A program made the translations under genes and the position numbers. Below, in pieces: positions 1 to 64,000 of a stretch of DNA of 64,000 nucleotides. Position 1 is the stretch's first letter. Every line of letters begins with the position of its first letter. The notes beneath the pieces are model-generated. The model searched no databases. It worked only from the letters and a program-made list of their open reading frames with translations, and had not been told where the DNA came from. The DNA lies in assembly GCF_000174015.1 (NCBI RefSeq), contig NZ_ACFE01000002.1:124001-188000 (forward strand), in the 5' to 3' direction. Source of the stretch: Lancefieldella rimae ATCC 49626. GTDB taxonomy: Bacteria > Actinomycetota > Coriobacteriia > Coriobacteriales > Atopobiaceae.

Positions 1-249
1 TTTGCCACTGTTGGTTATGAGTTTTCATGTATTGAATTTAAACTTTCGAAGTATAAAAAGAAGCAAATAACAGCCGATGTTCGTCTTGTGGCCGAGCCAG
101 AGAAAAAATACTATACTGCTCCGGAAAGCGAACTGACCCAAGACCAAAGAGAAACAATTGAAAGTATTGTAAAAATACTTCCCGAGTCATATCGTGAGGA
201 AGGATATAAGGCCGTCCTTGCTTCTTTTCTTCGTAGGAAGTGTGAATAG
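1..249 (+). CDS. C-terminal part of a DUF721/DciA-like protein (5' end outside window)
   Basis: The frame is open from the first base to the TAG stop and gives 82 residues; the start lies outside the window. The visible part has a strand-like stretch (KKQITADVRLVAEPEKK) followed by an amphipathic helical tail. I do not see a diagnostic motif. The call rests on position: in actinobacteria the gene between recF and gyrB is usually a small DUF721 (DciA-type, helicase-loader related) protein, and the strand pattern around DVRLVAE resembles the end of that domain. Another short replication-linked protein is possible. Confidence 0.45.
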   Translation, partial: FATVGYEFSCIEFKLSKYKKKQITADVRLVAEPEKKYYTAPESELTQDQRETIESIVKILPESYREEGYKAVLASFLRRKCE

Positions 250-375
250 TCGAGAAAAGGCAAAACCACCCCACAAATACGTTCAGGATGCGTAATGAGA
301 CGTAATTTTAATGATGAGATGGTAAATTTTCGCATGGCCAAGGGTAATTTACGAAAAATGAAGTAGAATAAATAG

Positions 376-2358
<1,983 letters not shown>

Positions 2359-2413
2359 ATCTTCTCGCAAGCGCTGAGAGAAGTTGTTTTTGCAACCAGT
2401 GAAAGGGTAGACA

Positions 2414-5203
2414 GTGGCAGACGATACACATACGCACGATAACGATATACCAAACGATATCGAAGATCGTGATTTTGATAATCAAGATGAGCGCGAAGAC
2501 GAATATGACGAGAATGACGGAGAGCTCGACGAGTCCAGTGAGGATGAGTTTGACGCCGAGACCGGTGTAAGCCTTGCCGGAGCCACCGTGTCTCATACCA
2601 TTACAGATGAGGCGGGAACGCGTCTTGATCTCTCCGACATTCATGGCGGCACGCTTAAGCCAACTGACATGGCCGACGAAATGCGTACGTCGTTTTTGGA
2701 GTATTCCATGTCCGTCATCGTTGCCCGCGCACTTCCGGATGTGCGTGACGGACTTAAACCAGTACACCGCCGCATTCTCTATGCTATGAACGAAGCTGGC
2801 ATTACTCCTAATAAACCGCATAAAAAGTCCGCATGGGCCGTCGGTGAAGTTATGGGTAAGTATCACCCACATGGCGACTCTGCCATTTATGATTCCATGG
2901 TACGTATGTCGCAGGACTTCTCGATGCGCCTGCCACTCATTGATGGTCACGGTAACTTTGGCTCCATTGATGGCGATCCGCCAGCGGCCATGCGTTATAC
3001 CGAGGCTCGTCTGACTCGCTCCGCCATGGAGATGCTTGCCGACCTCAATAAAAATACCGTTGACATGCAGCCAAACTACGACGAGGCCCTGACGGAGCCT
3101 GCCGTACTTCCTGCCCGTTTTCCAAACCTCTTGGTAAACGGTTCCTCGGGTATTGCCGTTGGTATGGCCACCAACATCCCGCCGCACAATTTGGGCGAGG
3201 TTACCGAAGCCGTATGCATGATGATTGACAACCCCGACGTCACCACGGAAGAGCTCATGGAAGTGCTTCCCGGACCTGACTTCCCAACGGGTGGCATTAT
3301 CATGGGAACGCAGGGTATCAAAGACGCATACGAAACCGGACGTGGCTCCATTACGGTTCGCGCTAAAGTGCACGTTGAATCTACCAAAAATGGTCGCCAG
3401 CGCCTTGTTGTGACAGAGATTCCGTATCAGGTTAACAAAGGTCTTTTGCAAGAAAAGATCGCCCAAGCGGTTAACGAGAAAAAAATAGAGGGAATCTCCG
3501 ACATGCGCGACGAGTCAAACCGCAAGGGTATGCGCATTGTTATCGACCTTAAGCGTGGAGAAGTTCCTCAGGTAGTTCTTAACAACCTCTATAAGCGCAC
3601 ACAGCTCCAGTCCAATTTTGGCATCATTGACCTGGCCTTGGTTGACGGTGTGCCTCGCACGCTTTCCCTGCGTGAGATCCTGCGCTGCTACATTGACCAT
3701 CAAATTGACGTGGTGCGTCGTCGTACCGAGTTTGACTTGGATAAGGCGCTCAAACGCGTTCATATCTTGGAAGGCTTGCTGACGGCTGTCGATAATATTG
3801 ACGAGATTGTCCATATTATTCGCAGCTCACAAGACGATGCCGAAGCAAAGCGCCGCATGCATGAGCGCTTTGATCTCGACGACATTCAAGGTGAGGCAAT
3901 TTTGCAGATGCGTCTGCGCCGTCTTACCGGTCTTGCACGTCAAGATCTTGTTGATGAGATTTCTCAGCTTCGTGAAGACATTGCATATTACGAGGATCTT
4001 CTCGCCCACGAAAACAAGATTCTGGCAGTCATTGCAGATGAACTCCGTGATATTTCCAACCGCTTCTCAAATAAGCGCCGTACCCAGATTTCTGACCAGG
4101 ATGTTCAAAATTTGGACGTCGAGGACCTTATCGCTGAAGAAGATATGGTCGTTACCGTTACGCATGCCGGGTATGTAAAGCGCGTCCCCGTTGAGATTTA
4201 CCGGTCTCAGAAGCGCGGCGGTAAGGGAGTTCAAGGCGTTTCTCTTAAAGAGAACGATTTTGTTGAGGAGCTCTTTGTTGCGTCAACGCACGATTACGTG
4301 CTGTTCTTTACAAACTTTGGCAAGGTCTACCGAGTAAAGGTGCACGAGCTTCCCGTGGGAAATCGTACTACCAAAGGAAATGCGATTGTAAACGTTTTGT
4401 CCCTCTCGGAGGGAGAGAAGATCGCGGCTGTCATTACAACTCGTGATTTCCCTGCCGAGAATTATCTGATGTTTGCCACCAAGCAAGGCATGGTCAAAAA
4501 GACCGCCATGTCCGAGTATGACCGTACGCGTAAAGACGGCATCATCGCCATTAATCTCAAGCAGGGCGATGAGTTGGTTAATGTCCGTCGTGTTCATCCG
4601 GGCGACAAGGTAATCCTCTGCTCCTCTGATGGCAAAGCGATTCTCTTTGACGAGTCACAGGCTCGCGCCATGGGTCGCGGTACTTCAGGGGTACGCGGTA
4701 TTATGCTCAAGGGTGAAGCAACTATGCTTGGCATGGAGATTACAAATGGCAACGGTGACCTCTTTGTTATTACCGAGAAGGGCTACGGAAAGCGTACGGC
4801 GGTATCCGAGTATCCTGAGCATAAGCGTGGCGGACAAGGTGTCTTTACCATTACAATGACGGCCAAGAAAGGCAAGTTGGTTGCGTGTCGTGTGGTCGGA
4901 CCGCAGCATGAAATCATGATTATGTCTGAGGAAGGCGTTGTTATCCGCGTTAAGGCCGTGGACATCTCCAAGTTGGGCCGCTCAACACAGGGCGTCAAAG
5001 TCATGAATATCGGTGCTGATGACCATGTTTCCGCCATTGCCCGTATGATCGTCCATAAGAAGAAAGCTCCAAAGCATGCGGAAAACCAGGGAATGCTTGA
5101 TTTGGCAGCAGCAGGAGCAAGAGATGCCGACGAAACCGAAGTCGTTGACCTTGGTGATGAGGAAGAGCTCGATGAGTCTTTGATTGACGAGGATGATGAG
5201 TAA
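2414..5203 (+). CDS. gyrA: DNA gyrase subunit A with an acidic N-terminal extension
   Basis: Breakage-reunion subunit of gyrase. The catalytic tyrosine is Tyr195 in [10 protein letters not shown]; the quinolone-resistance region reads [10 protein letters not shown], with Ser156 and Asp160 in the drug-sensitive form. The GyrA box QKRGGKG, which wraps DNA, is present in the C-terminal beta-pinwheel domain. At 929 residues the protein is longer than usual: the conserved [20 protein letters not shown] begins near residue 94, preceded by roughly 70 extra residues very rich in Asp and Glu, and the C terminus is acidic too. The start used is GTG at 2414; an internal ATG at 2669 would remove the extension but has no evident ribosome-binding site. 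Confidence 0.96.
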
Positions 5204-5232
5204 CAGACATCTGTCTGCTGAGCAATGTACGC

Positions 5233-5268
5233 AAAGACGCCCAAGCAGTTGCCTGGGCGTCTTTTCTT
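5233..5268 (+). terminator. Rho-independent terminator after gyrA
   Basis: A perfect 10-bp stem, AAGACGCCCA with TGGGCGTCTT, followed by TTTTC. It closes gyrB-gyrA and also lies at the end of the convergent minus-strand gene. Confidence 0.9.
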
Positions 5269-5292
5269 AAAGGTTTCTGGCTTGTAATGGAC

Positions 5293-5784
5293 TTATGAGA
5301 AATCCTCAGGATTAAGGCTTTCGACAAAATCGTGGAACTCAGCCAGTTCCTGCTTTTTAACGTCCTTCTCGACATCGGCAAAATCAGGAGCTGCGGCCGT
5401 TTCAAGGACCGTCTCATCAGCATAAATCGGAGAACCCGTGCGTACCGCAAGAGCAACGGCATCAGAGGGTCTGGCATCAATGTAGTGGTGTTCTCCTTCA
5501 GAGGAAATGATTTCCAACTGTGCGAAAAAGGTTGTTCCGGTAACACCAATGATCCGCACGCTTTTAAGGTCTGCCTTAAGCGCATCAAGGATAGAGCGCA
5601 TAAGATCGTGGGTAAGGGGACGCCCCTGTGGTGTTTGGTCAACTCCAAGACTGATTGACATGGCCTCAATGTGGCCAATACGGATAGGAAGTTTAATCGA
5701 AGAATTATGAAGAGTATCTTTAGGTTCAAGTATGATAATCGAGGCGATAGGACCGCCGCCAACGACAACTGACTTGATATCCAT
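5293..5784 (-). CDS. Bifunctional nuclease family protein (DUF151/BFN)
   Basis: A 163-residue protein of the DUF151 family, related to the bifunctional nuclease domain that has been linked to DNase/RNase activity in a few organisms; the biological role in bacteria is unsettled. The family signature is clear: GHIEAMSISLGVD, the RPLTHDLM block, and HYIDARPSDAVALAVRTGSPIY. The C-terminal third is an acidic tail, as in relatives. I start at ATG 5784 (MDIKSVVV), where the domain begins; an ATG eight codons upstream is possible. It stands alone, convergent with gyrA and divergent from the tRNA genes. Confidence 0.85.
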   Translation of the reverse strand: MDIKSVVVGGGPIASIIILEPKDTLHNSSIKLPIRIGHIEAMSISLGVDQTPQGRPLTHDLMRSILDALKADLKSVRIIGVTGTTFFAQLEIISSEGEHHYIDARPSDAVALAVRTGSPIYADETVLETAAAPDFADVEKDVKKQELAEFHDFVESLNPEDFS

Positions 5785-5928
5785 CTTTCGTAATGACACT
5801 ACAACCACCCAGATAAACGCCTTACTTTACACGTGTTTAGTAAGAGGATTTTTAAAAGCGTACCCCCCTGCTTTTGCGCGATAATTGTACCCATTATTGG
5901 GTATTATTAAAACAAATCGAGAAAAGTG

Positions 5929-5957
5929 TTGACCGTAGGAAAACTGCGTTGTATCAT
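5929..5957 (+). promoter_or_regulatory. Sigma-70-type promoter of the tRNA-Ile/tRNA-Ala genes
   Basis: TTGACC at 5929-5934, a 17-base spacer, then TATCAT at 5952-5957. The first base of tRNA-Ile is 14 bases downstream of the -10 box, as expected for a tRNA promoter. Confidence 0.8.
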
Positions 5958-5970
5958 TGCTTCCTGCGTT

Positions 5971-6047
5971 GGGCCTGTAGCTCAGTTGGTCAGAGCGTCC
6001 GGCTGATAACCGGGAGGTCACAAGTTCAAACCTTGTCAGGCCCACCA
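5971..6047 (+). tRNA. tRNA-Ile (anticodon GAT)
   Basis: The sequence folds as a complete cloverleaf of 77 bases: acceptor GGGCCTG pairs with CAGGCCC, the anticodon loop is CTGATAA with anticodon GAT, and the T loop is GTTCAAA. The 3' CCA is encoded. Placement of tRNA-Ile then tRNA-Ala downstream of gyrA matches the arrangement known in other actinobacteria. Confidence 0.97.
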
Positions 6048-6062
6048 TTCTTGTGACAATAG

Positions 6063-6100
6063 TCACCCCAGCGATAGCCGAGTCGCCGCTGGGGTGATTA
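6063..6100 (+). terminator. Hairpin between tRNA-Ile and tRNA-Ala
   Basis: An 11-bp stem, TCACCCCAGCG with CGCTGGGGTGA, followed by TTATTA. The T tract is weak, so this may be a partial terminator or a processing structure between two tRNAs sharing one promoter. Confidence 0.55.
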
Positions 6101-6137
6101 TTACGGGTGCTCGGATTCTAATCTGGGTGCGTCATAA

Positions 6138-6213
6138 GGGGAATTAGCTCAGCTGGGAGAGCGCGGGCTTTGCAAGCCTGAGGTCAGGGGTTCGATCCCC
6201 CTATTCTCCACCA
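6138..6213 (+). tRNA. tRNA-Ala (anticodon TGC)
   Basis: A 76-base cloverleaf with acceptor GGGGAAT pairing with ATTCTCC (one G-T pair), anticodon loop TTTGCAA (anticodon TGC) and T loop GTTCGAT. CCA is encoded at 6211-6213 after discriminator A. Confidence 0.97.
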
Positions 6214-6220
6214 AATGTTC

Positions 6221-6252
6221 AAGGTCAGAGACACCTGTTTCTGACCTTTTTT
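6221..6252 (+). terminator. Terminator after tRNA-Ala
   Basis: Stem AAGGTCAGA with TCTGACCTT, closed by a short loop and followed by TTTTTGT. It ends the tRNA-Ile/tRNA-Ala transcript. Confidence 0.9.
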
Positions 6253-6285
6253 GTATGGGAGATATCTGAAGCTCTTTGGTTATCT

Positions 6286-6352
6286 TAGCGCTGCCAAACT
6301 TGCAGCAAGTTGGGCACAAGTTGCCATACTTGGCGCATTTCTGGCAGCGCTA
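6286..6352. repeat. 67-base inverted-repeat element
   Basis: Perfect 11-bp ends, TAGCGCTGCCA (6286-6296) and TGGCAGCGCTA (6342-6352), enclose two further small hairpins built from ACTTG/CAAGT segments (6297-6311 and 6317-6332). The whole can fold as a branched RNA or act as a REP-like palindromic unit. Confidence 0.6.
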
Positions 6353-6406
6353 GGCAGTATGATCATGCTCGTAAGGTTTTCTCGCAATCGTTGAAATTGT
6401 GTATCA

Positions 6407-6440
6407 ACGGCTGTCTGCAAATCCACAGGCAGCCGTTTTG
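6407..6440 (+). terminator. Terminator-like hairpin in the intergenic region
   Basis: ACGGCTG pairs with CAGCCGT, with the stem extended by CTG/CAG, followed by TTTG. No gene lies just upstream, so it may end a short non-coding transcript or be a backup for the tRNA transcript. Confidence 0.55.
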
Positions 6441-6490
6441 CTTTAGTTGTGCTTTTCTTATGAGGTGGCGAATTGGTACCAAACTGGATG

Positions 6491-6580
6491 TTTATGGGTG
6501 GTTTGATTCACAACTAAACGCTCAAATTGGCGGGAAAACACAACTAAACATGCATTTTGCTTCCAAAAACCACCCGTAAA
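6491..6580. repeat. 90-base element with 14-bp inverted ends (possible MITE remnant)
   Basis: Ends TTTATGGGTGGTTT (6491-6504) and AAACCACCCGTAAA (6567-6580) are inverted with one mismatch. Inside are two direct copies of CACAACTAAAC (6509-6519, 6539-6549); an inverted copy of the first ten bases lies outside at 6442-6451. Confidence 0.5.
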
Positions 6581-6839
6581 CCCCTCAAATGGATCGTTTT
6601 TCGAATGTTAATTTCACACTCTTTAGGTTTTCCTCTTTAACAAAAAGTACAGCGTAGGCACAACAAGCTTTACGCAAGCAAGCAACGCTCACAATACACA
6701 AAGAACATACCGGTAACCGTTAATATCGTCCACTTATCGAATAGTTGAGAAGATTTTGCGAAATTTGAGTAGGATTTATGCAAGAGCACGTTCTTTTCAT
6801 TGAAGCTGTGGATATCCACAAAAGGAGAAAAGAGTTTTT

Positions 6840-7994
6840 ATGATGAACCTTACTCGTCGCGGCTTTCTTGGTGTTAGTACAGTTGTAGCTGGATTGGGTC
6901 TTACAGCCTGCAACAACTCGGAGAAAAAGGCCGACTCGGACAATGATGGCAAAAAAGACGCTGCTGACACCAACTCTGTTGAGACCGTTGGAGCTTCAGA
7001 AGAGCTGGTAAAAGCGGCAAAAGAAGAAGGAAAACTGGTAGTATATGGCTCCTGCGAAGAGGAGTACCTAAATGCGGTGTGCAACAACTTCAAGAAGTTG
7101 TACGGCATTGACGTACAAGCACAGCGCCTGTCTACCGGTGAGGTTGCTGCAAAGATTGAGGAAGAAAACGGACACCCGTCTGCCGATGTATGGTTTGGCG
7201 GCACAACCGATCCTTACAACGTAACGTCTTCAAAGGGCTTGCTTGAGCAGTACGAGCCAAAGAATGCCTCGCATCTTATCTCAGATAAGTTCAAGAGCAC
7301 AAATAATGACTGGTACGGCATTTACAAGGGTATCTTGGGAATCATGTACGACAAGAACGAGCTTGAGCGCCTCAAGATTGATCCTCCTCAGGACTACAAA
7401 GACCTTACCGACTCCAAGTACAAGGGTCTTATTTGGTCTTCCAACTACAATACCGCCGGTACCGCAAAGTTGATTATCAATACGGTCATTCAAAAGTATG
7501 GTCATGACCAAGGCGTTCAATACCTTGTTGATCTCGACAAGAACATCGCTCAGTACACCAAGAGCGGCTCTGGACCGTCCAAGGCAATCGGTACCGGAGA
7601 ATGCACTATTGGACTCGGCATGCTTCATGACGGCATCTATCAGATTGTTGATCAGGAGCACGATAACATCGGCCTTCAAATTCCGAGCTCAGGTGCATCG
7701 TATGAGGTTGGTGCTACGGCAATCTTTAAGGGAGCTGCACACGCCAATGCAGCAAAACTTTGGGTTGAATATGCTCTTTCGCCGGCATGCGTCAATCTCG
7801 CACAGGAAAACGGCTCGTATCAGTTCTTGGTAATTGATAACGCAAAGCAGCCAGAGATAGCCACGCAATACGGACTTGATCCTAATAACGTAATGGATTA
7901 TGACTTCGAGAATGCTAAGAAGAACACCGAGCAGTACGTTAAGGACGTTATGGAAGCCTTGGGCGGCGGAGACAACCGCTTTAAGACGGAATAG
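6840..7994 (+). CDS. ABC transporter substrate-binding lipoprotein, ferric-iron type
   Basis: Extracellular solute-binding protein of the AfuA/FbpA-like family (COG1840 type). The N terminus has twin arginines (TRRGFLG), a hydrophobic stretch and a lipobox ending in Cys (LGLTAC), so it should be exported, possibly by Tat, and lipid-anchored. An acidic, low-complexity linker follows, then the binding-protein fold (EEGKLVVYGSCEEEYLNAV, HPSADVWFGGTTDPYN, GTAKLIINTVIQKYG). The start at 6840 follows AAAGGAG at a suitable distance; ATG 6843 is equivalent. A permease and ATPase follow. Ferric iron is the usual substrate of this set, but relatives carry phosphonates or thiamine, so specificity is inferred. 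Confidence 0.88.
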   Translation: MMNLTRRGFLGVSTVVAGLGLTACNNSEKKADSDNDGKKDAADTNSVETVGASEELVKAAKEEGKLVVYGSCEEEYLNAVCNNFKKLYGIDVQAQRLSTGEVAAKIEEENGHPSADVWFGGTTDPYNVTSSKGLLEQYEPKNASHLISDKFKSTNNDWYGIYKGILGIMYDKNELERLKIDPPQDYKDLTDSKYKGLIWSSNYNTAGTAKLIINTVIQKYGHDQGVQYLVDLDKNIAQYTKSGSGPSKAIGTGECTIGLGMLHDGIYQIVDQEHDNIGLQIPSSGASYEVGATAIFKGAAHANAAKLWVEYALSPACVNLAQENGSYQFLVIDNAKQPEIATQYGLDPNNVMDYDFENAKKNTEQYVKDVMEALGGGDNRFKTE

Positions 7995-8040
7995 AGTCTG
8001 TGCAAGCAAGACCATTTTCTTGTCTCGAAAGACGGACTGT

Positions 8041-8071
8041 ACTGGGTAGGCGGGGGATCTGCCTACCCAGT
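8041..8071 (+). promoter_or_regulatory. Intercistronic hairpin between binding protein and permease genes
   Basis: A perfect 11-bp stem, ACTGGGTAGGC with GCCTACCCAGT, loop of nine bases, and no T tract behind it. Such hairpins commonly stabilise the upstream mRNA or reduce read-through, letting the binding protein be made in excess over the membrane components. The effect here is inferred. Confidence 0.65.
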
Positions 8072-8121
8072 TCTACATATAGGTTTATGCGTAGGTTGGG
8101 TGTTTCAGAGTGAGGATCAGT

Positions 8122-9831
8122 ATGGCAAAAACCCAAAGCGCTCGACTTGAGCGAAAAAAGCTCCTAGGCGATCCAATCTTGGTATCGACCATTGTTGTTC
8201 TTGTCGCCTTCCTTACCCTTTTTATTCTGTATCCTCTTGCCATCCTTATGGTTGACTCAGTGGTTTCAGACCAAGGGATTACGCTTGATGTGTTCACGCG
8301 CATTTTGGCCATGCCCACGTTCACGCGTGCCATTACCAATACACTGAAAGTTGGATTTGCCGTTGGCATTCTGTCAGCGCTTGCGGGTTTGCTGTTTGCC
8401 TATGTAGAGGTGTATGTCAAGCTCCGTACGCGATTTATGACAGGGCTTTTCCGTGTGGTCTCCATGCTGCCCGTTGTTTCTCCGCCTTTTGTGCTGTCGC
8501 TTTCCATGATTATGATGTTTGGCAAAAAGGGTCTCATTACACGCGGACTCTTGGGAATTTACGACAATAACATCTATGGGTTTTGGGGTATTTTTATCGT
8601 TCAAACCATGACCTTTTTTCCCGTGTGCTACATGATGCTCAAAGGTTTGCTCAAAAACATTGATCCGTCTTTGGAAGAGGCTGCACGTGATATGGGAGCA
8701 AGCCGCTGGAAGGTGTTTACCAGCGTTACGCTGCCTCTTATTTTGCCGGGTTTAGGCAACGCCTTCCTTGTTTCGTTTATCGAATCCATCGCCGACTTTG
8801 CCAATCCCATGATTATCGGTGGTTCGTACGACACCTTGGCAACAACAATTTATTTGCAGATTACCGGAGCATATGACAAGCAGGGCGCTGCCGCAATGGC
8901 CGTTATTCTACTTTCCATTACGCTGCTCATGTTTGTGGTTCAAAAGTTTGTACTCGAGGCAAAGAGTACGTCAACCCTTTCAGGTAAGGCAACACGTGCG
9001 AGGATGCTCATTACCGACAATTCCGTGCGCATTCCACTTTCCATTCTGTGTGCTGCGGTGGCTCTTTTTGTTGTCGCCATGTACCTCTGTGTTCCGTACG
9101 GTTCATTTGTTCGCTCCTGGGGTTCAAACTACGAATTGACAACCAAATGGTTCACGCAGGTATTTACTAAATATCATGGTCTGCAAGCGTTTAGTGATTC
9201 GTTTATGCTGTCGCTCATTGCAGCTCCCATTACCGCCCTGCTCTCAATGATTATCTCGTATCTGGTAGTAAAACGTCGTTTCCGCTTCCGCGGGTTTATC
9301 GAGGCCGTTTCCATGCTTGCCATGGCGGTTCCCGGTACGGTTTTAGGCGTTGGCTATATCCGCGGCTTTTCCAGCGGCATCATGCATACCGGGGTTTTGC
9401 AAGGTTTGTATGGTACGGGAATCATTTTGATTATCGTATTTGTGGTGCGCTCTCTTCCTACCGGAACCCGCTCGGGTATCTCGGCGCTTCGCCAGATTGA
9501 CAAGTCTATTGAAGAATCCGCCTATGATATGGGTGCCGATAGTTTTAGGGTGTTTATGACGGTTACGTTGCCGCTGATTAAAGATTCGTTCTTGTCCGGT
9601 TTGGTAACAGCGTTTGTGCGCTCCATTACCGCAATTTCCGCAGTTATTCTTTTGGTCACACCGCAGTTTTTGCTTATTACGGTGCAGATCAATGAGTTTG
9701 CGGGCAAGGGTTCTTATGGTATGGCCTGCGCTTTTGCAACAATTTTGATTGTTATTACATACGGCTCGGTCTTGCTCATGAACTGGGCCATTAAACACTT
9801 TGGCACCAGTCGGGCACTCAAGGAGGAGTAG
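8122..9831 (+). CDS. ABC transporter permease, fused two-domain ferric-iron type
   Basis: Integral membrane channel of the importer. The protein has about twelve membrane segments and two copies of the permease coupling loop: EEAARDMGASRWKVFTSVTLP in the first half and EESAYDMGADSFRVFMTVTLP in the second, which identifies an FbpB/ThiP-like fused dimer. I place the start at ATG 8122 behind GTGAGGAT; a GTG twelve bases upstream would add four residues and overlap that site. The ATPase gene follows after three bases, so both should be translated together. Confidence 0.92.
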   Translation: MAKTQSARLERKKLLGDPILVSTIVVLVAFLTLFILYPLAILMVDSVVSDQGITLDVFTRILAMPTFTRAITNTLKVGFAVGILSALAGLLFAYVEVYVKLRTRFMTGLFRVVSMLPVVSPPFVLSLSMIMMFGKKGLITRGLLGIYDNNIYGFWGIFIVQTMTFFPVCYMMLKGLLKNIDPSLEEAARDMGASRWKVFTSVTLPLILPGLGNAFLVSFIESIADFANPMIIGGSYDTLATTIYLQITGAYDKQGAAAMAVILLSITLLMFVVQKFVLEAKSTSTLSGKATRARMLITDNSVRIPLSILCAAVALFVVAMYLCVPYGSFVRSWGSNYELTTKWFTQVFTKYHGLQAFSDSFMLSLIAAPITALLSMIISYLVVKRRFRFRGFIEAVSMLAMAVPGTVLGVGYIRGFSSGIMHTGVLQGLYGTGIILIIVFVVRSLPTGTRSGISALRQIDKSIEESAYDMGADSFRVFMTVTLPLIKDSFLSGLVTAFVRSITAISAVILLVTPQFLLITVQINEFAGKGSYGMACAFATILIVITYGSVLLMNWAIKHFGTSRALKEE

Positions 9832-9834
9832 CAC

Positions 9835-10914
9835 ATGGCTATAGAGAAAAAGGGCGTACGCCTTGAGCATCTTTCTAAGATTTACCAGGATCAAAAGACC
9901 GGCAAGGATTTCTACGCGGTTCAAGATGCCAACATCAGCATTGCCCCCGGTGAGTTTGTAACGCTGCTTGGTCCTTCCGGCTGCGGTAAGACTACCATTT
10001 TGCGTATGATTGCTGGTTTTGAGAGTCCTGACGAGGGAAAGATTTTTCTTGGCGACGAGCAAATCGACGAGCTCACGCCAAACAAGCGCGATACGGCTAT
10101 GGTGTTCCAAAGTTATGCGTTGCTGCCGCACTACAATATCTTTGACAACGTTGCATACGGCCTTAAGCTGCGCAAAATGGATAAAGCAACAATTCGCGAG
10201 AAGGTCCTTCATATCCTTTCGCTTGTTGGACTTGAGGGTATGGAAGAGCGCATGACCAACCAGCTCTCAGGCGGACAGCAGCAGCGTGTTGCTTTGGCGC
10301 GTGCTTTGGTCATTGAGCCGAGCGTTCTTCTTTTTGACGAGCCTCTTTCAAACTTGGACGCAAAACTGCGCGTTGACATGCGTAATGAGATCCGTCGCAT
10401 CCAGCAAGAAGCAGGCATTACCGCCATTTATGTTACGCATGACCAGTCAGAAGCGATGGCACTTTCCGACAATATCATCATTATGAAAAAAGGCGTCGTG
10501 GACCAAATCGGCGATCCGCAGACGGTGTATTATCATCCCGCAGATGAATTTGTCGCAGACTTCATTGGAGAGTCAAACTTCTTGCATGCAACGGTTACAG
10601 ACAAGATTGACGCAGATACGGCGCTTTGCAGTTTTGAGGGTCAAGATTTTGAAGTATGCGGATGTTCGCATGTCGAGAAGGGCAGTGCGTGCTGCATTGT
10701 TTTGCGCCCCGAGTCTGCTCGTCTCGCCGACACGGGCGTTCTTTCTTGTGAAGTGGTGCTGTCCCGTTTTATGGGGCATTATCAAAACTACCAGGTCATG
10801 GTTGGAGATACGCTCATTAAGATTACGGATTTCAATCCACGTACCCATAAGATTTACAATGTAGGCGACCATGCGTTTGTCGACTTTACCAAAGATGAAG
10901 TACACGTTTTGTAG
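9835..10914 (+). CDS. ABC transporter ATP-binding protein, ferric-iron type
   Basis: Cytoplasmic ATPase driving the importer. The 359-residue protein shows Walker A GPSGCGKT, the Q-loop in FQSYALLPHYN, signature LSGGQQQRVALARAL, Walker B LLFDEPLSNLDAK and the switch histidine in VTHDQSEAM. The C-terminal third is a TOBE-type regulatory domain (FIGESNFLHATV onward), as in FbpC, PotA and MalK relatives. AAGGAGGAG precedes the ATG and overlaps the end of the permease gene. The polyamine/sugar/iron subgroups share these motifs; iron is favoured by the companion genes. Confidence 0.93.
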   Translation: MAIEKKGVRLEHLSKIYQDQKTGKDFYAVQDANISIAPGEFVTLLGPSGCGKTTILRMIAGFESPDEGKIFLGDEQIDELTPNKRDTAMVFQSYALLPHYNIFDNVAYGLKLRKMDKATIREKVLHILSLVGLEGMEERMTNQLSGGQQQRVALARALVIEPSVLLFDEPLSNLDAKLRVDMRNEIRRIQQEAGITAIYVTHDQSEAMALSDNIIIMKKGVVDQIGDPQTVYYHPADEFVADFIGESNFLHATVTDKIDADTALCSFEGQDFEVCGCSHVEKGSACCIVLRPESARLADTGVLSCEVVLSRFMGHYQNYQVMVGDTLIKITDFNPRTHKIYNVGDHAFVDFTKDEVHVL

Positions 10915-10933
10915 ATATCGATAAGGAGTGTTT

Positions 10934-11401
10934 GTGTCAGGGTCGTCACAAAAATCGGAGGATCGCCGCGACGGCATTTCCCCCGAGCTTGATGAGTTGT
11001 CGTCTGAGCTCATGGGCGATGCGTTTGATATTCTTGCCGACGGAGGCGAACTGAACGTACGCTTGGTCGTTGAAGACGAGGCGAGAAACGTAGCAAGCTA
11101 CGAATTTGCTGACGATGGTCCGGAAGCTCTTTTAGACGGAGCACACCGGCGCATTGTCGCGCTTGTAAAACAGGCGGGAGACGCCGAGCAGGGACTTGGT
11201 AACCCCCTTCGGTATGCTCTTGTGTATGAAGGAGCCATAGCGGATGCCGAGGGCGCCTATCAAGACGCTCTCATTCTTGAGTTTGGCGAGAAGAACTACC
11301 GGAGTTTTTCGGCATATTCGCTGGTGGATGGTAAGGGAGAAGGAGAAGGGTTTACCTGGACCGAGCCCGCTCCTGCAGGAGAGCTTGAGCCATTGCTATA
11401 A
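10934..11401 (+). CDS. Protein of unknown function downstream of the ABC importer
   Basis: I do not recognise this 155-residue protein. It is acidic, soluble-looking, and lacks a signal or membrane segment. After a polar N terminus it has an alternating strand-like pattern (LNVRLVVEDEARNVASYEFADDG, read in parts; RYALVYEGAIADAEGAYQDALILEFGEKNYRSF) that suggests a small mixed alpha/beta domain. GTG 10934 is preferred because ATAAGGAG lies six bases ahead; an in-frame GTG at 10928 overlaps that site. The gap to the ATPase gene is 19 bases, so it is probably the last gene of that transcript; typA follows with its own leader. Confidence 0.7.
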   Translation: MSGSSQKSEDRRDGISPELDELSSELMGDAFDILADGGELNVRLVVEDEARNVASYEFADDGPEALLDGAHRRIVALVKQAGDAEQGLGNPLRYALVYEGAIADAEGAYQDALILEFGEKNYRSFSAYSLVDGKGEGEGFTWTEPAPAGELEPLL

Positions 11402-11578
11402 GAGATTTCTTTGGGAATTCCGTATGCACCTCCGCGACGATTCCATGTAAAATGCCGTCTATCGAAAATAAACTCTGTATTTATCGGTGATTTTGGACTA
11501 AAGTACCAAAGCTAACCGTTTAAAAAGCTGCGCGCGGGTGCTTCTTGCCACATGTGCAGACAGGGAGAAATGAAGTTT

Positions 11579-13417
11579 ATGCGTCAAGAGAACATCAGAA
11601 ACATTGCCATCATTGCCCACGTTGACCATGGTAAGACAACGCTGGTTGATCAGATGTTGAAGGCAACGGATGCCTTCCGTGAAAATCAGCAGGTTCAAGA
11701 ACGTGTTTTGGACTCCAACGATCAGGAGCGTGAGCGCGGAATTACCATTCTGGCAAAAAACATTTCCATTGAATATAAGGGAACTAAGATCAATGTCATT
11801 GATACGCCGGGTCACGCTGACTTTGGCGGCGAGGTGGAGCGAGTGCTCAAGATGGCAGACGGTGCTCTTTTGCTTGTTGATGCCGCCGAAGGTCCTATGC
11901 CGCAAACGCGATTTGTGCTTCGACACGCCATCGATGCGGGCCTTGCCATCATGATGGTGGTCAACAAGATTGACCGCGACGGAGCCCGTCCGGAAGAGGT
12001 TGTGAATGATGCCCTTGATTTGATGATGGACTTGGGCGCATCCGATGAGCAGCTTGAATTTACCATGGAACACGTGGTCTTTGCGTCTGCGGTAAACGGT
12101 TATGCACGCCTTGCGCCCGACGATGACAATAAGGACATGTTGCCTCTTCTCGACATGATCGTTGAGGGATTGCCGGCACCGGAGGTCGATATTGAAGGGC
12201 CGCTGGCAATGCAGTGCGTTACGATTGACCACTCAGATTATGTGGGCAGAATCGGCATCGGCCGCGTATATTCCGGCACGATTCACACCGGCGATAAGAT
12301 CTTGGTGGTAAAAAATGACGGCTCACGTGCAATGGGTCAGGTCAAGCAGCTCTTTACCTTTGACTATCTGGGCAGGAAGGAAACTTCTGAGGTTGCGGCC
12401 GGAGACATCGGAGCCGTGGTAGGCATTGATTCCACCGATATTGGCGATGTTTATACCGATCCGGAAGATCCCGTTGAACTTGAACCGATAGAAATTGACC
12501 CACCCACGCTTTCGATTATCTTTGAGCCATCAAGCTCGCCTTTGGTAGGGCGTGAGGGTGATATTGTTGGCGGCCGTCAGCTTAAAGAGCGTCTGATGAG
12601 CGAGGCCGAAAATAACGTTACCATGCACATTGAGGAGCTTCCCGATAAAACGGGAATTGAAGTTTCCGGACGCGGCATTCTGCATCTCTCTGTTCTCATG
12701 GAAACAATGAGGCGTGAGGGCTTTGAGTTCCAGGTGGGTCGCCCCCGAGTTCTCTTTAAGAAAGACGCGCAGGGACACAAAGTTGAGCCTATAGAGCAGG
12801 CCGTTGTTGAGTGCCCGGGAGAGTATTCCGGCAAGGTTATCGAGGTGTTTGGTAACGCTGGCGGCACCATGGTGAGTATGGACACGGGCTCCACGCAGAC
12901 ACATCTTGAATTTAAGATTCCAACCCGTGGCATCATGGGCCTCAAGACGCGCGTTTTGAACGTGACGCACGGAGAAGCGGTTTTCTATCACACCTTCCTC
13001 GAATATGGTCCGTTTGCCGGCGATATTGGCGGCAGGCAAAACGGAGCCATGATTTCCATGTCTACCGAGAAGGCCGTGGCGTATGCGCTTGGCACCCTAC
13101 AAGAGCGCGGACAACTCTTTGTGGGGCCGGGAACCGAGTGCTATGAAGGCATGCTTGTTGGTGAGAGATCAAAGCCCGGCGACATGGTGGTAAACATTGC
13201 TCGTACTAAAAATTTGGGCAATCAGCGCTCGTCGACGGCCGATATTTCGGTGCAATTAACGCCGCCGAGAACCTTTACGCTTGAAGAGGCGCTGGAATAT
13301 ATCATGGATGATGAGCTGGTTGAAATCACACCGGAAAGCATTCGTATGCGCAAGCGTATTCTGTCTGAAACCGAGCGTCGTAAATGGGCGGTTCGTAACG
13401 GTAGAGTAAAGAAATAG
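11579..13417 (+). CDS. typA: Ribosome-associated GTPase TypA/BipA
   Basis: Translational GTPase of the EF-G-like class that binds ribosomes under stress and aids large-subunit assembly. The 612-residue product starts MRQENIRNIAII, as relatives do; G1 is AHVDHGKTT, the switch region ERERGITI, G3 DTPGHADFGGEVERV, and G4 NKID. The C-terminal half ends with the BipA-specific basic segment (TPESIRMRKRILSETERRKW). ATG 11579 fits the family alignment, although an upstream ATG at 11570 lies closer to AGGGAGA. About 180 bases separate it from the previous gene, suggesting its own promoter. Confidence 0.95.
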   Translation: MRQENIRNIAIIAHVDHGKTTLVDQMLKATDAFRENQQVQERVLDSNDQERERGITILAKNISIEYKGTKINVIDTPGHADFGGEVERVLKMADGALLLVDAAEGPMPQTRFVLRHAIDAGLAIMMVVNKIDRDGARPEEVVNDALDLMMDLGASDEQLEFTMEHVVFASAVNGYARLAPDDDNKDMLPLLDMIVEGLPAPEVDIEGPLAMQCVTIDHSDYVGRIGIGRVYSGTIHTGDKILVVKNDGSRAMGQVKQLFTFDYLGRKETSEVAAGDIGAVVGIDSTDIGDVYTDPEDPVELEPIEIDPPTLSIIFEPSSSPLVGREGDIVGGRQLKERLMSEAENNVTMHIEELPDKTGIEVSGRGILHLSVLMETMRREGFEFQVGRPRVLFKKDAQGHKVEPIEQAVVECPGEYSGKVIEVFGNAGGTMVSMDTGSTQTHLEFKIPTRGIMGLKTRVLNVTHGEAVFYHTFLEYGPFAGDIGGRQNGAMISMSTEKAVAYALGTLQERGQLFVGPGTECYEGMLVGERSKPGDMVVNIARTKNLGNQRSSTADISVQLTPPRTFTLEEALEYIMDDELVEITPESIRMRKRILSETERRKWAVRNGRVKK

Positions 13418-13418
13418 C

Positions 13419-13442
13419 GCAAGAAGAGCCTTCTCTTCTCGC
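13419..13442. terminator. Hairpin between convergent typA and TRIC-family genes
   Basis: AGAAGAG (13422-13428) pairs with CTCTTCT (13433-13439), four-base loop, without a T tract. Possible weak bidirectional terminator. Confidence 0.35.
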
Positions 13443-13471
13443 CAACTCATATGGGCATATTTTGGCCGTAC

Positions 13472-14239
13472 TTATTTGTGGTGTGTGTTGCGTGGCTGGC
13501 TTGTGACGCCGTCGGCATGCTCTTCTTGCGTGAGTTTCGAACCTGGTTTTTGGAATTTGCGAATTCGCTTCATGACGTGCGGCGTAAGGTCAACATCTGC
13601 AGGTGAGAGCACGCCGTAATGGAGTGACCAGCGACGCAAGCCAACGGTTACGACGACACAAATAATGGCCGCCCACGGCTTTGATATATGCGCGCACGTT
13701 ACGCTTGCCCAATACGATGCGGATCCTGCGACCGCGCAAAATGCGTACAGGTTGCTCCGTTGGAAGATGCGCGGAATATCACCCAAGAAGACGTCCCGGA
13801 GCATACCGCCGCCCACACCGGTTACGGATCCCATCAAGATGACAGACATGGGTAGGAGGTGGTAGATGAGTGCCTTATCCGTACCAACTACCGCAAACAG
13901 AGCCACGGAGATAATGTCAACCCATTCGAGTGCTCGTGGAAACACGTCAAGGGGCCGGGGGAACAAAAAGATGATAAGAGCGGTAAGAACTGCGGCAGGT
14001 ATTGCGTATGGGCTGTCAAGCATATAAACGCCGCCATGCTGCATCATGACGTCGCGAATGAGCCCGCCTCCAAGACCGCCGAGAAGACCCAATCCAACAA
14101 ATCCCACTAAATCCAGGTGCCGCTCTCTGGCTACGATGATGCCCGCAAGCGCGCCGACGATGACTGTTGCAAGGTCAAGCCAGGAAGGAACGGCTACGGA
14201 GATATAATCCATTCCGTATGGCGAGAAGAATGGTGGCAT
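13472..14239 (-). CDS. TRIC/UPF0126 family membrane protein
   Basis: Seven-helix membrane protein of the UPF0126 (YadS-like) family, whose members are related to trimeric intracellular cation channels and likely pass monovalent cations; the bacterial role is not firm. The internal duplication is visible as two glycine-rich motifs, GGGLIRDVMM near residue 60 and GGGMLRDVFLGDIP near residue 150, each following GLGLLGG or GSVTGVG. The last 50 residues are a hydrophilic tail with no recognisable motif. A strong site, GCGGAGG, precedes ATG 14239. The gene stands alone, convergent with typA. Confidence 0.88.
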   Translation of the reverse strand: MPPFFSPYGMDYISVAVPSWLDLATVIVGALAGIIVARERHLDLVGFVGLGLLGGLGGGLIRDVMMQHGGVYMLDSPYAIPAAVLTALIIFLFPRPLDVFPRALEWVDIISVALFAVVGTDKALIYHLLPMSVILMGSVTGVGGGMLRDVFLGDIPRIFQRSNLYAFCAVAGSASYWASVTCAHISKPWAAIICVVVTVGLRRWSLHYGVLSPADVDLTPHVMKRIRKFQKPGSKLTQEEHADGVTSQPRNTHHK

Positions 14240-14433
14240 GTTAACCTCCGCAAATAGTCCACGAGCAATACGTACGACGCTGATATTTTTGCACGAAGTG
14301 TTTTGCGCGTATGTGCGAGTAATATCAGAACAGACTCATACTATACCTATGTTTTCTCGCTACTTTACATGGAAGTAAAAATCACCGTGCGTTTTACGGA
14401 GATTTCAGTTATACTGACCAATGCACTTTATAT

Positions 14434-14524
14434 GGAGAGTTGTCCGAGTGGCCGAAGGAGCACGATTGGAAATCGTGTAGGCGCCTAAAGCGTCTCCAGG
14501 GTTCAAATCCCTGACTCTCCGCCA
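14434..14524 (+). tRNA. tRNA-Ser (anticodon GGA)
   Basis: Type II tRNA of 91 bases with a long variable arm. Acceptor GGAGAGT pairs with ACTCTCC; the anticodon stem is ACGATT/AATCGT with anticodon GGA; GTTCAAATCC forms the T arm; CCA is encoded. A TATACT -10-like box lies at 14410-14415. Confidence 0.97.
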
Positions 14525-14532
14525 GAGCATTC

Positions 14533-14555
14533 ACGGCGCCTACGGGCGCCGTTTC
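14533..14555 (+). terminator. Hairpin between the two tRNA-Ser genes
   Basis: Stem ACGGCGCC with GGCGCCGT and a TACG tetraloop, followed by TTTC. Probably terminator or processing signal. Confidence 0.65.
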
Positions 14556-14561
14556 ACCCTC

Positions 14562-14651
14562 GGAGGGGTGGCAGAGTGGTCGAATGCGGCGGTCTCGAAA
14601 ACCGTTTACCCCTTCGGGGGTACGAGGGTTCGAATCCCTCCTCCTCCGCCA
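14562..14651 (+). tRNA. tRNA-Ser (anticodon CGA)
   Basis: Type II tRNA of 90 bases. Acceptor GGAGGGG pairs with CTCCTCC allowing one G-T pair; the anticodon loop is CTCGAAA (anticodon CGA); the variable arm is TACCCC/GGGGTA; CCA is encoded. Confidence 0.97.
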
Positions 14652-14731
14652 TGTTGTTTGTTCTTTCCTACAAAAAATGTTAGCCTTTTTACAAATACGC
14701 CTACTGTTTAGGGTATTTGAAAGGAGATTTT

Positions 14732-15823
14732 ATGATTATTAACGATCAAGAGCTCGAGGGTTTTTGTCGAGATCGTTATTTTGTTCGTGCACTGAGACTA
14801 ACTACCAAAGAAAAGGGCTGGTGGAAGACACCAATTCTTCTCTTGCTTGCCTGCTTTGTTCCTATTGTTGGTCCTCTGGGAGCCATTGGATATGTCCTTG
14901 AATGGATGAGGTCTATCGCATGGGGGAATAATACGGGGCTTCAAGACAATAAGATTGGAGTTGCTCAGTCAATTGCAAGCGGCTGGCGAGCGTTTGTCAT
15001 AGGTCTTGTGTATCTTGTAGCATACGGCCTGGTAATTTTTATTGCATTTTTGATTCCGGTGCTTAACGGTAGTCTGGTACCGCTTTTGATTGTCTTAGGG
15101 TTGCTTCTGACATATTTCGTTGGTATCGCACAACTTCGCGCGACTATCTACCAGAAAATCGGTGCAGGCTTTGCTGTGAAACCAATTATTCAGATGATGA
15201 AACATGACTTTTTAGGATTGGGTCGTATTTTCTGTCTTAGTATCGTTATCAATTACGTGGCCAGTATCATCAGTTCTATCTTTATGGCAGGCTCTCTTTT
15301 CTCATTTGTAGTTGCCCTGATGGGAGAGGGATTTTTGCCCGGAAGAACCATGACGGTAAGCACGGCACTGCGCATAATCGCAACGGCTTCGTCGATGACG
15401 GCACCGTCGTTTATCTTAAATTCTATTATTGCGGGAGCAGTGAGCGTGGCTCTCAATCTTATCGTTAACGCAGCACTTGGTCTCTGGATGCGTCAGTTTA
15501 ACCTTCCTGCGTGGGGACAGAGCAAAGATCCGCTGCCTCCGTTTATCTATGATCCTCGAGATGAAGCCTTGTCACAGCAAAGCGCCGCACTCCCGCAGTC
15601 CGTACAGACCGAGACTCAAACTGAGCCAACAGAGAACCCCAACACGGTGGTTTCCGCTGAGACGCAGCCTACGTATGGTGCTTCCACAACGGTGACAGAG
15701 TCAGGAGACAATGTAGCCGCGCAATCCGACCGTACAGTGTCGCAGCCTGAGGTTGTTGAAAATCACGGTGAGGAAGCAGGCGAGAAGACCGCCGGCAATG
15801 ATCCGTTTGCTCCGATACAGTAA
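14732..15823 (+). CDS. DUF4013-like integral membrane protein
   Basis: A 363-residue protein with about six membrane segments in residues 35-265 and a hydrophilic, Thr/Glu/Gln-rich C-terminal tail of roughly 100 residues. The segment VPIVGPLGAIGYVLEWMRSI resembles the DUF4013 motif, a family without known function. The start is ATG 14732 behind AAGGAGAT; a TTG fifteen bases upstream overlaps that site. It is monocistronic: tRNA genes precede it and a strong terminator follows. The disordered tail may lie in the cytoplasm and contact other proteins, but nothing in the sequence names a partner. Confidence 0.75.
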   Translation: MIINDQELEGFCRDRYFVRALRLTTKEKGWWKTPILLLLACFVPIVGPLGAIGYVLEWMRSIAWGNNTGLQDNKIGVAQSIASGWRAFVIGLVYLVAYGLVIFIAFLIPVLNGSLVPLLIVLGLLLTYFVGIAQLRATIYQKIGAGFAVKPIIQMMKHDFLGLGRIFCLSIVINYVASIISSIFMAGSLFSFVVALMGEGFLPGRTMTVSTALRIIATASSMTAPSFILNSIIAGAVSVALNLIVNAALGLWMRQFNLPAWGQSKDPLPPFIYDPRDEALSQQSAALPQSVQTETQTEPTENPNTVVSAETQPTYGASTTVTESGDNVAAQSDRTVSQPEVVENHGEEAGEKTAGNDPFAPIQ

Positions 15824-15874
15824 TCGTTTGGTGGATAAATAGCACAAAAGACAAAGCAAATCTTTGTTCTTGAT

Positions 15875-15910
15875 ACGGTCATCATGCAGATTGTGTGATG
15901 ACCGTTTTTC
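15875..15910 (+). terminator. Terminator after the DUF4013-like gene
   Basis: A perfect 10-bp stem, ACGGTCATCA with TGATGACCGT, followed by TTTTC. The remaining bases to rpsF hold the ribosomal operon leader and no convincing gene. Confidence 0.9.
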
Positions 15911-16112
15911 TTACATAATGGATACTCACAAAGAAAAGCACTCTTTACCAGCAAAATGTTGAAAACCAAGGAAAAACTCGTCAGGTTTTGGTCAGAATTC
16001 GGTCAAATTGATGTAATAGGCTTGATATGTGGATGTGTATTTGGGAGTGAATCTGGGGATATGGGCTCCAAAAGCGCGTTTATATGGTATGATGCTTGGT
16101 TGAACCTTTCCT

Positions 16113-16141
16113 GCTTCGGATGCACCTTCACTCTCCGAAGC
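16113..16141 (+). promoter_or_regulatory. Hairpin in the rpsF leader (possible S6:S18 autoregulatory element)
   Basis: GCTTCGGA pairs with TCCGAAGC around a 13-base loop (TGCACCTTCACTC), ending 24 bases before the rpsF start. A TATGAT box at 16088-16093 lies upstream. S6:S18-binding leaders are known in many bacteria; whether this hairpin matches that consensus needs a covariance search. Confidence 0.45.
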
Positions 16142-16165
16142 CATTAGCCCAGAGGAGGTGACCAT

Positions 16166-16459
16166 ATGAAGGCCTATGAACTGCTGTTTTTTGTTGACCC
16201 TTCCTCTTCAGAGGAAGTCCGCGCCGGTGTCATGAAGCGTATTGATGTAGCTATTGCTGCTGAGGGCGGTAAAGTCGACAATGTCGAGGATTGGGGCAAG
16301 CGCAAGCTCGCTTTTGAGATCGACAAGCTTACCGAGGGTGACTATACCCTCATCAACTTCCATGCAGATCCAACGCAGATTGCAGAGCTCGATCGAGTTT
16401 TGCGCATCAATGACGCTGTCAAGCGCCATATGATCGTGCGTCGTGTTGACAAGGACTAA
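16166..16459 (+). CDS. rpsF: 30S ribosomal protein S6
   Basis: Small-subunit protein that binds 16S rRNA together with S18. The 97-residue product has the normal length and pattern: MKAYELLFFVDPS at the start, DNVEDWGKRKLAFEIDK, and the end motif VKRHMIVRRVDKD. AGAGGAGGTG precedes the ATG. It opens an operon continued by ssb, rpsR, a DUF2232 gene and rplI, the usual S6-SSB-S18 order. Confidence 0.97.
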   Translation: MKAYELLFFVDPSSSEEVRAGVMKRIDVAIAAEGGKVDNVEDWGKRKLAFEIDKLTEGDYTLINFHADPTQIAELDRVLRINDAVKRHMIVRRVDKD

Positions 16460-16513
16460 GTCCGAGTGGAAGGTGGATGTAGCAATACATCTGCATTGAG
16501 AGGTAGTGAGAGT

Positions 16514-17008
16514 ATGAGCATTAACAGGGTAAATATTTCGGGCAACCTTACGCGTGATCCCGAGCTTCGCTCTACAGCGGGCGGCACTCAGATTCTTTCG
16601 TTCGGTGTGGCCGTCAATGATCGCCGTAGAAATGCGCAGACAGGAGAATGGGAGGACGTTCCCAACTTTATTGACTGCGTAGTATTTGGCCAGCGTGCTG
16701 ACGCACTTTCCCGCTTCCTCTCCAAGGGTTCGAAGGTTGCCATTGAAGGCAAACTTCGCTATAGCACTTGGGAGACAAGAGAAGGGCAGCGTCGCAGTAA
16801 GCTTGAAGTTGTTGTTGATGAGGTTGAGTTTCTTTCAAGAAATCAGCAGAACAACGGAGCTCCTGCGCCGGCTCCTGCAGCTCCGGCTGTTGGTGCAACG
16901 CCAAATGCTCCGAGTTATTCTGCACCGGCTCCACGCGCTGCCGCTCCAGCCCCGCAGGCACCAGTCGCACCGGCGGCCGATGTCTATGACGAGGATATTC
17001 CGTTTTAA
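16514..17008 (+). CDS. ssb: Single-stranded DNA-binding protein
   Basis: Tetrameric ssDNA-binding protein of replication and repair. Residues 1-110 form the OB fold ([20 protein letters not shown], then [11 protein letters not shown] and [13 protein letters not shown]). A Pro/Ala-rich linker follows, and the last residues, YDEDIPF, are the conserved acidic tip that docks partner proteins. The start is ATG 16514 behind AGAGGTAGTGAG; the frame is open 48 bases further upstream but without a suitable site. It lies 54 bases after rpsF. Confidence 0.97.
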
Positions 17009-17052
17009 TCAAAGGATCTTTTCATACGAAGGATCGAAGAAAGGTACAAGAC

Positions 17053-17325
17053 ATGGCTCAGCAGAAGCAAGATTTTCAGCGCCAGCCGCGTCGTAAGTAT
17101 TGCCAGTTCTGCAAAGAGAATACTGAGTATATTGATTACAAAGACACTCAGCTTCTTCGTAAGTACATGACCGATCGTGGCAAGATTAAGCCCCGTCGTG
17201 TCACTGGCGCTTGCACGCAGCATCAACACGATATTGCACTCGCTATTAAGCGTGCTCGTGAGATGGCGCTTCTACCGTATACCGTTGCGGTAGTTTCAAG
17301 CCGCGGAAACCGTAACCGCGGATAA
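17053..17325 (+). CDS. rpsR: 30S ribosomal protein S18
   Basis: Partner of S6 on the platform of the small subunit. The 90 residues include [19 protein letters not shown], with a Cys pair followed by Cys at ACTQHQ, suggesting the zinc-binding form of S18, and the family core [25 protein letters not shown] precedes the ATG. It lies 44 bases after ssb in the same operon. Confidence 0.97.
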
Positions 17326-17353
17326 CCTGAAGAAAGAAATGATGCACTAACGT

Positions 17354-18454
17354 ATGGATAGCAAGCGTGACAATACCGGGGTACCCCCTGTTCCGCAGGG
17401 AGTAAAGAGAAGCTCAAACGATGTCTCTCAAACGATGTTTGGCCACAAAGGTCGCATCGTAATACCCGGTGCTGGGCGCGTAAAGGCGCAGAAGCAACCG
17501 CCTCTGTGGCAAGGCCTCCTTTTGGTGGCTTTAGGAGCGTTTGTCTGTTCATATTTCACTTTTATCGGCGCCGCTCTTATAAGTTATGGAGCCGTTGTTA
17601 CGTGCTACCAAAAGACCTTCAAAGAGGCTCTGTATACTTCAGGAGTCATACTTCTTGTTGCCGGAGGAGCAAGCTATCTACTTGGTGAGCCAGAGGTGCT
17701 GATAAGTTCAATTGGTGCCGCCGGCATCGCAATGAGCATAGGTGTTTTGGTTGCGCGAGGAGTGCTTACCGTCGGCAAACAGATACTGATTGTTGGCGTG
17801 GGAACGCTGGTCCTTTTGGGCGGCTATGAACTTCTCGCTGTGGCAGAAGGATCATCCGTATCAGCTCATGTGCAAGAGGCATTTGAGTTTTACCGCACAC
17901 AATATGTGGGGTCGTCAGTGAATAGTGCAGAAGGCTTTGCCTATCTGAGGGTACTTATGCAACTTCTTTGGCCAACGGGCTTTACGATGGTGTCAATTTT
18001 GTACTATCTCATTGCCCGTATTGGTGCGCGGGTGGCGTATCGCTCTTTTGGTGGCGAGAAAAAACATCTCTCGCGCTTTGTAGAGACGGACGTGCCACTT
18101 TGGTTTGTGGCACTTGGCATCGTTGCACTCGCTGCATATGCGGCGAGCCCAGAGGTTCCTCTGTACAAAGACATAGTGCTTATGAGCGCACTCAATGTAC
18201 TTGTCTTTGTAAGGCTTGTCCTTGCGGTGCAGGGGATGGCCGTTGGCGTTTGGTTCATGCAACGTCGTAAAGCTTCTCCGATAACAACAATGTTTCTCTT
18301 CATTTTTGCAGCATTTCTTGAAATTCAGGTTGGTATGTTAGCTTTTGTTGGTCTTATTGATATTTGGGCAAACTTTCGACATATATCACGAGGGAGAATG
18401 CCTGATAACAAGAAGACCACTGACACAGAACATCAATCGGCTCAAACCGATTGA
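17354..18454 (+). CDS. DUF2232 (YybS-like) membrane protein
   Basis: A 366-residue membrane protein with eight or so hydrophobic helices, starting after a basic 45-residue cytoplasmic N terminus. The pattern of a multi-helix N-terminal half and a C-terminal pair of helices near GMLAFVGLIDIWANFR matches DUF2232, whose members often sit between rpsR and rplI; this position supports the call. Function is unknown; the family is distantly related to energy-coupling S components and may be involved in spore or envelope processes elsewhere. ATG 17354 follows GAAAGAAATG at fair distance. Confidence 0.8.
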   Translation: MDSKRDNTGVPPVPQGVKRSSNDVSQTMFGHKGRIVIPGAGRVKAQKQPPLWQGLLLVALGAFVCSYFTFIGAALISYGAVVTCYQKTFKEALYTSGVILLVAGGASYLLGEPEVLISSIGAAGIAMSIGVLVARGVLTVGKQILIVGVGTLVLLGGYELLAVAEGSSVSAHVQEAFEFYRTQYVGSSVNSAEGFAYLRVLMQLLWPTGFTMVSILYYLIARIGARVAYRSFGGEKKHLSRFVETDVPLWFVALGIVALAAYAASPEVPLYKDIVLMSALNVLVFVRLVLAVQGMAVGVWFMQRRKASPITTMFLFIFAAFLEIQVGMLAFVGLIDIWANFRHISRGRMPDNKKTTDTEHQSAQTD

Positions 18455-18468
18455 CCTAAGGAGTTCCC

Positions 18469-19023
18469 ATGAAAGTAATTCTTTTGGGCGAGCTTCGTGG
18501 TAAAGGCGGAGAGGGCGACATCGTAGAGGTCGCTCAGGGCTATGCAGAGAACTTCCTGTTCCCTCAAAAGATTGCCCAGCCTGCTACCCCGGGTAATATC
18601 AAACAGCTTGAGGAGCGTCGTCACAACATTGCTAAGCGTGAGGCTGAGCGATTTGCAGACGCAGAGGCTACCAAAGCTGCCCTTGATGGTAAGCTCGTCG
18701 TTGTTGATGCCAAGATTGGCGAGGAAGGCCAGCTCTTTGGTTCTATCACAGCAGCACAGATTGCTGAGGCAATTAAAGAGCAGCTTGGTGTTGAAATTGA
18801 CCGCAAGCGTATTGTCCGCAGCTCTTCCATTAAGACCGCAGGTCGTCACGATGTTGTTGTTGATTTGTATCGTGAAGTTGAGGCAGTGGTAACCGTTCAG
18901 GTTGGTCCTGATGAGACTGCAGAGGTTGCCGAAGAGCCAAAGACCGATGAGGCAGAAGAGGTCCCCGTAGCACAGGATGAGCAACAGGAAGAGGTTGCAC
19001 CTGAGGCTGAGCCAGCGGAGTAG
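18469..19023 (+). CDS. rplI: 50S ribosomal protein L9 with an acidic C-terminal tail
   Basis: Large-subunit protein binding 23S rRNA near the L1 stalk. The N-terminal domain (MKVILLGELRGKGGEGDIVEVAQGY, read in part) and long connecting helix are typical, and the C-terminal domain ends near residue 148 (VVVDLYREVEAVVTVQV). A further 36 residues, mostly Glu, Ala, Pro and Asp, form an extra tail not found in the standard 150-residue protein. AAGGAGTTCCC precedes the ATG, 14 bases after the membrane gene. Confidence 0.96.
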   Translation: MKVILLGELRGKGGEGDIVEVAQGYAENFLFPQKIAQPATPGNIKQLEERRHNIAKREAERFADAEATKAALDGKLVVVDAKIGEEGQLFGSITAAQIAEAIKEQLGVEIDRKRIVRSSSIKTAGRHDVVVDLYREVEAVVTVQVGPDETAEVAEEPKTDEAEEVPVAQDEQQEEVAPEAEPAE

Positions 19024-19147
19024 TTTTTAGCGGATTTTCAGAGGCCTTGAGGTAGGCGATGGAGAACTTTTTGTCAACTGGGGTTTTCTACAAAATTACC
19101 AGTTGAGTGAAAGAGATAACCATCAAATATCGTGCATGGTACGTAAA

Positions 19148-19188
19148 AATACACCCCGGATACAGAAATGTATACCGGGGTGTTTTAC
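19148..19188 (+). terminator. Terminator of the rpsF-rplI operon
   Basis: ACACCCCGG-ATAC pairs with GTAT-A-CCGGGGTGT (one bulged A), followed by TTTTAC. Confidence 0.88.
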
Positions 19189-19515
19189 CTTTGGTTTTAT
19201 GAAAAGACTATTTTTAGCATAGATTACCTGCGGTTTCTCAAAGTCAATGCATAAAACGTGCAGGAATCCTGCATGGATGGAGGGCGTTGTGCATAATGCG
19301 GACAAATAACAAGTTATGGAGGTTTTGCCGTTAACCAAAAAAGATGAAAATGTTGAAAACGTTGAAAACTTATCGAGATACCGCTCAGGGATAGCATCTC
19401 ATCAAAAACAATGTTGAATACTTTTTTGGGCATACCATTTGCCAGAAAACTCACATTTCTTTGGTGCAAAGTGCGCTAGTATTCTCTTTCACGGATTGGT
19501 AGTGATTGGATAGGT
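19189..19515. other. Intergenic region upstream of dnaB
   Basis: No convincing gene here. A 15-base near-perfect palindrome, TGCAGGA-A-TCCTGCA, lies at 19259-19273 and could be an operator. A 33-codon frame around 19313-19414 has a biased, repetitive sequence and no good ribosome-binding site, so it is not called. Confidence 0.45.
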
Positions 19516-20973
19516 ATGCCTGAAAATAACGTCAAACAAGATCTTGTACGGGACATTAATCCCACGCGCCTGACCGCTCTTGAAAAAGTTGCCATGCCTC
19601 AAGATCCTGAGGCGGAAATGTCGGTACTTTCTGCCATGATGTACGATGAAGATGCTCGTTCGGAGTGCATTGTGCGCCTGACGGAAGAAGATTTCTATAC
19701 ACCATCCAACCGCTATATCTTCAAAGCGATAAAAACCCTCTTTGAACGCAACAGTGCCGTTGACCCCCTTTCGGTTTCCGATACGCTTAAGAGCAACAGA
19801 GAGCTTGAAAAAGCAGGCGGTCCCAATCGCATTGCAGAGCTTGGCGGCGATCCTCTTGCGCGAGTGGGCTGGCAATATCACGCGGATATGCTCCACCGCG
19901 ACAAAACGCTTCGCAAGATGATTTCTGTGGCAGCGCAAATCTCGGCTCTTGCCTACGATGCTCCGGAGGATACAAAAGAGGTCGTTGATGCGGCACAAAA
20001 GCTCATTTTTGACGTAACAAATGCCGACGTGTCGAGAAGTGAGCAACCAATTTCAGACATTATGGGAAACCTGTATCGCGAGCTGGCAGAAAATGCGAAC
20101 AAGTCCGAAACGGAGCTCGGGGTTGAAACGGGCTTCCCTTCGGTGGACGCCGCTCTTTTGGGTTTGCGTCCCGGACAGATGATAGTTGTCGGTGCACGTC
20201 CGGGTGTGGGTAAGACCTCCTTCGCACTTAACCTGGCGGTTCAGGCAGCTGCCAAGGGCGCAAGTGTGGCGTTCTTCTCGCTTGAGATGAGTAAAACCGA
20301 GATTGCGCAGCGTCTTTTGGCGGCATCGTCACGAGTTTCTTTGACATCCATCCGTTCGGCCAAGATTGCCCCCGATGACTGGCCTCGCCTCGCGGCGGCT
20401 TCATCTGCAATTTCCAACTTAGACGTTATGATTGACGATACGCCCGGCATTACCGTTACCGAAATCCGAGCAAAAGCACGGCGCATGCTCCACGGGAAGA
20501 AAAAAGGCGTTGTAATCATTGACTACTTGCAGCTGTTGTCGCCCCCTTCAGGGCAAAGGCGTGCGGACAGCCGTGCCACTGAGGTTTCCGAAATGTCGCG
20601 CGGCATTAAAATTATGGCAAAAGATCTCCAAGTTCCGGTTGTGGCACTCTCGCAGCTGAATCGAACGCTTGAAAACCGTACCGATAAGCGCCCGCAGCTT
20701 TCCGACCTGCGTGAATCAGGAGCCATTGAGCAAGATGCAGACATTGTCATCTTGCTTGACCGCTCCATGAATGAAGAAGAGGCGGCTCGGGAAAAGAGAC
20801 CTGACATAGGCGTGACAAACCTTATCATCGCCAAGAACCGCTCGGGTTCTCTTGCCGACATTTCTCTGACGTTTGTGGGGTCCTCCACAAAGTTTGTAGA
20901 GGTTGTGTCGGGATACGATGATGCCGATGGCATTGCCAAACAACAAGAGGAAACCGGCGCGTATACGCAATGA
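19516..20973 (+). CDS. dnaB: Replicative DNA helicase DnaB
   Basis: Hexameric 5'-3' helicase of the replication fork. The N-terminal domain starts at MPQDPEAEMSVLSAMMYDEDA; the RecA-like motor shows Walker A GARPGVGKTSFALN near residue 228, then FFSLEMSK, VVIIDYLQLL, and LSQLNRTLE with LSDLRESGAIEQDAD. The 485-residue length is slightly above average and no intein interrupts the motor. The start ATG 19516 has only a weak GGATAGGT ahead. purA follows after 115 bases and is probably separately promoted. Confidence 0.97.
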   Translation: MPENNVKQDLVRDINPTRLTALEKVAMPQDPEAEMSVLSAMMYDEDARSECIVRLTEEDFYTPSNRYIFKAIKTLFERNSAVDPLSVSDTLKSNRELEKAGGPNRIAELGGDPLARVGWQYHADMLHRDKTLRKMISVAAQISALAYDAPEDTKEVVDAAQKLIFDVTNADVSRSEQPISDIMGNLYRELAENANKSETELGVETGFPSVDAALLGLRPGQMIVVGARPGVGKTSFALNLAVQAAAKGASVAFFSLEMSKTEIAQRLLAASSRVSLTSIRSAKIAPDDWPRLAAASSAISNLDVMIDDTPGITVTEIRAKARRMLHGKKKGVVIIDYLQLLSPPSGQRRADSRATEVSEMSRGIKIMAKDLQVPVVALSQLNRTLENRTDKRPQLSDLRESGAIEQDADIVILLDRSMNEEEAAREKRPDIGVTNLIIAKNRSGSLADISLTFVGSSTKFVEVVSGYDDADGIAKQQEETGAYTQ

Positions 20974-21088
20974 TGTCTCTGTGATGTGAGATGTGCGATA
21001 CATTCCGGCACGTCAGTGTTCTATACTGAATAAGCAACCCGCTGTGGTTGTATGGTAGGTAATAACATACTGCGATAGGGGAGAAGTT

Positions 21089-22369
21089 ATGTCAGCTTCC
21101 GTTCTTGTGGGCACTCAGTGGGGCGACGAAGGAAAAGGTAAAGTTACCGATCTTATTTCCGGAGATTTTGACGTTGTGTGCCGGTATGCCGGTGGTGCAA
21201 ACGCAGGACATACGGTTATTGCCGGAGACACTAAGCTTGCGCTTCATCAGGTACCCTCTGGCGTTATGTATGAGAATACCTATCCCGTCATTGGCAACGG
21301 TTGCATCGTTGATCCTGAAATTCTCTTGGGCGAGATAGACATGCTGGAGGCACAGGGTATTTCGTGCGATGCACTGAAGATTTCCGGTAACGCCCACATC
21401 GTGATGCCATATCACAAAGATTTGGACGGAGCCCACGAGAAGAAGCTTGGTAAGAATCTTATCGGCACCACCAAGCGCGGTGTAGGCCCTACGTATATGG
21501 ATAAGATGAATCGTACAGGTCTGCGTATGCAGGACATGCTTGACGAGAAGATCTTCCGTAAGAAGCTTGATGCCGCACTTGAATACACAAACCCCATTCT
21601 TGAGCTGGTATACGGAATGCCTACCTATACGGTCGAGCAGATCTGCGAGACGTATTTGCCTTATGCGGATCGTCTGCGTCCCTATATCGTCGAATCTTCT
21701 CTGTTTTTGAATGAGCAGCTTGAGGCCGGAAAGAACATTCTTTTCGAGGGTGCCCAAGCAACGATGCTTGATATCGATCACGGTACGTATCCGTTTGTAA
21801 CGTCTTCCAACTGCACTGCCGGAGGTGCCGTTACGGGATCCGGCATCGGTCCAACCAACATTGACCGCGTGCTTGGTATTGCCAAGGCATACCTTACACG
21901 CGTGGGATCGGGCCCGTTCCCAACGGAACTTTTTGACGAAACGGGAGACCTTCTCGGTGAGGTTGGTCATGAATATGGCGTTACGACCGGCCGTAAACGG
22001 CGTTGTGGTTGGTACGATGCGGTGGTCGTGAATTATGCCGCCCGAGTCAACGGCCTTACCGACCTTGCAATTACCAAACTGGACGTGTTGGGATGCCTCC
22101 CCGAAATCAAGGTATGCGTGGCTTACGAGTGCGATGGCAAGAGGTATGAAACCGTTCCGGAGCACCAGAGTGTGTTTTACCACGCAAAGCCCATCTACGA
22201 AACATTGCCCGGATGGGAATGCGACATTTCAGATGTCCGCAATTTCTATCAGCTCCCACGTGAGGCAAAAGATTACATTGACTTCTTGGAGCAGCTGGCA
22301 GGCGTGCGCATATCAATCATTACCGTTGGCCCCGAGCGTGAACAGACTATCGATCGCTACTGGAGGTAA
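21089..22369 (+). CDS. purA: Adenylosuccinate synthetase
   Basis: Converts IMP, aspartate and GTP to adenylosuccinate, the first step from IMP to AMP. The glycine loop GTQWGDEGKGKVTDL, the catalytic His in GGANAGHTV, GTTKRGVGPTYMDK and the Arg-rich TTGRKRRCGWYDAVV are all present in a protein of normal size. GGGGAGAAG precedes ATG 21089. The next gene begins three bases after its stop, so purA, the DegV-PurD gene and the Nudix gene appear to form one operon. Confidence 0.97.
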   Translation: MSASVLVGTQWGDEGKGKVTDLISGDFDVVCRYAGGANAGHTVIAGDTKLALHQVPSGVMYENTYPVIGNGCIVDPEILLGEIDMLEAQGISCDALKISGNAHIVMPYHKDLDGAHEKKLGKNLIGTTKRGVGPTYMDKMNRTGLRMQDMLDEKIFRKKLDAALEYTNPILELVYGMPTYTVEQICETYLPYADRLRPYIVESSLFLNEQLEAGKNILFEGAQATMLDIDHGTYPFVTSSNCTAGGAVTGSGIGPTNIDRVLGIAKAYLTRVGSGPFPTELFDETGDLLGEVGHEYGVTTGRKRRCGWYDAVVVNYAARVNGLTDLAITKLDVLGCLPEIKVCVAYECDGKRYETVPEHQSVFYHAKPIYETLPGWECDISDVRNFYQLPREAKDYIDFLEQLAGVRISIITVGPEREQTIDRYWR

Positions 22370-22372
22370 TAC

Positions 22373-24532
22373 GTGAGTTCTGCCGTACAGCCACATGATT
22401 ACAAAACCTTTGCCCTCGTAGCCGACAATCCGTGCGGTTTGAGCCGTGCGGAGTTGGAATCTCTTGGGGTACTTCTTATCCCGAGCAGGCTCAATGCGCG
22501 CGCCGAAGAAGTAGCCGCGTTCTACCGATCTCTCTTAGAGGAAGGATATACCGGCATTCTTTCCGTTCACGTTGGTTCTGAGCTTGCCCTTTCTTATAGA
22601 ACTGCCGTTGACGCGCGAGGAAATGTGGTCGGAGAAGGAATATCCAACCGCGATACGGATCGCAGAGTATCGGCCGAGAAGATCGTACTTCTCGATACGG
22701 AAAACGCACCTGCAGCCCAGGGCATTATTATGGAGCGTCTGAGTACCGCGCGCGCTGCCGGAGCCAATCTTGCGGCCGTGGCGGCGTATGGCAGAGAGTT
22801 GAGTGAAGCCGCAGGTACGCTTTTTATCACCATGGACGGCGAAAAGTTGATTCGTCATCAAAAACGTCCCCATCGTTTTTCCCTACAGCAGCGCTTTGAA
22901 CATGTGCGCAGGCGACTGTCTTCCGAGATGTATTTGTATTTGCTTGCAAAGGGAGTTTTTAAGGAGATCGGGCATAGTCATGATTTGTCCGATCTTACCG
23001 CGCGTATTTCAAGATCTTTAAGTGCTGCTTACACGGTTGAAGGGTCGCTCACGTACGTGATTACTTCTTCGGGAGACGGTCGTGCCGAGGCCGCACTTAA
23101 GAAGCCTTTGGATACCAATGAGTATGAAGCCGCCTTTCTCGCAGTGCGACCTGCATCAAAGGAGTTTTCCTTACATGTGGGTGCCACATCGGTGGGAGTT
23201 GCGTTTGTTCCTACGAAACTCTATGACAAGGCGGAAAACCTGGCTATGGAAAAAATTGATATCTTGCTGTTAGGGTCCGGCGGGCGTGAGTATGCAATAT
23301 TAACCAAGCTCCGTGAATCTCCGCATGCAGGAAAGATATATGTTGCTCCCGGTAACGGCGGCATGGTCACAATGGCCGAAGCGGTTGATGTTGATCAGAA
23401 TAACCCCGAGGCAGTTGCGGCATTTGCCCGTCAAAAAGGGCTTGGACTTGTAGTTATCGGCCCCGAAGCTCCTTTGGTGGAAGGCGTTGCCGATGCGGTG
23501 CGAGCTTCCGGCATTGCCTGCTTTGGTCCAAGTAAAGAAGCCGCTCAAATGGAGGGCTCCAAGGCGTTTGCCAAGCGCATCATGGAGAAGGCAGGGGTAC
23601 CTACTGCAGCATGGAAGTCTTTTACCGACAAAGCCGCCTGTGAGGAGTATGTTCGCAGCGTCGGAGCTCCTGTAGTAGTTAAGGCGGACGGCCTTGCCGC
23701 CGGTAAAGGCGTCATTGTGGCCGACACGCTTGAACAGGCTCTTGAAGGCGTACACGAGTGTTTTTCCGGTCAGTTTGGGTCTGCCGGTACTACCGTTGTT
23801 ATTGAGGAGTTTCTCGAGGGGCCGGAGTGCTCGCTTCTTGCACTTACTGACGGTAAAACGTTAATTCCGCTTGCCACTGCCCAGGATCATAAGCGTGCGT
23901 TTGACGGTGACGCCGGCCCCAATACCGGTGGCATGGGCGTTTTTTCTCCCAGCCCACATGTTACGGACAAAGAATACGCCGATATGGTTGCAATCGAGAA
24001 GCGCGTTGTTGCAGAGCTTGCTTCTGAGGGAATTCCATATTCTGGTTGCCTGTATGGCGGTTTTATGCTGACAAAAGACGGCCCTCGGGTGCTTGAGTTT
24101 AATGCTCGGTTTGGAGATCCGGAAACGCAGGTTATCTTACCCAGACTTAAGGGCGATCTTGTCGAGATTATGTGTGCCTGTGATGCGGGAACACTGGATA
24201 CTCAGACAGTTGACTGGTCGGATGAAGTTGCCGTTTCCGTGGTACTTGCAAGCGCCGGATATCCGGGCTCTATTGAAAAGGGTAAGGAAATTACCGGAAT
24301 TGAGGCTGCCGAGCATGTTTCGGGAGTTTCGGTGAGTCATGCGGGTACGTCTCGCACCACTGACGGTCGGCTGGTAACTGCAGGTGGTCGCGTTTTGAAC
24401 GTAACCGCGCTGGCGGATGATTTTGAACAAGCACGTATGCGTGCATACGAAGCCGTCGACCAGATTCATTTTGACGGCAAACAATATAGAAGCGATATAG
24501 GTCTTAAGGCACTGCGTCCACGTGAGGCATAA
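22373..24532 (+). CDS. purD: Fusion of a degenerate DegV-like domain and phosphoribosylamine-glycine ligase (PurD)
   Basis: The C-terminal ~428 residues are a full PurD (GAR synthetase), joining phosphoribosylamine and glycine: MEKIDILLLGSGGREYAI, GPEAPLVEGVADAV, VKADGLAAGKGV, the ATP-grasp segment EEFLEGPECSLLALTDG, and DHKRAFDGDAGPNTGGMG. The first ~290 residues resemble a DegV/FakB fatty-acid-binding protein (GYTGILSVHVGSELALSYRTA; AEKIVLLDTENAPAAQG; HVGATSVGVAF near the end), but the usual DST and SSGLSGTY residues are changed, so lipid binding may be lost. The start is GTG 22373, three bases after purA. PurD could also start internally at ATG 23246, though no clear site precedes it. Confidence 0.9.
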   Translation: MSSAVQPHDYKTFALVADNPCGLSRAELESLGVLLIPSRLNARAEEVAAFYRSLLEEGYTGILSVHVGSELALSYRTAVDARGNVVGEGISNRDTDRRVSAEKIVLLDTENAPAAQGIIMERLSTARAAGANLAAVAAYGRELSEAAGTLFITMDGEKLIRHQKRPHRFSLQQRFEHVRRRLSSEMYLYLLAKGVFKEIGHSHDLSDLTARISRSLSAAYTVEGSLTYVITSSGDGRAEAALKKPLDTNEYEAAFLAVRPASKEFSLHVGATSVGVAFVPTKLYDKAENLAMEKIDILLLGSGGREYAILTKLRESPHAGKIYVAPGNGGMVTMAEAVDVDQNNPEAVAAFARQKGLGLVVIGPEAPLVEGVADAVRASGIACFGPSKEAAQMEGSKAFAKRIMEKAGVPTAAWKSFTDKAACEEYVRSVGAPVVVKADGLAAGKGVIVADTLEQALEGVHECFSGQFGSAGTTVVIEEFLEGPECSLLALTDGKTLIPLATAQDHKRAFDGDAGPNTGGMGVFSPSPHVTDKEYADMVAIEKRVVAELASEGIPYSGCLYGGFMLTKDGPRVLEFNARFGDPETQVILPRLKGDLVEIMCACDAGTLDTQTVDWSDEVAVSVVLASAGYPGSIEKGKEITGIEAAEHVSGVSVSHAGTSRTTDGRLVTAGGRVLNVTALADDFEQARMRAYEAVDQIHFDGKQYRSDIGLKALRPREA

Positions 24533-24535
24533 AAA

Positions 24536-25390
24536 ATGAATGACGAGAAAAAATTTGAGGTTGTAGGAGAGTTTGAACCCGAAATTATAGAGCCGGAAGT
24601 TGATATATGCGCAGATAATATGGGTTCCGATGAAGGTGTGACCACTCTGGAAAATCACGATGATGATGCACGGACACAGGTTCAACGTGCTTTTGCCGAT
24701 GCGGTTTCCGATTTACGTGCCACGGCTGATGTACTGACGTATGACGACAACTTTTCAGATGCCAAAACCGGGACACACCATACATCAGGGGAGCCCGTCA
24801 AACGGGAGTTTGTACTTGGGAGTAAAGATCCGCGTGATGCTGCTCTTATCGAGAAACCTCTTTCGGAAGACGTTGCATGGACGGGTCGCATTTTTAACGT
24901 GAATCGCCTACGCGTTGAACTCCCCGATGGCCGAAAAGCTCTGAGAGATGTCGTGCGGCATCCCGGAGCTGTTGCGGTGGTTGCTCTCACCGATGAGGGA
25001 CGTATTTGCTTAGTCAGGCAGTATCGTACCGCGCTTGATCGGGTTACCGTTGAAATACCCGCAGGTAAACTGGATCCCGGTGAGGATCCTCTGGACTGCG
25101 CTCATCGTGAGCTTTTGGAAGAAACGGGTATGAAGGCGGAGAAGATGGCGTTTTTAACTACCATCGCAACATCCGACGGCTTTACGGACGAGCTCATTCA
25201 TATCTATATGGCAACCGGTCTGACTTTTGCAGGTTCAAATCCTGATGCAGATGAGTTTATAAACGTGGATCTTATTAAGGTGCCCGAGCTCATTGATGCG
25301 GTGCTTGACGGTCAGATTGAAGACGCAAAGACTGTGGTAGGAGCGCTTTTATGTGACTCAATCTCCCATCGGCTTCAAGCTTTTGAGTAA
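24536..25390 (+). CDS. Nudix hydrolase, ADP-ribose pyrophosphatase-like
   Basis: Likely hydrolyses ADP-ribose or a related nucleoside diphosphate sugar. The Nudix box is complete: GKLDPGEDPLDCAH followed by RELLEETGM, near residues 185-207; the preceding VTVEIPAG and following TTIATSDGFTDELIHIYMA fit the ADPRase subgroup. At 284 residues it is about 100 longer than usual because of an acidic, low-complexity N-terminal extension. The start ATG 24536 follows the previous stop by three bases, which argues for translational coupling with the purine genes. Substrate is inferred from subgroup motifs only. Confidence 0.88.
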   Translation: MNDEKKFEVVGEFEPEIIEPEVDICADNMGSDEGVTTLENHDDDARTQVQRAFADAVSDLRATADVLTYDDNFSDAKTGTHHTSGEPVKREFVLGSKDPRDAALIEKPLSEDVAWTGRIFNVNRLRVELPDGRKALRDVVRHPGAVAVVALTDEGRICLVRQYRTALDRVTVEIPAGKLDPGEDPLDCAHRELLEETGMKAEKMAFLTTIATSDGFTDELIHIYMATGLTFAGSNPDADEFINVDLIKVPELIDAVLDGQIEDAKTVVGALLCDSISHRLQAFE

Positions 25391-25515
25391 CTCTTGGCAG
25401 AGTGGTTTTTGGCAGAGGAGTCTTCAATAAGGGAGCCTTCGGCAATTTTCATACAGTAGTTTTGATGCCGTATTACATCCGTAGTGCGGCACTTCTTTCA
25501 ACAGGCAGGATAGCT

Positions 25516-27390
25516 ATGACAGACGGTACTTCTCGACAGCAAAGCAAGCGCGTGCGCGGCAGGCAATGCGGACGGATTGGAAATGGGGAGCAAAACGGGC
25601 GCGTTGTGGGAAATGCTGTACCCCGCAAAAACATCTTTATGCGTTTTCTTTCCTATTATGTGGGGCAGCGCCATCTGTTTTTCATAGACATGGCATGCGC
25701 GCTTGTGATTGCGGTGACCGAACTTGCGTTTCCGCAAATTTTACGGCAACTTGCATTCGGTCTGTTTACCGAAGGGGAAGATGCTATTTTAGGATCTCTC
25801 GTGTTTGTCGCCATCGGACTGATTGCAATGTATGCGCTGCATTTCTTCTGCCGCGTCTTCGTAATCAGCTGGGGACATATTATGGGCGCTCGTATGGAGA
25901 GCCATATGCGCGAGGATTTGTTTGATGCCTACGAGCGCATGGGTTTCTCATATTACGATCGTCATAAAACCGGCGATCTCATGAGTCGTTTGGTCTCCGA
26001 TCTCTTTGATATTTCGGAAACGGCTCACCATGGCCCGGAATACCTCGTCATTGGCGTTATGGAAATCGTGGGTTCCTTTGTAATCCTCTCATTCATTAAT
26101 GTCCCGCTTACTCTTGTTATGGCTGCCATCGCCGTTGCACTGGTCGTCTTTAATTTCTTTGCCAACGTGCACATGAGGACCATCTTTCGCGAGAACCGCG
26201 TGCGCATTTCAAACGTCAATACCCAGCTTGAAGACTCGCTGGCTGGTATTCGCGTAGTTAAAGGTTTTGCTGCTGAAGATTACGAACGCGCTAAGTTCCG
26301 CAAAAGCAACGATGCCTATTTGGACTCCAAAGCGAGAATGTATTTTGCAATGGGTCGCTATCACGGTGCCATCGATTCGATGATGGGCATACTCAACACC
26401 ACCATCGTGGTATTTGGCGGATGGATGATTGCACACGGGCAGATGCGCGCTGCGGATTTGGCAACGTTTGCACTGTATGTGTCGCTTTTTACCAATCCTA
26501 TCTCAAACATTTTGAACTTTACGGAAACGTTCCAGAAAGGTCTGGCGGGCTTTCAGAGATTTGTGGAAATTCTGGATACGCGTCCTGATATCGAAGATGT
26601 ACCAGGAGCTCCCGATTTGAGGGTATCTGCAGGTGAGATTATCTATGACGATGTCCGTTTTTCCTACGATGGTAGCGAGGAAGTTATCAAGGGTTTGAAC
26701 CTTCATATTGAGCCGGGAAAAACGGTTGCTCTTGTCGGCCCCTCAGGAGGTGGAAAGTCGACTACCTGCGCCTTATTGCCACGATTCTATGATGTTCAAT
26801 CAGGCTCAATTTCCATTGACGGTCAGGATGTGCGCGGTGTGACACAACATTCGCTTCGCGACGCCATTGGTTTGGTGCAACAAGACGTGTACCTCTTTGA
26901 CGGAACCATTGCGGAAAATATTGCCTACGGGTGCCCCGGGGCAACTCGGCAAGAGATTGAAGAGGCAGCCCGGCGCGCCAATATTTCCGCCTTTGTGGAA
27001 GGCTTGCCTGACGGATATGACACGGAGGTCGGACAGCGCGGCACACGTCTTTCGGGAGGACAGAAGCAGCGCATCTCTATTGCCCGTGTTTTTCTCAAGA
27101 ATCCACCGCTGCTCATTTTGGATGAAGCCACTTCGGCGCTGGATAACGAATCGGAGCGTGCGGTCCAAGAGTCTCTTTCCGAGTTGGCAAAGAATCGAAC
27201 CACGCTTATCATTGCACACCGACTGTCAACGATTATGGGTGCGGACGAAATTATCACGATTGAAAATGGGCGAGTAGTTGAATGTGGCACTCATAACGAA
27301 CTTCTCGCAAAGGGAGGCACCTACGCAACGTATTATCGTATGCAGTTTGGAGTTGGCTTTGAAGGAGACAGCGCTGTGTGCAAAGGCTAG
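25516..27390 (+). CDS. ABC exporter, fused membrane and ATPase domains
   Basis: Half-transporter of the MsbA/LmrA-like type that acts as a dimer in the cytoplasmic membrane to export lipids, drugs or peptides; the cargo cannot be told. Residues 40-340 hold six membrane helices with the ERMGFSYYDRHKTGDLMSR coupling segment; the ATPase domain has Walker A GPSGGGKST, signature LSGGQKQR, Walker B LLILDEATSALD and the switch His in IIAHRLST. I start at ATG 25516 behind CAGGCAGGA; the open frame further upstream lacks a site. The first 35 residues are basic and Gln/Arg/Gly-rich. Confidence 0.9.
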   Translation: MTDGTSRQQSKRVRGRQCGRIGNGEQNGRVVGNAVPRKNIFMRFLSYYVGQRHLFFIDMACALVIAVTELAFPQILRQLAFGLFTEGEDAILGSLVFVAIGLIAMYALHFFCRVFVISWGHIMGARMESHMREDLFDAYERMGFSYYDRHKTGDLMSRLVSDLFDISETAHHGPEYLVIGVMEIVGSFVILSFINVPLTLVMAAIAVALVVFNFFANVHMRTIFRENRVRISNVNTQLEDSLAGIRVVKGFAAEDYERAKFRKSNDAYLDSKARMYFAMGRYHGAIDSMMGILNTTIVVFGGWMIAHGQMRAADLATFALYVSLFTNPISNILNFTETFQKGLAGFQRFVEILDTRPDIEDVPGAPDLRVSAGEIIYDDVRFSYDGSEEVIKGLNLHIEPGKTVALVGPSGGGKSTTCALLPRFYDVQSGSISIDGQDVRGVTQHSLRDAIGLVQQDVYLFDGTIAENIAYGCPGATRQEIEEAARRANISAFVEGLPDGYDTEVGQRGTRLSGGQKQRISIARVFLKNPPLLILDEATSALDNESERAVQESLSELAKNRTTLIIAHRLSTIMGADEIITIENGRVVECGTHNELLAKGGTYATYYRMQFGVGFEGDSAVCKG

Positions 27391-27437
27391 AGGAAGAAAT
27401 CGCGTATAATCGTATCGTTGTGGACGAAAAGAGGATT

Positions 27438-28433
27438 ATGGCAAAAACCCAAAGAAAAGAGTTTACTCGAAAACAGCGTGGTACGCTTGATGCAGATGCC
27501 GCTGAGGAACTCTTTACCAAGGTTGATGAAACCGGACATCCCAACGAAGAACGAGCCGCAGCTGAACGCGCACGTCGAGCCGGTGGTGCCGAGGCTGTTG
27601 ACATTGATCCTCTGAGTGGCAGCGATCCTTCCGGATCAAATGTCGAAAAAGTTATCACCCGAACCGCGGTAATCTTTATGCTGGTGTTTCTCGCCGGCGT
27701 GGTTCTTTTGCAAGTGTCGTGTGGCTTTATTCGCCGAGCAAATACCGCAAATCTGACCGAATCGGTTACCGTTCGTACCGTGGCTTCCGCTTTGCATGGC
27801 GGTGTTGAGTGGGGAGATGGCTTTACGCAGTTTCCGGAAGATTTTTCCGTTCAGGAAGCCGACGAAAATACCGGTCGCGTTGAGGTTACCGTAACGGATA
27901 CCAGCTCCGGCGATGTGCTGGAATGCTTGTCGGCATCCTCGGTCCAGGCACAGGCATTTGCGTTTAACTGCCTGCTCAATCCAAAAATCAGTACGGTTGT
28001 CTATCACGTAAATACACATCGTGGCGACGAGGGTCATCTGAAAAAAGCGGAGCTCTTTGGCTTTTTGAAGCCAAGCGGAGACGCAACGCCGATCTTTACG
28101 TTCACCTATTCAAAAACTCAATCTGATGCCGGCGTTACCATTACCTGCGTTACCACAGGAGCCGACGACGAAACTCAGGAACAGTTGCGCAACCAGATTG
28201 CCACTTCGTTTACGCCTGTCCGTGTGCTGAGCAATATTGTGGGTGGGAATAGCAATGACACCGGCAGCACAAACAGCAAGAAGACAAACAACGGGTCAGG
28301 CAACGGCGCTTCTGTGGGAAGTTCCGATGACAATAAAAAGAACGATGGCAACTCAAGCAGCGCGGAATCAAGCGGATCAAGCAGCGCAGAGGTAAGCAGC
28401 GGTTCGAGCAGTGGCTCAAGCAGTTCAAACTAA
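27438..28433 (+). CDS. Membrane-anchored protein of unknown function with Ser-rich tail
   Basis: I do not recognise this 331-residue protein. A charged cytoplasmic N terminus of about 72 residues leads into one membrane helix (TAVIFMLVFLAGVVLLQVSC), then an extracellular domain of about 150 residues with strand-rich pattern, and a tail of some 60 residues almost entirely Ser, Gly, Asn and Lys, typical of a wall-spanning or linker segment. No sortase motif ends it. AAGAGGATT precedes ATG 27438. It lies 47 bases after the exporter gene and ends at a shared bidirectional terminator, so it may be the last gene of that operon. Confidence 0.75.
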   Translation: MAKTQRKEFTRKQRGTLDADAAEELFTKVDETGHPNEERAAAERARRAGGAEAVDIDPLSGSDPSGSNVEKVITRTAVIFMLVFLAGVVLLQVSCGFIRRANTANLTESVTVRTVASALHGGVEWGDGFTQFPEDFSVQEADENTGRVEVTVTDTSSGDVLECLSASSVQAQAFAFNCLLNPKISTVVYHVNTHRGDEGHLKKAELFGFLKPSGDATPIFTFTYSKTQSDAGVTITCVTTGADDETQEQLRNQIATSFTPVRVLSNIVGGNSNDTGSTNSKKTNNGSGNGASVGSSDDNKKNDGNSSSAESSGSSSAEVSSGSSSGSSSSN

Positions 28434-28488
28434 TGCTTGCGCAAACGCAAACTCCGCATGAGTCATATGAGTCATACATCTTTTAACG

Positions 28489-28524
28489 AAAAGCCCACTC
28501 CAAAGCACTTTGGAGTGGGCTTGT
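28489..28524. terminator. Bidirectional terminator between convergent genes
   Basis: A perfect 14-bp stem, AAGCCCACTCCAAA with TTTGGAGTGGGCTT, GCAC loop, A-rich on the left and T-rich on the right. It serves the membrane protein gene and, on the minus strand, the pyridoxal kinase gene. Confidence 0.88.
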
Positions 28525-28597
28525 AATTTACAAAACGTGGCCAAATCGTGGGACACAATCCAAGTTTCGGACTGCGGCACGGACCAGAGGGTAGCCG

Positions 28598-29476
28598 CTA
28601 TTTAAGAAGCTGTGTAATCTCACCGAGTACCGACTCAAAAGAAACACCGCGTACCTCAAAGTCGGGCTGTTCGCGCGTAATCTGCATAGCATCACGAACG
28701 AAGATACCGGCAAAAGTGCAGGCATCCGTGAGACCTCGGCCGCACATAAGAGCGGCGAGGAGAGCGGACGCAAAGAGGTCACCCGTGCCGTGGAGCATAT
28801 ATGGCAGCAGTTCGCTTGAAATTTCGGTCACGGAAGCGTCCTTCTCGCCGGAGACGGCCACGTAGTTTCGGATCTGTCCGTCACCCCGTACAACACCCTT
28901 GAGTACAACGGTTTTTGCACCCATCGCGAGCAGGGCATCAAGGTATGCCTTGACCTGATCATCCGATAAATCCTGGCCCGCATACTCAATGCCGGTAAGA
29001 ATGCTTGCTTCGGTAAGATTTGGCGTGAGGACATCGGCGCCATCTACGAGGCCACGCATGGCATCGCAAAGCTCTTGGGTATAGGTGGGGTACATGGATC
29101 CGCCATCGCCCATAACCGGGTCAACGATGCGAAGCGCCTTGGGGTGCTCGCGGTAGAGACGCTGTATGCTTGCAACCTGTTCGGCAGCGCCAAGGAACCC
29201 CGAATAGACGGCATCAAGCTCAATGCCCTCGTCAACCCAAGCGTCGAGGTAAGACGCGAGCATATCGGTAGTGTCATGCATGTAGAACTTGGGAAAACGT
29301 GTGTGTGCCGAGAAGAGCGACGTAGGAACGGGGCACACGTCGCATCCGGCGGCAGAAAGTACCGGAATTGCTACTCCCAGGGAGCATTTTCCGTACCCGC
29401 AGAGGTCGTGAACTGCGGCGACGCGAGGGATGTACGCGCCTTCTCGTTTGTACAAGACAGGATTAGCGTTACTCAT
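28598..29476 (-). CDS. pdxY: Pyridoxal/pyridoxamine kinase
   Basis: Phosphorylates pyridoxal for the salvage of vitamin B6. The 292-residue ribokinase-fold protein shows VAAVHDLCGYGKCSLGVAIPVL, the substrate-proximal TSLFSAHTRFP, IVDPVMGDGG, TPNLTEASILTG and the anion-hole motif HGTGDLFAS with its catalytic Asp. The start is ATG 29476, seven bases after AAAGGAAG; a GTG fifteen bases further out overlaps that site. The gene is divergent from purE and convergent with the membrane protein gene. Confidence 0.93.
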   Translation of the reverse strand: MSNANPVLYKREGAYIPRVAAVHDLCGYGKCSLGVAIPVLSAAGCDVCPVPTSLFSAHTRFPKFYMHDTTDMLASYLDAWVDEGIELDAVYSGFLGAAEQVASIQRLYREHPKALRIVDPVMGDGGSMYPTYTQELCDAMRGLVDGADVLTPNLTEASILTGIEYAGQDLSDDQVKAYLDALLAMGAKTVVLKGVVRGDGQIRNYVAVSGEKDASVTEISSELLPYMLHGTGDLFASALLAALMCGRGLTDACTFAGIFVRDAMQITREQPDFEVRGVSFESVLGEITQLLK

Positions 29477-29651
29477 AAAACTTCCTTTCACGTGGACTGA
29501 TGGACCAACGCCAAAAACATGATAGCGAAAATATAGTGCTTATGTGTCCGCGACAAAGTATGCCAGTGCTTCTTGCGAGGTAATTTATACTTATAATAAT
29601 TTTGCTTATGCTAGACGAATACGGCAGAAAAGAACGTTTGGAGAAGAAACG

Positions 29652-30113
29652 ATGGCAGAACAACCACTTGTAGGAGTCATTATGGGCTCTAAGTCAGACC
29701 TTCCTACGATGGAAGGATGTACGTCCGAGCTTGAACGCTTGGGTGTTCCCTATGAGTTGGTTATTGCGTCCGCGCATCGTAATCCACAAAAAGTTCACGA
29801 GTGGGCCCAAACGGCGGCAGATCGCGGCCTTAAGGTAATCATTGCCGCTGCGGGAAAGGCAGCGCACTTGGGCGGAGTCGTAGCGGCTTTTACACCGCTT
29901 CCCATCGTGGGAGTTCCAATGAAAACCAGCGATCTCGGTGGCATGGATTCGCTTTTGTCCATGGTGCAAATGCCTTCTGGTGTTCCTGTTGCCTGCGTAG
30001 CGATCGGTGGCGCAAAAAATGCCGCCATTTATGCGACGCAGATTTTAGGAGCATCGATTCCAAAATATCGCGAGAAGATCGTGCAGCTTAAACACGATAT
30101 GGCTGACGCATAA
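29652..30113 (+). CDS. purE: N5-carboxyaminoimidazole ribonucleotide mutase
   Basis: Catalyses the carboxylation-related step that makes CAIR in purine synthesis. The 153-residue protein has the diagnostic GVIMGSKSDLPTMEG, ASAHRNPQKV, AAGKAAHLGGVVAAFTPLP and MPSGVPVACVAIGGAKNAA. The start is ATG 29652 behind GGAGAAG; the frame is open upstream but without a site. A TATAAT -10-like box is at 29592-29597. No purK is in the window, so whether this enzyme uses N5-CAIR or AIR plus carbon dioxide cannot be decided here. Confidence 0.95.
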   Translation: MAEQPLVGVIMGSKSDLPTMEGCTSELERLGVPYELVIASAHRNPQKVHEWAQTAADRGLKVIIAAAGKAAHLGGVVAAFTPLPIVGVPMKTSDLGGMDSLLSMVQMPSGVPVACVAIGGAKNAAIYATQILGASIPKYREKIVQLKHDMADA

Positions 30114-30191
30114 AGCAACGGCTTGGAGAGAGCTTATGCGGTGGCCGATAGAGTACGTCATTGCAAGTAGTGTGAGATAGGATGTTGGTAT

Positions 30192-31094
30192 ATGTCAGAA
30201 ACACGCGGCAGACACTTTGCTGGGCAGGAAGATTCTACAATCCAGCGTACTTCTGCTTCGGGTGTCACACAACCCAAGTCAGCTGTTCCTAACTGCAAAA
30301 ATGCACGGGACAAAAAGAAGGACAGCAAAAAAAAGGGTGCTAAGAAGCAGCGTCATGTTGTTTCGGTAATACTGCTGCTCTTGGGTATTTTGCTCATTGC
30401 GGCTGCCGGTGTTCTTTTTGTGAAGTCTCAATGGGACTACCACCAGCAGGACGTGATCAACGAAGAGCTGGCTCAGTACGCAACGGTTCCTGAGAACAAT
30501 GTTGAAGAAGCGCCGGGAATTGATTGGGCAGGTCTGCGCGCAATCAATAAAGAGGTTGTTGGGTGGATTCAGATTCCTAACTCACCGGTGAACTATCCGG
30601 TATACCAAACAACGGACAATGAGCATTACCTGCATACAAATGCAAAGGGAGAATACTCCGTTGGCGGTCAGATTTTTATGGATCATGAAAACGACCCCAG
30701 CGGCCTTGTTGACCAGCAGACCATTCTCTATGGACACCATATGAGAAACGGTTCGATGTTCCAATATATTGGCAAGATGAACGACAAGAGCGTTTTTGAC
30801 AGCGTGACTACTATTTGGTATGAAACACCTGAAAAAAAGTATGAATTAGTTCCACTTTTTATCTATCACGCCAACGAAGATGACGAATCAATCCGACAGT
30901 TTAACTTCTCATCGAAAGAGGAGTTCCATGAGTATCTTTTACAGAAGCTGAACATGTCGGTTAATGCTCGATCGGACGCTGCAGATATTATTGCACGAAC
31001 GGATCACGTCATGACACTTATTACCTGCAATTACTCCGATCAATATGGTCGTGCGGCTTTGGTGTGCGTACAAAAATCAGACATTCAGAAATAG
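30192..31094 (+). CDS. srtB: Class B sortase
   Basis: Membrane-anchored transpeptidase that links secreted proteins to the cell wall. A basic, Lys-rich N terminus is followed by a membrane helix (VVSVILLLLGILLIAAAGVL) and the sortase domain. The catalytic His is in LYGHHMRNGSMF, the Cys in TLITCNYSD, and the Arg in YGRAALV, as in class B enzymes, which also have the GWIQIPNSPVNYPV segment. At 300 residues it has the class B length. It sits between purine genes, 78 bases after purE, and has its own terminator. No protein with an evident sortase motif is encoded in this window. Confidence 0.93.
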   Translation: MSETRGRHFAGQEDSTIQRTSASGVTQPKSAVPNCKNARDKKKDSKKKGAKKQRHVVSVILLLLGILLIAAAGVLFVKSQWDYHQQDVINEELAQYATVPENNVEEAPGIDWAGLRAINKEVVGWIQIPNSPVNYPVYQTTDNEHYLHTNAKGEYSVGGQIFMDHENDPSGLVDQQTILYGHHMRNGSMFQYIGKMNDKSVFDSVTTIWYETPEKKYELVPLFIYHANEDDESIRQFNFSSKEEFHEYLLQKLNMSVNARSDAADIIARTDHVMTLITCNYSDQYGRAALVCVQKSDIQK

Positions 31095-31112
31095 ACTCGC
31101 CTTTATATTGTT

Positions 31113-31149
31113 ACGCGCTTCGAACAAATGGCGTTCGGAGCGCTTTTTC
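31113..31149 (+). terminator. Terminator after the sortase gene
   Basis: GCGCTTCGAA pairs with TTCGGAGCGC (one G-T pair), followed by TTTTTCTTCT. Confidence 0.85.
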
Positions 31150-31221
31150 TTCTCGCAAGCGAGTACACTTACATACGTCATGTATCCTGCAGGGACGTGA
31201 GATACAGCGGGAAAGGAACCC

Positions 31222-32709
31222 ATGGAGCTTCACGAGGAATGTGGTGTTTTTGGCGTATGGGCGCCGCAGCGTGATGTTGCGCGACTGACGTATTTTGCAC
31301 TTCATGCTCTTCAACATCGAGGTCAAGACTCTGCCGGCATAGCGGTCGGTGATGGCCAGACTGTTTTGATTCGTAAGGATCTTGGCTTGGTGACAGAGGT
31401 TTTTACGAATTCGGATCTTGATGCAATGCCGGGTAAAGCGGCTGTCGGACATTGTCGCTATGGAACTGCTGGTGCCAAGGGGTGGGAAGCCGCTCAGCCG
31501 CACCTCTCGTCGATTGACGAGACGATCATTGCCTTGGCGCACAACGGTACGCTGGTTAATTTTGACAACCTGCGAAAAGAGCTGACAACTCGAAATATTT
31601 CCTTTCGCTCCGACACCGACTCCGAGGTTGCGGCGCAGCTCATTGGGTATTTCACGCAGAAGACGCACCGCCTTCGCTCGGGAATTGCGGCAACAATGCA
31701 CCTTATAGAGGGCGGGTATGCAATGGTGCTGGTGCGGGAAAATGCCCTCTATGCGTTTAGGGATCCGCACGGGATACGTCCTTTGGTACTCGGCCGTCTT
31801 GGCAGCCCTGAGGATAATTCATGGGTCGTGGCTTCTGAGACGTGTGCGCTTGATATCGTGGGAGCAACGTATATCCGTGAGGTTGAACCGGGTGAAATTA
31901 TCAAGATTTCAGACGACGGCCTGCGCTCTGAGCGAGGTCTTACCCACAGAGATCCTGCGGCTTGTATCTTTGAAGACGTGTATTTCTCGCGACCCGATTC
32001 AGTGGTGGATGGAAGGTCGATTTACTGGGTGCGGCATACCATGGGCCGACAACTTGCGCGCGAAACGAGCATTGATGCCGATTTGGTTATTGGGGTGCCC
32101 GATTCCGGTGTTCCTGCAGCTGAAGGTTTTGCAGCTGAACTTGGTATTCCGTTTGGTACCGGCCTTATTAAAAACCGCTATGTGGCGCGCACGTTTATCC
32201 AACCAACGCAAGACTTGCGGCGGCTTGGTGTCCGTTTGAAGCTCAATGCGCTTGCCGATGTCGTGCGTGGAAAGCGGCTTGTAATGGTGGACGATTCCGT
32301 TGTGCGCGGAACTACGTCAAAACAGATTGTACGCATGCTCCGAGATGCGGGGGCCTGTGAAGTGCATGTGCGAAGCGCCTCACCAAAAGTAATGTGGCCG
32401 TGCTTTTACGGTATTGATACGGCCGACCAGGATCAGCTGATTGCCGCATATAAAACGACAGAGGAAATCTGTGAATACATCGAGGCGGACTCGCTGGGAT
32501 TTCTGAGCCTTGAAGGGCTTTTGGATTGTGTGCCCAAGCGCGGGTATTGTGCGGCGTGTTTTAACGGGCACTATCCGGTGGAGATCCCCGACGATTTTCA
32601 TGAGCGCTTTGTATCGGGCATGTGTCCGCATGCACTGAACTGCTCGCATGCTCTAACATTTACTCAAGTAGAAACTCAGCTTGCGCAGAAAGGACCACAG
32701 GATGTCTGA
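31222..32709 (+). CDS. purF: Amidophosphoribosyltransferase
   Basis: First committed enzyme of purine synthesis, making phosphoribosylamine from PRPP and glutamine. The nucleophile Cys7 follows a short propeptide (MELHEE) that is presumably cleaved. The glutaminase part shows HRGQDSAGIA and CRYGTAGAKGWEAAQPH; the PRPP loop is VMVDDSVVRGTTSKQ. Cysteines in DPAACIF, MWPCFYG and GYCAACFNGH match the iron-sulphur-cluster subgroup of the Bacillus type. AAAGGAACCC precedes ATG 31222. Its last codons overlap the purM start by eight bases. Confidence 0.96.
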   Translation: MELHEECGVFGVWAPQRDVARLTYFALHALQHRGQDSAGIAVGDGQTVLIRKDLGLVTEVFTNSDLDAMPGKAAVGHCRYGTAGAKGWEAAQPHLSSIDETIIALAHNGTLVNFDNLRKELTTRNISFRSDTDSEVAAQLIGYFTQKTHRLRSGIAATMHLIEGGYAMVLVRENALYAFRDPHGIRPLVLGRLGSPEDNSWVVASETCALDIVGATYIREVEPGEIIKISDDGLRSERGLTHRDPAACIFEDVYFSRPDSVVDGRSIYWVRHTMGRQLARETSIDADLVIGVPDSGVPAAEGFAAELGIPFGTGLIKNRYVARTFIQPTQDLRRLGVRLKLNALADVVRGKRLVMVDDSVVRGTTSKQIVRMLRDAGACEVHVRSASPKVMWPCFYGIDTADQDQLIAAYKTTEEICEYIEADSLGFLSLEGLLDCVPKRGYCAACFNGHYPVEIPDDFHERFVSGMCPHALNCSHALTFTQVETQLAQKGPQDV

Positions 32710-33793
32710 TGTGAGAAACGCGGTAGGCCAGGTAACTTATGCTGACGCAGGTGTCGATGTTGACGAGGGAGCGCGTGCCGTTGATGCCATCAAAGCGGCG
32801 GTTGCAACGACTGCTCGCCCCGAGGTTATCGGTGGGCTTGGCGGCTTTGGCTCCTGCTTTTCTGCGGCAGCGCTTAAAGACATGGACGATCCCGTGCTGG
32901 TGAGCGGCACCGATGGCGTGGGTACCAAGCTGGCCATTGCGCAGCTTCTTGGCCGTAACGATACGGTGGGCGAAGATCTTGTGGCCATGTGTGCGGACGA
33001 CATAGTTCCGCTTGGTGCCGAGCCCCTGTTTTTTCTCGACTATGTTGCCGTGGGCAAGCTTACGGCTGAAGCGGTGGCGGAAATCGTCGGCGGGATTGCA
33101 CGTGGTTGTCGCAAAAGCGGATGCGCGCTGGTTGGCGGAGAGATGGCCGAGCATCCAGGTGTCATGAATCCTGACGACTACGATCTTGCGGGCTTTGTGG
33201 TGGGCGTGGTTGACCGCCCAAAGATGCTGGGTCCAAAGAAGGTTTCTGCGGGCGATGTAATCTTGGGACTTCCTTCATCGGGAATTCATTCCAACGGATA
33301 TTCTCTGGTTCGTAAGGTTGCCATTGAAGGCAAGACGGTTGAAGAGCTTAATGAACCGCGAGAAGAGCTTGCCGGCGAATCTCTTGCCGATGCCGTTTTG
33401 CGTCCTACCACCATTTATGCGGGAGGATTACTTGCCGCTCTTAGAGAGGGCGCTCCCATTAAGGCGATGGCACATATTACCGGAGGAGGCATTACGGAGA
33501 ACCTCAATCGTGCGTTACCGGCCCATGTTGATGCGCTGGTGGATCGTATGGGTGAGGCAGGAGGTCCGGGTTGGAGCATTCCTCCCGTTATCTCTTATGT
33601 CTCCGAACAAGCGCATCTCTCACTTGATGAGCAATATCGCACGTTTAATATGGGAGTAGGCATGGCGCTTATTGTCGATCCGGATGATGTTGACGATGTG
33701 GCAGAGAGTCTTTCCAAGCAGGATTTTGAGCCCTTTGTGATGGGAGAGTGTGTTTCTGGTACCGGAAAGGTGGTTTACCGGGATGTCGCTTAA
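32702..33793 (+). CDS. purM: Phosphoribosylformylglycinamidine cyclo-ligase (AIR synthetase)
   Basis: Closes the imidazole ring to give AIR. The 363-residue enzyme has TYADAGVDVDEGARAVDAIK, GGFGSCFS, the ATP-binding SGTDGVGTKLAIAQ, ALVGGEMAEHPG and HITGGGITENLNR. ATG 32702 lies inside the end of purF, with CAGAAAGGACC ahead as ribosome-binding site, and purM in turn overlaps purN by 11 bases, so the three are a tight translationally coupled operon. Confidence 0.96.
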   Translation: MSDVRNAVGQVTYADAGVDVDEGARAVDAIKAAVATTARPEVIGGLGGFGSCFSAAALKDMDDPVLVSGTDGVGTKLAIAQLLGRNDTVGEDLVAMCADDIVPLGAEPLFFLDYVAVGKLTAEAVAEIVGGIARGCRKSGCALVGGEMAEHPGVMNPDDYDLAGFVVGVVDRPKMLGPKKVSAGDVILGLPSSGIHSNGYSLVRKVAIEGKTVEELNEPREELAGESLADAVLRPTTIYAGGLLAALREGAPIKAMAHITGGGITENLNRALPAHVDALVDRMGEAGGPGWSIPPVISYVSEQAHLSLDEQYRTFNMGVGMALIVDPDDVDDVAESLSKQDFEPFVMGECVSGTGKVVYRDVA

Positions 33794-34400
33794 GCTGGGC
33801 GTACTCATTTCAGGTTCGGGCACTAATTTACAAGCTTTGATTGATTGCATCGACAATGGTTCTTTGGATGCAACCATTGAGCTGGTTGTTTCTTCTCGCC
33901 CCTCCGCTCAAGGACTCAAACGAGCTGAAGCTGCAGGTATTCAGACACTCACGCTTTCAAAAGAGATCTATGCGGATCCGCTGACAGCTGACATGGTTAT
34001 TGCGTCAGAGCTCAAACGTATGGGCGTTGACTATGTGGTAATGGCCGGATATATGCGCAAAGTGGGAATGGCTCTTTTGGAAGCTTTTCCCAATCGAGTA
34101 TTGAATATTCACCCTGCGCTTTTACCGAGTTTTCGCGGTGCACATGCCATTCAAGATGCCTACGATTATGGAGTCAAGGTAACAGGCGTGACGGTACATC
34201 TGGCCAACTTTGACTACGATCGTGGTCCCATCATTGCACAAGAGCCTGTTTTTGTGCAGGAGGGATGGAGCGTTGATAAGCTGGAAGCGGCCATACATAA
34301 AGTTGAACACCGTCTCTATCCGAGGGTGATTCAAGCAATCGCCGAAGGTCGAATGCATGTTGAGGCCGGTCGCGTTCATGTCGAGCCGTCCGTAGGGTAA
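33783..34400 (+). CDS. purN: Phosphoribosylglycinamide formyltransferase
   Basis: Transfers formyl from 10-formyl-THF to GAR. The 205-residue protein begins MSLKLGVLISGSGTNLQALID and carries the catalytic block NIHPALLPSFRGAHAIQDAYDYG (Asn, His) and the Asp in NFDYDRGPII (family position of the catalytic Asp). ATG 33783 overlaps the end of purM; the upstream in-frame ATG would overlap purM much further and lacks support. It is the last purine gene of this cluster. Confidence 0.95.
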   Translation: MSLKLGVLISGSGTNLQALIDCIDNGSLDATIELVVSSRPSAQGLKRAEAAGIQTLTLSKEIYADPLTADMVIASELKRMGVDYVVMAGYMRKVGMALLEAFPNRVLNIHPALLPSFRGAHAIQDAYDYGVKVTGVTVHLANFDYDRGPIIAQEPVFVQEGWSVDKLEAAIHKVEHRLYPRVIQAIAEGRMHVEAGRVHVEPSVG

Positions 34401-34449
34401 CTGCTTCAGCGTTTATGTGTGAGAAGATTGTGCTATCGAAAAGGAATAT

Positions 34450-35487
34450 ATGACTTCAATCAAGCTTTCTGACATTGCTGAATCGCGCGTTAACAATCTC
34501 AATCTCATGCGGTTTATAGCTGCTGTTTTTGTGATTATTTCTCACTGCTATGTTGTTACTCTTGGCGGAGATGCACCAGGGGACTTTATATCCAACCATA
34601 CGTCAGGCCAACTTACCTTTGGCGGTATGGCGGTTGGTCTTTTCTTTGTATTTGGAGGATTTCTTATAGCCCGAAGTTGTGAACATCACGGCGAGGCAAA
34701 AGTTTTCTTTAAGCAACGTGTCCTGCGCTTGTTTCCGGAGCTTATTTTTGTGGTTGTAATGGTTGCTTTTGTTTTAGGACCCTGCTTGAGTTCTCTTTCC
34801 CCTGTGGAGTACTTCACAAATCCACAGACCTATATGTATTTGCTCAATGGCGTTCTTATTCTGGTACATGAACTTCCGGGAGTTTTTACACACAACCCCA
34901 TGGGGGATGCTGTTGTTAATGCGGCTCTATGGACGTTGCCTGTTGAATTTAGCTGCTACGTGCTCTGTTTTGTCGGATATAAAATTACAAAGTTTGACAA
35001 GAAACGGTTCCTACTCATTTCCGTCCCCATTCTTCTTGTGGTCTTTCTATACTTCGCAAAGTTCTTTCCCCAGCAGCTGAGCGTTGTTCGGGCAGTAGTC
35101 CTTTTCTATATAGGGGTGGCGTTTTGGGTTTTTAAGGATGACGTGCGCCTCCACACCGTTGCAGGCATTATTTCGTTAGGGCTGTTTTGTATCTTGGTTT
35201 TCCTGAGGCTTGACGTTATTGCGATGCTTTTGGTGTTTCCCTATATCTGTTTTTGGCTTGGATATGGCACCGGTGGCCACTTCAGCAATTTTGGAAAGAA
35301 ATTTGAACTTTCGTATGGCATGTATTTATGGGCATTTCCGATTCAGCAAACTCTGGCACAGCTGTTTCCGGGCTTGTCGCCGTACGGTAATGCGGCCTGC
35401 GCAATAGTTCTTGCCATATGCGGCGCACTCCTTAATTACTTTGTTGTGGTGAAGCTGCCAAGGCTATGGTCAAACCGAAGAAAATGA
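34450..35487 (+). CDS. Acyltransferase 3 family membrane protein
   Basis: Integral membrane acyltransferase of the OafA/YiaH type that acetylates or otherwise acylates surface sugars. The N terminus has the family motif NLNLMRFIAAVFVIISHCY with the catalytic His in helix 1, and RVLRLFPELIFVVV near residue 95. About ten membrane helices fill the 345 residues; there is no extracellular SGNH domain. AAGGAATAT precedes the ATG. Substrate is unknown; the radical SAM gene follows after 222 bases. Confidence 0.88.
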   Translation: MTSIKLSDIAESRVNNLNLMRFIAAVFVIISHCYVVTLGGDAPGDFISNHTSGQLTFGGMAVGLFFVFGGFLIARSCEHHGEAKVFFKQRVLRLFPELIFVVVMVAFVLGPCLSSLSPVEYFTNPQTYMYLLNGVLILVHELPGVFTHNPMGDAVVNAALWTLPVEFSCYVLCFVGYKITKFDKKRFLLISVPILLVVFLYFAKFFPQQLSVVRAVVLFYIGVAFWVFKDDVRLHTVAGIISLGLFCILVFLRLDVIAMLLVFPYICFWLGYGTGGHFSNFGKKFELSYGMYLWAFPIQQTLAQLFPGLSPYGNAACAIVLAICGALLNYFVVVKLPRLWSNRRK

Positions 35488-35623
35488 CTTTTCAAAACAA
35501 TGTATTAAAAACAACATCTTTGGAGGAGTTCCTTCACAATAATGTGGACGGGCTCAAATAATTTCTACGACTGTTTAAAATCTCCCTTGATTGTCCCCTA
35601 TAGAAAGAGTATGGTGGATAAAA

Positions 35624-35640
35624 TTTGAACTTTGTTCAAA
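35624..35640. promoter_or_regulatory. Palindromic operator candidate upstream of the radical SAM gene
   Basis: TTTGAAC-TTT-GTTCAAA, a perfect 7-bp inverted repeat, lies 70 bases before the start codon, just downstream of a TAAAAT-like -10 sequence. Such a placement suits a repressor site. The rest of the 35488-35709 gap shows only a 28-codon frame (35542) whose site GGAGGAG is too distant to convince. Confidence 0.5.
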
Positions 35641-35709
35641 AAATGAGTAAACCGAAGAGGATTTCCGAGGAATTTCTCTGCCGGCGTGCTCAAGAGAGGG
35701 GATGTTTTT

Positions 35710-37182
35710 ATGCAGTCGAAGGTTGCGCATGCGGCCGAGCGTAAGGCATTTGGTATTGCTCTTGACCGGATCATTAAGAGTGCTTCGAGCAAAGATCGAG
35801 AGAAAAATATTGAACATCTGGTTAATATGGCCGGAAAGCTTATGAAGGATACATCCCCCGGTGCAACTCGGGGTATCAAAAAAGGTTTGTATCCAGGATC
35901 AAAATGGGAGAAGTTCCTTTTTGACGTTATCGATACCACTGATTCACATGTGCTTAAAACCACTCTTTTGGATGGTGGGTATGAAGCGGCGTTTCGAGGG
36001 TTACGTAATACCACGGCAAATGCCGAGAAATACCAGTGCAATGTACCTTGGATTATTTTGTTTGACCCTACAAGCGCGTGTAATAAACATTGCGTCGGAT
36101 GTTGGGCAGCCGATTATGGAAATCGCTTGAATCTTTCGTATGCGGACATGGATAAGCTGGTTACTGAGGCATCTGATTTAGGCACGCATATGTTTATGCT
36201 TACCGGTGGTGAGCCACTGGTACGTAAAGACGATGTCTTGAAACTTGCTGAGAAGCACAATGATTGCCTTTTTAACGTCTTTACCAATGCTTCGCTGGTA
36301 GATGAGAAATTTTGTCAAGACGTGCAGAGGCTTGGCAATATTATCTTCTCCGTTTCACTCGAAAGCTATGAGCCAAGTGTCAATGACGGTCGTCGTGGTG
36401 ACGGGTCATTTGAGGAGGTTATGCGAGCGTTTGATTTAATGCACAAATATGGTTTGCTGTATGGAACGTCCACCTGTTATACGCGCGAGAATACCGAGCG
36501 TGTTTCGTCCGAAAAATTCTTTGATTTGATTATTGAAAAAGATTGCCGCTGGGCATGGTATTTTCACTATATGCCTGTTGGAGAGGGCGCGAATGCCGAT
36601 CTTATGCCGACCGTTGAACAGCGTAAATACATGCTGGGTCGAATTCGTGAGATTCGTGGTATTGAAGGCGGTAAACCAATCTTTGCCATGGATTTTCAGA
36701 ACGATGGTGAGTTTGTTGGGGGATGTATTGCCGGAGGTCGTGTATACTGCCATGTCAACGCTCGTGGCGATGTAGAGCCGTGCGTATTTATTCACTACTC
36801 AAATGTCAACATTAAAACTGCCGATAGCTGGCTTGACTGTCTAAAACAGCCTATTTTCCAAGCATATCGTAGTCACTATCCGTGGAATAAGAATCTTTTA
36901 CAGCCCTGTCCGATGCTTGAAAATCCCGAGATACTACCTCAGATTGTCAAGGATGCCGATGCGCATACATCGGAATACGTCTCGCCCGAAAGTGCCGAAG
37001 ATCTTTGCGCTCGTACAACACCTTATGCTAAGAAATGGGCGCCTGAAGCTACAAGGATTTGGCTGGAAGAACATCCTACGGGTGAAAAAATTTATGAGGA
37101 CGCGATGTCTGATAAAGATGTTGCCTATAAAGCAAAAGTTATTGCCGAGGAAGACGCCAAGAATCAAGCAATTACCGGATGA
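35710..37182 (+). CDS. Radical SAM/SPASM-type protein
   Basis: The cluster-binding CNKHCVGCW (CxxxCxxC) near residue 118 and FMLTGGEPLVRKDD identify a radical SAM enzyme; the later cysteines (GGCIAGGRVYCHVNARGDVEPCVF and LLQPCPMLENP) are a SPASM-like auxiliary cluster domain. The first ~100 residues form a separate helical domain. The product is unknown; SPASM enzymes often modify peptides or proteins, but no small precursor-peptide gene is evident nearby. ATG 35710 follows GAGGGGATG; an upstream start would absorb this site. Confidence 0.88.
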   Translation: MQSKVAHAAERKAFGIALDRIIKSASSKDREKNIEHLVNMAGKLMKDTSPGATRGIKKGLYPGSKWEKFLFDVIDTTDSHVLKTTLLDGGYEAAFRGLRNTTANAEKYQCNVPWIILFDPTSACNKHCVGCWAADYGNRLNLSYADMDKLVTEASDLGTHMFMLTGGEPLVRKDDVLKLAEKHNDCLFNVFTNASLVDEKFCQDVQRLGNIIFSVSLESYEPSVNDGRRGDGSFEEVMRAFDLMHKYGLLYGTSTCYTRENTERVSSEKFFDLIIEKDCRWAWYFHYMPVGEGANADLMPTVEQRKYMLGRIREIRGIEGGKPIFAMDFQNDGEFVGGCIAGGRVYCHVNARGDVEPCVFIHYSNVNIKTADSWLDCLKQPIFQAYRSHYPWNKNLLQPCPMLENPEILPQIVKDADAHTSEYVSPESAEDLCARTTPYAKKWAPEATRIWLEEHPTGEKIYEDAMSDKDVAYKAKVIAEEDAKNQAITG

Positions 37183-37197
37183 GCTTCAGATGCCGGC

Positions 37198-37722
37198 TTA
37201 ATCTGCAACGTATACCTTAAGGACTTCGCCAATGTAGCGGGTGTGGAAGTCATGGAGCGGATAGTTCTGCTCGATGATGCTTTTGTCGACGAAGTTTTCC
37301 GGTATAAGGTCATCGACGTAAATTTTGCGGCACACAAACGTGAGCTCAGCCTCTTCGAATGTGGTTGTTCCGTCGATAAACAAAGGGGTCAGTTGGGCGT
37401 GTGCAACTTTGTCTTCGTCGCGTCCGGATTTTGTACCTAGGTATGCGAGTTTCTTCTTGTTGTCTTTTGTGTCAGGAAGAAATGAGAGGGTATAGATGTC
37501 GTGGCTATCCATGAAGGTCTTGGTGTAGCGTTGGGGTCGGATATAGCAGATGGTGGTATTCTTGGAACCTTCGCGTGAGCCAAAGAGGGTGCCAAAGTGT
37601 CCCCAAGCTGCAGTCATGGTATTAAAGCCGTCTTCTTTATTGCCCGCGGTAATGAGCATCCATCGGTCTCCGATAAGTGACCACGGATTAAGCTGCAAGC
37701 TCTTGATGTCTACTTCGTGCAT
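37198..37722 (-). CDS. Flavin reductase family protein
   Basis: A 174-residue FMN-binding split-barrel protein. MLITAGNKEDGFNTMTAAWGHFG with the downstream ICYIRPQRYT and YTLSFLP match the flavin reductase-like (DIM6/NTAB) family, which binds FMN and reduces flavins or acts in redox transfer. AAGGGGACATC precedes the ATG. It is the most downstream gene of a long minus-strand run, 20 bases after the B3/B4 gene, and is convergent with the radical SAM gene with a gap of only 15 bases. Confidence 0.87.
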   Translation of the reverse strand: MHEVDIKSLQLNPWSLIGDRWMLITAGNKEDGFNTMTAAWGHFGTLFGSREGSKNTTICYIRPQRYTKTFMDSHDIYTLSFLPDTKDNKKKLAYLGTKSGRDEDKVAHAQLTPLFIDGTTTFEEAELTFVCRKIYVDDLIPENFVDKSIIEQNYPLHDFHTRYIGEVLKVYVAD

Positions 37723-37742
37723 GATGTCCCCTTACCTCGTTC

Positions 37743-38417
37743 TTATGCATATATGACATGTGTATCAAATTCCATGTCAGGCATACTCTCAGCTAAATCA
37801 TATCGAATACGTTCAAGTGCTTCGAGGCGAATTTCAACAGAAGTATTTGCATTACCTTGAATGATGAAAATCGCATTTTTTGTCTCGTTGCTAAATTTGT
37901 AGTTTTCTCCGTCACGAATGTCAAGCCATGCCATGATTCCCTTTGCATCACGATAGATATAATCCGTTTTAGTAACGTGTTTTTCCTTAGATAGAATTGG
38001 GAGGAAGGAATCTTCGTTGCCGCTGACGGTAAACTCTATCGAGCCATGTACTTTATCAAGATCATGCCCTCCGATTGCTAGTAGTGAATGCAATGCTTCA
38101 ACATTGTAAATATCGATAATACTGTTGATATGAGGTAGAGAACCCCGATGTCGGATATTTTGAATGAGCGCAGGAACGGTAGGAGGATTTCTTTTTACGC
38201 TGCGTCCTACGCTTTGTAATAAATCCGTATAGCCTTTGATGATTGGATGATCGAGAAGAGCATCGATATCACAGCTCAGTGCCCACTTCTCCATTTTTTC
38301 TTGTTTTGTTAGAAAGGCGTCCGAGAAAGGAGCCTGGGGATTTACATTGCGTGCAATGCCTATTACGACACTTTTGATTCCCAAGGCCGCAAGGCTACCA
38401 TCAATAGTCATATCCAC
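37743..38417 (-). CDS. Stand-alone B3/B4 (tRNA-binding/editing-type) domain protein
   Basis: A 224-residue protein built of the B3/B4 domain found in the phenylalanyl-tRNA synthetase beta subunit, where it edits mischarged tRNA. The conserved NPPTVPALIQNIRHRGSLPHINSIIDIYN and LEALERIRYDLAE are visible. Free-standing forms are thought to act as trans-editing or tRNA-binding factors, unproven for this subgroup. GTG 38417 lies eight bases after AAGGGG; ATG 38411 is possible. A second member of the same family is at 54092. Confidence 0.83.
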   Translation of the reverse strand: MDMTIDGSLAALGIKSVVIGIARNVNPQAPFSDAFLTKQEKMEKWALSCDIDALLDHPIIKGYTDLLQSVGRSVKRNPPTVPALIQNIRHRGSLPHINSIIDIYNVEALHSLLAIGGHDLDKVHGSIEFTVSGNEDSFLPILSKEKHVTKTDYIYRDAKGIMAWLDIRDGENYKFSNETKNAIFIIQGNANTSVEIRLEALERIRYDLAESMPDMEFDTHVIYA

Positions 38418-38528
38418 AAAATCAACCCCTTAGTAATTACTATGTGACGCGCTTTTTGACAAAACGAGAAAAACAAGACAGAGCGGGCAACGTAAGACAG
38501 AACGGATGGCGTACGGATTTGCTTGCGG

Positions 38529-38975
38529 TTAATGGATGATGTGCATGTGCGATGCTGTTTCTACAAGTTCATAGCACACAGGAACAAGGAACAAAATTCC
38601 AAGTTGCCATACAACTGATGCAGTAATGTCACTCAGAGTGGCAACATATCTATTGGTTGCCGCCGGTTGTTTGAGAGCCACGTGTATCAGTTTGGTAAGT
38701 ATGGGACAGACGACAACATATCCCAAAATGTAGGGAAGAAAAGCCGTCTTTGATTCCGGATATGACAGAGATTCGGCAAACACCATGCAAAGCTGCACAA
38801 ATAGCAAGAGGCCGATAAGCCCTTTAAGTCCCATTTGAGGAACTTGCCAAATGGTGTTTTTGGCAAGCTTTTGCAGTTGCGGCCGTGCAAACCCAATAAA
38901 CGCCAAGAGTGCTATCAACACAAAGCCAGCGCCAATCAATACAGTTAAAGCGTCGCGAGTCTCTGATAAGTCCAT
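38529..38975 (-). CDS. Small integral membrane protein, unknown
   Basis: Not recognised. The 148-residue protein has four membrane helices (ALTVLIGAGFVLIALLAFIGF, GLKGLIGLLLFVQLCMVFAE, ILGYVVVCPILTKLIHVAL and WQLGILFLVPVCYELVETA). I choose ATG 38975 behind GGGGAATAGT; the frame extends 14 codons further. It forms a pair with the next small membrane gene upstream; both may be subunits of one complex, which is a guess from size and adjacency. Confidence 0.6.
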   Translation of the reverse strand: MDLSETRDALTVLIGAGFVLIALLAFIGFARPQLQKLAKNTIWQVPQMGLKGLIGLLLFVQLCMVFAESLSYPESKTAFLPYILGYVVVCPILTKLIHVALKQPAATNRYVATLSDITASVVWQLGILFLVPVCYELVETASHMHIIH

Positions 38976-39088
38976 ACTATTCCCCACAAACCAAGAAAAG
39001 CAAATCAAGAAGAGCAAATCAAAAGAGCATGCCGAGAAGGGTGTGCAGAGAAGGACGTGCTGAGAAACCCTTCCTGCCCTAGGGGCGC

Positions 39089-39355
39089 TTATCCAGGAAA
39101 AACCATCTGAGCAATCGGCATGAAAATATTGGTTTGCCCGGCTAAATCTTCGATAATGATAGCGGCAGAGACAACAAAGATTAAACCGCTGCAGACCCCG
39201 AGCACCTTTTTCACGGCGGCATTGGAAGCGTGCTTAGAAGATCGCTGGAGTAAAACGGAGATAATACACGCGATTGCGGTAATGACAACTACCTCGAAAA
39301 GAGCCTGAGGCATTGTTGCTTCTGTGTGGATGAGCGCGTTGATAAGGTAACCCAT
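39089..39355 (-). CDS. Small integral membrane protein, unknown
   Basis: Not recognised. About 88 residues with three hydrophobic segments (ALFEVVVITAIACIISVLL, VLGVCSGLIFVVSAAIII and the C-terminal FMPIAQMVF). ATG 39355 is chosen; an ATG at 39397 would extend the N terminus by 14 residues. It lies just below the nucleotidyltransferase gene and 113 bases above the next small membrane gene. Confidence 0.5.
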   Translation of the reverse strand: MGYLINALIHTEATMPQALFEVVVITAIACIISVLLQRSSKHASNAAVKKVLGVCSGLIFVVSAAIIIEDLAGQTNIFMPIAQMVFPG

Positions 39356-39405
39356 GGAAATCCAATCTGTTTGCACAATATGAAACAAAAGAATCATACA
39401 TAAGA

Positions 39406-40194
39406 TTATGCCAAAGTGCTTAAACAGAGCTTGAGATTTTCCGTGAGTGTAACGATGTCGTGTTCAACGTTTTGTGGATGTGCAAAGAGATCTTGGTAGA
39501 GAACGGTAAGGTTTTTCTCAAAGTCCTGAGGAAGAACGCGAGCCTGCTCAAGTGCAATTTGCACCATGCGCTTTTCGCCGGGATGAGTGAGTTCATTCAT
39601 GGCAAAGATGATGTCGAAGTATGACTCCATGTAGGCTGCGGTTCTATGGTTGACGCTGACGATGTCGTTTCTTTTCAGCGCTTTTATGATTTGCTTGTCG
39701 TACGACGGAAGATTTCCTGAAAGCAGCCGCATGTTGCGCTCAATAACGTTTTTCTTTAGTTGAGAGGGATAGGGAACGGTGTACTTCTCCTGTAGGTCGC
39801 GAAATTTTCCTTCTCGGTCAAAGAGAATCTTGCTGTGAAGCAAATTGTGCCACATGCACGTGGTGTAGCCGTTATGTGCAACATGATCAACGACAACCGA
39901 TGAAATATCCTTTGAGAATGCGTCCAGGTTGCGATGCAGGATATCAATGTCGATGCCATCTTTTAACGTGCAATTATCTTCCAGCTCCCAAAAATGGTTG
40001 CCGAGTTCTATGTAGGAGCAGCATTCTTTTAGAATGTTCAAACGTGTCTCTTCAGAAAGGGGGCTTTTCTCGTATACGTAGAGGTCGTAGTCAGATTTCT
40101 CGTCATAACGGGTACCGGCACGCGAACCCCCCAAAGCAATCGATTCGACCTCCGGCAGTTCAGACAAGTAGGCGCAAAGTTTCTCGAAATACAT
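39406..40194 (-). CDS. DUF4037-type nucleotidyltransferase
   Basis: A 262-residue protein of the nucleotidyltransferase superfamily: GGSRAGTRYDEKSDYDLYVY has the GS motif and the metal-binding DxD, with a third acid likely in DGIDIDIL. The C-terminal helices resemble DUF4037 proteins, related to aminoglycoside nucleotidyltransferase-like enzymes; the substrate is unknown. ATG 40194 (MYFEKLCAYL) follows GGAGTAGCC; the longer frame upstream lacks family similarity. It lies 44 bases after the XRE regulator gene and probably shares its transcript. Confidence 0.82.
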   Translation of the reverse strand: MYFEKLCAYLSELPEVESIALGGSRAGTRYDEKSDYDLYVYEKSPLSEETRLNILKECCSYIELGNHFWELEDNCTLKDGIDIDILHRNLDAFSKDISSVVVDHVAHNGYTTCMWHNLLHSKILFDREGKFRDLQEKYTVPYPSQLKKNVIERNMRLLSGNLPSYDKQIIKALKRNDIVSVNHRTAAYMESYFDIIFAMNELTHPGEKRMVQIALEQARVLPQDFEKNLTVLYQDLFAHPQNVEHDIVTLTENLKLCLSTLA

Positions 40195-40238
40195 GGCTAC
40201 TCCGTATCGCTCCGTGGTTGCTTCTGCTCCGGTAAATT

Positions 40239-40949
40239 CTACAGATTTTTTCTGTTGATAATGAGCCCAGAAATGATCAGTACCCAAGCACAAATAAACA
40301 GCACAGCTGCAAGCCATAGGGGAAGCCGATAAAGACATTGATCCGTTAGGATTACGCATGCGCCAAGTACGACACCGAGTATGGTAATTTTGCTCGCCGA
40401 GTTTTCTCTTTTGGACTGCTCAGAAGTCATATGGCGTTTCTCTTGTAGCTTTTTGAGTACCCGCATCTTGGCCTTTTTGATTCTCGCTGCATGTTTCTGG
40501 GTAAAAATTACTCCTATGATAGTCATGCCAAATGCAAGTCCCAAGCCAAAATCTCCCATAACTTCGTATGGTGCAATGGAGCCAAGATTCAACAACTGGA
40601 TTGCGAGAAACGCTACAAACCCCAGAAGCCCAATGATAAAGAGCCAGTGCAGCCTTTGCAACAACCGTTCCTTTTCATCGTTACTGTAATCGGCGACTTC
40701 CAATATGGTCTCGCGTAATTCTTTGTCCATATGCTCACGTGTCCTTTCTCCGCATAAGATTTCTCGAAGGTCGACCGCGTAAAAATCAGACAATTCCATC
40801 AGGATGTCCAGGTCCGGCATGTTGCTGCCGGTTTCCCATCGAGAAACCGTTCTGCGCGTAACACCCATTTGTTCTGCAAGCTGTTCCTGGGTAAGCCCTT
40901 TTTCTTTTCGCAACTCCTGAAGAACTTTTCCTATTTTTACGATATCCAT
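40239..40949 (-). CDS. XRE-family transcriptional regulator with membrane helices
   Basis: Residues 4-60 are a helix-turn-helix of the XRE type (GKVLQELRKEKGLTQEQLAE, then MGVTRRTVSRWETGSNMPD); after a charged linker come four membrane segments, so it is a DNA-binding protein tethered to the membrane. Such one-component regulators are common in Gram-positive anaerobes; the signal is unknown. A strong site, AAAGGAGGTCG, precedes ATG 40949. Palindromic GGACA boxes lie upstream (41040-41062), consistent with self-regulation. Confidence 0.9.
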   Translation of the reverse strand: MDIVKIGKVLQELRKEKGLTQEQLAEQMGVTRRTVSRWETGSNMPDLDILMELSDFYAVDLREILCGERTREHMDKELRETILEVADYSNDEKERLLQRLHWLFIIGLLGFVAFLAIQLLNLGSIAPYEVMGDFGLGLAFGMTIIGVIFTQKHAARIKKAKMRVLKKLQEKRHMTSEQSKRENSASKITILGVVLGACVILTDQCLYRLPLWLAAVLFICAWVLIISGLIINRKNL

Positions 40950-41039
40950 GGATTGGCGACCTCCTTTCGAGCCCATCTTACCGTTGGCTGCTCTTACAAA
41001 ACAGGACATAAAGTGAGCAATACTCTTTATGAGCTATAT

Positions 41040-41062
41040 TGTCCACAGGACATTTTGTGTCC
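41040..41062. promoter_or_regulatory. Overlapping palindromes upstream of the XRE regulator gene
   Basis: TGTCC-ACA-GGACA (41040-41052) overlaps GGACA-TTTTG-TGTCC (41048-41062); another GGACAT is at 41013-41018. On the minus strand TGGACA, 17 bases, TATTGC could be a promoter, so the palindromes would cover its -35 box. Confidence 0.55.
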
Positions 41063-41107
41063 CTTATAAATAATAGGGCAGAGTCTCGCTGTAAAACAAA
41101 TCGTAGG

Positions 41108-41887
41108 TTATCTCTTATCGCGTGCCGATAAATGAATCCACGCGGTCAGCTTTTTGCAAAACTCTTCCGGATGCAGTGTAAAAAACTCAGCATGATCCAT
41201 TCCTGCATTTTCAATGATTTGTGCGTGGGGGAACATTTTGCGAATGTATGCGATGTCCCATTTTCGTGGCCCTTTCTCAGCAGAGCCGTACCAATATGCT
41301 ATGCGGCAATTAATGGATGGAGCGGATTTTGGCATGGAGTAATTATTGCAGGAGTAGAACGAACGCCAGATGGTTTTTGCGCTCATGCCGGACATAGCCT
41401 CTTTGATGTATGCAACGTCGTTTTCCGTATATTTTTCGGGATCGAACATGCCTCGCAACGCCTTGATGCTCATGTGTTTACCGATTTCCAACATTATGAA
41501 ATCGCGAATACCGATGAGGTATGTCAGTGGTTTCCAGAGTTGATAGGGGGTCATACCACCGTCTATTACGGCGCAGTCAACGGATATCTTTCTGGTGGCA
41601 AGCATTCGCGCTACAACGGCCCCACCCAAAGAGCAGCCATAGAGGCATGTAATGCTGTCGAGACCGTGATGCATAAGCCATGAGGCCATTTCGTCGGCAA
41701 TCTGCTCCACACTGGTAAAGTCAGTTTTTGGCATATCCGGGTCAAAGCCGGGTAGTGCAGGAATAACGAGGTGGTAGTGCTTTTGCAATGTTGGTATCAC
41801 ATAGTTGAAAATGTCCCATCGCACACCAAGTGGATGGAACAACACAAGAACATCTTCGTTTTTCTCGCCAAACTCGTGAACGGTCAT
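41108..41887 (-). CDS. Alpha/beta hydrolase
   Basis: A 259-residue serine hydrolase: the nucleophile elbow is YGCSLGG, the oxyanion region LFHPLGVRWD, and the likely catalytic His is in GMDHAEFF, 20 residues from the end. A lid-like helical insert lies at residues 110-180. The substrate is unknown. ATGGAGAAC sits in front of the ATG as ribosome-binding site. It is in the same orientation as the XRE gene but separated by the operator region. Confidence 0.85.
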   Translation of the reverse strand: MTVHEFGEKNEDVLVLFHPLGVRWDIFNYVIPTLQKHYHLVIPALPGFDPDMPKTDFTSVEQIADEMASWLMHHGLDSITCLYGCSLGGAVVARMLATRKISVDCAVIDGGMTPYQLWKPLTYLIGIRDFIMLEIGKHMSIKALRGMFDPEKYTENDVAYIKEAMSGMSAKTIWRSFYSCNNYSMPKSAPSINCRIAYWYGSAEKGPRKWDIAYIRKMFPHAQIIENAGMDHAEFFTLHPEEFCKKLTAWIHLSARDKR

Positions 41888-41928
41888 TGTTCTCCATATC
41901 TAGCAAGAGAATAGCGTCTTATACAACA

Positions 41929-43272
41929 TTATATTTGAAGTATGGTGTCATCCAGTAAAAACTGCTCGACTCCAACATATAAAATACCGTTTTCGTCTTG
42001 CCAGGGTCGTATGTGGTCACGGGTTACAACGATCTTTCCGAAAGAATCTGGAATACGGACAAGAGATGCAATTTCCTGCATTCTCTTTTCTGGTTCTGTT
42101 ATAGACAATGCCGACTGGATATAAAGACGCTTATCGCCTTTGTTTACGATAAAGTCTACCTCCAGTTGTTTTCGAATCTTCTTGCCTTCTGGCGTTTTGA
42201 TGTTCTGCTCAATAATACCTACATCTACATCGCAACCCCGTCGGATTAAATCGCAGTAGAGCACATTTTCCATGATGTGTGTTTCTTCCTGCTGTCGGAA
42301 GTTGAGCTTTGCGTTTCTTAATCCTACGTCAGTGTAATAATACTTTAGTGGGGTTTGTATATATTTTTTACCTTTCAGATCATACCGATTAGCTTTGTTT
42401 ATCAAAAACGCTTCAACAAAATAATCAAGATAAAGATTGACTGTTGTAGGATTGATGGTAATTTTCTTTTCGCTTAAAAATGTGTGTGAAAGCTTTGTGG
42501 GATTTGTTAGAGATCCTACTCCTGAAGCGACAATATTCAAAAGATCATCTAAGACATCGGTATCATTTTGTATGGTATGACGTTCGATGACATCTTTCAG
42601 GTAAGTATGCTGAAATAGTTCGCGAAGATATCTGCTTTTTTCTTCATGTGTGGGCAGTGTTAAAACAACAGGCATTCCTCCATACGTATAATAATCGGAC
42701 CATGCATTTTCCCTCTCATCCTTATATGCCTCGCTGAACTCGGCAAACGAAAGCGGATAGATGCGAATTTCATCTCCCCGATCACGAAACTGTGTCAGTA
42801 TATCCGTAGAGAGCATCTTTGAATTACTTCCTGTTATGTAAATGTCTGCATTTTTAATCTTCATTAATCCAAGAATTACATCAACAAAAGTCAGCTTTGC
42901 GGTTTTATCGGGTACATAAGGATTCTGAATCTCCGCCACAAACTGTATCTCATCAAGCAATATATAGTATCGTTTTAAGCTATCGGTCATTTTTTGTCGA
43001 ATATAGTTGTCAAGTTCAATCGGATTTCTGTATTTTGCATTCGTGAGCTCATCAAGAGCAAGCGTTATGATTTGATTATTATCAATTCCATTTTTGTGGA
43101 GATATCTGGTGAATAATTCGAATAGCAGATACGACTTCCCGCACCTTCGAATTCCCGTGATGATTTTTACTCTCCCGTTGTTCATTTTGGCAACGAGCTT
43201 CTGCATGTATTGTTTTCTCGCAAATTCCATCTGATTGCCATTCTCTAGAAGTAAATTTTGCGGATTCCGCAT
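41929..43272 (-). CDS. AAA ATPase with DUF4143 domain
   Basis: A 447-residue ATPase of the widespread DUF4143 family: Walker A TGIRRCGKSYLL near residue 40, Walker B YYILLDEIQ, sensor ITGSNSKML, then the winged-helix and nuclease-like C-terminal DUF4143 domain (EVDFIVNKGDKRLYIQSALSI). Function is unknown; members are accessory genes that vary between strains. It is more A+T-rich than the flanking genes. The ATG at 43272 lies inside a 37-bp repeat also found at the end of the neighbouring methyltransferase gene; ATG 43230 (MEFARKQYMQKL) matches the usual start better. Confidence 0.87.
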   Translation of the reverse strand: MRNPQNLLLENGNQMEFARKQYMQKLVAKMNNGRVKIITGIRRCGKSYLLFELFTRYLHKNGIDNNQIITLALDELTNAKYRNPIELDNYIRQKMTDSLKRYYILLDEIQFVAEIQNPYVPDKTAKLTFVDVILGLMKIKNADIYITGSNSKMLSTDILTQFRDRGDEIRIYPLSFAEFSEAYKDERENAWSDYYTYGGMPVVLTLPTHEEKSRYLRELFQHTYLKDVIERHTIQNDTDVLDDLLNIVASGVGSLTNPTKLSHTFLSEKKITINPTTVNLYLDYFVEAFLINKANRYDLKGKKYIQTPLKYYYTDVGLRNAKLNFRQQEETHIMENVLYCDLIRRGCDVDVGIIEQNIKTPEGKKIRKQLEVDFIVNKGDKRLYIQSALSITEPEKRMQEIASLVRIPDSFGKIVVTRDHIRPWQDENGILYVGVEQFLLDDTILQI

Positions 43273-43285
43273 TTTTTACTTGAGT
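43249..43285. repeat. 37-bp direct repeat, copy A (start of ATPase gene)
   Basis: Identical to 43325-43361. The unit is an imperfect 33-base palindrome centred on TGCGGA-T-TCCGCA with AAGTAAA and TTTACTT arms. It contains the first possible ATG of the ATPase gene. Confidence 0.95.
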
Positions 43286-43317
43286 ATGTTGTAACAAACT
43301 ATAAGAGGTTTTTTAAT

Positions 43318-44676
43318 TTAATTCAAGTAAATTTTGCGGATTCCGCATTTTTTACTTGAGTTTCCGTGTGACAACAGAACCACCGTCTCCACATGCTTCG
43401 TATGCGGAAACATATCCACCGGCACAATGCGCTCTGGCTTATAGCCGCTGGCGAGAAGAACTTCCAGGTCGCGAGCCTGCGTTACGACATTGCACGATAC
43501 GTACACCACCCGTTTCGGTGCCAGCTGCTCAACCGCCTTGAGGAAGGTTGGTGTAGAACCTGCGCGCGGTGGATCAAGAACGACAACGTCATAGGGAGCT
43601 CCGCGCTTGGCCTCTTGTGCAATAAAACGTGTGGCATCGTCGCAGACAAACCGTGCGGAGACTGCATTGGCGCGGGCGTTTCTCTTGGCCATGGCGATGT
43701 TGTTTTCAACCTGGTCCACGCCGATAAGCTCAACGGGAATTCCGCGAGAGCCGGCTTCCTTGGCCGCACAGATGCCGATGGTTCCGGTGCCGCAATACGC
43801 ATCAAGAATCCTGAGAGGGCAGCCGCTAAGGGAATCTGCGCGGTCACGGCTTGTATGGCAGTTGGAACTCCCGCTGCTAGGGAAATCTGCATCGTCACGG
43901 CTTGTATGGCAGTTGGAATTCCCGCTGCTAAGACGCTCGTCGTTGCTTTTCTCGCATACGCCGAAAACACCTTCAAGCGCCAGCCGATACAAGACCTCGG
44001 TCTGCTCAGGGTTGGTTTGGTAGAAGCTTGTGGGCCCAATCTCAAACGTGCAGTTCAAAAGCTTATCATGCATGGTCGCTGCCCCTGCGAGTACGCGGGT
44101 TTCTCGCCCCAAAATGGCGTTCGTGCGTCTCTGATTGACATTGAGAACAATGCCGGTAATTTCGGGATGTAGTCTCTGAAGTGTGGATATGAATTCCCGT
44201 TCATGCGGAAGACGCTGGCCGTTGGCAACAAGAGTCAAAAGCATCTCGTCTGTGGCGTATCCCGTACGGATAACGGCGTGGCGAAGTATTCCTCGGCCGC
44301 GGTCCTCGTCGTAGGCACGTACGTTAAAGCGAGAAGCAAGTCGCGCCACGTCGTTTAAGATATCGCGTGCACGCGGATCTTCTACAAGACACGCCTCACA
44401 CGTCACAATACGATGAGTTCCTGCGGCATAAAAGCCTGACCGCACGCGACCACGTGCTCCCGGTGCAAAGGGAGTGGCGGCCTTATGTCTGAAGGCACGT
44501 GGCTCCCTCATGCCGCGGATGTCCTCTACAGAAACGCCGAACTTCTCGCCAAGAGGTCCTAATAGCTCAACTACCTGCTGCTGTTTGCGCTTGAGTTGAA
44601 TGGGATAGGGGACCGATAACCACTCGCAGCCTCCGCAGGAGCGGGCAATAGGGCATGTGGGTGTGCGATATCCCAT
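43318..44676 (-). CDS. 23S rRNA (uracil-5-)-methyltransferase, RlmD/RumA type
   Basis: SAM-dependent methyltransferase of the TrmA/RlmD/RlmCD family. The Fe-S cysteines are C-x5-C-x2-C at residues 8-17 and CEAC further on; there is no N-terminal TRAM domain. The SAM site is DAYCGTGTIGI, the catalytic region VVLDPPRAGS and the nucleophile YVSCNVVTQARDL. Between the central and SAM domains lies a 17-residue tandem repeat (SSGNSNCHTSRDDADF, twice). The natural end after ETVVLLS is replaced by about 15 residues encoded by the 37-bp repeat. GAGGGGATTTT precedes the ATG. Position specificity cannot be told. Confidence 0.88.
   Translation of the reverse strand: MGYRTPTCPIARSCGGCEWLSVPYPIQLKRKQQQVVELLGPLGEKFGVSVEDIRGMREPRAFRHKAATPFAPGARGRVRSGFYAAGTHRIVTCEACLVEDPRARDILNDVARLASRFNVRAYDEDRGRGILRHAVIRTGYATDEMLLTLVANGQRLPHEREFISTLQRLHPEITGIVLNVNQRRTNAILGRETRVLAGAATMHDKLLNCTFEIGPTSFYQTNPEQTEVLYRLALEGVFGVCEKSNDERLSSGNSNCHTSRDDADFPSSGSSNCHTSRDRADSLSGCPLRILDAYCGTGTIGICAAKEAGSRGIPVELIGVDQVENNIAMAKRNARANAVSARFVCDDATRFIAQEAKRGAPYDVVVLDPPRAGSTPTFLKAVEQLAPKRVVYVSCNVVTQARDLEVLLASGYKPERIVPVDMFPHTKHVETVVLLSHGNSSKKCGIRKIYLN
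43325..43361. repeat. 37-bp direct repeat, copy B (3' end of methyltransferase gene)
   Basis: Identical to copy A, offset 76 bases. On the minus strand it encodes the last residues of the methyltransferase (SSKKCGIRKIYLN), which are not part of the usual protein. Confidence 0.95.
43830..43931. repeat. 51-bp tandem repeat within the methyltransferase gene
   Basis: Two copies with period 51 and few differences; the shared core is GTCACGGCTTGTATGGCAGT and its flanks. The period keeps the frame and encodes a 17-residue duplication. Confidence 0.9.
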
Positions 44677-44892
44677 AAAATCCCCTCAATCTCCCCAAAT
44701 GTATCCAGTTGATTGCAACATTTCAAATCTTGCAAATTTTTCTGCAGAACATTGTAGGCTATTACGCAACAACGCGCTGCAACGTCCGGCGTCGAGCACC
44801 ACCGCTCGGCGACGTGCAACGTCCAACGATGCGTTGCAACGCGCGAAACTCTCGGCACATTGGCGCCGTTGATACGAGGGGATGGGAAGGCT

Positions 44893-45861
44893 ATGGCACT
44901 GGTAAGCAAAATTGGCATCATCGGAACAGGTCACGTGGGAGCACATGTTGCAAATGCGCTGCTGTTTAAGGGGCTTGCAACAGAGCTTTATCTGAGCGAT
45001 CTGGACGAGGTTCTTTGTAAGGCCCAGGTAAATGATTTGCTTGATGCTATGCCCTTTTATCCGCATCCTGCTCGTGTATTTGAGGTTGACACCCGCTACG
45101 AAGAACTCGCCGACTGCGACATCATTGTGAATGCGGCGGGGCATATTGAAGCTGCGGCAGCAAGTCGCGACGGCGAGCTTTTTGTCACTACCGACGAGGC
45201 GCGCACATTCGCAAAGCGCATTTCCGACGCCGGCTTCAAGGGTATATGGGTGAACATTGCAAATCCGTGTGACGTTGTTTCTACCGAGATTCAGTACCTC
45301 ACCGGCTGCGATCCCACACGAGTCATCGGCTCCGGCACTACGCTTGACTCCGCGCGCTTCCGTCATGCGCTTTCCGTAGCAACGGGCTATCCTGCAAGCT
45401 GCATTAATGCGTGGATGCTTGGCGAGCATGGCAACGGTCAGTTTGCCCTGTGGTCGCATGTAACGTTTGGCTGCCTCACGGATAAAGAGGTTGAAGCTCA
45501 AACCGGTCTGAAGTTTGACCGCGCCCAGCTTGAGCAGGACGCGCGCATGGGCGGCTATGTTACCTACAAGGGCAAGCACTGCACCGAGTACTCCATTGCA
45601 AACGGTGCCGTTGAGGTTATCGGAGCCATCGTCAACGATACGAAGCTCGTAACTCCGGTATCCACGCTGCTTGACAACGTGTATGGAGCATCCGGGTTCT
45701 ACTCCTCACTTCCGGCTGTCATTGGTAAAGACGGTGTCGAGAAGGTCCTTGTGCCCGAGCTTTCCGATAACGAGATTGCGGCTTGGAAGAAGTCATGCGA
45801 GCACGTCAAGGGCAATATCGACCAGCTTGATTGGCTTAAGGTGGATGCTCGCGTGGAGTAG
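44893..45861 (+). CDS. L-lactate / L-2-hydroxyacid dehydrogenase
   Basis: NAD-dependent enzyme reducing pyruvate or branched 2-oxoacids. The Rossmann motif is IGIIGTGHVGAHVAN; the substrate-binding region is GSGTTLDSARFRHALS; the catalytic His is in LGEHGNGQFALWSHV. The GEHGN form and the C-terminal GGYVTYKGKHCTEYSIA resemble lactobacillus L-2-hydroxyisocaproate dehydrogenase more than classical L-lactate dehydrogenase (GEHGDS), so branched substrates are possible. ATG 44893 follows GATGGGAAGG. The preceding 216 bases, shared with the divergent methyltransferase gene, contain repeated GCAACG words and no gene. Confidence 0.9.
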   Translation: MALVSKIGIIGTGHVGAHVANALLFKGLATELYLSDLDEVLCKAQVNDLLDAMPFYPHPARVFEVDTRYEELADCDIIVNAAGHIEAAAASRDGELFVTTDEARTFAKRISDAGFKGIWVNIANPCDVVSTEIQYLTGCDPTRVIGSGTTLDSARFRHALSVATGYPASCINAWMLGEHGNGQFALWSHVTFGCLTDKEVEAQTGLKFDRAQLEQDARMGGYVTYKGKHCTEYSIANGAVEVIGAIVNDTKLVTPVSTLLDNVYGASGFYSSLPAVIGKDGVEKVLVPELSDNEIAAWKKSCEHVKGNIDQLDWLKVDARVE

Positions 45862-45939
45862 TGGCCATCTTGCCACCACATCTTAAAACCTTGTTGTAAA
45901 CTGTTTCTTCTTGGCAGACATTCGTTTTTAGGAGACAGC

Positions 45940-46950
45940 GTGAGCACCGAGAAAATCATTCATTCCAAGAGTGGCTGGCTTATGTGCGGTATTTGCATAG
46001 TATTGTTCGCTCTTGCGGCATACCTTTTTGTTACTCTTATGACAACATTGGGAGGCAGTCATTCTTCAAGAGCAACGGTGTACCTGTTGGGAATCGTTTC
46101 CATTCGCTTAAGCGTGCTGCCCGTTGTGCTTGCCGCTTGCTTTGTGGTGGGGATTTTCTGCATGAGCGGGCTCTTCTCGCTTCAGCCCGGTCAAGCTCGC
46201 GTGTGCGTGCTTTTTGGTAAATACGTAGGAACCATTCGTGACGAGGGTCTTCGGTGGGCCAATCCGTTTTATGCAAAGTCGCTTGGCAATTCCAGCGGCG
46301 CAGGGGATCTTGCCGGAAGCTTTATTGCTTCCGCTCGAAACCGTACTTCGGTAATCTCGACGCGTGCGCGTACGCTGAACGGAGAAGTCCTTAAGGTCAA
46401 TGATCGCATGGGCAACCCCATTGAAATTGCCGAGGTTGTTGTGTGGCGCGTGGATGATACCGCCAAGGCCGTTTTTGATGTTGATGATTACGAAAGCTAT
46501 GTAAATATGACTGCCGAGACGGCCCTTCGCCATGTGGCAAGTATCTACAACTACGACCACATGGAAGACGAATCTGAGTCGAGCAGTGCCATTACGCTGA
46601 GATCCAACATCGAAGAAATCTCCGAGGCACTGAAGGCTGAGCTTTCTCGAAACCTTTCGGTAGCGGGGATTTCCGTGGATGATGCACGTCTGACGCACCT
46701 GTCCTATTCACCGGAGATTGCTCAGGCAATGCTGCGCCGCCAGCAAGCGGAAGCCATTATCGCTGCGCGTAAAAAGATTGTCGAAGGTGCCGTTTCAATG
46801 GTTGAGATGGCTCTTAAACAGCTTTCGGAAAACGGTGTCGTTGATTTTGACGATGATCGTAAAGCGGTTATGGCGTCAAATCTGATGGTCGTTTTGTGTG
46901 GTGAGTCGGAGGCACAACCGGTGCTTAATACCGGCTCTCTTCAGCAGTAA
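45940..46950 (+). CDS. SPFH/Band 7 domain protein
   Basis: A 336-residue membrane scaffold of the stomatin/flotillin type. Two N-terminal hydrophobic segments (residues 13-35 and 55-80) anchor it; the Band 7 domain follows (QPGQARVCVLFGKYVGTIRDEGLRWANPF, read in part; VNDRMGNPIEIAEVVVWRV), and a coiled-coil-like helix (LRRQQAEAIIAARKKIVEGAV) precedes the end. It probably organises membrane protein complexes; a specific client is unknown. The start is GTG 45940 behind AGGAGACA. Confidence 0.92.
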   Translation: MSTEKIIHSKSGWLMCGICIVLFALAAYLFVTLMTTLGGSHSSRATVYLLGIVSIRLSVLPVVLAACFVVGIFCMSGLFSLQPGQARVCVLFGKYVGTIRDEGLRWANPFYAKSLGNSSGAGDLAGSFIASARNRTSVISTRARTLNGEVLKVNDRMGNPIEIAEVVVWRVDDTAKAVFDVDDYESYVNMTAETALRHVASIYNYDHMEDESESSSAITLRSNIEEISEALKAELSRNLSVAGISVDDARLTHLSYSPEIAQAMLRRQQAEAIIAARKKIVEGAVSMVEMALKQLSENGVVDFDDDRKAVMASNLMVVLCGESEAQPVLNTGSLQQ

Positions 46951-47011
46951 TTTCAGCAGTAATACTCGATAAAAAGCCAGTAAAACTGAGCAGTATTTAA
47001 AAAAGTCTTTT

Positions 47012-47048
47012 TTGACAGTCGGCGTACAAAACAGTACTGTTTTGTACG
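47012..47048 (+). promoter_or_regulatory. Promoter with a 26-bp perfect palindrome before the ABC-2 transporter genes
   Basis: TTGACA at 47012-47017, 17-base spacer, TACTGT at 47035-47040. The palindrome CGTACAAAACAGT and its complement (47023-47048) covers the -10 box, so a dimeric repressor bound here would block transcription. Confidence 0.75.
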
Positions 47049-47081
47049 ACAGATATGATGTTGCCTATTGAGAGGTTAATT

Positions 47082-47975
47082 ATGACCGATGTTATTTCCG
47101 GATCAGCAGAATCTGCGGCTCCTGTCTTAAATGTTCAGCACTTTACTAAGAAATACGGAAGCAAAGTGGCAGTCAATGATTTGACGCTTAATGTGTTGCC
47201 TGGTGATATCTATGGCTTTATTGGCCATAACGGCGCAGGAAAAACAACGCTCATCAAATGTATCGTCGGCGCACAGCCATTTGAGGGTGGAGAGATTTAC
47301 GTTGACGGCAAAAACGTCGTGAACGATCCAATCGCAACCAAGCAGCTTATTGCCTACGTGCCCGATAACCCGGATATCTATGAGTTTATGTCCGGCATCA
47401 AATATCTTAACTATGTTGCAGATATCTTTGGTGTTCCCGCGCAGGACCGCGTGGAGCGCATTACGGTGCTGGCAAATCGCTTGGGAATTACCGATTCTTT
47501 GGCTAATCCAATCTCCAGCTTCTCACATGGTATGAAGCAAAAACTTGTGCTTGTGAGTGCGCTGCTCCATGAGCCCAAGCTTCTTGTTTTGGACGAGCCG
47601 TTTGTGGGGCTTGATCCCGCCGCCAGCTTTGAGCTGAAAAAGATGTTGCACGAGCTGGCTTCTCGTGGATCTGCAGTGTTTTTCTCCAGTCACGTGCTAG
47701 AAGTTGTCGAGAAGCTCTGCAACAAGATTGCCATTATTCGTGAGGGCAAGCTTTTGGCCGCCGGCGAAACCGAGGAGATTCGCGGCAATTCTTCGCTTGA
47801 GGAAGTCTTCTTGGGCATGGAAGTCGGTGCACCTGGCGTGACCGATGAGTTGGCTGCTGATATGGCAGCTGCCGAGAAGACCGCTGCGTCGGAAACGCCT
47901 ACCGCACCGATGAACCCATCCGCGCCGCAGGCTCCTTCTCCCAAAGCTCCCGTCAATCAAGAAGGTGATCGGTAA
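47082..47975 (+). CDS. ABC transporter ATP-binding protein (ABC-2 type)
   Basis: ATPase of an ABC-2 exporter. Walker A GHNGAGKTT, signature SSFSHGMKQKL, Walker B LLVLDEPFVGLDP and switch SSHVLEVVEKLC are intact. The last 45 residues are Ala/Pro/Thr-rich and not part of the ATPase fold. ATG 47082 follows GAGAGGTTAAT; the frame is open 27 bases upstream without a site. The permease gene overlaps its stop by one base (TAATG). The export substrate is unknown. Confidence 0.92.
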   Translation: MTDVISGSAESAAPVLNVQHFTKKYGSKVAVNDLTLNVLPGDIYGFIGHNGAGKTTLIKCIVGAQPFEGGEIYVDGKNVVNDPIATKQLIAYVPDNPDIYEFMSGIKYLNYVADIFGVPAQDRVERITVLANRLGITDSLANPISSFSHGMKQKLVLVSALLHEPKLLVLDEPFVGLDPAASFELKKMLHELASRGSAVFFSSHVLEVVEKLCNKIAIIREGKLLAAGETEEIRGNSSLEEVFLGMEVGAPGVTDELAADMAAAEKTAASETPTAPMNPSAPQAPSPKAPVNQEGDR

Positions 47976-49813
47976 TGGCCGACTCAAGACCTCCCGTACC
48001 GGGCGAGGAATTTGATGAGCTTTCGAAAGATGACTTTACTCCTGCAGAAGTAACGACGGCAGATGTAGCTCCGGCAAATCGGGAGAGTTTCAAGCTTCCT
48101 TCCAATCTCAAAGCGTTATGGCTCCTGTTGAAGGTGCAAGTTCTTTCAGTATGGACTAGTCAGAGATTAGGTCGTCGTCGCAACGGTAAGCATGGTGCCA
48201 ACGGACTGACGATAGCCGTTCTTGTTTTTGCCATCATCGGTGTTCTTGTGATGGCGGGTTATTTGTATGTCTTTGGCTTCGGGCTTGCCACGCTCGGCTT
48301 TGCCAAACTTGTGCCGCTTGTTGCGGTGCTTATCGCCTCGCTTGCAGGTGTTGCGTTTACGTTTGCAAAGGCAAACGGCGTGTTGTTTGGTTACAAAGAT
48401 TACGACTTCATTATGTCGTTGCCGGTTAAGAAAACGGTTATCATTGCCTCGCGCGTCGGCGCCATGTATTCGGTGGAGATGTTTTGGGCGCTTATCACCA
48501 TGGTACCTTTGTATGTGGGCTACTTCTCGGTGATGGCCATAACACCGTTGCGTGTATTGGCGGCACTTTTGTCCGTTTTGCTTGCTCCCAACCTGGCAAC
48601 GTCCGTGGCCATTTTGCTCTCATGGGCTCTGACGGCTCTCGGTGCAAAGTTGCACCTTAAAAACTTCAATACCATCATCGGTGGTATTTTTGGCATGGCG
48701 ATTGCCGTTCTCTATATCGTGGGAGTGGCATCGTTTTCCGGCATGATGGGTCGAGACGGCGGCGTTTCATACGCCATTATCAACTATAGAGAAGTTATAT
48801 TTAATGCAGCAAATACCGTTGGTGCCATTTATGTACCTTCGCTTCTGGTATCCAATGTCTTCGCTACTGGAAACGTGTTGAGTCTGCTTATCTTTATCGT
48901 GTTTTCGGTGGGCTCCCCGGCACTTGTTATCGCACTTCTCGCCAAATTCAACGACCGCGTCAACGCGTTGGTGGTAACTCAGGCTGCCAACAAGAGGTTT
49001 ACCTCCACTCAGATTTCAACAAAAGAAAGCGGAGCGTTCCGAGCGATGGTAATCAAAGAGTTTCGCACGCTTTTTGGATACCCCGCATACTTTTTCAATA
49101 CGAGCTTTGGCATGGTTATCTGTGTGATTCTTGCTCTTGTGGTGGCATTTTTTGGGGTCAACGGATTTGTTGCATCAATCGTTGAAGATGATGTGGATGT
49201 TGCCCGGCTGGTTGCACCGATTGTGCGCACAATCTTTGGATTTATGTCTACGTATTTTATATGCTTGTTCACGGCGGCAAGCTCTACGGCAGCGGCAGTA
49301 TCCTACTCCATGGAAGGTCATTCCAACTGGCTTATGGCAACCATGCCGGTAACGGCACGACAGGTCTTTGGCTCAAAAATTGCGGCCAATATGCTCTATA
49401 TTGTGGTAGGACTCCTGCTTTCAAATGGCATTTTGCTCATTTCTGGCAATATTGCTTTTGGTACGGCGGTGAGGAATTTTATTGTGCCGCTCTGCTTCTG
49501 CTTCTTCTCGGCAAATCTGGGCATGGCCATTGATGTGCGCCGTCCCAATTTTGACTGGGCGAGTGTCACCGAGGTAACAAAGCGTGGTATGTCGGTCATG
49601 GTGTCTTCGCTTGTGAGTGTCTTCGGCTCTATGATCGTTTTGGGAGTAAATTTTGTGCTCTTTGCGCTTCCGTCGTTTGTCAGCATGATGAACGGAGGTC
49701 CTTTGATGAGTGAAACACCTCTTAATGTGGGCATGATATGCACGTCGCTTATCTTTGCTGGCATAGGTGCCATCCTCTTTTCAGATACCGTTCGCCGAGG
49801 AGTCGTAATTTAA
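47975..49813 (+). CDS. ABC-2 type permease
   Basis: Large membrane partner of the preceding ATPase: 612 residues with roughly fourteen hydrophobic segments in two halves and a charged 70-residue N terminus. The pattern (FGYKDYDFIMSLPVKKTVIIASR; MATMPVTARQVFGSKIAANM) is that of the permeases paired with YtrB-like ATPases. ATG 47975 overlaps the ATPase stop codon, so translation is coupled. The operon is preceded by the 26-bp palindrome and ends at the hairpin 49904-49946. Confidence 0.88.
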   Translation: MADSRPPVPGEEFDELSKDDFTPAEVTTADVAPANRESFKLPSNLKALWLLLKVQVLSVWTSQRLGRRRNGKHGANGLTIAVLVFAIIGVLVMAGYLYVFGFGLATLGFAKLVPLVAVLIASLAGVAFTFAKANGVLFGYKDYDFIMSLPVKKTVIIASRVGAMYSVEMFWALITMVPLYVGYFSVMAITPLRVLAALLSVLLAPNLATSVAILLSWALTALGAKLHLKNFNTIIGGIFGMAIAVLYIVGVASFSGMMGRDGGVSYAIINYREVIFNAANTVGAIYVPSLLVSNVFATGNVLSLLIFIVFSVGSPALVIALLAKFNDRVNALVVTQAANKRFTSTQISTKESGAFRAMVIKEFRTLFGYPAYFFNTSFGMVICVILALVVAFFGVNGFVASIVEDDVDVARLVAPIVRTIFGFMSTYFICLFTAASSTAAAVSYSMEGHSNWLMATMPVTARQVFGSKIAANMLYIVVGLLLSNGILLISGNIAFGTAVRNFIVPLCFCFFSANLGMAIDVRRPNFDWASVTEVTKRGMSVMVSSLVSVFGSMIVLGVNFVLFALPSFVSMMNGGPLMSETPLNVGMICTSLIFAGIGAILFSDTVRRGVVI

Positions 49814-49853
49814 CTTTTTATTCCAAAACCCTCTTGATTTTTTAGGACGAGCT

Positions 49854-49882
49854 TTCTACCAGCAATTATATAGCGAGAAGAA
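49854..49882. repeat. Bipartite 29-base repeat, copy 1
   Basis: TTCTACCAGC, six variable bases, ATAGCGAGAAGAA; the same bipartite element occurs at 54941-54969. It lies in the 320-base gap before arcA. Confidence 0.7.
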
Positions 49883-49903
49883 CCCCTGGTCCAAAATTAT
49901 AAG

Positions 49904-49946
49904 AACACCTGCACATCGCGTTCGGCGATACGCAGGTGTTTCTTTT
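49904..49946 (+). terminator. Terminator after the ABC-2 operon
   Basis: AACACCTGC pairs with GCAGGTGTT, with an inner stem ATCGC/GCGAT, followed by TCTTTTAT. Confidence 0.85.
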
Positions 49947-50133
49947 ATGGCAATGCATTAGGGTGGGGGTGCGAGAGGTTTTAGCCCGGCAGCCGGGTGC
50001 ACGTTTGTAGAGGCACCTTTCAGTCTGCCATGAGAAGAGGAGGTCTATGGAGTAAGGGTGATAATACGCGCGGATGTTATGCGCACCATGCACGTAGAGT
50101 TACGTATAAACCTGCAATAAATGGAGGAAAACC
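49947..50133 (+). other. Leader region of the arginine deiminase genes
   Basis: No gene of normal size. TATAAA at 50105-50110 could be a -10 box, though no good -35 fits. A strong site GAAGAGGAGGTCT is followed by ATG GAG TAA at 50047-50055, a two-codon frame whose role, if any, is unknown. I do not see a clear ArgR box. Confidence 0.35.
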
Positions 50134-51360
50134 ATGAAAGGAATTAGTGTGCGGAGTGAAGTCGCACCGCTTAAAAAGGTGTTGCTTCACCGCCCTGGTA
50201 GGGAACTTCTTAATCTCACCCCGGCGTCAATGGAAAGGTTGCTCTTTGATGATATTCCATTCCTAAAAGTTGCACAGGAAGAGCATGACGCGTTTGCTCA
50301 GCTTCTTCGCGACAATGGTGTCGAAGTTGTGTACCTTGAAGACCTCATGACGGATGTCCTCAGGCTTCATCCTGAGCTTAAAGAGCAGTTCCTGATGCAG
50401 TGGCTCGAAGAGGGCGGCATTCACACGGAAAAGTGGCAGCAGAAGCTACTCTCGTATTTGACTGAGAATTTTGAAGGCAAAGAACTCATCCTTAAGACGA
50501 TGGAAGGAATCAATCTTAAGGAGTGCTACGACGTTGAGCGCAACCACTCACTGGTTGACATGGCTTCCTTTGAGCAGAAGCTGATTGTCGATCCGATGCC
50601 CAACCTGTACTTTACTCGCGATCCATTTGGTTCCATTGGATCGGGCATCTCTCTGAACAAGATGCGCTTCCCAACCCGTAACCGCGAGACGATTTATGCG
50701 GATTACATCTTCAAGTATCACCCTGATTACACAGGCACTCCGCTTTACACAAAGCGTACTGCGTTCTTTAACATTGAGGGTGGCGATATCCTTAACCTCA
50801 ATGACAAGGTCTTGGCCGTTGGCGTTTCACAGCGCACAAGCCCCGAGGCTCTTGAAGCTCTTTCGATTAATCTTTTTGCGGATCCGGATTGTACGATTCG
50901 CACAGTTCTTGCATTTGCTATTCCTTCTTCCAGGGCATTCATGCACTTGGATACCGTCTTCACGGCAATTGACTACAACAAGTACACCGTTCACCCAGAG
51001 ATCGTGGGACCGCTCCAGGTCTTCGAGATTACTCCGGGCACCAATGGTCACCGTCTGAACGTTCGTGAGGTCGACGCTACGCTGCATGATGTTCTCTGCA
51101 AATACACTGAGGTGGACGACGTGGATCTTATCACCTGTGGTGGCGACGATATGATCGCAGCCCAGCGTGAGCAGTGGAACGACGGCTCCAACACTTTGGC
51201 TATTGCGCCTGGTACGGTAGTCGTATACGAGCGCAACGATGTGACGAACCGCATCCTCCAGGAGCATGACGTTCATGTTCTGAGCATTCCAAGCGCCGAG
51301 CTTTCCCGTGGTCGTGGTGGCCCCCGCTGCATGTCAATGCCACTGGTTCGCGCCGAGTAA
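50134..51360 (+). CDS. arcA: Arginine deiminase
   Basis: Hydrolyses arginine to citrulline and ammonia, the first step of the ATP-yielding arginine deiminase pathway. The 408-residue enzyme begins with RSEVAPLKKVLLHRPG; further conserved blocks are PNLYFTRDPF, FNIEGGDIL, HLDTVFT and the C-terminal GRGGPRCMSMPL with nucleophile Cys399. AATGGAGGAAAACC precedes the ATG. Ornithine carbamoyltransferase and a carrier gene follow in the same direction; no carbamate kinase gene is in the window, so ATP formation needs a gene elsewhere. Confidence 0.97.
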   Translation: MKGISVRSEVAPLKKVLLHRPGRELLNLTPASMERLLFDDIPFLKVAQEEHDAFAQLLRDNGVEVVYLEDLMTDVLRLHPELKEQFLMQWLEEGGIHTEKWQQKLLSYLTENFEGKELILKTMEGINLKECYDVERNHSLVDMASFEQKLIVDPMPNLYFTRDPFGSIGSGISLNKMRFPTRNRETIYADYIFKYHPDYTGTPLYTKRTAFFNIEGGDILNLNDKVLAVGVSQRTSPEALEALSINLFADPDCTIRTVLAFAIPSSRAFMHLDTVFTAIDYNKYTVHPEIVGPLQVFEITPGTNGHRLNVREVDATLHDVLCKYTEVDDVDLITCGGDDMIAAQREQWNDGSNTLAIAPGTVVVYERNDVTNRILQEHDVHVLSIPSAELSRGRGGPRCMSMPLVRAE

Positions 51361-51393
51361 ACTGCACGTATATTTATTAAAAGGGAGAATATT

Positions 51394-52386
51394 ATGGGAG
51401 TTAATGTTCGTGGCAGGAGCTTTCTGACACTACTTGACTATACACCCGACGAGATTCGTTATCTCTTGGACTTATCGGTTGAGTTTAAGAACATGAAGCG
51501 CAACGGCGTAGACCACAGCTGGCTCAAGGGTCGCCAGGTTGTCCTTCTGTTCGAAAAGACTTCAACTCGTACTCGCTGCGCTTTTGAAGTGGGTGCAAGG
51601 GATTTGGGCATGGGAGTCACCTTCCTTGACTCCGGCTCTTCTCAGATGGGCAAGAAGGAGTCTTTGGAAGATACTGCAAAGGTATTGGGCCGCATGTTTG
51701 ACGGCATTGAGTATCGTGGTTTTGACCAGGAAGTTGTTAAGGATCTGGCAAAGTATTCCGGCGTTCCCGTCTGGAATGGCCTCACCGACGATTTCCATCC
51801 CACACAGATGCTTGCAGATATCATGACGGTTCAGGAAGAGTTCGGCGATGTTCGCGGACGTAAACTGACGTTCTTCGGTGACGCTCGCAATAACGTAGCT
51901 AACTCGCTGATGGTTGTCTGCGCCAAGCTGGGTATGCATTTCTGCGCTTGTGGTCCAAAAGAGCTTATGCCTAAGCAGGAGCTTATCGACAAGTGCGAGG
52001 CAATCGCCAAAGAGACGCATGCCGTCCTTGAGTTTACCGATGACGTTAAGGTTGGCGCCAAGGATGCGGATGTTTTGTACACCGACATCTGGCTGTCCAT
52101 GGGTGAGCCTGAAGAGCTTTGGGCCCAGCGCATTGAGCTGCTTCGTCCGTATCAGGTCAACAAGGAGGTTATGGCAGCTGCTAAGCCAACGGCCATCTTC
52201 CTCCACTGCCTGCCAAGCTTCCACGATCGTCACACAACCATTGGCGAGAACATCTATCAGAAGTATGGTCTTGAGGCTATGGAAGTTACTGACGACGTGT
52301 TCTTGGGTCACCAGGCTCGTGAGTTTGAAGAGGCTGAAAATCGTATGCACACCATCAAGGCTGTGATGTACGCAACCTTGAAGTAA
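51394..52386 (+). CDS. arcB: Ornithine carbamoyltransferase
   Basis: In this context the catabolic enzyme converts citrulline and phosphate to ornithine and carbamoyl phosphate. The carbamoyl-phosphate motif is EKTSTRTRCAFEVGARDLG, followed by the YRGFDQ segment, DDFHPTQMLAD and the ornithine-binding FLHCLPSFHD. The 330-residue length is standard. AAAGGGAGAA precedes ATG 51394, 33 bases after arcA. Anabolic argF is nearly identical in motif, so the catabolic name rests on neighbours. Confidence 0.95.
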   Translation: MGVNVRGRSFLTLLDYTPDEIRYLLDLSVEFKNMKRNGVDHSWLKGRQVVLLFEKTSTRTRCAFEVGARDLGMGVTFLDSGSSQMGKKESLEDTAKVLGRMFDGIEYRGFDQEVVKDLAKYSGVPVWNGLTDDFHPTQMLADIMTVQEEFGDVRGRKLTFFGDARNNVANSLMVVCAKLGMHFCACGPKELMPKQELIDKCEAIAKETHAVLEFTDDVKVGAKDADVLYTDIWLSMGEPEELWAQRIELLRPYQVNKEVMAAAKPTAIFLHCLPSFHDRHTTIGENIYQKYGLEAMEVTDDVFLGHQAREFEEAENRMHTIKAVMYATLK

Positions 52387-52460
52387 CAACAGAACTACTG
52401 TGGTCGTGCTTGGGAGAATTGCTTCCGTAAGTCTCCCAAGCAACGACTCGAGGGAGATAT

Positions 52461-53921
52461 GTGATTCATATGTCTGTACAACAAAAAACGAGGAAGCGCC
52501 TTGGCACATACGGCATACTTCTTCTTGTACTGCTCTTTGTTGCAATCTGCACATGGCTTACCAACGGTCAGCCGTATATAACGGATGAGGGCGAGCAGGC
52601 TGCAGTTATGGGAGCCACTTTCCAGCAAATCCTTATGGCTCCGATTGCCGGCTTCCATGATGCAAGTGAAGTCATTGGCTTCGTATTCTGCTTGGGTGCC
52701 TTCTTGGCCCTGGTTAATGCAACCGGTGCTTTGGAAACAGGAATTCATGTTCTTGTTAAGAAGCTTAAGGGCAAGGAACTCATCCTTGTGTGGGTTTTGA
52801 TGTTCTTGTTCTCGATAGGCGGAACAACCTACGGCATGGGTGAGGAAACCGTTGGTTTCTACATTTTGCTTGCGGCTACAATGACGGCTGCCGGAATGGA
52901 CCCCGTGGTTGGTGCAGCCACCGTATTGCTGGGCGCCGGCTCAGGCGTTCTCGGCTCGACCATCAACCCCTTTGCTACGGGTGCTGCCGTTGACGCAGCG
53001 CGTTCAGCGGGCGTTGAGGTTAACATGGGTATCCTCTATCTTGAGGGCGTTATTCTGTGGCTTGGCACCTATCTGATTTCCGTAGTTGGAGTTACAAAAT
53101 ACGCAAGGCATGTCATTGAAACAAAGGGTTCAATCCTGACGGCCGATCAGCTTTCCGAGTGTGAAAAAGCGTACGGCAATATGGAAATTAGCGATGAGGA
53201 GAAGCTCACCGGCAGGCAGAAAGTCTGCATGATTATTTTTGCGCTTACCTTTGTCGTCATGATCCTCGGCTTTATTCCTTGGGGCGATCTCAACGAGTCC
53301 ATCGCAGACGGACTTGCGTGGACGTCTATCCTTACCGGCAAGGCGCTTGGTTCTTGGTGGTTTGATGATGCGGCAACATGGTTCATGCTCATGGGTATCA
53401 TCATTGGCATAGTCGGTATGACCGATCGCTCAAAGATGGCAACAACCATCATCTCCGGCATTGGCGACATGGTCTCCGTTAACGTTGTTATCGCACTTGC
53501 CCGCGCAACAGCGGTACTGATGTCACAGACAGGACTCGGCAGCTGGATGGTTCAGGCTTCGGTTACTGCCCTGACACAATCCGGTATGCCTGCGGCACTC
53601 TTTGGGTTCTTGGACTACATCCTTCATATTGGTCTCAGCTTCCTGGTGCCGTCTTCTTCCGGCCTGGCCGCGCTCTCCGCACCGATTGTTTCACCAATCG
53701 TTTCCGGCCTCAACTGGTCGGTGGAGACTTCCATTATGTGCAACGTTGCAGCCAATGGTCTTGTAAACCTGTTTACACCAACCTGCGGCTTCATTATGGG
53801 TGGTCTTGCACTTGCTCGCATTCCATACGAGACATGGCTCAAGTGGGCAGCAAAACTTCTGGTTATCATTGGAGTCTTTGTCGCTGTCGTACTGACGGTC
53901 TTCATGCTGGTATTGAGCTAA
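52461..53921 (+). CDS. YfcC/ArcD2-like carrier, probable arginine/ornithine antiporter
   Basis: A 486-residue carrier with about twelve membrane segments of the YfcC (C4-dicarboxylate-carrier-like) family. Glycine-rich reentrant-type motifs GGTTYGMGEETVGFY and GAGSGVLGSTINPFATG in the first half, and FLVPSSSGLAALSAPIVSPI with TPTCGFIMGGLALARIPYETW in the second, are typical. In anaerobes this family often replaces ArcD in arginine deiminase clusters, exchanging arginine for ornithine; that role is inferred from position after the two pathway genes. GTG 52461 follows GAGGGAGA; ATG 52470 is an alternative. Confidence 0.87.
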   Translation: MIHMSVQQKTRKRLGTYGILLLVLLFVAICTWLTNGQPYITDEGEQAAVMGATFQQILMAPIAGFHDASEVIGFVFCLGAFLALVNATGALETGIHVLVKKLKGKELILVWVLMFLFSIGGTTYGMGEETVGFYILLAATMTAAGMDPVVGAATVLLGAGSGVLGSTINPFATGAAVDAARSAGVEVNMGILYLEGVILWLGTYLISVVGVTKYARHVIETKGSILTADQLSECEKAYGNMEISDEEKLTGRQKVCMIIFALTFVVMILGFIPWGDLNESIADGLAWTSILTGKALGSWWFDDAATWFMLMGIIIGIVGMTDRSKMATTIISGIGDMVSVNVVIALARATAVLMSQTGLGSWMVQASVTALTQSGMPAALFGFLDYILHIGLSFLVPSSSGLAALSAPIVSPIVSGLNWSVETSIMCNVAANGLVNLFTPTCGFIMGGLALARIPYETWLKWAAKLLVIIGVFVAVVLTVFMLVLS

Positions 53922-53949
53922 TAAAAGCTGCCTTTATATAAAACACCGT

Positions 53950-53989
53950 TCATACGGTCGGTCGGGTTTCTCGGCCGGCCGTATTTGCA
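53950..53989 (+). terminator. Terminator of the arginine deiminase cluster
   Basis: ATACGGTCGGTCG pairs with CGGCCGGCCGTAT (two G-T pairs), followed by TTTG. Confidence 0.8.
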
Positions 53990-54091
53990 TGCTCGGTGTA
54001 CGTGTGCTCTGTTTGGGACGAGAAGTTCTACCGAGGTGGCATGCCGGTGATACAATGAGCAAACCTGCAGCATACGAGTAAAGGGAACAAG

Positions 54092-54811
54092 ATGCAGAAG
54101 TTTGTAACGGACAAAGATTTTTGGGATCTGTTTCCGGAGGCGGCGATTGGCGTTTTGTCCGTGCGTGGTCTCAAAGAGGACAATCTGACAGAGACTCAGA
54201 AAAACGAAATTAAAGACATACTTGCCGAGGCAAATAAGCAGGCTACAAAGTATGTTCCCAATGAGCCTATCTCCGCAAATGACGTAGTAAAAGTGTGGCG
54301 TCAGGCATATCAAAAGTTTCCTACCAAAAAAGGTGCTCGCTGCGCCATAGAGGCGCTGTTAAAGCGTGTGTTGCATGATACGCCGGTGAGGTCTATCGTT
54401 CCGTCGGTAGACATTACAAATGCAATATCGCTTAGGTATGCGTTTCCCATAGGTGTCGAGAATATCGACGCATTCGTGGGAGATCTGCACGTGGGTATTA
54501 TGAAGGGCGATGAACCTTTCCGACCCATCGGATCTGATTGTGACGAGCCTCCGCTTCCGGGAGAGCTTGCATATTATGACGGCGAAGGCGTTGTGTGCAG
54601 GTGTTGGAACTGGCGCGATGGTCAGCGAACGCAGATGCAGGACAACACGCCAAATGCATTTATCGCCATGGAATGCGTAGAGCAGGGACGCAGAGAAGAT
54701 CTTCAGAAGGCTCTGGACGATCTTGCAGAACTTCTGACAACATATTTACATGCGGAAATTGTAGCCTCCGCAATCGTTACCAAAGACAATCCCGAGGTTG
54801 TTTTGAGGTAA
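54092..54811 (+). CDS. Stand-alone B3/B4 domain protein
   Basis: A 239-residue B3/B4-domain protein resembling the editing module of the phenylalanyl-tRNA synthetase beta subunit. The pattern VWRQAYQKFPTKKGARCAIEALLKRV, then VPSVDITNAISLRYAFPIGVENIDAF and GEVVYYDGEGVVCR-like ELAYYDGEGVVCRCWNW is that of COG3382 proteins. Function is probably tRNA- or amino-acid-related, unproven. AAAGGGAACAAG precedes the ATG. It is monocistronic, bounded by terminators on both sides. A more distant relative lies at 37743-38417. Confidence 0.87.
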   Translation: MQKFVTDKDFWDLFPEAAIGVLSVRGLKEDNLTETQKNEIKDILAEANKQATKYVPNEPISANDVVKVWRQAYQKFPTKKGARCAIEALLKRVLHDTPVRSIVPSVDITNAISLRYAFPIGVENIDAFVGDLHVGIMKGDEPFRPIGSDCDEPPLPGELAYYDGEGVVCRCWNWRDGQRTQMQDNTPNAFIAMECVEQGRREDLQKALDDLAELLTTYLHAEIVASAIVTKDNPEVVLR

Positions 54812-54831
54812 GAATCCGCGATAAAGCGTTC

Positions 54832-54866
54832 TTAATACGGCGCGTACCCCGCGCCGTATTTTTTAT
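54832..54866 (+). terminator. Terminator after the second B3/B4 gene
   Basis: A perfect 11-bp stem, AATACGGCGCG with CGCGCCGTATT, five-base loop, followed by TTTTATC. Confidence 0.9.
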
Positions 54867-54940
54867 CGTACATACCGTTCGCCGAGGAGTTGTGCGGAGG
54901 CCTGCAGCGAGGGGTTCTTTTCGCTCTTTCAAATACTATC

Positions 54941-54969
54941 TTCTACCAGCTAAGACATAGCGAGAAGAA
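54941..54969. repeat. Bipartite 29-base repeat, copy 2
   Basis: TTCTACCAGC, six variable bases, ATAGCGAGAAGAA, matching copy 1 at 49854-49882. It lies in the gap before the EF-G-like gene; the remainder of that gap (54867-55151) shows no gene. Confidence 0.7.
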
Positions 54970-55151
54970 TAAGTTTCGGCAAAACTTTTTGATGCGGTGA
55001 TTGTCACTCGTCGATATGTGGGTGCTTCCGGCGCAGCAATGCTTTACGGTAGAAAAGCTAGAGGTTTTCTTGTTCGGTGGTGTGCCGGCAGGTTTGCGCG
55101 TTGATATGGTACGCGCCCTTCTCGGCTGCTACCGCAGTTAGAGGAGGCATC

Positions 55152-57227
55152 ATGGCCGAAAAAGGTGTTGAGCGCGTTAAGAATGTGGTTTTGGTGGGCC
55201 AAGGCGGCGTGGGCAAGACCATGCTTGCGGAGGCAATGTTGCACCTGACGGGTGCTACGACCCGTTTGGGTGGTCATGCAGGCACCAAGCCCACGCTTGA
55301 TTACGATACCGAGGAATCCGAACGAGGATTTTCTATTTCCACCACAATTGCGCCCGTAGCTTGGAAAAATACGCGTATCAACGTATTGGACGCACCGTGC
55401 TATCCGGATTTTGTCGGTGACGCATATGCTGCGATGAGTGCCGGCGAGACCGCCGTCTTTGTCGTTGACGCGGCAAGTGGCCCCGGTACCATTACTACGC
55501 GGCTCTGGTATGCCGCCGAGAATCTTTCCCTTGCGCGCGCTATCTTTATCAACCGTCTTGATCGCCCGGATGCGGATCACAATACGGCCATGGAACTCTT
55601 GCGTGAGCGCTTTGGCAACAAGCTGGGTTCCGTAACAATCCCCATGGGCTCCGGCGAGGCGTTTAGTGGCGTGATTGACGTTGTGCACCAGAAGGCTCGC
55701 CACCTGGTAGACGGGAAACCGGTAGTAGAAGATATACCCGAGGAATACGCTGCCGCCGCAGCCGATGCGCGCGCCGCTCTGACCGAGCTGGTGGTTGAAG
55801 CCGACGATGAGCTCATGATGCGCTATCTTGACGGTGGTGAGATCACTCAGGAAGAGCTTGAGGGTTTGCTCAATAAAGCGCTGGTTGACCGCGTGTTTGT
55901 ACCGGTATTTGCCGGATCGTGTGTGCGTGAGGAAGGCGTTATCGCCTTTATGGACGCCGTTGAGGGCTGGTTCCCGCAGATGGCTGATTTTGGTCGCATT
56001 CCGTTGGTGAATGGCGAGCAACTCGATATTTCTCCGGATGACGAGCGTCCCGTTGCGTTTGCCTTCAAATCGCTGCAGGATCCTCAGAACGGTCGTCTGA
56101 CATTCCTGAAAGTATTGGCGGGAACGCTCCAGCCGGGTGTTGAGCTCACCAATGCACGCACACGTAAGGCCGAGCGTCTTTCGCATCTGTATCGCATGTG
56201 CGGCCGTGAGACCACCGACGTTACCCGCGCCGCTGCGGGAGACATCGTGGTAGTTCCCAAGCTTGAGGTGCTGACGGGAGATACGCTTTCTGCGACGGGT
56301 AAGGTTGAAGCCGCGGCGTTCCGCTTCCCCAACTCGCTCTATCGCATTGCCATTGAGCCCGACGAGCGCGGTGCGGAGGGCAAACTCTTTGCGTTTTTGG
56401 AGAAGGCCGCTGCCGCAGATCCTACGCTTCGCATTGAGCGCGATGAGGATACCGGTCAGACGGTCGTCTCCGCCATTGGCGAAGCACAGGTAGCCGTATT
56501 GCTTGATCGTCTGGAATCTCGTGCCGGTGTGGGCGCCCATAAAGTGGCACTCCGCATCCCATACCGTGAGACCATCCGCCGCGTGGCAAGCGCGCAAGGT
56601 CGTCATAAGAAGCAGACCGGTGGTGCCGGACAGTATGGTGACTGCTGGCTTCGCGTTGAGCCCAATCCCGATGCAGGGTATGAGTTTGTGGATGAAGTGG
56701 TGGGAGGCCACATTCCACGCGGTTTCATTCCTGCCATCGACAAGGGCGTGCAAGAAACCATGCGTGAGGGCGTGCTGGCGGGATATCCCATGATCGACAT
56801 CAAAGTTGCGGTATACGAAGGCAGCTATCACCCCGTGGACTCCAACGAGATGGCATTTAAGACGGCCGCCCGCATTGGTTTCCAAAAGGCTATTGACCAG
56901 GCAGAACCCGTACTTCTCGAGCCGATGGCTCATCTTAAGATCACCGTTCCCGACAGCTATGCCGGATCCGTGATGGGCGACGTTTCTGCATCGCGCGGTC
57001 GCGTAGAGGGCATGAATGCCGGTACGGGCACGGCGCTTGGGCAGACCACCATTGAGGCAACCGTCCCGTATGCCGAGGTAACCGATTACGCCACGCGCCT
57101 GCGCTCTCTTTCGCGTGGTACCGGTGAGTACGAGGTGGAACTCTCAGGGTATGAGCAGGTTCCTCATGACATCCAAGCCAAGTTGGCCGCTGAGTATGCA
57201 GAGCGCCGTGCGGCGGGAGAGCGATAA
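55152..57227 (+). CDS. Elongation factor G-like protein (EF-G2 type)
   Basis: A 691-residue protein with the five-domain layout of EF-G. G1 is VGQGGVGKT instead of AHIDAGKTT, the G3 motif is DAPCYPDF instead of DTPGHVDF so the catalytic His is replaced by Tyr, and G4 is NRLD. Domain IV shows HKKQTGGAGQYGDCW and GGHIPRGFIPAIDKGVQE, and domain V GDVSASRGRVEGM. Actinobacterial EF-G2 proteins of this kind bind GTP but appear not to support normal translocation; the exact role is open. GAGGAGGCATC precedes ATG 55152. It has its own terminator. Confidence 0.92.
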   Translation: MAEKGVERVKNVVLVGQGGVGKTMLAEAMLHLTGATTRLGGHAGTKPTLDYDTEESERGFSISTTIAPVAWKNTRINVLDAPCYPDFVGDAYAAMSAGETAVFVVDAASGPGTITTRLWYAAENLSLARAIFINRLDRPDADHNTAMELLRERFGNKLGSVTIPMGSGEAFSGVIDVVHQKARHLVDGKPVVEDIPEEYAAAAADARAALTELVVEADDELMMRYLDGGEITQEELEGLLNKALVDRVFVPVFAGSCVREEGVIAFMDAVEGWFPQMADFGRIPLVNGEQLDISPDDERPVAFAFKSLQDPQNGRLTFLKVLAGTLQPGVELTNARTRKAERLSHLYRMCGRETTDVTRAAAGDIVVVPKLEVLTGDTLSATGKVEAAAFRFPNSLYRIAIEPDERGAEGKLFAFLEKAAAADPTLRIERDEDTGQTVVSAIGEAQVAVLLDRLESRAGVGAHKVALRIPYRETIRRVASAQGRHKKQTGGAGQYGDCWLRVEPNPDAGYEFVDEVVGGHIPRGFIPAIDKGVQETMREGVLAGYPMIDIKVAVYEGSYHPVDSNEMAFKTAARIGFQKAIDQAEPVLLEPMAHLKITVPDSYAGSVMGDVSASRGRVEGMNAGTGTALGQTTIEATVPYAEVTDYATRLRSLSRGTGEYEVELSGYEQVPHDIQAKLAAEYAERRAAGER

Positions 57228-57364
57228 GAGCAGGTCACGGGCTAAGAGCCAATCGCTTGGGCCAGCGCCCAACACTCGCACTGGCGTCCAGCGCCTACGC
57301 TAAGCCCGCAGCGAAGTAAAACAGCTGGTATCTGCACTGAGCCTGTATCAATACATGAACGACT

Positions 57365-57400
57365 CGATGGAGCATCCGACAAACGGGTGCTCCATTCTTA
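57365..57400 (+). terminator. Terminator after the EF-G-like gene
   Basis: ATGGAGCATCC pairs with GGGTGCTCCAT (one G-T pair), followed by TCTTATG. The region 57228-57364 shows no gene. Confidence 0.75.
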
Positions 57401-57521
57401 TGAAAACGTCACCTTTTTGTAAGTTAGTTCGATGGAACGTACGACAATCGTGGTACATGATGGAAACGCTTAATACTCTCAGATGGCGAGAAGTGAAAGA
57501 ATGAGAAAAGAGCGTGATGGC

Positions 57522-58898
57522 ATGAGTCTGCTTTCAAAAATTGCAATCGGTAACGTGAGACGTAATCTAAACGACTTTGGCGTGTATTTTGCCGCTCTTG
57601 CAGCGGGTGCTTGCCTTATGTATTCCTATGCCGCATCCGGAGACTACCTCTTCAAACTGGTTACGGATGAGTCGGTTCGGGGACTCTTCGTGGCAGAAGC
57701 GAATTACAGTTTGGCCTTTGGCATATTGCCGCTTTTGGTGTTTTTGAATGTCGCTTCGTATGCCAATAAGTTCCTCATTCGTCGTCGGCTGCCGGAGTTT
57801 GCCCTTTATGAGCTGGCCGGTCTTGAGAAGCGCAACGTTACAAGCGTGCTGCGGCTTGAGACCGCCATCGTTGCGGGCAGCGCACTTGCGGCCGGACTTA
57901 TATTGGGCGTTCTCATTTCACCGTTCGTTGAGATGATTGTTGCATGGGCATATCGGTTGCCGGTGCGTTTTGTTATGGTCTTCTCGCCGCTTGGCATGGC
58001 GGTGACTATCATTGTATTTGTATTGACGATTCTGGTGTTGTCCCGGGGAAGTCGACGCGTACTACGTAAGTCAACGCTCCTCCGAATGATGAGCGCAAAA
58101 AAGGAGAGCGATTCCTCCAAACCCATTTCGGTTGGTCGGGCGATTGTGGATCTGATTTTTGGCGTGGCTCTGGTAAGCGTTGTGTATGTGGTCTGTGCAA
58201 ACGTTCCCGTGGCCTTTTTGGGACTCATGATCCCGCTGGGTGCGTGCGCCATTTTTGGGTCGTTTTTTATATTTCGAGCAACACTGGTACTACTGCCGCG
58301 TCTTATTAAGCATATTCCCGCCGTGTGGTATCGAGGCCTGACGGCGTTTACGGTGCGGCAGACCGAAGGTGTGGCACGTAATGCCTCAAAGGCGATGACC
58401 TGTTCGGCAGCTCTTTCTTCAGTTGGTATGTGCATGTTTGTGTTTGCAGTGGTCCTGCACGATCAGATTGGAGTTATGGCATTTGAAGGCGGCGTGCAAA
58501 CGGATGATATTCCAGGTATTTTTGGTGCGCTTATCTTCACGTGCGCGTTTTATGCGGTCGTACTTTTGGTCTTTGCTTCGGTCATTTTGGCAATACAACA
58601 GCTGTCGTTGGCTGCCGATAACCGCGAGAGGTACCGCAAGCTTGTTGAGTTGGGCGCCTCACCGCAAATGCTTTCAAAGAGCCTGCTTATGGGTGTGCTG
58701 TTTAACTTTATCTTGCCGGGAATTTTTACGGTCATTCACGCCATCTTTGGACTGAACGTTATCCGCTTTATGGGACAGGAGATGTTTCAAGCTGATATTG
58801 AGCCTGCCATCTGGCCTGTTGCAGCACTCACGCTTGCGGGTTTTGTTGTTTATTTCCTTATCACATACGCAGGAGCCAAAAGAAACGCACTGGCATAA
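57522..58898 (+). CDS. FtsX-like (BceB/VexF type) ABC permease, orphan
   Basis: A 458-residue membrane protein with FtsX-like helices: SLLSKIAIGNVRRNLNDFGVYF at the N terminus, FLIRRRLPEFALYELAGLEKRNV (the coupling segment after helices 2-3), and a second set at the C terminus with RERYRKLVELGASPQMLSKS. Full BceB permeases have a large extracellular domain of about 200 residues; this one has none. No ATPase gene is adjacent, so the partner must be elsewhere or lost. I start at ATG 57522, where family similarity begins; upstream ATGs at 57501 and 57483 are possible and no ribosome-binding site is decisive. Confidence 0.82.
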   Translation: MSLLSKIAIGNVRRNLNDFGVYFAALAAGACLMYSYAASGDYLFKLVTDESVRGLFVAEANYSLAFGILPLLVFLNVASYANKFLIRRRLPEFALYELAGLEKRNVTSVLRLETAIVAGSALAAGLILGVLISPFVEMIVAWAYRLPVRFVMVFSPLGMAVTIIVFVLTILVLSRGSRRVLRKSTLLRMMSAKKESDSSKPISVGRAIVDLIFGVALVSVVYVVCANVPVAFLGLMIPLGACAIFGSFFIFRATLVLLPRLIKHIPAVWYRGLTAFTVRQTEGVARNASKAMTCSAALSSVGMCMFVFAVVLHDQIGVMAFEGGVQTDDIPGIFGALIFTCAFYAVVLLVFASVILAIQQLSLAADNRERYRKLVELGASPQMLSKSLLMGVLFNFILPGIFTVIHAIFGLNVIRFMGQEMFQADIEPAIWPVAALTLAGFVVYFLITYAGAKRNALA

Positions 58899-59008
58899 AG
58901 ACGCGTATAAAATGCAAGACGGTGGTTTGGCGCAAGAGCGTACGTACGAAATCGGTGATATGGTATGCGTATGAGGTAATGAAACCAAACAAACCGCGGA
59001 GAACGGAC

Positions 59009-59407
59009 ATGCGTATGCCGGGTATATTCAACTTTGGTCAAAGCAAAAACGAGAAAAACAAAGACGGGGATATGAGCTCTCGGAGCAGCAAGGACAGGAA
59101 GCCTGACGGTCAGAAGCTCGTACCGGAAACACGCAGGTTGGCTCTACGCTTTTGCGGAGAGGTTCAGGGTGTCGGTTTTCGTTGGACATCGCAGATAGTG
59201 GCAGACCGCGTGGGTTGTACCGGTTGGGTAAAAAACGAGTTTGACGGCAGTGTTTCCATGGAGCTGCAAGGAACGGACAAACAAATAGGACTCTGGTTCA
59301 AAGGGTTTGCAAAGTCCTATGCGCATCGACCGCTTAGGTATCATATTGACGAGAAACGCGAGCTTACTCCCATAGCTGATGAGCACCGTTTTGAAGTTCG
59401 ATTTTGA
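59009..59407 (+). CDS. acyP: Acylphosphatase with N-terminal extension
   Basis: Hydrolyses acyl phosphates such as carbamoyl or acetyl phosphate. The catalytic loop and Arg are in VQGVGFRWTSQ, and the Asn in WVKNEFDGSVSMELQG. The domain needs about 90 residues; roughly 40 extra polar, Lys/Ser/Asp-rich residues precede it. ATG 59009 follows GCGGAGAACGG; a longer frame to 58922 lacks a site. It lies 110 bases after the permease gene. Confidence 0.9.
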   Translation: MRMPGIFNFGQSKNEKNKDGDMSSRSSKDRKPDGQKLVPETRRLALRFCGEVQGVGFRWTSQIVADRVGCTGWVKNEFDGSVSMELQGTDKQIGLWFKGFAKSYAHRPLRYHIDEKRELTPIADEHRFEVRF

Positions 59408-59488
59408 TTGTGCTTCAGGGCCTTTCGTATAACGTAGCCGTATGTGGGGTACTAACCTTTAGCATCCCAGCATACAGAAAGGTCTCGC

Positions 59489-61258
59489 ATGTATCTCGAG
59501 AAGATTAATGATCCTGAAGATGTTAAAAAACTTGATGCGACAGGCCGCCAAGGCCTTGTTGATGAAATCCGCGCAGCACTTTTGAGCCGTGCGTCCAAAC
59601 ATGGTGGTCACTTTGGTCCTAATTTTGGCATGGTAGAGGCTACCGTTGCACTACACACGGTATTTGATTCCCCGCATGACCACATCGTCTACGATGTATC
59701 TCACCAAACGTATCCGCATAAGATGCTGACCGGTCGCAAAGAAGCGTTTACGGATCCCGAGCACTACGACGATGTCTCGCCTTATACGGACCCTGATGAG
59801 ACTCCGCACGATCTCTTTAAGATAGGGCACACGTCTACTTCCGTCAGCCTTGCGCTTGGACTTGCAAAAGCCCGTGATTTGCGCGGCGGGCACGAGAATA
59901 TCATTGCCGTAATTGGCGACGGCTCAATGTCTGGTGGAGAAGCGCTTGAAGGCTTGAATGTGGCCGGCGAGCTTGATTCAAATTTTATCGTTGTCTTCAA
60001 CGATAACCAGCGCTCTATTGCCGAGAACCACGGCGGTATGTATGACCGGTTTAGAGAGCTTCGTGAGTCCAATGGCACTGCTCCTAATAACCTTTTCAAA
60101 GCTATGGGTCTCGATTATGTTTATGTCAACGACGGAAACGACACCGAGACTCTTATCGCCGCATTTAAACAGGTAAAAGACATTGATCATCCTGTGGTGG
60201 TGCACATCAACACGCTCAAAGGCAAGGGATACGAGCCCGCCCTTAAAGACGAGGAGGCGTGGCATTGGCACGGTCCCTTTGACATTGCTACCGGTCAGAG
60301 TCTAAGCGACGGCCCCGCCCCTGAGTCATACACCAATCTTGCCGGGGAGTATCTGCTCAAACGTGCTGAGACGGACGAGAATCTCCTGGTTGTTGCATCT
60401 GCCGTTCCGTTTGCGTTGGGCATGTCGCCTGAGCGTAGGAAACGCATGGGCAAGCATTATCTTGATGTGGGCATTGCGGAAGAGACAGCCGTAGCGATTG
60501 CTTCTGGCGCGGCCCATGCGGGCGCGCACGTGGTATGGGGTTCCTCAACCACCTTTCAACAGCGCGTATACGATCAACTGAGCCAAGATCTTGCGCTTAA
60601 CAGCAATCCTGCGGTAATCGTGGGTAATTCCGGTTCGGTGTGGGGCATGAGTGACGTGACGCATGCGTCGTTCTGGACGATTCCGATGATTGCCAACATT
60701 CCCAACATCACCTACCTTGCGCCAACGAATGCCGAAGAGTATCTTGCGATGCTTCGTTGGGGTCTTGACCAAGAGAAGCACCCGGTCTTTATTCAGGTTC
60801 CCGGCGGCCCTGTCCGCCACGCCAAAGGCCCCGTGCGCAAGTCCTATGATGATCTGCGCTCTGAGGTAGTGCGTCGTGGCTCTAAGATAGCAATTTTTGG
60901 TTTGGGTAGCTTCTTTGACATGGGCGAGAAGACCGCTGATATCCTTCGTGAATCCCTTGGCTTTGAGGTAACCCTGGTGAATCCGCTTTTTGCCTCCGGC
61001 CTCGACAGCGGGCTGCTTGATAATCTGGCGGTGAACCATGACATCTTTGTGACGCTTGAAGACGGACAGCTGGAAGGTGGCTGGGGCCAGACCCTTGCCT
61101 CCTACTTTGGCAATTCGGACAAACACGTGCTCAATTACGGTATCAAGAAGGACTTCTATGATCGCTTTGAGGCAGATAAGCTTCTGCATGAAAATCGCTT
61201 TGAGCCGGGACTTATTGTGGCTGATATCCGAGCGGCACTCCGGCGCTGCGGCAACTAG
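59489..61258 (+). CDS. Transketolase-like protein resembling 1-deoxyxylulose-5-phosphate synthase
   Basis: Thiamine-diphosphate enzyme of the DXS/transketolase superfamily. The N-terminal domain binds cofactor: HFGPNFGMVEATVALHTVFD, YDVSHQTYPHKMLTGR, and the metal motif GDGSMSGGEALEGLNVAGEL with FNDNQ. The pyrimidine domain has YLDVGIAEETAVAIASG with the catalytic Glu, and a C-terminal transketolase domain ends the 589 residues. DXS-like proteins of this shorter type occur in fermenters without certain DXS activity, so the substrate is open. AGAAAGGTCTCGC precedes ATG 59489. Confidence 0.85.
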   Translation: MYLEKINDPEDVKKLDATGRQGLVDEIRAALLSRASKHGGHFGPNFGMVEATVALHTVFDSPHDHIVYDVSHQTYPHKMLTGRKEAFTDPEHYDDVSPYTDPDETPHDLFKIGHTSTSVSLALGLAKARDLRGGHENIIAVIGDGSMSGGEALEGLNVAGELDSNFIVVFNDNQRSIAENHGGMYDRFRELRESNGTAPNNLFKAMGLDYVYVNDGNDTETLIAAFKQVKDIDHPVVVHINTLKGKGYEPALKDEEAWHWHGPFDIATGQSLSDGPAPESYTNLAGEYLLKRAETDENLLVVASAVPFALGMSPERRKRMGKHYLDVGIAEETAVAIASGAAHAGAHVVWGSSTTFQQRVYDQLSQDLALNSNPAVIVGNSGSVWGMSDVTHASFWTIPMIANIPNITYLAPTNAEEYLAMLRWGLDQEKHPVFIQVPGGPVRHAKGPVRKSYDDLRSEVVRRGSKIAIFGLGSFFDMGEKTADILRESLGFEVTLVNPLFASGLDSGLLDNLAVNHDIFVTLEDGQLEGGWGQTLASYFGNSDKHVLNYGIKKDFYDRFEADKLLHENRFEPGLIVADIRAALRRCGN

Positions 61259-61307
61259 CGCGTCGCTGGTGTCGCTTTCCGAGCGCGCTTAATACTTTGC
61301 TTTATAT

Positions 61308-61344
61308 AGCGCCTGGCTGCATGTGTGTAGTCAGGCGTTTTTTC
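61308..61344 (+). terminator. Terminator after the DXS-like gene
   Basis: CGCCTGGCT pairs with AGTCAGGCG (one G-T pair), followed by a run of six T. Confidence 0.88.
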
Positions 61345-61461
61345 TAACTGCTTAGGCGTATTTAGTTTTATGAGGGACATCCATTTCAAACTTATCCACA
61401 ATCAAAACTTTAGTGTACAGAGTCAAAGTCATACCGTTCGCGGAAGCGTCTTTCCTGCTAC

Positions 61462-61496
61462 TTGACAAAATTATGCGGGGGGGGGGGGGGTATCTT
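61462..61496 (+). promoter_or_regulatory. Promoter with a 14-G tract between -35 and -10
   Basis: TTGACA at 61462-61467, nine bases, then 14 consecutive G (61477-61490), then TATCTT at 61491-61496. The spacer is 23 bases; eight G would give the ideal 17. The lipoprotein start lies 31 bases downstream. This is the layout of slip-strand phase-variable promoters. Confidence 0.8.
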
Positions 61497-61527
61497 CAAT
61501 GAAATCTGACAGGAAAGGGGATTTGAA

Positions 61528-62232
61528 ATGGGTAGTAATTTTCTTACCCGCCGTTCTGCAGTCAAGGTACTTGGCGGAGCAGGCCTATCAATCTTGGGGT
61601 CTAGTCTCGTAGGCTGTTCTCAGCAAAACGGAAAGAGATTCCCAAAAGTCATTACTCCAAAATCCGTAATTGAAAGCGATCAAAAGACGGTATGGTTTAG
61701 TGGCTTTGAAGAAGATGTTAGTGTAAAGAAAGAGGTATATGGGTTTTTTGTTTTGGGTCAGAATACTGCAGCATACTATGACCTTAATAAGACCCTAACT
61801 ATGGGAGACGTTACACGTATGAGCGATGAGGAACTCGTTAAAAAGGCCACTGAAGATTTTTCGCAATCACCAGAATCCGGTTATTACAAGCTTACATTGC
61901 TTCAAGATAAAACTGGTAATGACGTAGAAGCAGAAACACTAGGCTTCATGGACTACTACTTTGAAAATGGATCAGAAAAGAGCAGCGGGAACATGTTGGG
62001 TATAACTTCTGAAACTAAGAAGTTTGGTACGATATATGATTTCGATTTCGTTGGTTTTACTGAAAAATATGTCTACTGGTCACAAAAAGGACCGCGTGAG
62101 GTCGATCATGAAGATTTTAAGGTCGAAATGGACTCAGAGAGTGGCGGAATGTTCACCCGTATTCCTAAAGGGACAAGTTCAAATTATTCTTTCAAGCTAG
62201 ACTCACTGGATTCTGGAATAGAAGTGAAGTAA
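61528..62232 (+). CDS. Putative lipoprotein of unknown function
   Basis: A 234-residue exported protein. The N terminus has twin Arg (TRRSAVKVLGG), a hydrophobic segment and lipobox (SLVGCSQQ) with the modified Cys at residue 31; both Tat and Sec routes are possible. The mature part is rich in Lys, Glu, Thr and aromatic residues and shows no motif I know. It is more A+T-rich than most neighbours. AAAGGGGATTTGAA precedes ATG 61528. A terminator follows. The poly-G promoter upstream suggests on/off expression, which would suit an exposed protein. Confidence 0.8.
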   Translation: MGSNFLTRRSAVKVLGGAGLSILGSSLVGCSQQNGKRFPKVITPKSVIESDQKTVWFSGFEEDVSVKKEVYGFFVLGQNTAAYYDLNKTLTMGDVTRMSDEELVKKATEDFSQSPESGYYKLTLLQDKTGNDVEAETLGFMDYYFENGSEKSSGNMLGITSETKKFGTIYDFDFVGFTEKYVYWSQKGPREVDHEDFKVEMDSESGGMFTRIPKGTSSNYSFKLDSLDSGIEVK

Positions 62233-62262
62233 AAAAGGTCAACGGATCTATTAGTATCCTAA

Positions 62263-62301
62263 GAAGTGATGAGTACCTTAGTACCCATCACTTCTTTTTT
62301 A
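62263..62301 (+). terminator. Terminator after the lipoprotein gene
   Basis: GAAGTGATG pairs with CATCACTTC, with an inner GTAC/GTAC contact, followed by TTTTTT. Confidence 0.9.
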
Positions 62302-62391
62302 GATAGTGCAGTGAGGGAGCTATGCACAAATCTACATAGAGCCGACTACCTCTAAATGTAATACAATATTAGTAGTATATTTACCGGTGAG

Positions 62392-62541
62392 ATGCTTGTA
62401 TTGGGATTTGACAGTAATTCGCGCCCAATTGAGATGTTCGTAGCGGCTCAAGAAGATGCTTGGGTTATATATCATGCTATGACACCACCAACAAAGAAAT
62501 TTCTTTCAGCCATTAAGCGTGCTCCAAGAAAGGAGATCTAA
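62392..62541 (+). CDS. Short toxin-like ORF, probably an N-terminally truncated toxin
   Basis: A 49-residue frame too short for routine calling. The sequence LVLGFDSNSRPIEMFVAAQE and VIYHAMTPPTKKFLSAI resembles the second half of BrnT/DUF4258-like toxins, in which a strand pair is followed by HA-x and a helix. Full toxins have about 90 residues, and the frame is closed upstream by a stop at 62359, so the first half seems missing. It overlaps the antitoxin start by one base (TAATG) and carries the antitoxin ribosome-binding site AAGGAGAT in its last codons. Family is inferred from pattern only. Confidence 0.5.
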   Translation: MLVLGFDSNSRPIEMFVAAQEDAWVIYHAMTPPTKKFLSAIKRAPRKEI

Positions 62542-62786
62542 TGGGATACAAATTAGCTAACGGAAAGTATTTGTCCGATGATGAAATCGAAAAGATTGCT
62601 GATGAATATGAAAATGATCTTTGGGACGGAGAGCTTGATTTTATCGTTCCCGGCCGTCCTCCTCATCCAAATCAAGAATTGAAGCCGGTGACGGTTAAAC
62701 TCCCTGTGGCGATGCTTCAGGCGATTGCGGCAAAAGGAGTTAATCGCTCAGATTTTATCCGTCGCGCTATTGCAGCTGCGCTATAA
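62541..62786 (+). CDS. Ribbon-helix-helix (CopG-like) antitoxin
   Basis: An 81-residue protein with an acidic N terminus (EKIADEYENDLWDGELDF) and a C-terminal ribbon-helix-helix: the strand KPVTVKLPVAMLQAIAAKG followed by NRSDFIRRAIAAAL. This is the layout of CopG/BrnA-type antitoxins that bind the toxin and their own promoter. AAGGAGATCT precedes ATG 62541, and the start overlaps the toxin-like frame, so the two are translated together. The order toxin then antitoxin fits BrnTA-like pairs. Confidence 0.8.
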   Translation: MGYKLANGKYLSDDEIEKIADEYENDLWDGELDFIVPGRPPHPNQELKPVTVKLPVAMLQAIAAKGVNRSDFIRRAIAAAL

Positions 62787-62806
62787 GCGAGTGCATCGAT
62801 GCCAAC

Positions 62807-64000
62807 TCAAGCAAACTGGCTGCGATAAAGCTCAGCGTATGTACCGTCGGCACCAAGAAGCTCGCTGTGCGTGCCCTGCTCGATAATATCTCCGTGATCC
62901 ATTACAAGGATGAGGTCGGCATCTACAATCGTGGAGAGACGATGAGCAATAACAAAGCTTGTTCGGTTCTCCATGATGGCCTCCATCGCTCGAACAATCG
63001 CCTGTTCGGTGCGGGTATCGACTGATGAAGTTGCCTCATCAAGAATGAGGATTGCCGGATCGGTAAGCATGGCGCGTGCAATGGTAAGAAGCTGTCTTTG
63101 GCCTTGGCTTATGGCCTCCGCATCATTGGAGAGCTGCGTGTCGTAGCCATGGGGAAGCGTGCGTACAAAGAAGTCTACGTGGGCGGCACGGGCGGCTGCT
63201 TCTATTTCTTCTCGAGTGGCATCGGGTTTCCCGTACGCGATATTCTCGGCAATGGTGCCGTCAAAGAGCCACGTATCTTGCAAGACCATGCCAAACTGGC
63301 GTCGAAGATCGGCGCGAGCCAGATTGCGCGTGTCTATCCCGTCAAGCGTGATGCGCCCACCGTTTATCTCGTAGAAGCGCATCAGCAAGTTTATGAGGGT
63401 GGTCTTGCCGGCACCCGTTGCACCAACGATGGCTATCTTCTGTCCCGGATGAGCTACGAGGTTAACATCGTGCATCAGGGGGTTGTTATTGTCGTATCCA
63501 AAACGGACGTGCTCAAAGGTAATGCGTCCGCGTATGGGATTGGGTAAGGCGGCGGGAGTCGGTGGATCAGCCACAATTTCGGAAGTATCAAGAAGGTTGA
63601 AGACACGTTCGGCCGCGGCAAGAGCTCCCTGCAGCATATTGACCGTGAAAGAAAGCTGTGTAAGAGGCTCGGTTGCTTGGGTGAGGTATTGGAAGATAGC
63701 TTGGAATACGCCTACGCTTAGCTGGCCTGAGATGAGCATACCGCCGGCAAAGAGTCCGATGACAACCTGCGCAAGGCGGGTCAGGAAGCGAATGGCCGGA
63801 CTAATTGCGTTAGTAATGAAGTCTGCACGTTCGCTGGCGCGAGCAAGCGCTTCTGCGGCCGAGGCGATGTCTTCAAAACTTGACCTTTCATGTCCAAACG
63901 CTTTGATAACAAATCGTCCCGAATAGGCCTCCTCAACACGACCGGTAAGCTCGCCGGTGGCCGCTTGCCGCTTGGCGGCTGCATGAAGCGTCCGGTTGCT
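62807..64000 (-). CDS. ABC exporter, C-terminal part (5' end outside window)
   Basis: The frame stays open to the right edge of the window, giving 397 residues of a fused membrane-ATPase exporter. The outer part is the end of the membrane domain (GRVEEAYSGRFVIKAFGHER is its coupling region); the ATPase has Walker A GATGAGKTT, signature ISQGQRQLLTIARA in which the usual LSGGQ is SQGQ, Walker B ILILDEATSSVD, and switch IAHRLST. The SQGQ variant is typical of the YheH/LmrCD-like second halves, so the missing upstream sequence probably belongs to a heterodimeric exporter gene pair. Confidence 0.92.
   Translation of the reverse strand, partial: SNRTLHAAAKRQAATGELTGRVEEAYSGRFVIKAFGHERSSFEDIASAAEALARASERADFITNAISPAIRFLTRLAQVVIGLFAGGMLISGQLSVGVFQAIFQYLTQATEPLTQLSFTVNMLQGALAAAERVFNLLDTSEIVADPPTPAALPNPIRGRITFEHVRFGYDNNNPLMHDVNLVAHPGQKIAIVGATGAGKTTLINLLMRFYEINGGRITLDGIDTRNLARADLRRQFGMVLQDTWLFDGTIAENIAYGKPDATREEIEAAARAAHVDFFVRTLPHGYDTQLSNDAEAISQGQRQLLTIARAMLTDPAILILDEATSSVDTRTEQAIVRAMEAIMENRTSFVIAHRLSTIVDADLILVMDHGDIIEQGTHSELLGADGTYAELYRSQFA

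Follow-up and report, generated by a model that had tools for sequence, protein, structure and literature searches.

The lipoprotein gene considered here lies in a 64-kb window of the genome of Lancefieldella rimae ATCC 49626, and a run of consecutive G stands between the -35 and -10 elements ahead of it (Table 1). The question that this locus raises is whether a run placed where its length would set the distance between the two boxes is a switch of gene expression or an accident of sequence. The original prediction was of a phase-variable promoter, and it is supported by the recurrence of the architecture within the class, by a spacing that keeps to 15-20 bp, by a link to genes for exported proteins and by differences in tract length at similar promoters. 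Our preferred reading, to which we give a probability of roughly 0.77, is a sigma-70-type promoter in which a slippery poly-G tract sets the -35/-10 distance, making it a porA-like, slippage-driven expression switch. In adopting it we infer that the promoter is used, that the tract is variable in length within the species, that expression depends on that length and that the switch has a biological role.

Table 1. Features of the poly-G promoter and its surroundings (window coordinates).
Feature	Position	Strand	Basis or detail
Intrinsic terminator of the upstream dxs-like gene	61308..61345	+	14-pair stem, then T run
-35 element TTGACA, perfect consensus	61462..61467	+	sequence
Fixed spacer part AAATTATGC, nine bases	61468..61476	+	sequence
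Poly-G tract, 14 G; proposed slippage site setting the -35/-10 distance	61477..61490	+	sequence
-10 element TATCTT	61491..61496	+	sequence
Short leader bearing the ribosome-binding site AGGAAAGGGG	61509..61527	+	sequence
Gene for the 234-aa lipoprotein, ATG at 61528	61528..62232	+	ORF; twin-arginine signal and lipobox LVGC

Re-reading the sequence bears out the spacing first proposed for this site: nine fixed bases and 14 G place TTGACA and TATCTT 23 bp apart. A homopolymer between recognisable -35 and -10 elements (TTGACA-N9-G14-TATCTT) is what a porA-type promoter has, with the qualification that TATCTT agrees with TATAAT at four of six positions only. Because the dxs-like gene upstream has its own terminator, the lipoprotein gene needs a promoter of its own; the possibility that the tract is a piece of a transcription terminator was rejected, that terminator being a separate structure. 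A generic promoter scan does not list the poly-G promoter because it takes spacers of 16-18 nt only. A transcript starting ~7 nt past TATCTT would have a leader of ~25 nt, with AGGAAAGGGG ahead of the start codon.

The next longest G run in the window is of five bases and the longest C run of six; by a first-order Markov model, the number of runs reaching 14 that is expected per window is 0.0002, both strands counted. The exact tract sequence had no match in viral contigs. A genome-wide search for long tracts, which had been proposed as a check, did find others: the 1.63 Mb of this genome (nine contigs) hold three G/C tracts of at least 10 and six of at least 8, some of them at places other than promoters. 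One, a 15-C tract (G000, C7:245799-245813; L014, ~3300-3314), lies ~330 bp from a contig end and inside an inverted repeat, TTTTAGAGC...GCTCTAAAA; repeats of the TTTAGTGGTG type occur near it and near a G10 tract, C8:392432, in a ParB-like gene.

The architecture recurs throughout the Coriobacteriia. Scanning 398 genomes of the class with TTGAMAN{0,25}GGGGGGGGTANNNT (a -35 element, at least eight G, then TANNNT) against the reversed, or mirror, pattern as a control yielded 39 sites in 31 of the genomes, from 24 genera, and no mirror match in any of the 398. The poly-C version yielded two sites in the same set, both in one genome (G055), where the two genes (L275, L276) have a common TTGACAAGGAA-C10-TA. 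With the -35 box left out, GGGGGGGGTANNNT matched 38 times versus 4 for its mirror in the 140 genomes of the window's family. In other families the enrichment of G8-TANNNT alone is weak (34 versus 25 in f10) or moderate (79 versus 38 in f2; hand tally), so that the looser pattern alone does not argue strongly outside the window's family. Counted in the five genomes of the genus, blind to what comes next, G8+ tracts number 15; TANNNT directly followed six of these, at an expectation of 1 in 64 for each. The -35 element of the window and its nine fixed bases are identical at 14 of 15 positions to TTGACAAAAGTATGC in a member of another family (G388), and the fixed spacer part ends in TGC, like all six promoters of the G406 gene cluster described below.

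The distance between the boxes is constrained as well. Although the pattern lets the -35 element float over 26 positions, spacers of 15-20 bp are found at 36 of the 39 sites, with a mode of 19 (15 sites). When each genome is represented by one site, 28 of 31 spacers are of 15-20 bp, versus 23% expected under free placement of the -35 element (p ~2e-15).

The genes behind these promoters are not an average sample. By a crude signal-sequence rule, which missed some evident signals, exported proteins are encoded behind 24 of the 34 sites examined. The same rule classes as exported 14 of the 84 remaining genes of those loci (p = 4e-8 for the comparison) and, in the window, 15 of 50 genes (p = 3e-4). 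The looser G8-TANNNT set includes a protein with choline-binding repeats (L058), a Cna_B/adhesin P1 protein (L086) and, from the genus of the window itself, adhesins of the Big_8/Collagen_bind/SpaA kind. On contig C70 of G406 (L109-L110), six paralogous large exported proteins are encoded within ~28 kb, each behind its own poly-G promoter (TTGAAA-N9-G10/11-TATCAT or TATTCT), and this cluster is a candidate variable-surface locus. At two further loci, L068 (G141) and L084 (G039), a G9 tract lies within the signal-peptide codons of large surface proteins, which suggests a translational (frame) form of switch in the same family. Elsewhere (G001, C2:288170; L100), G10 followed by TATTTA is found beside an apparent CRISPR array, so judged by the repeated reading VAPFTGAWIET.

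The product of the window gene was predicted to be exported and lipid-anchored, and its sequence agrees: it begins MGSNFLTRRSAVKVLGGAGLSILGSSLVGC, with a twin-arginine motif and a lipobox (TRRSAVKVLGGAGLSILGSSLVGC). The Tat signal and lipobox give the promoter the exported product that is typical of the porA type, and exposure of the lipoprotein at the surface is a prediction from that signal alone. Searches of Pfam, NCBIfam, PHROGs and PDB sequences gave no match to the protein, and no homologue turned up among 100 relatives, plasmids or the genome_contigs collection. Nor was it found in the four other genomes of the genus, in one of which (G004) the flank downstream of dxs differs. No homologue means no orthologous promoter with which to compare the tract. 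The GC content of the gene is 40.6%, versus 49.4% for the window; it looks lineage-specific and was perhaps acquired. Single-sequence structure prediction was uninformative (mean pLDDT 34.9). Just 3' of the gene, a 49-aa ORF (62392-62541) overlaps an 81-aa ribbon-helix-helix protein (62541-62786) whose matches to BrnA and RHH are weak and fall below cut-off; judged by its layout, the pair (62392-62786) resembles a short toxin-antitoxin system.

The foremost alternative is that the tract is neutral: in a lineage without MutS the genome would accumulate G runs, and this one chanced to arise between promoter-like boxes and has no regulatory role. MutS1 was not found above cut-off in any of 30 relatives, the window genome included (11 of 14 control genomes were positive), and the matches to NucS were short, sub-threshold or marginal and partial, none of them convincing. 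These absences suit a neutral origin, as do the tracts of the same genome at non-promoter places (C7:245799-245813, and C8:392432-392441 in the ParB-like gene). However, neutral runs should favour neither an orientation, nor a 15-20 bp spacer, nor exported genes, and the 39 sites, set against none for the mirror and two for poly-C, are oriented, constrained in spacing and tied to export; G/C runs of at least eight are moreover rare in the genus (one to six per genome). We consider this explanation improbable. Absence of MutS would favour instability of the tract in this lineage, and would predict high switching rates; in Neisseria, loss of mutS raises the rate of porA switching (PMC3639595).

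Somewhat less probable again is a structural role at fixed length, in which a G-quadruplex or a stiff, A-like helix modulates transcription, possibly together with a regulator. A pure spacing model does not need the observed strand preference, with G on the non-template strand (39 versus 2 C), and the tprL tract of Treponema pallidum extends over the -10 region and has its effect with no change of spacing (PMC7864442). Yet the length of the fixed part and that of the tract are correlated at -0.47 in the class set, longer fixed parts going with shorter tracts, and at -0.68 among the cross-phylum matches listed, where the pattern admits at most 19 bp. A sum that is conserved while its two parts trade off is the signature of a constraint on spacing.

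We hypothesize that the spacing switch operates as follows. Replication slippage would add G's to the tract or remove them; at a spacer of ~17-20 bp, RNA polymerase would use both boxes and the lipoprotein would be made, and at 23 bp, as assembled, it would probably be off or very weak, such that the cells of one clone would differ in their display of the lipoprotein. The window is an outlier among the 39 sites in its 23-bp spacer, and its 14 G are the second longest tract. As this is outside the 15-20 bp range of its relatives, where an off state would also be expected to lie, either the state is unusual or the G count, which comes from one assembly and may be wrong by one or more, is in error. 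In relatives whose fixed part is nine bases long the tract is mostly G9-G11, giving spacers of 18-20 bp, from which we place the ON state at a probable 8-11 G (17-20 bp) and not at exactly 8. The removal of six G, originally proposed to restore a 17-base spacer, would thus give one possible ON state, but with relatives clustering at 17-20 bp a loss of three to six G describes the change better. It is very improbable that the tract is an assembly artefact, much shorter in reality or with a count that is only noise: homopolymers of this length are error-prone and this one is long even for its class, but its flanks are unique sequence inside the 464-kb contig C8, far from both ends (an artefact of a contig end was rejected on that ground), other assemblies of relatives show the same layout, and a miscount would alter the predicted state, not the architecture.

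Tract lengths differ at similar promoters, in all cases between assemblies or paralogues and in none within one clone. Two species of one genus (G410 and G296) have promoter regions identical at 608 of 610 positions with G10 in one and G11 in the other; in a single genome (G111), two promoter regions that are nearly identical carry G16 and G21; and the six paralogous promoters of the G406 contig have G10 or G11. Upstream of orthologous adhesins of the window's genus, the corresponding region reads G10, G8, G8, G5 and an interrupted GGGGAGGGG. The interrupted form is that of the window genome (L272, C5:138759-140159); a second adhesin copy, at a contig start (L270, C6:298-1715), has a frameshift near codon 35.

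The same layout is present beyond the class. Scanning genome_contigs with TTGAMAN{4,10}G9TANNNT, which permits spacers of up to 19 bp, revealed at least 84 distinct sites in Clostridia, Bacilli, Spirochaetes, Proteobacteria and others. Among the matches listed, exported proteins are encoded behind 56 of 84 sites, as compared with 111 of the 388 remaining genes (p = 1e-10), and spacing peaks at 18-19 bp, cut off by the 19-bp maximum of the pattern.

The mechanism is already known from Neisseria, from Treponema and, weakly, from Cutibacterium. In porA of Neisseria meningitidis a poly-G tract likewise lies between the -35 and -10 elements before the gene of a surface protein, and expression is graded by its length: PorA at the surface is high with 11G, ~2-fold lower with 10G and ~13-fold lower with 9G (PMC3639595). 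That system belongs to another phylum and to a host with MutS, and its reported variants have 9-11 G (PMC3639595), whereas the window has 14 G, a Gram-positive lipoprotein and no MutS. Poly-G promoters also precede surface-protein genes (tp0126/tpr) in T. pallidum, where tp0126 is transcribed best at a 17-nt spacing; this organism is a spirochaete, and its tprL tract, unlike that of the window, lies over the -10 region and not in the spacer (PMC7864442). Closer in phylum is HPT_37 of Cutibacterium (Propionibacterium) acnes, a C tract whose position was deduced to be between -10 and -35 and whose forms of 5 or 7 C go with a 2-fold difference in expression; the tract is short, however, its length tracks clades and no switching was shown (PMC4746626). 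Variation of G/C tracts in C. acnes tracks clades, and its authors favour slow accumulation over active modification (PMC4746626); by analogy, this clade-bound variation is a caution against reading our tract as a switch. In Gardnerella, also Actinomycetota but of a different class, ~70% of G/C tracts of at least 8 are upstream of ORFs, some of them for surface proteins, and there is evidence of variation; the accessible part of that report does not describe a promoter-spacer architecture (PMC11287997).

For the Coriobacteriia, our search found no earlier description of homopolymer phase variation in the literature, subscription papers being mostly outside our reach, and as far as we searched the mechanism appears to be new to the class. 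The original prediction knew of none for a coriobacterial lipoprotein, and our literature search indeed gave none, but the case is not an isolated one: it belongs to a class-wide set. We would give even odds to the broader proposal that the Coriobacteriia have an undescribed, class-wide contingency system for surface proteins, in a lineage apparently lacking MutS, that is strand-specific (G, not C, on the non-template strand) and has an optimum at ~19 rather than 17 bp. The occurrence of the same layout before exported proteins in Clostridia, Bacilli, Spirochaetes and other groups suggests a widespread and under-recognised form of surface variation in gut bacteria.

Variation at the surface governs the encounters of oral and gut commensals and opportunists with antibodies, phages and neighbours. 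A ready list of candidate switch promoters now exists, 39 of them in 31 genomes of the Coriobacteriia and including the six-promoter tandem set of G406, and a conserved adhesin of the window's genus bears a related poly-G promoter. Existing reads from isolates and metagenomes could show whether the length of these tracts differs within strains, and whether the surface changes accordingly.
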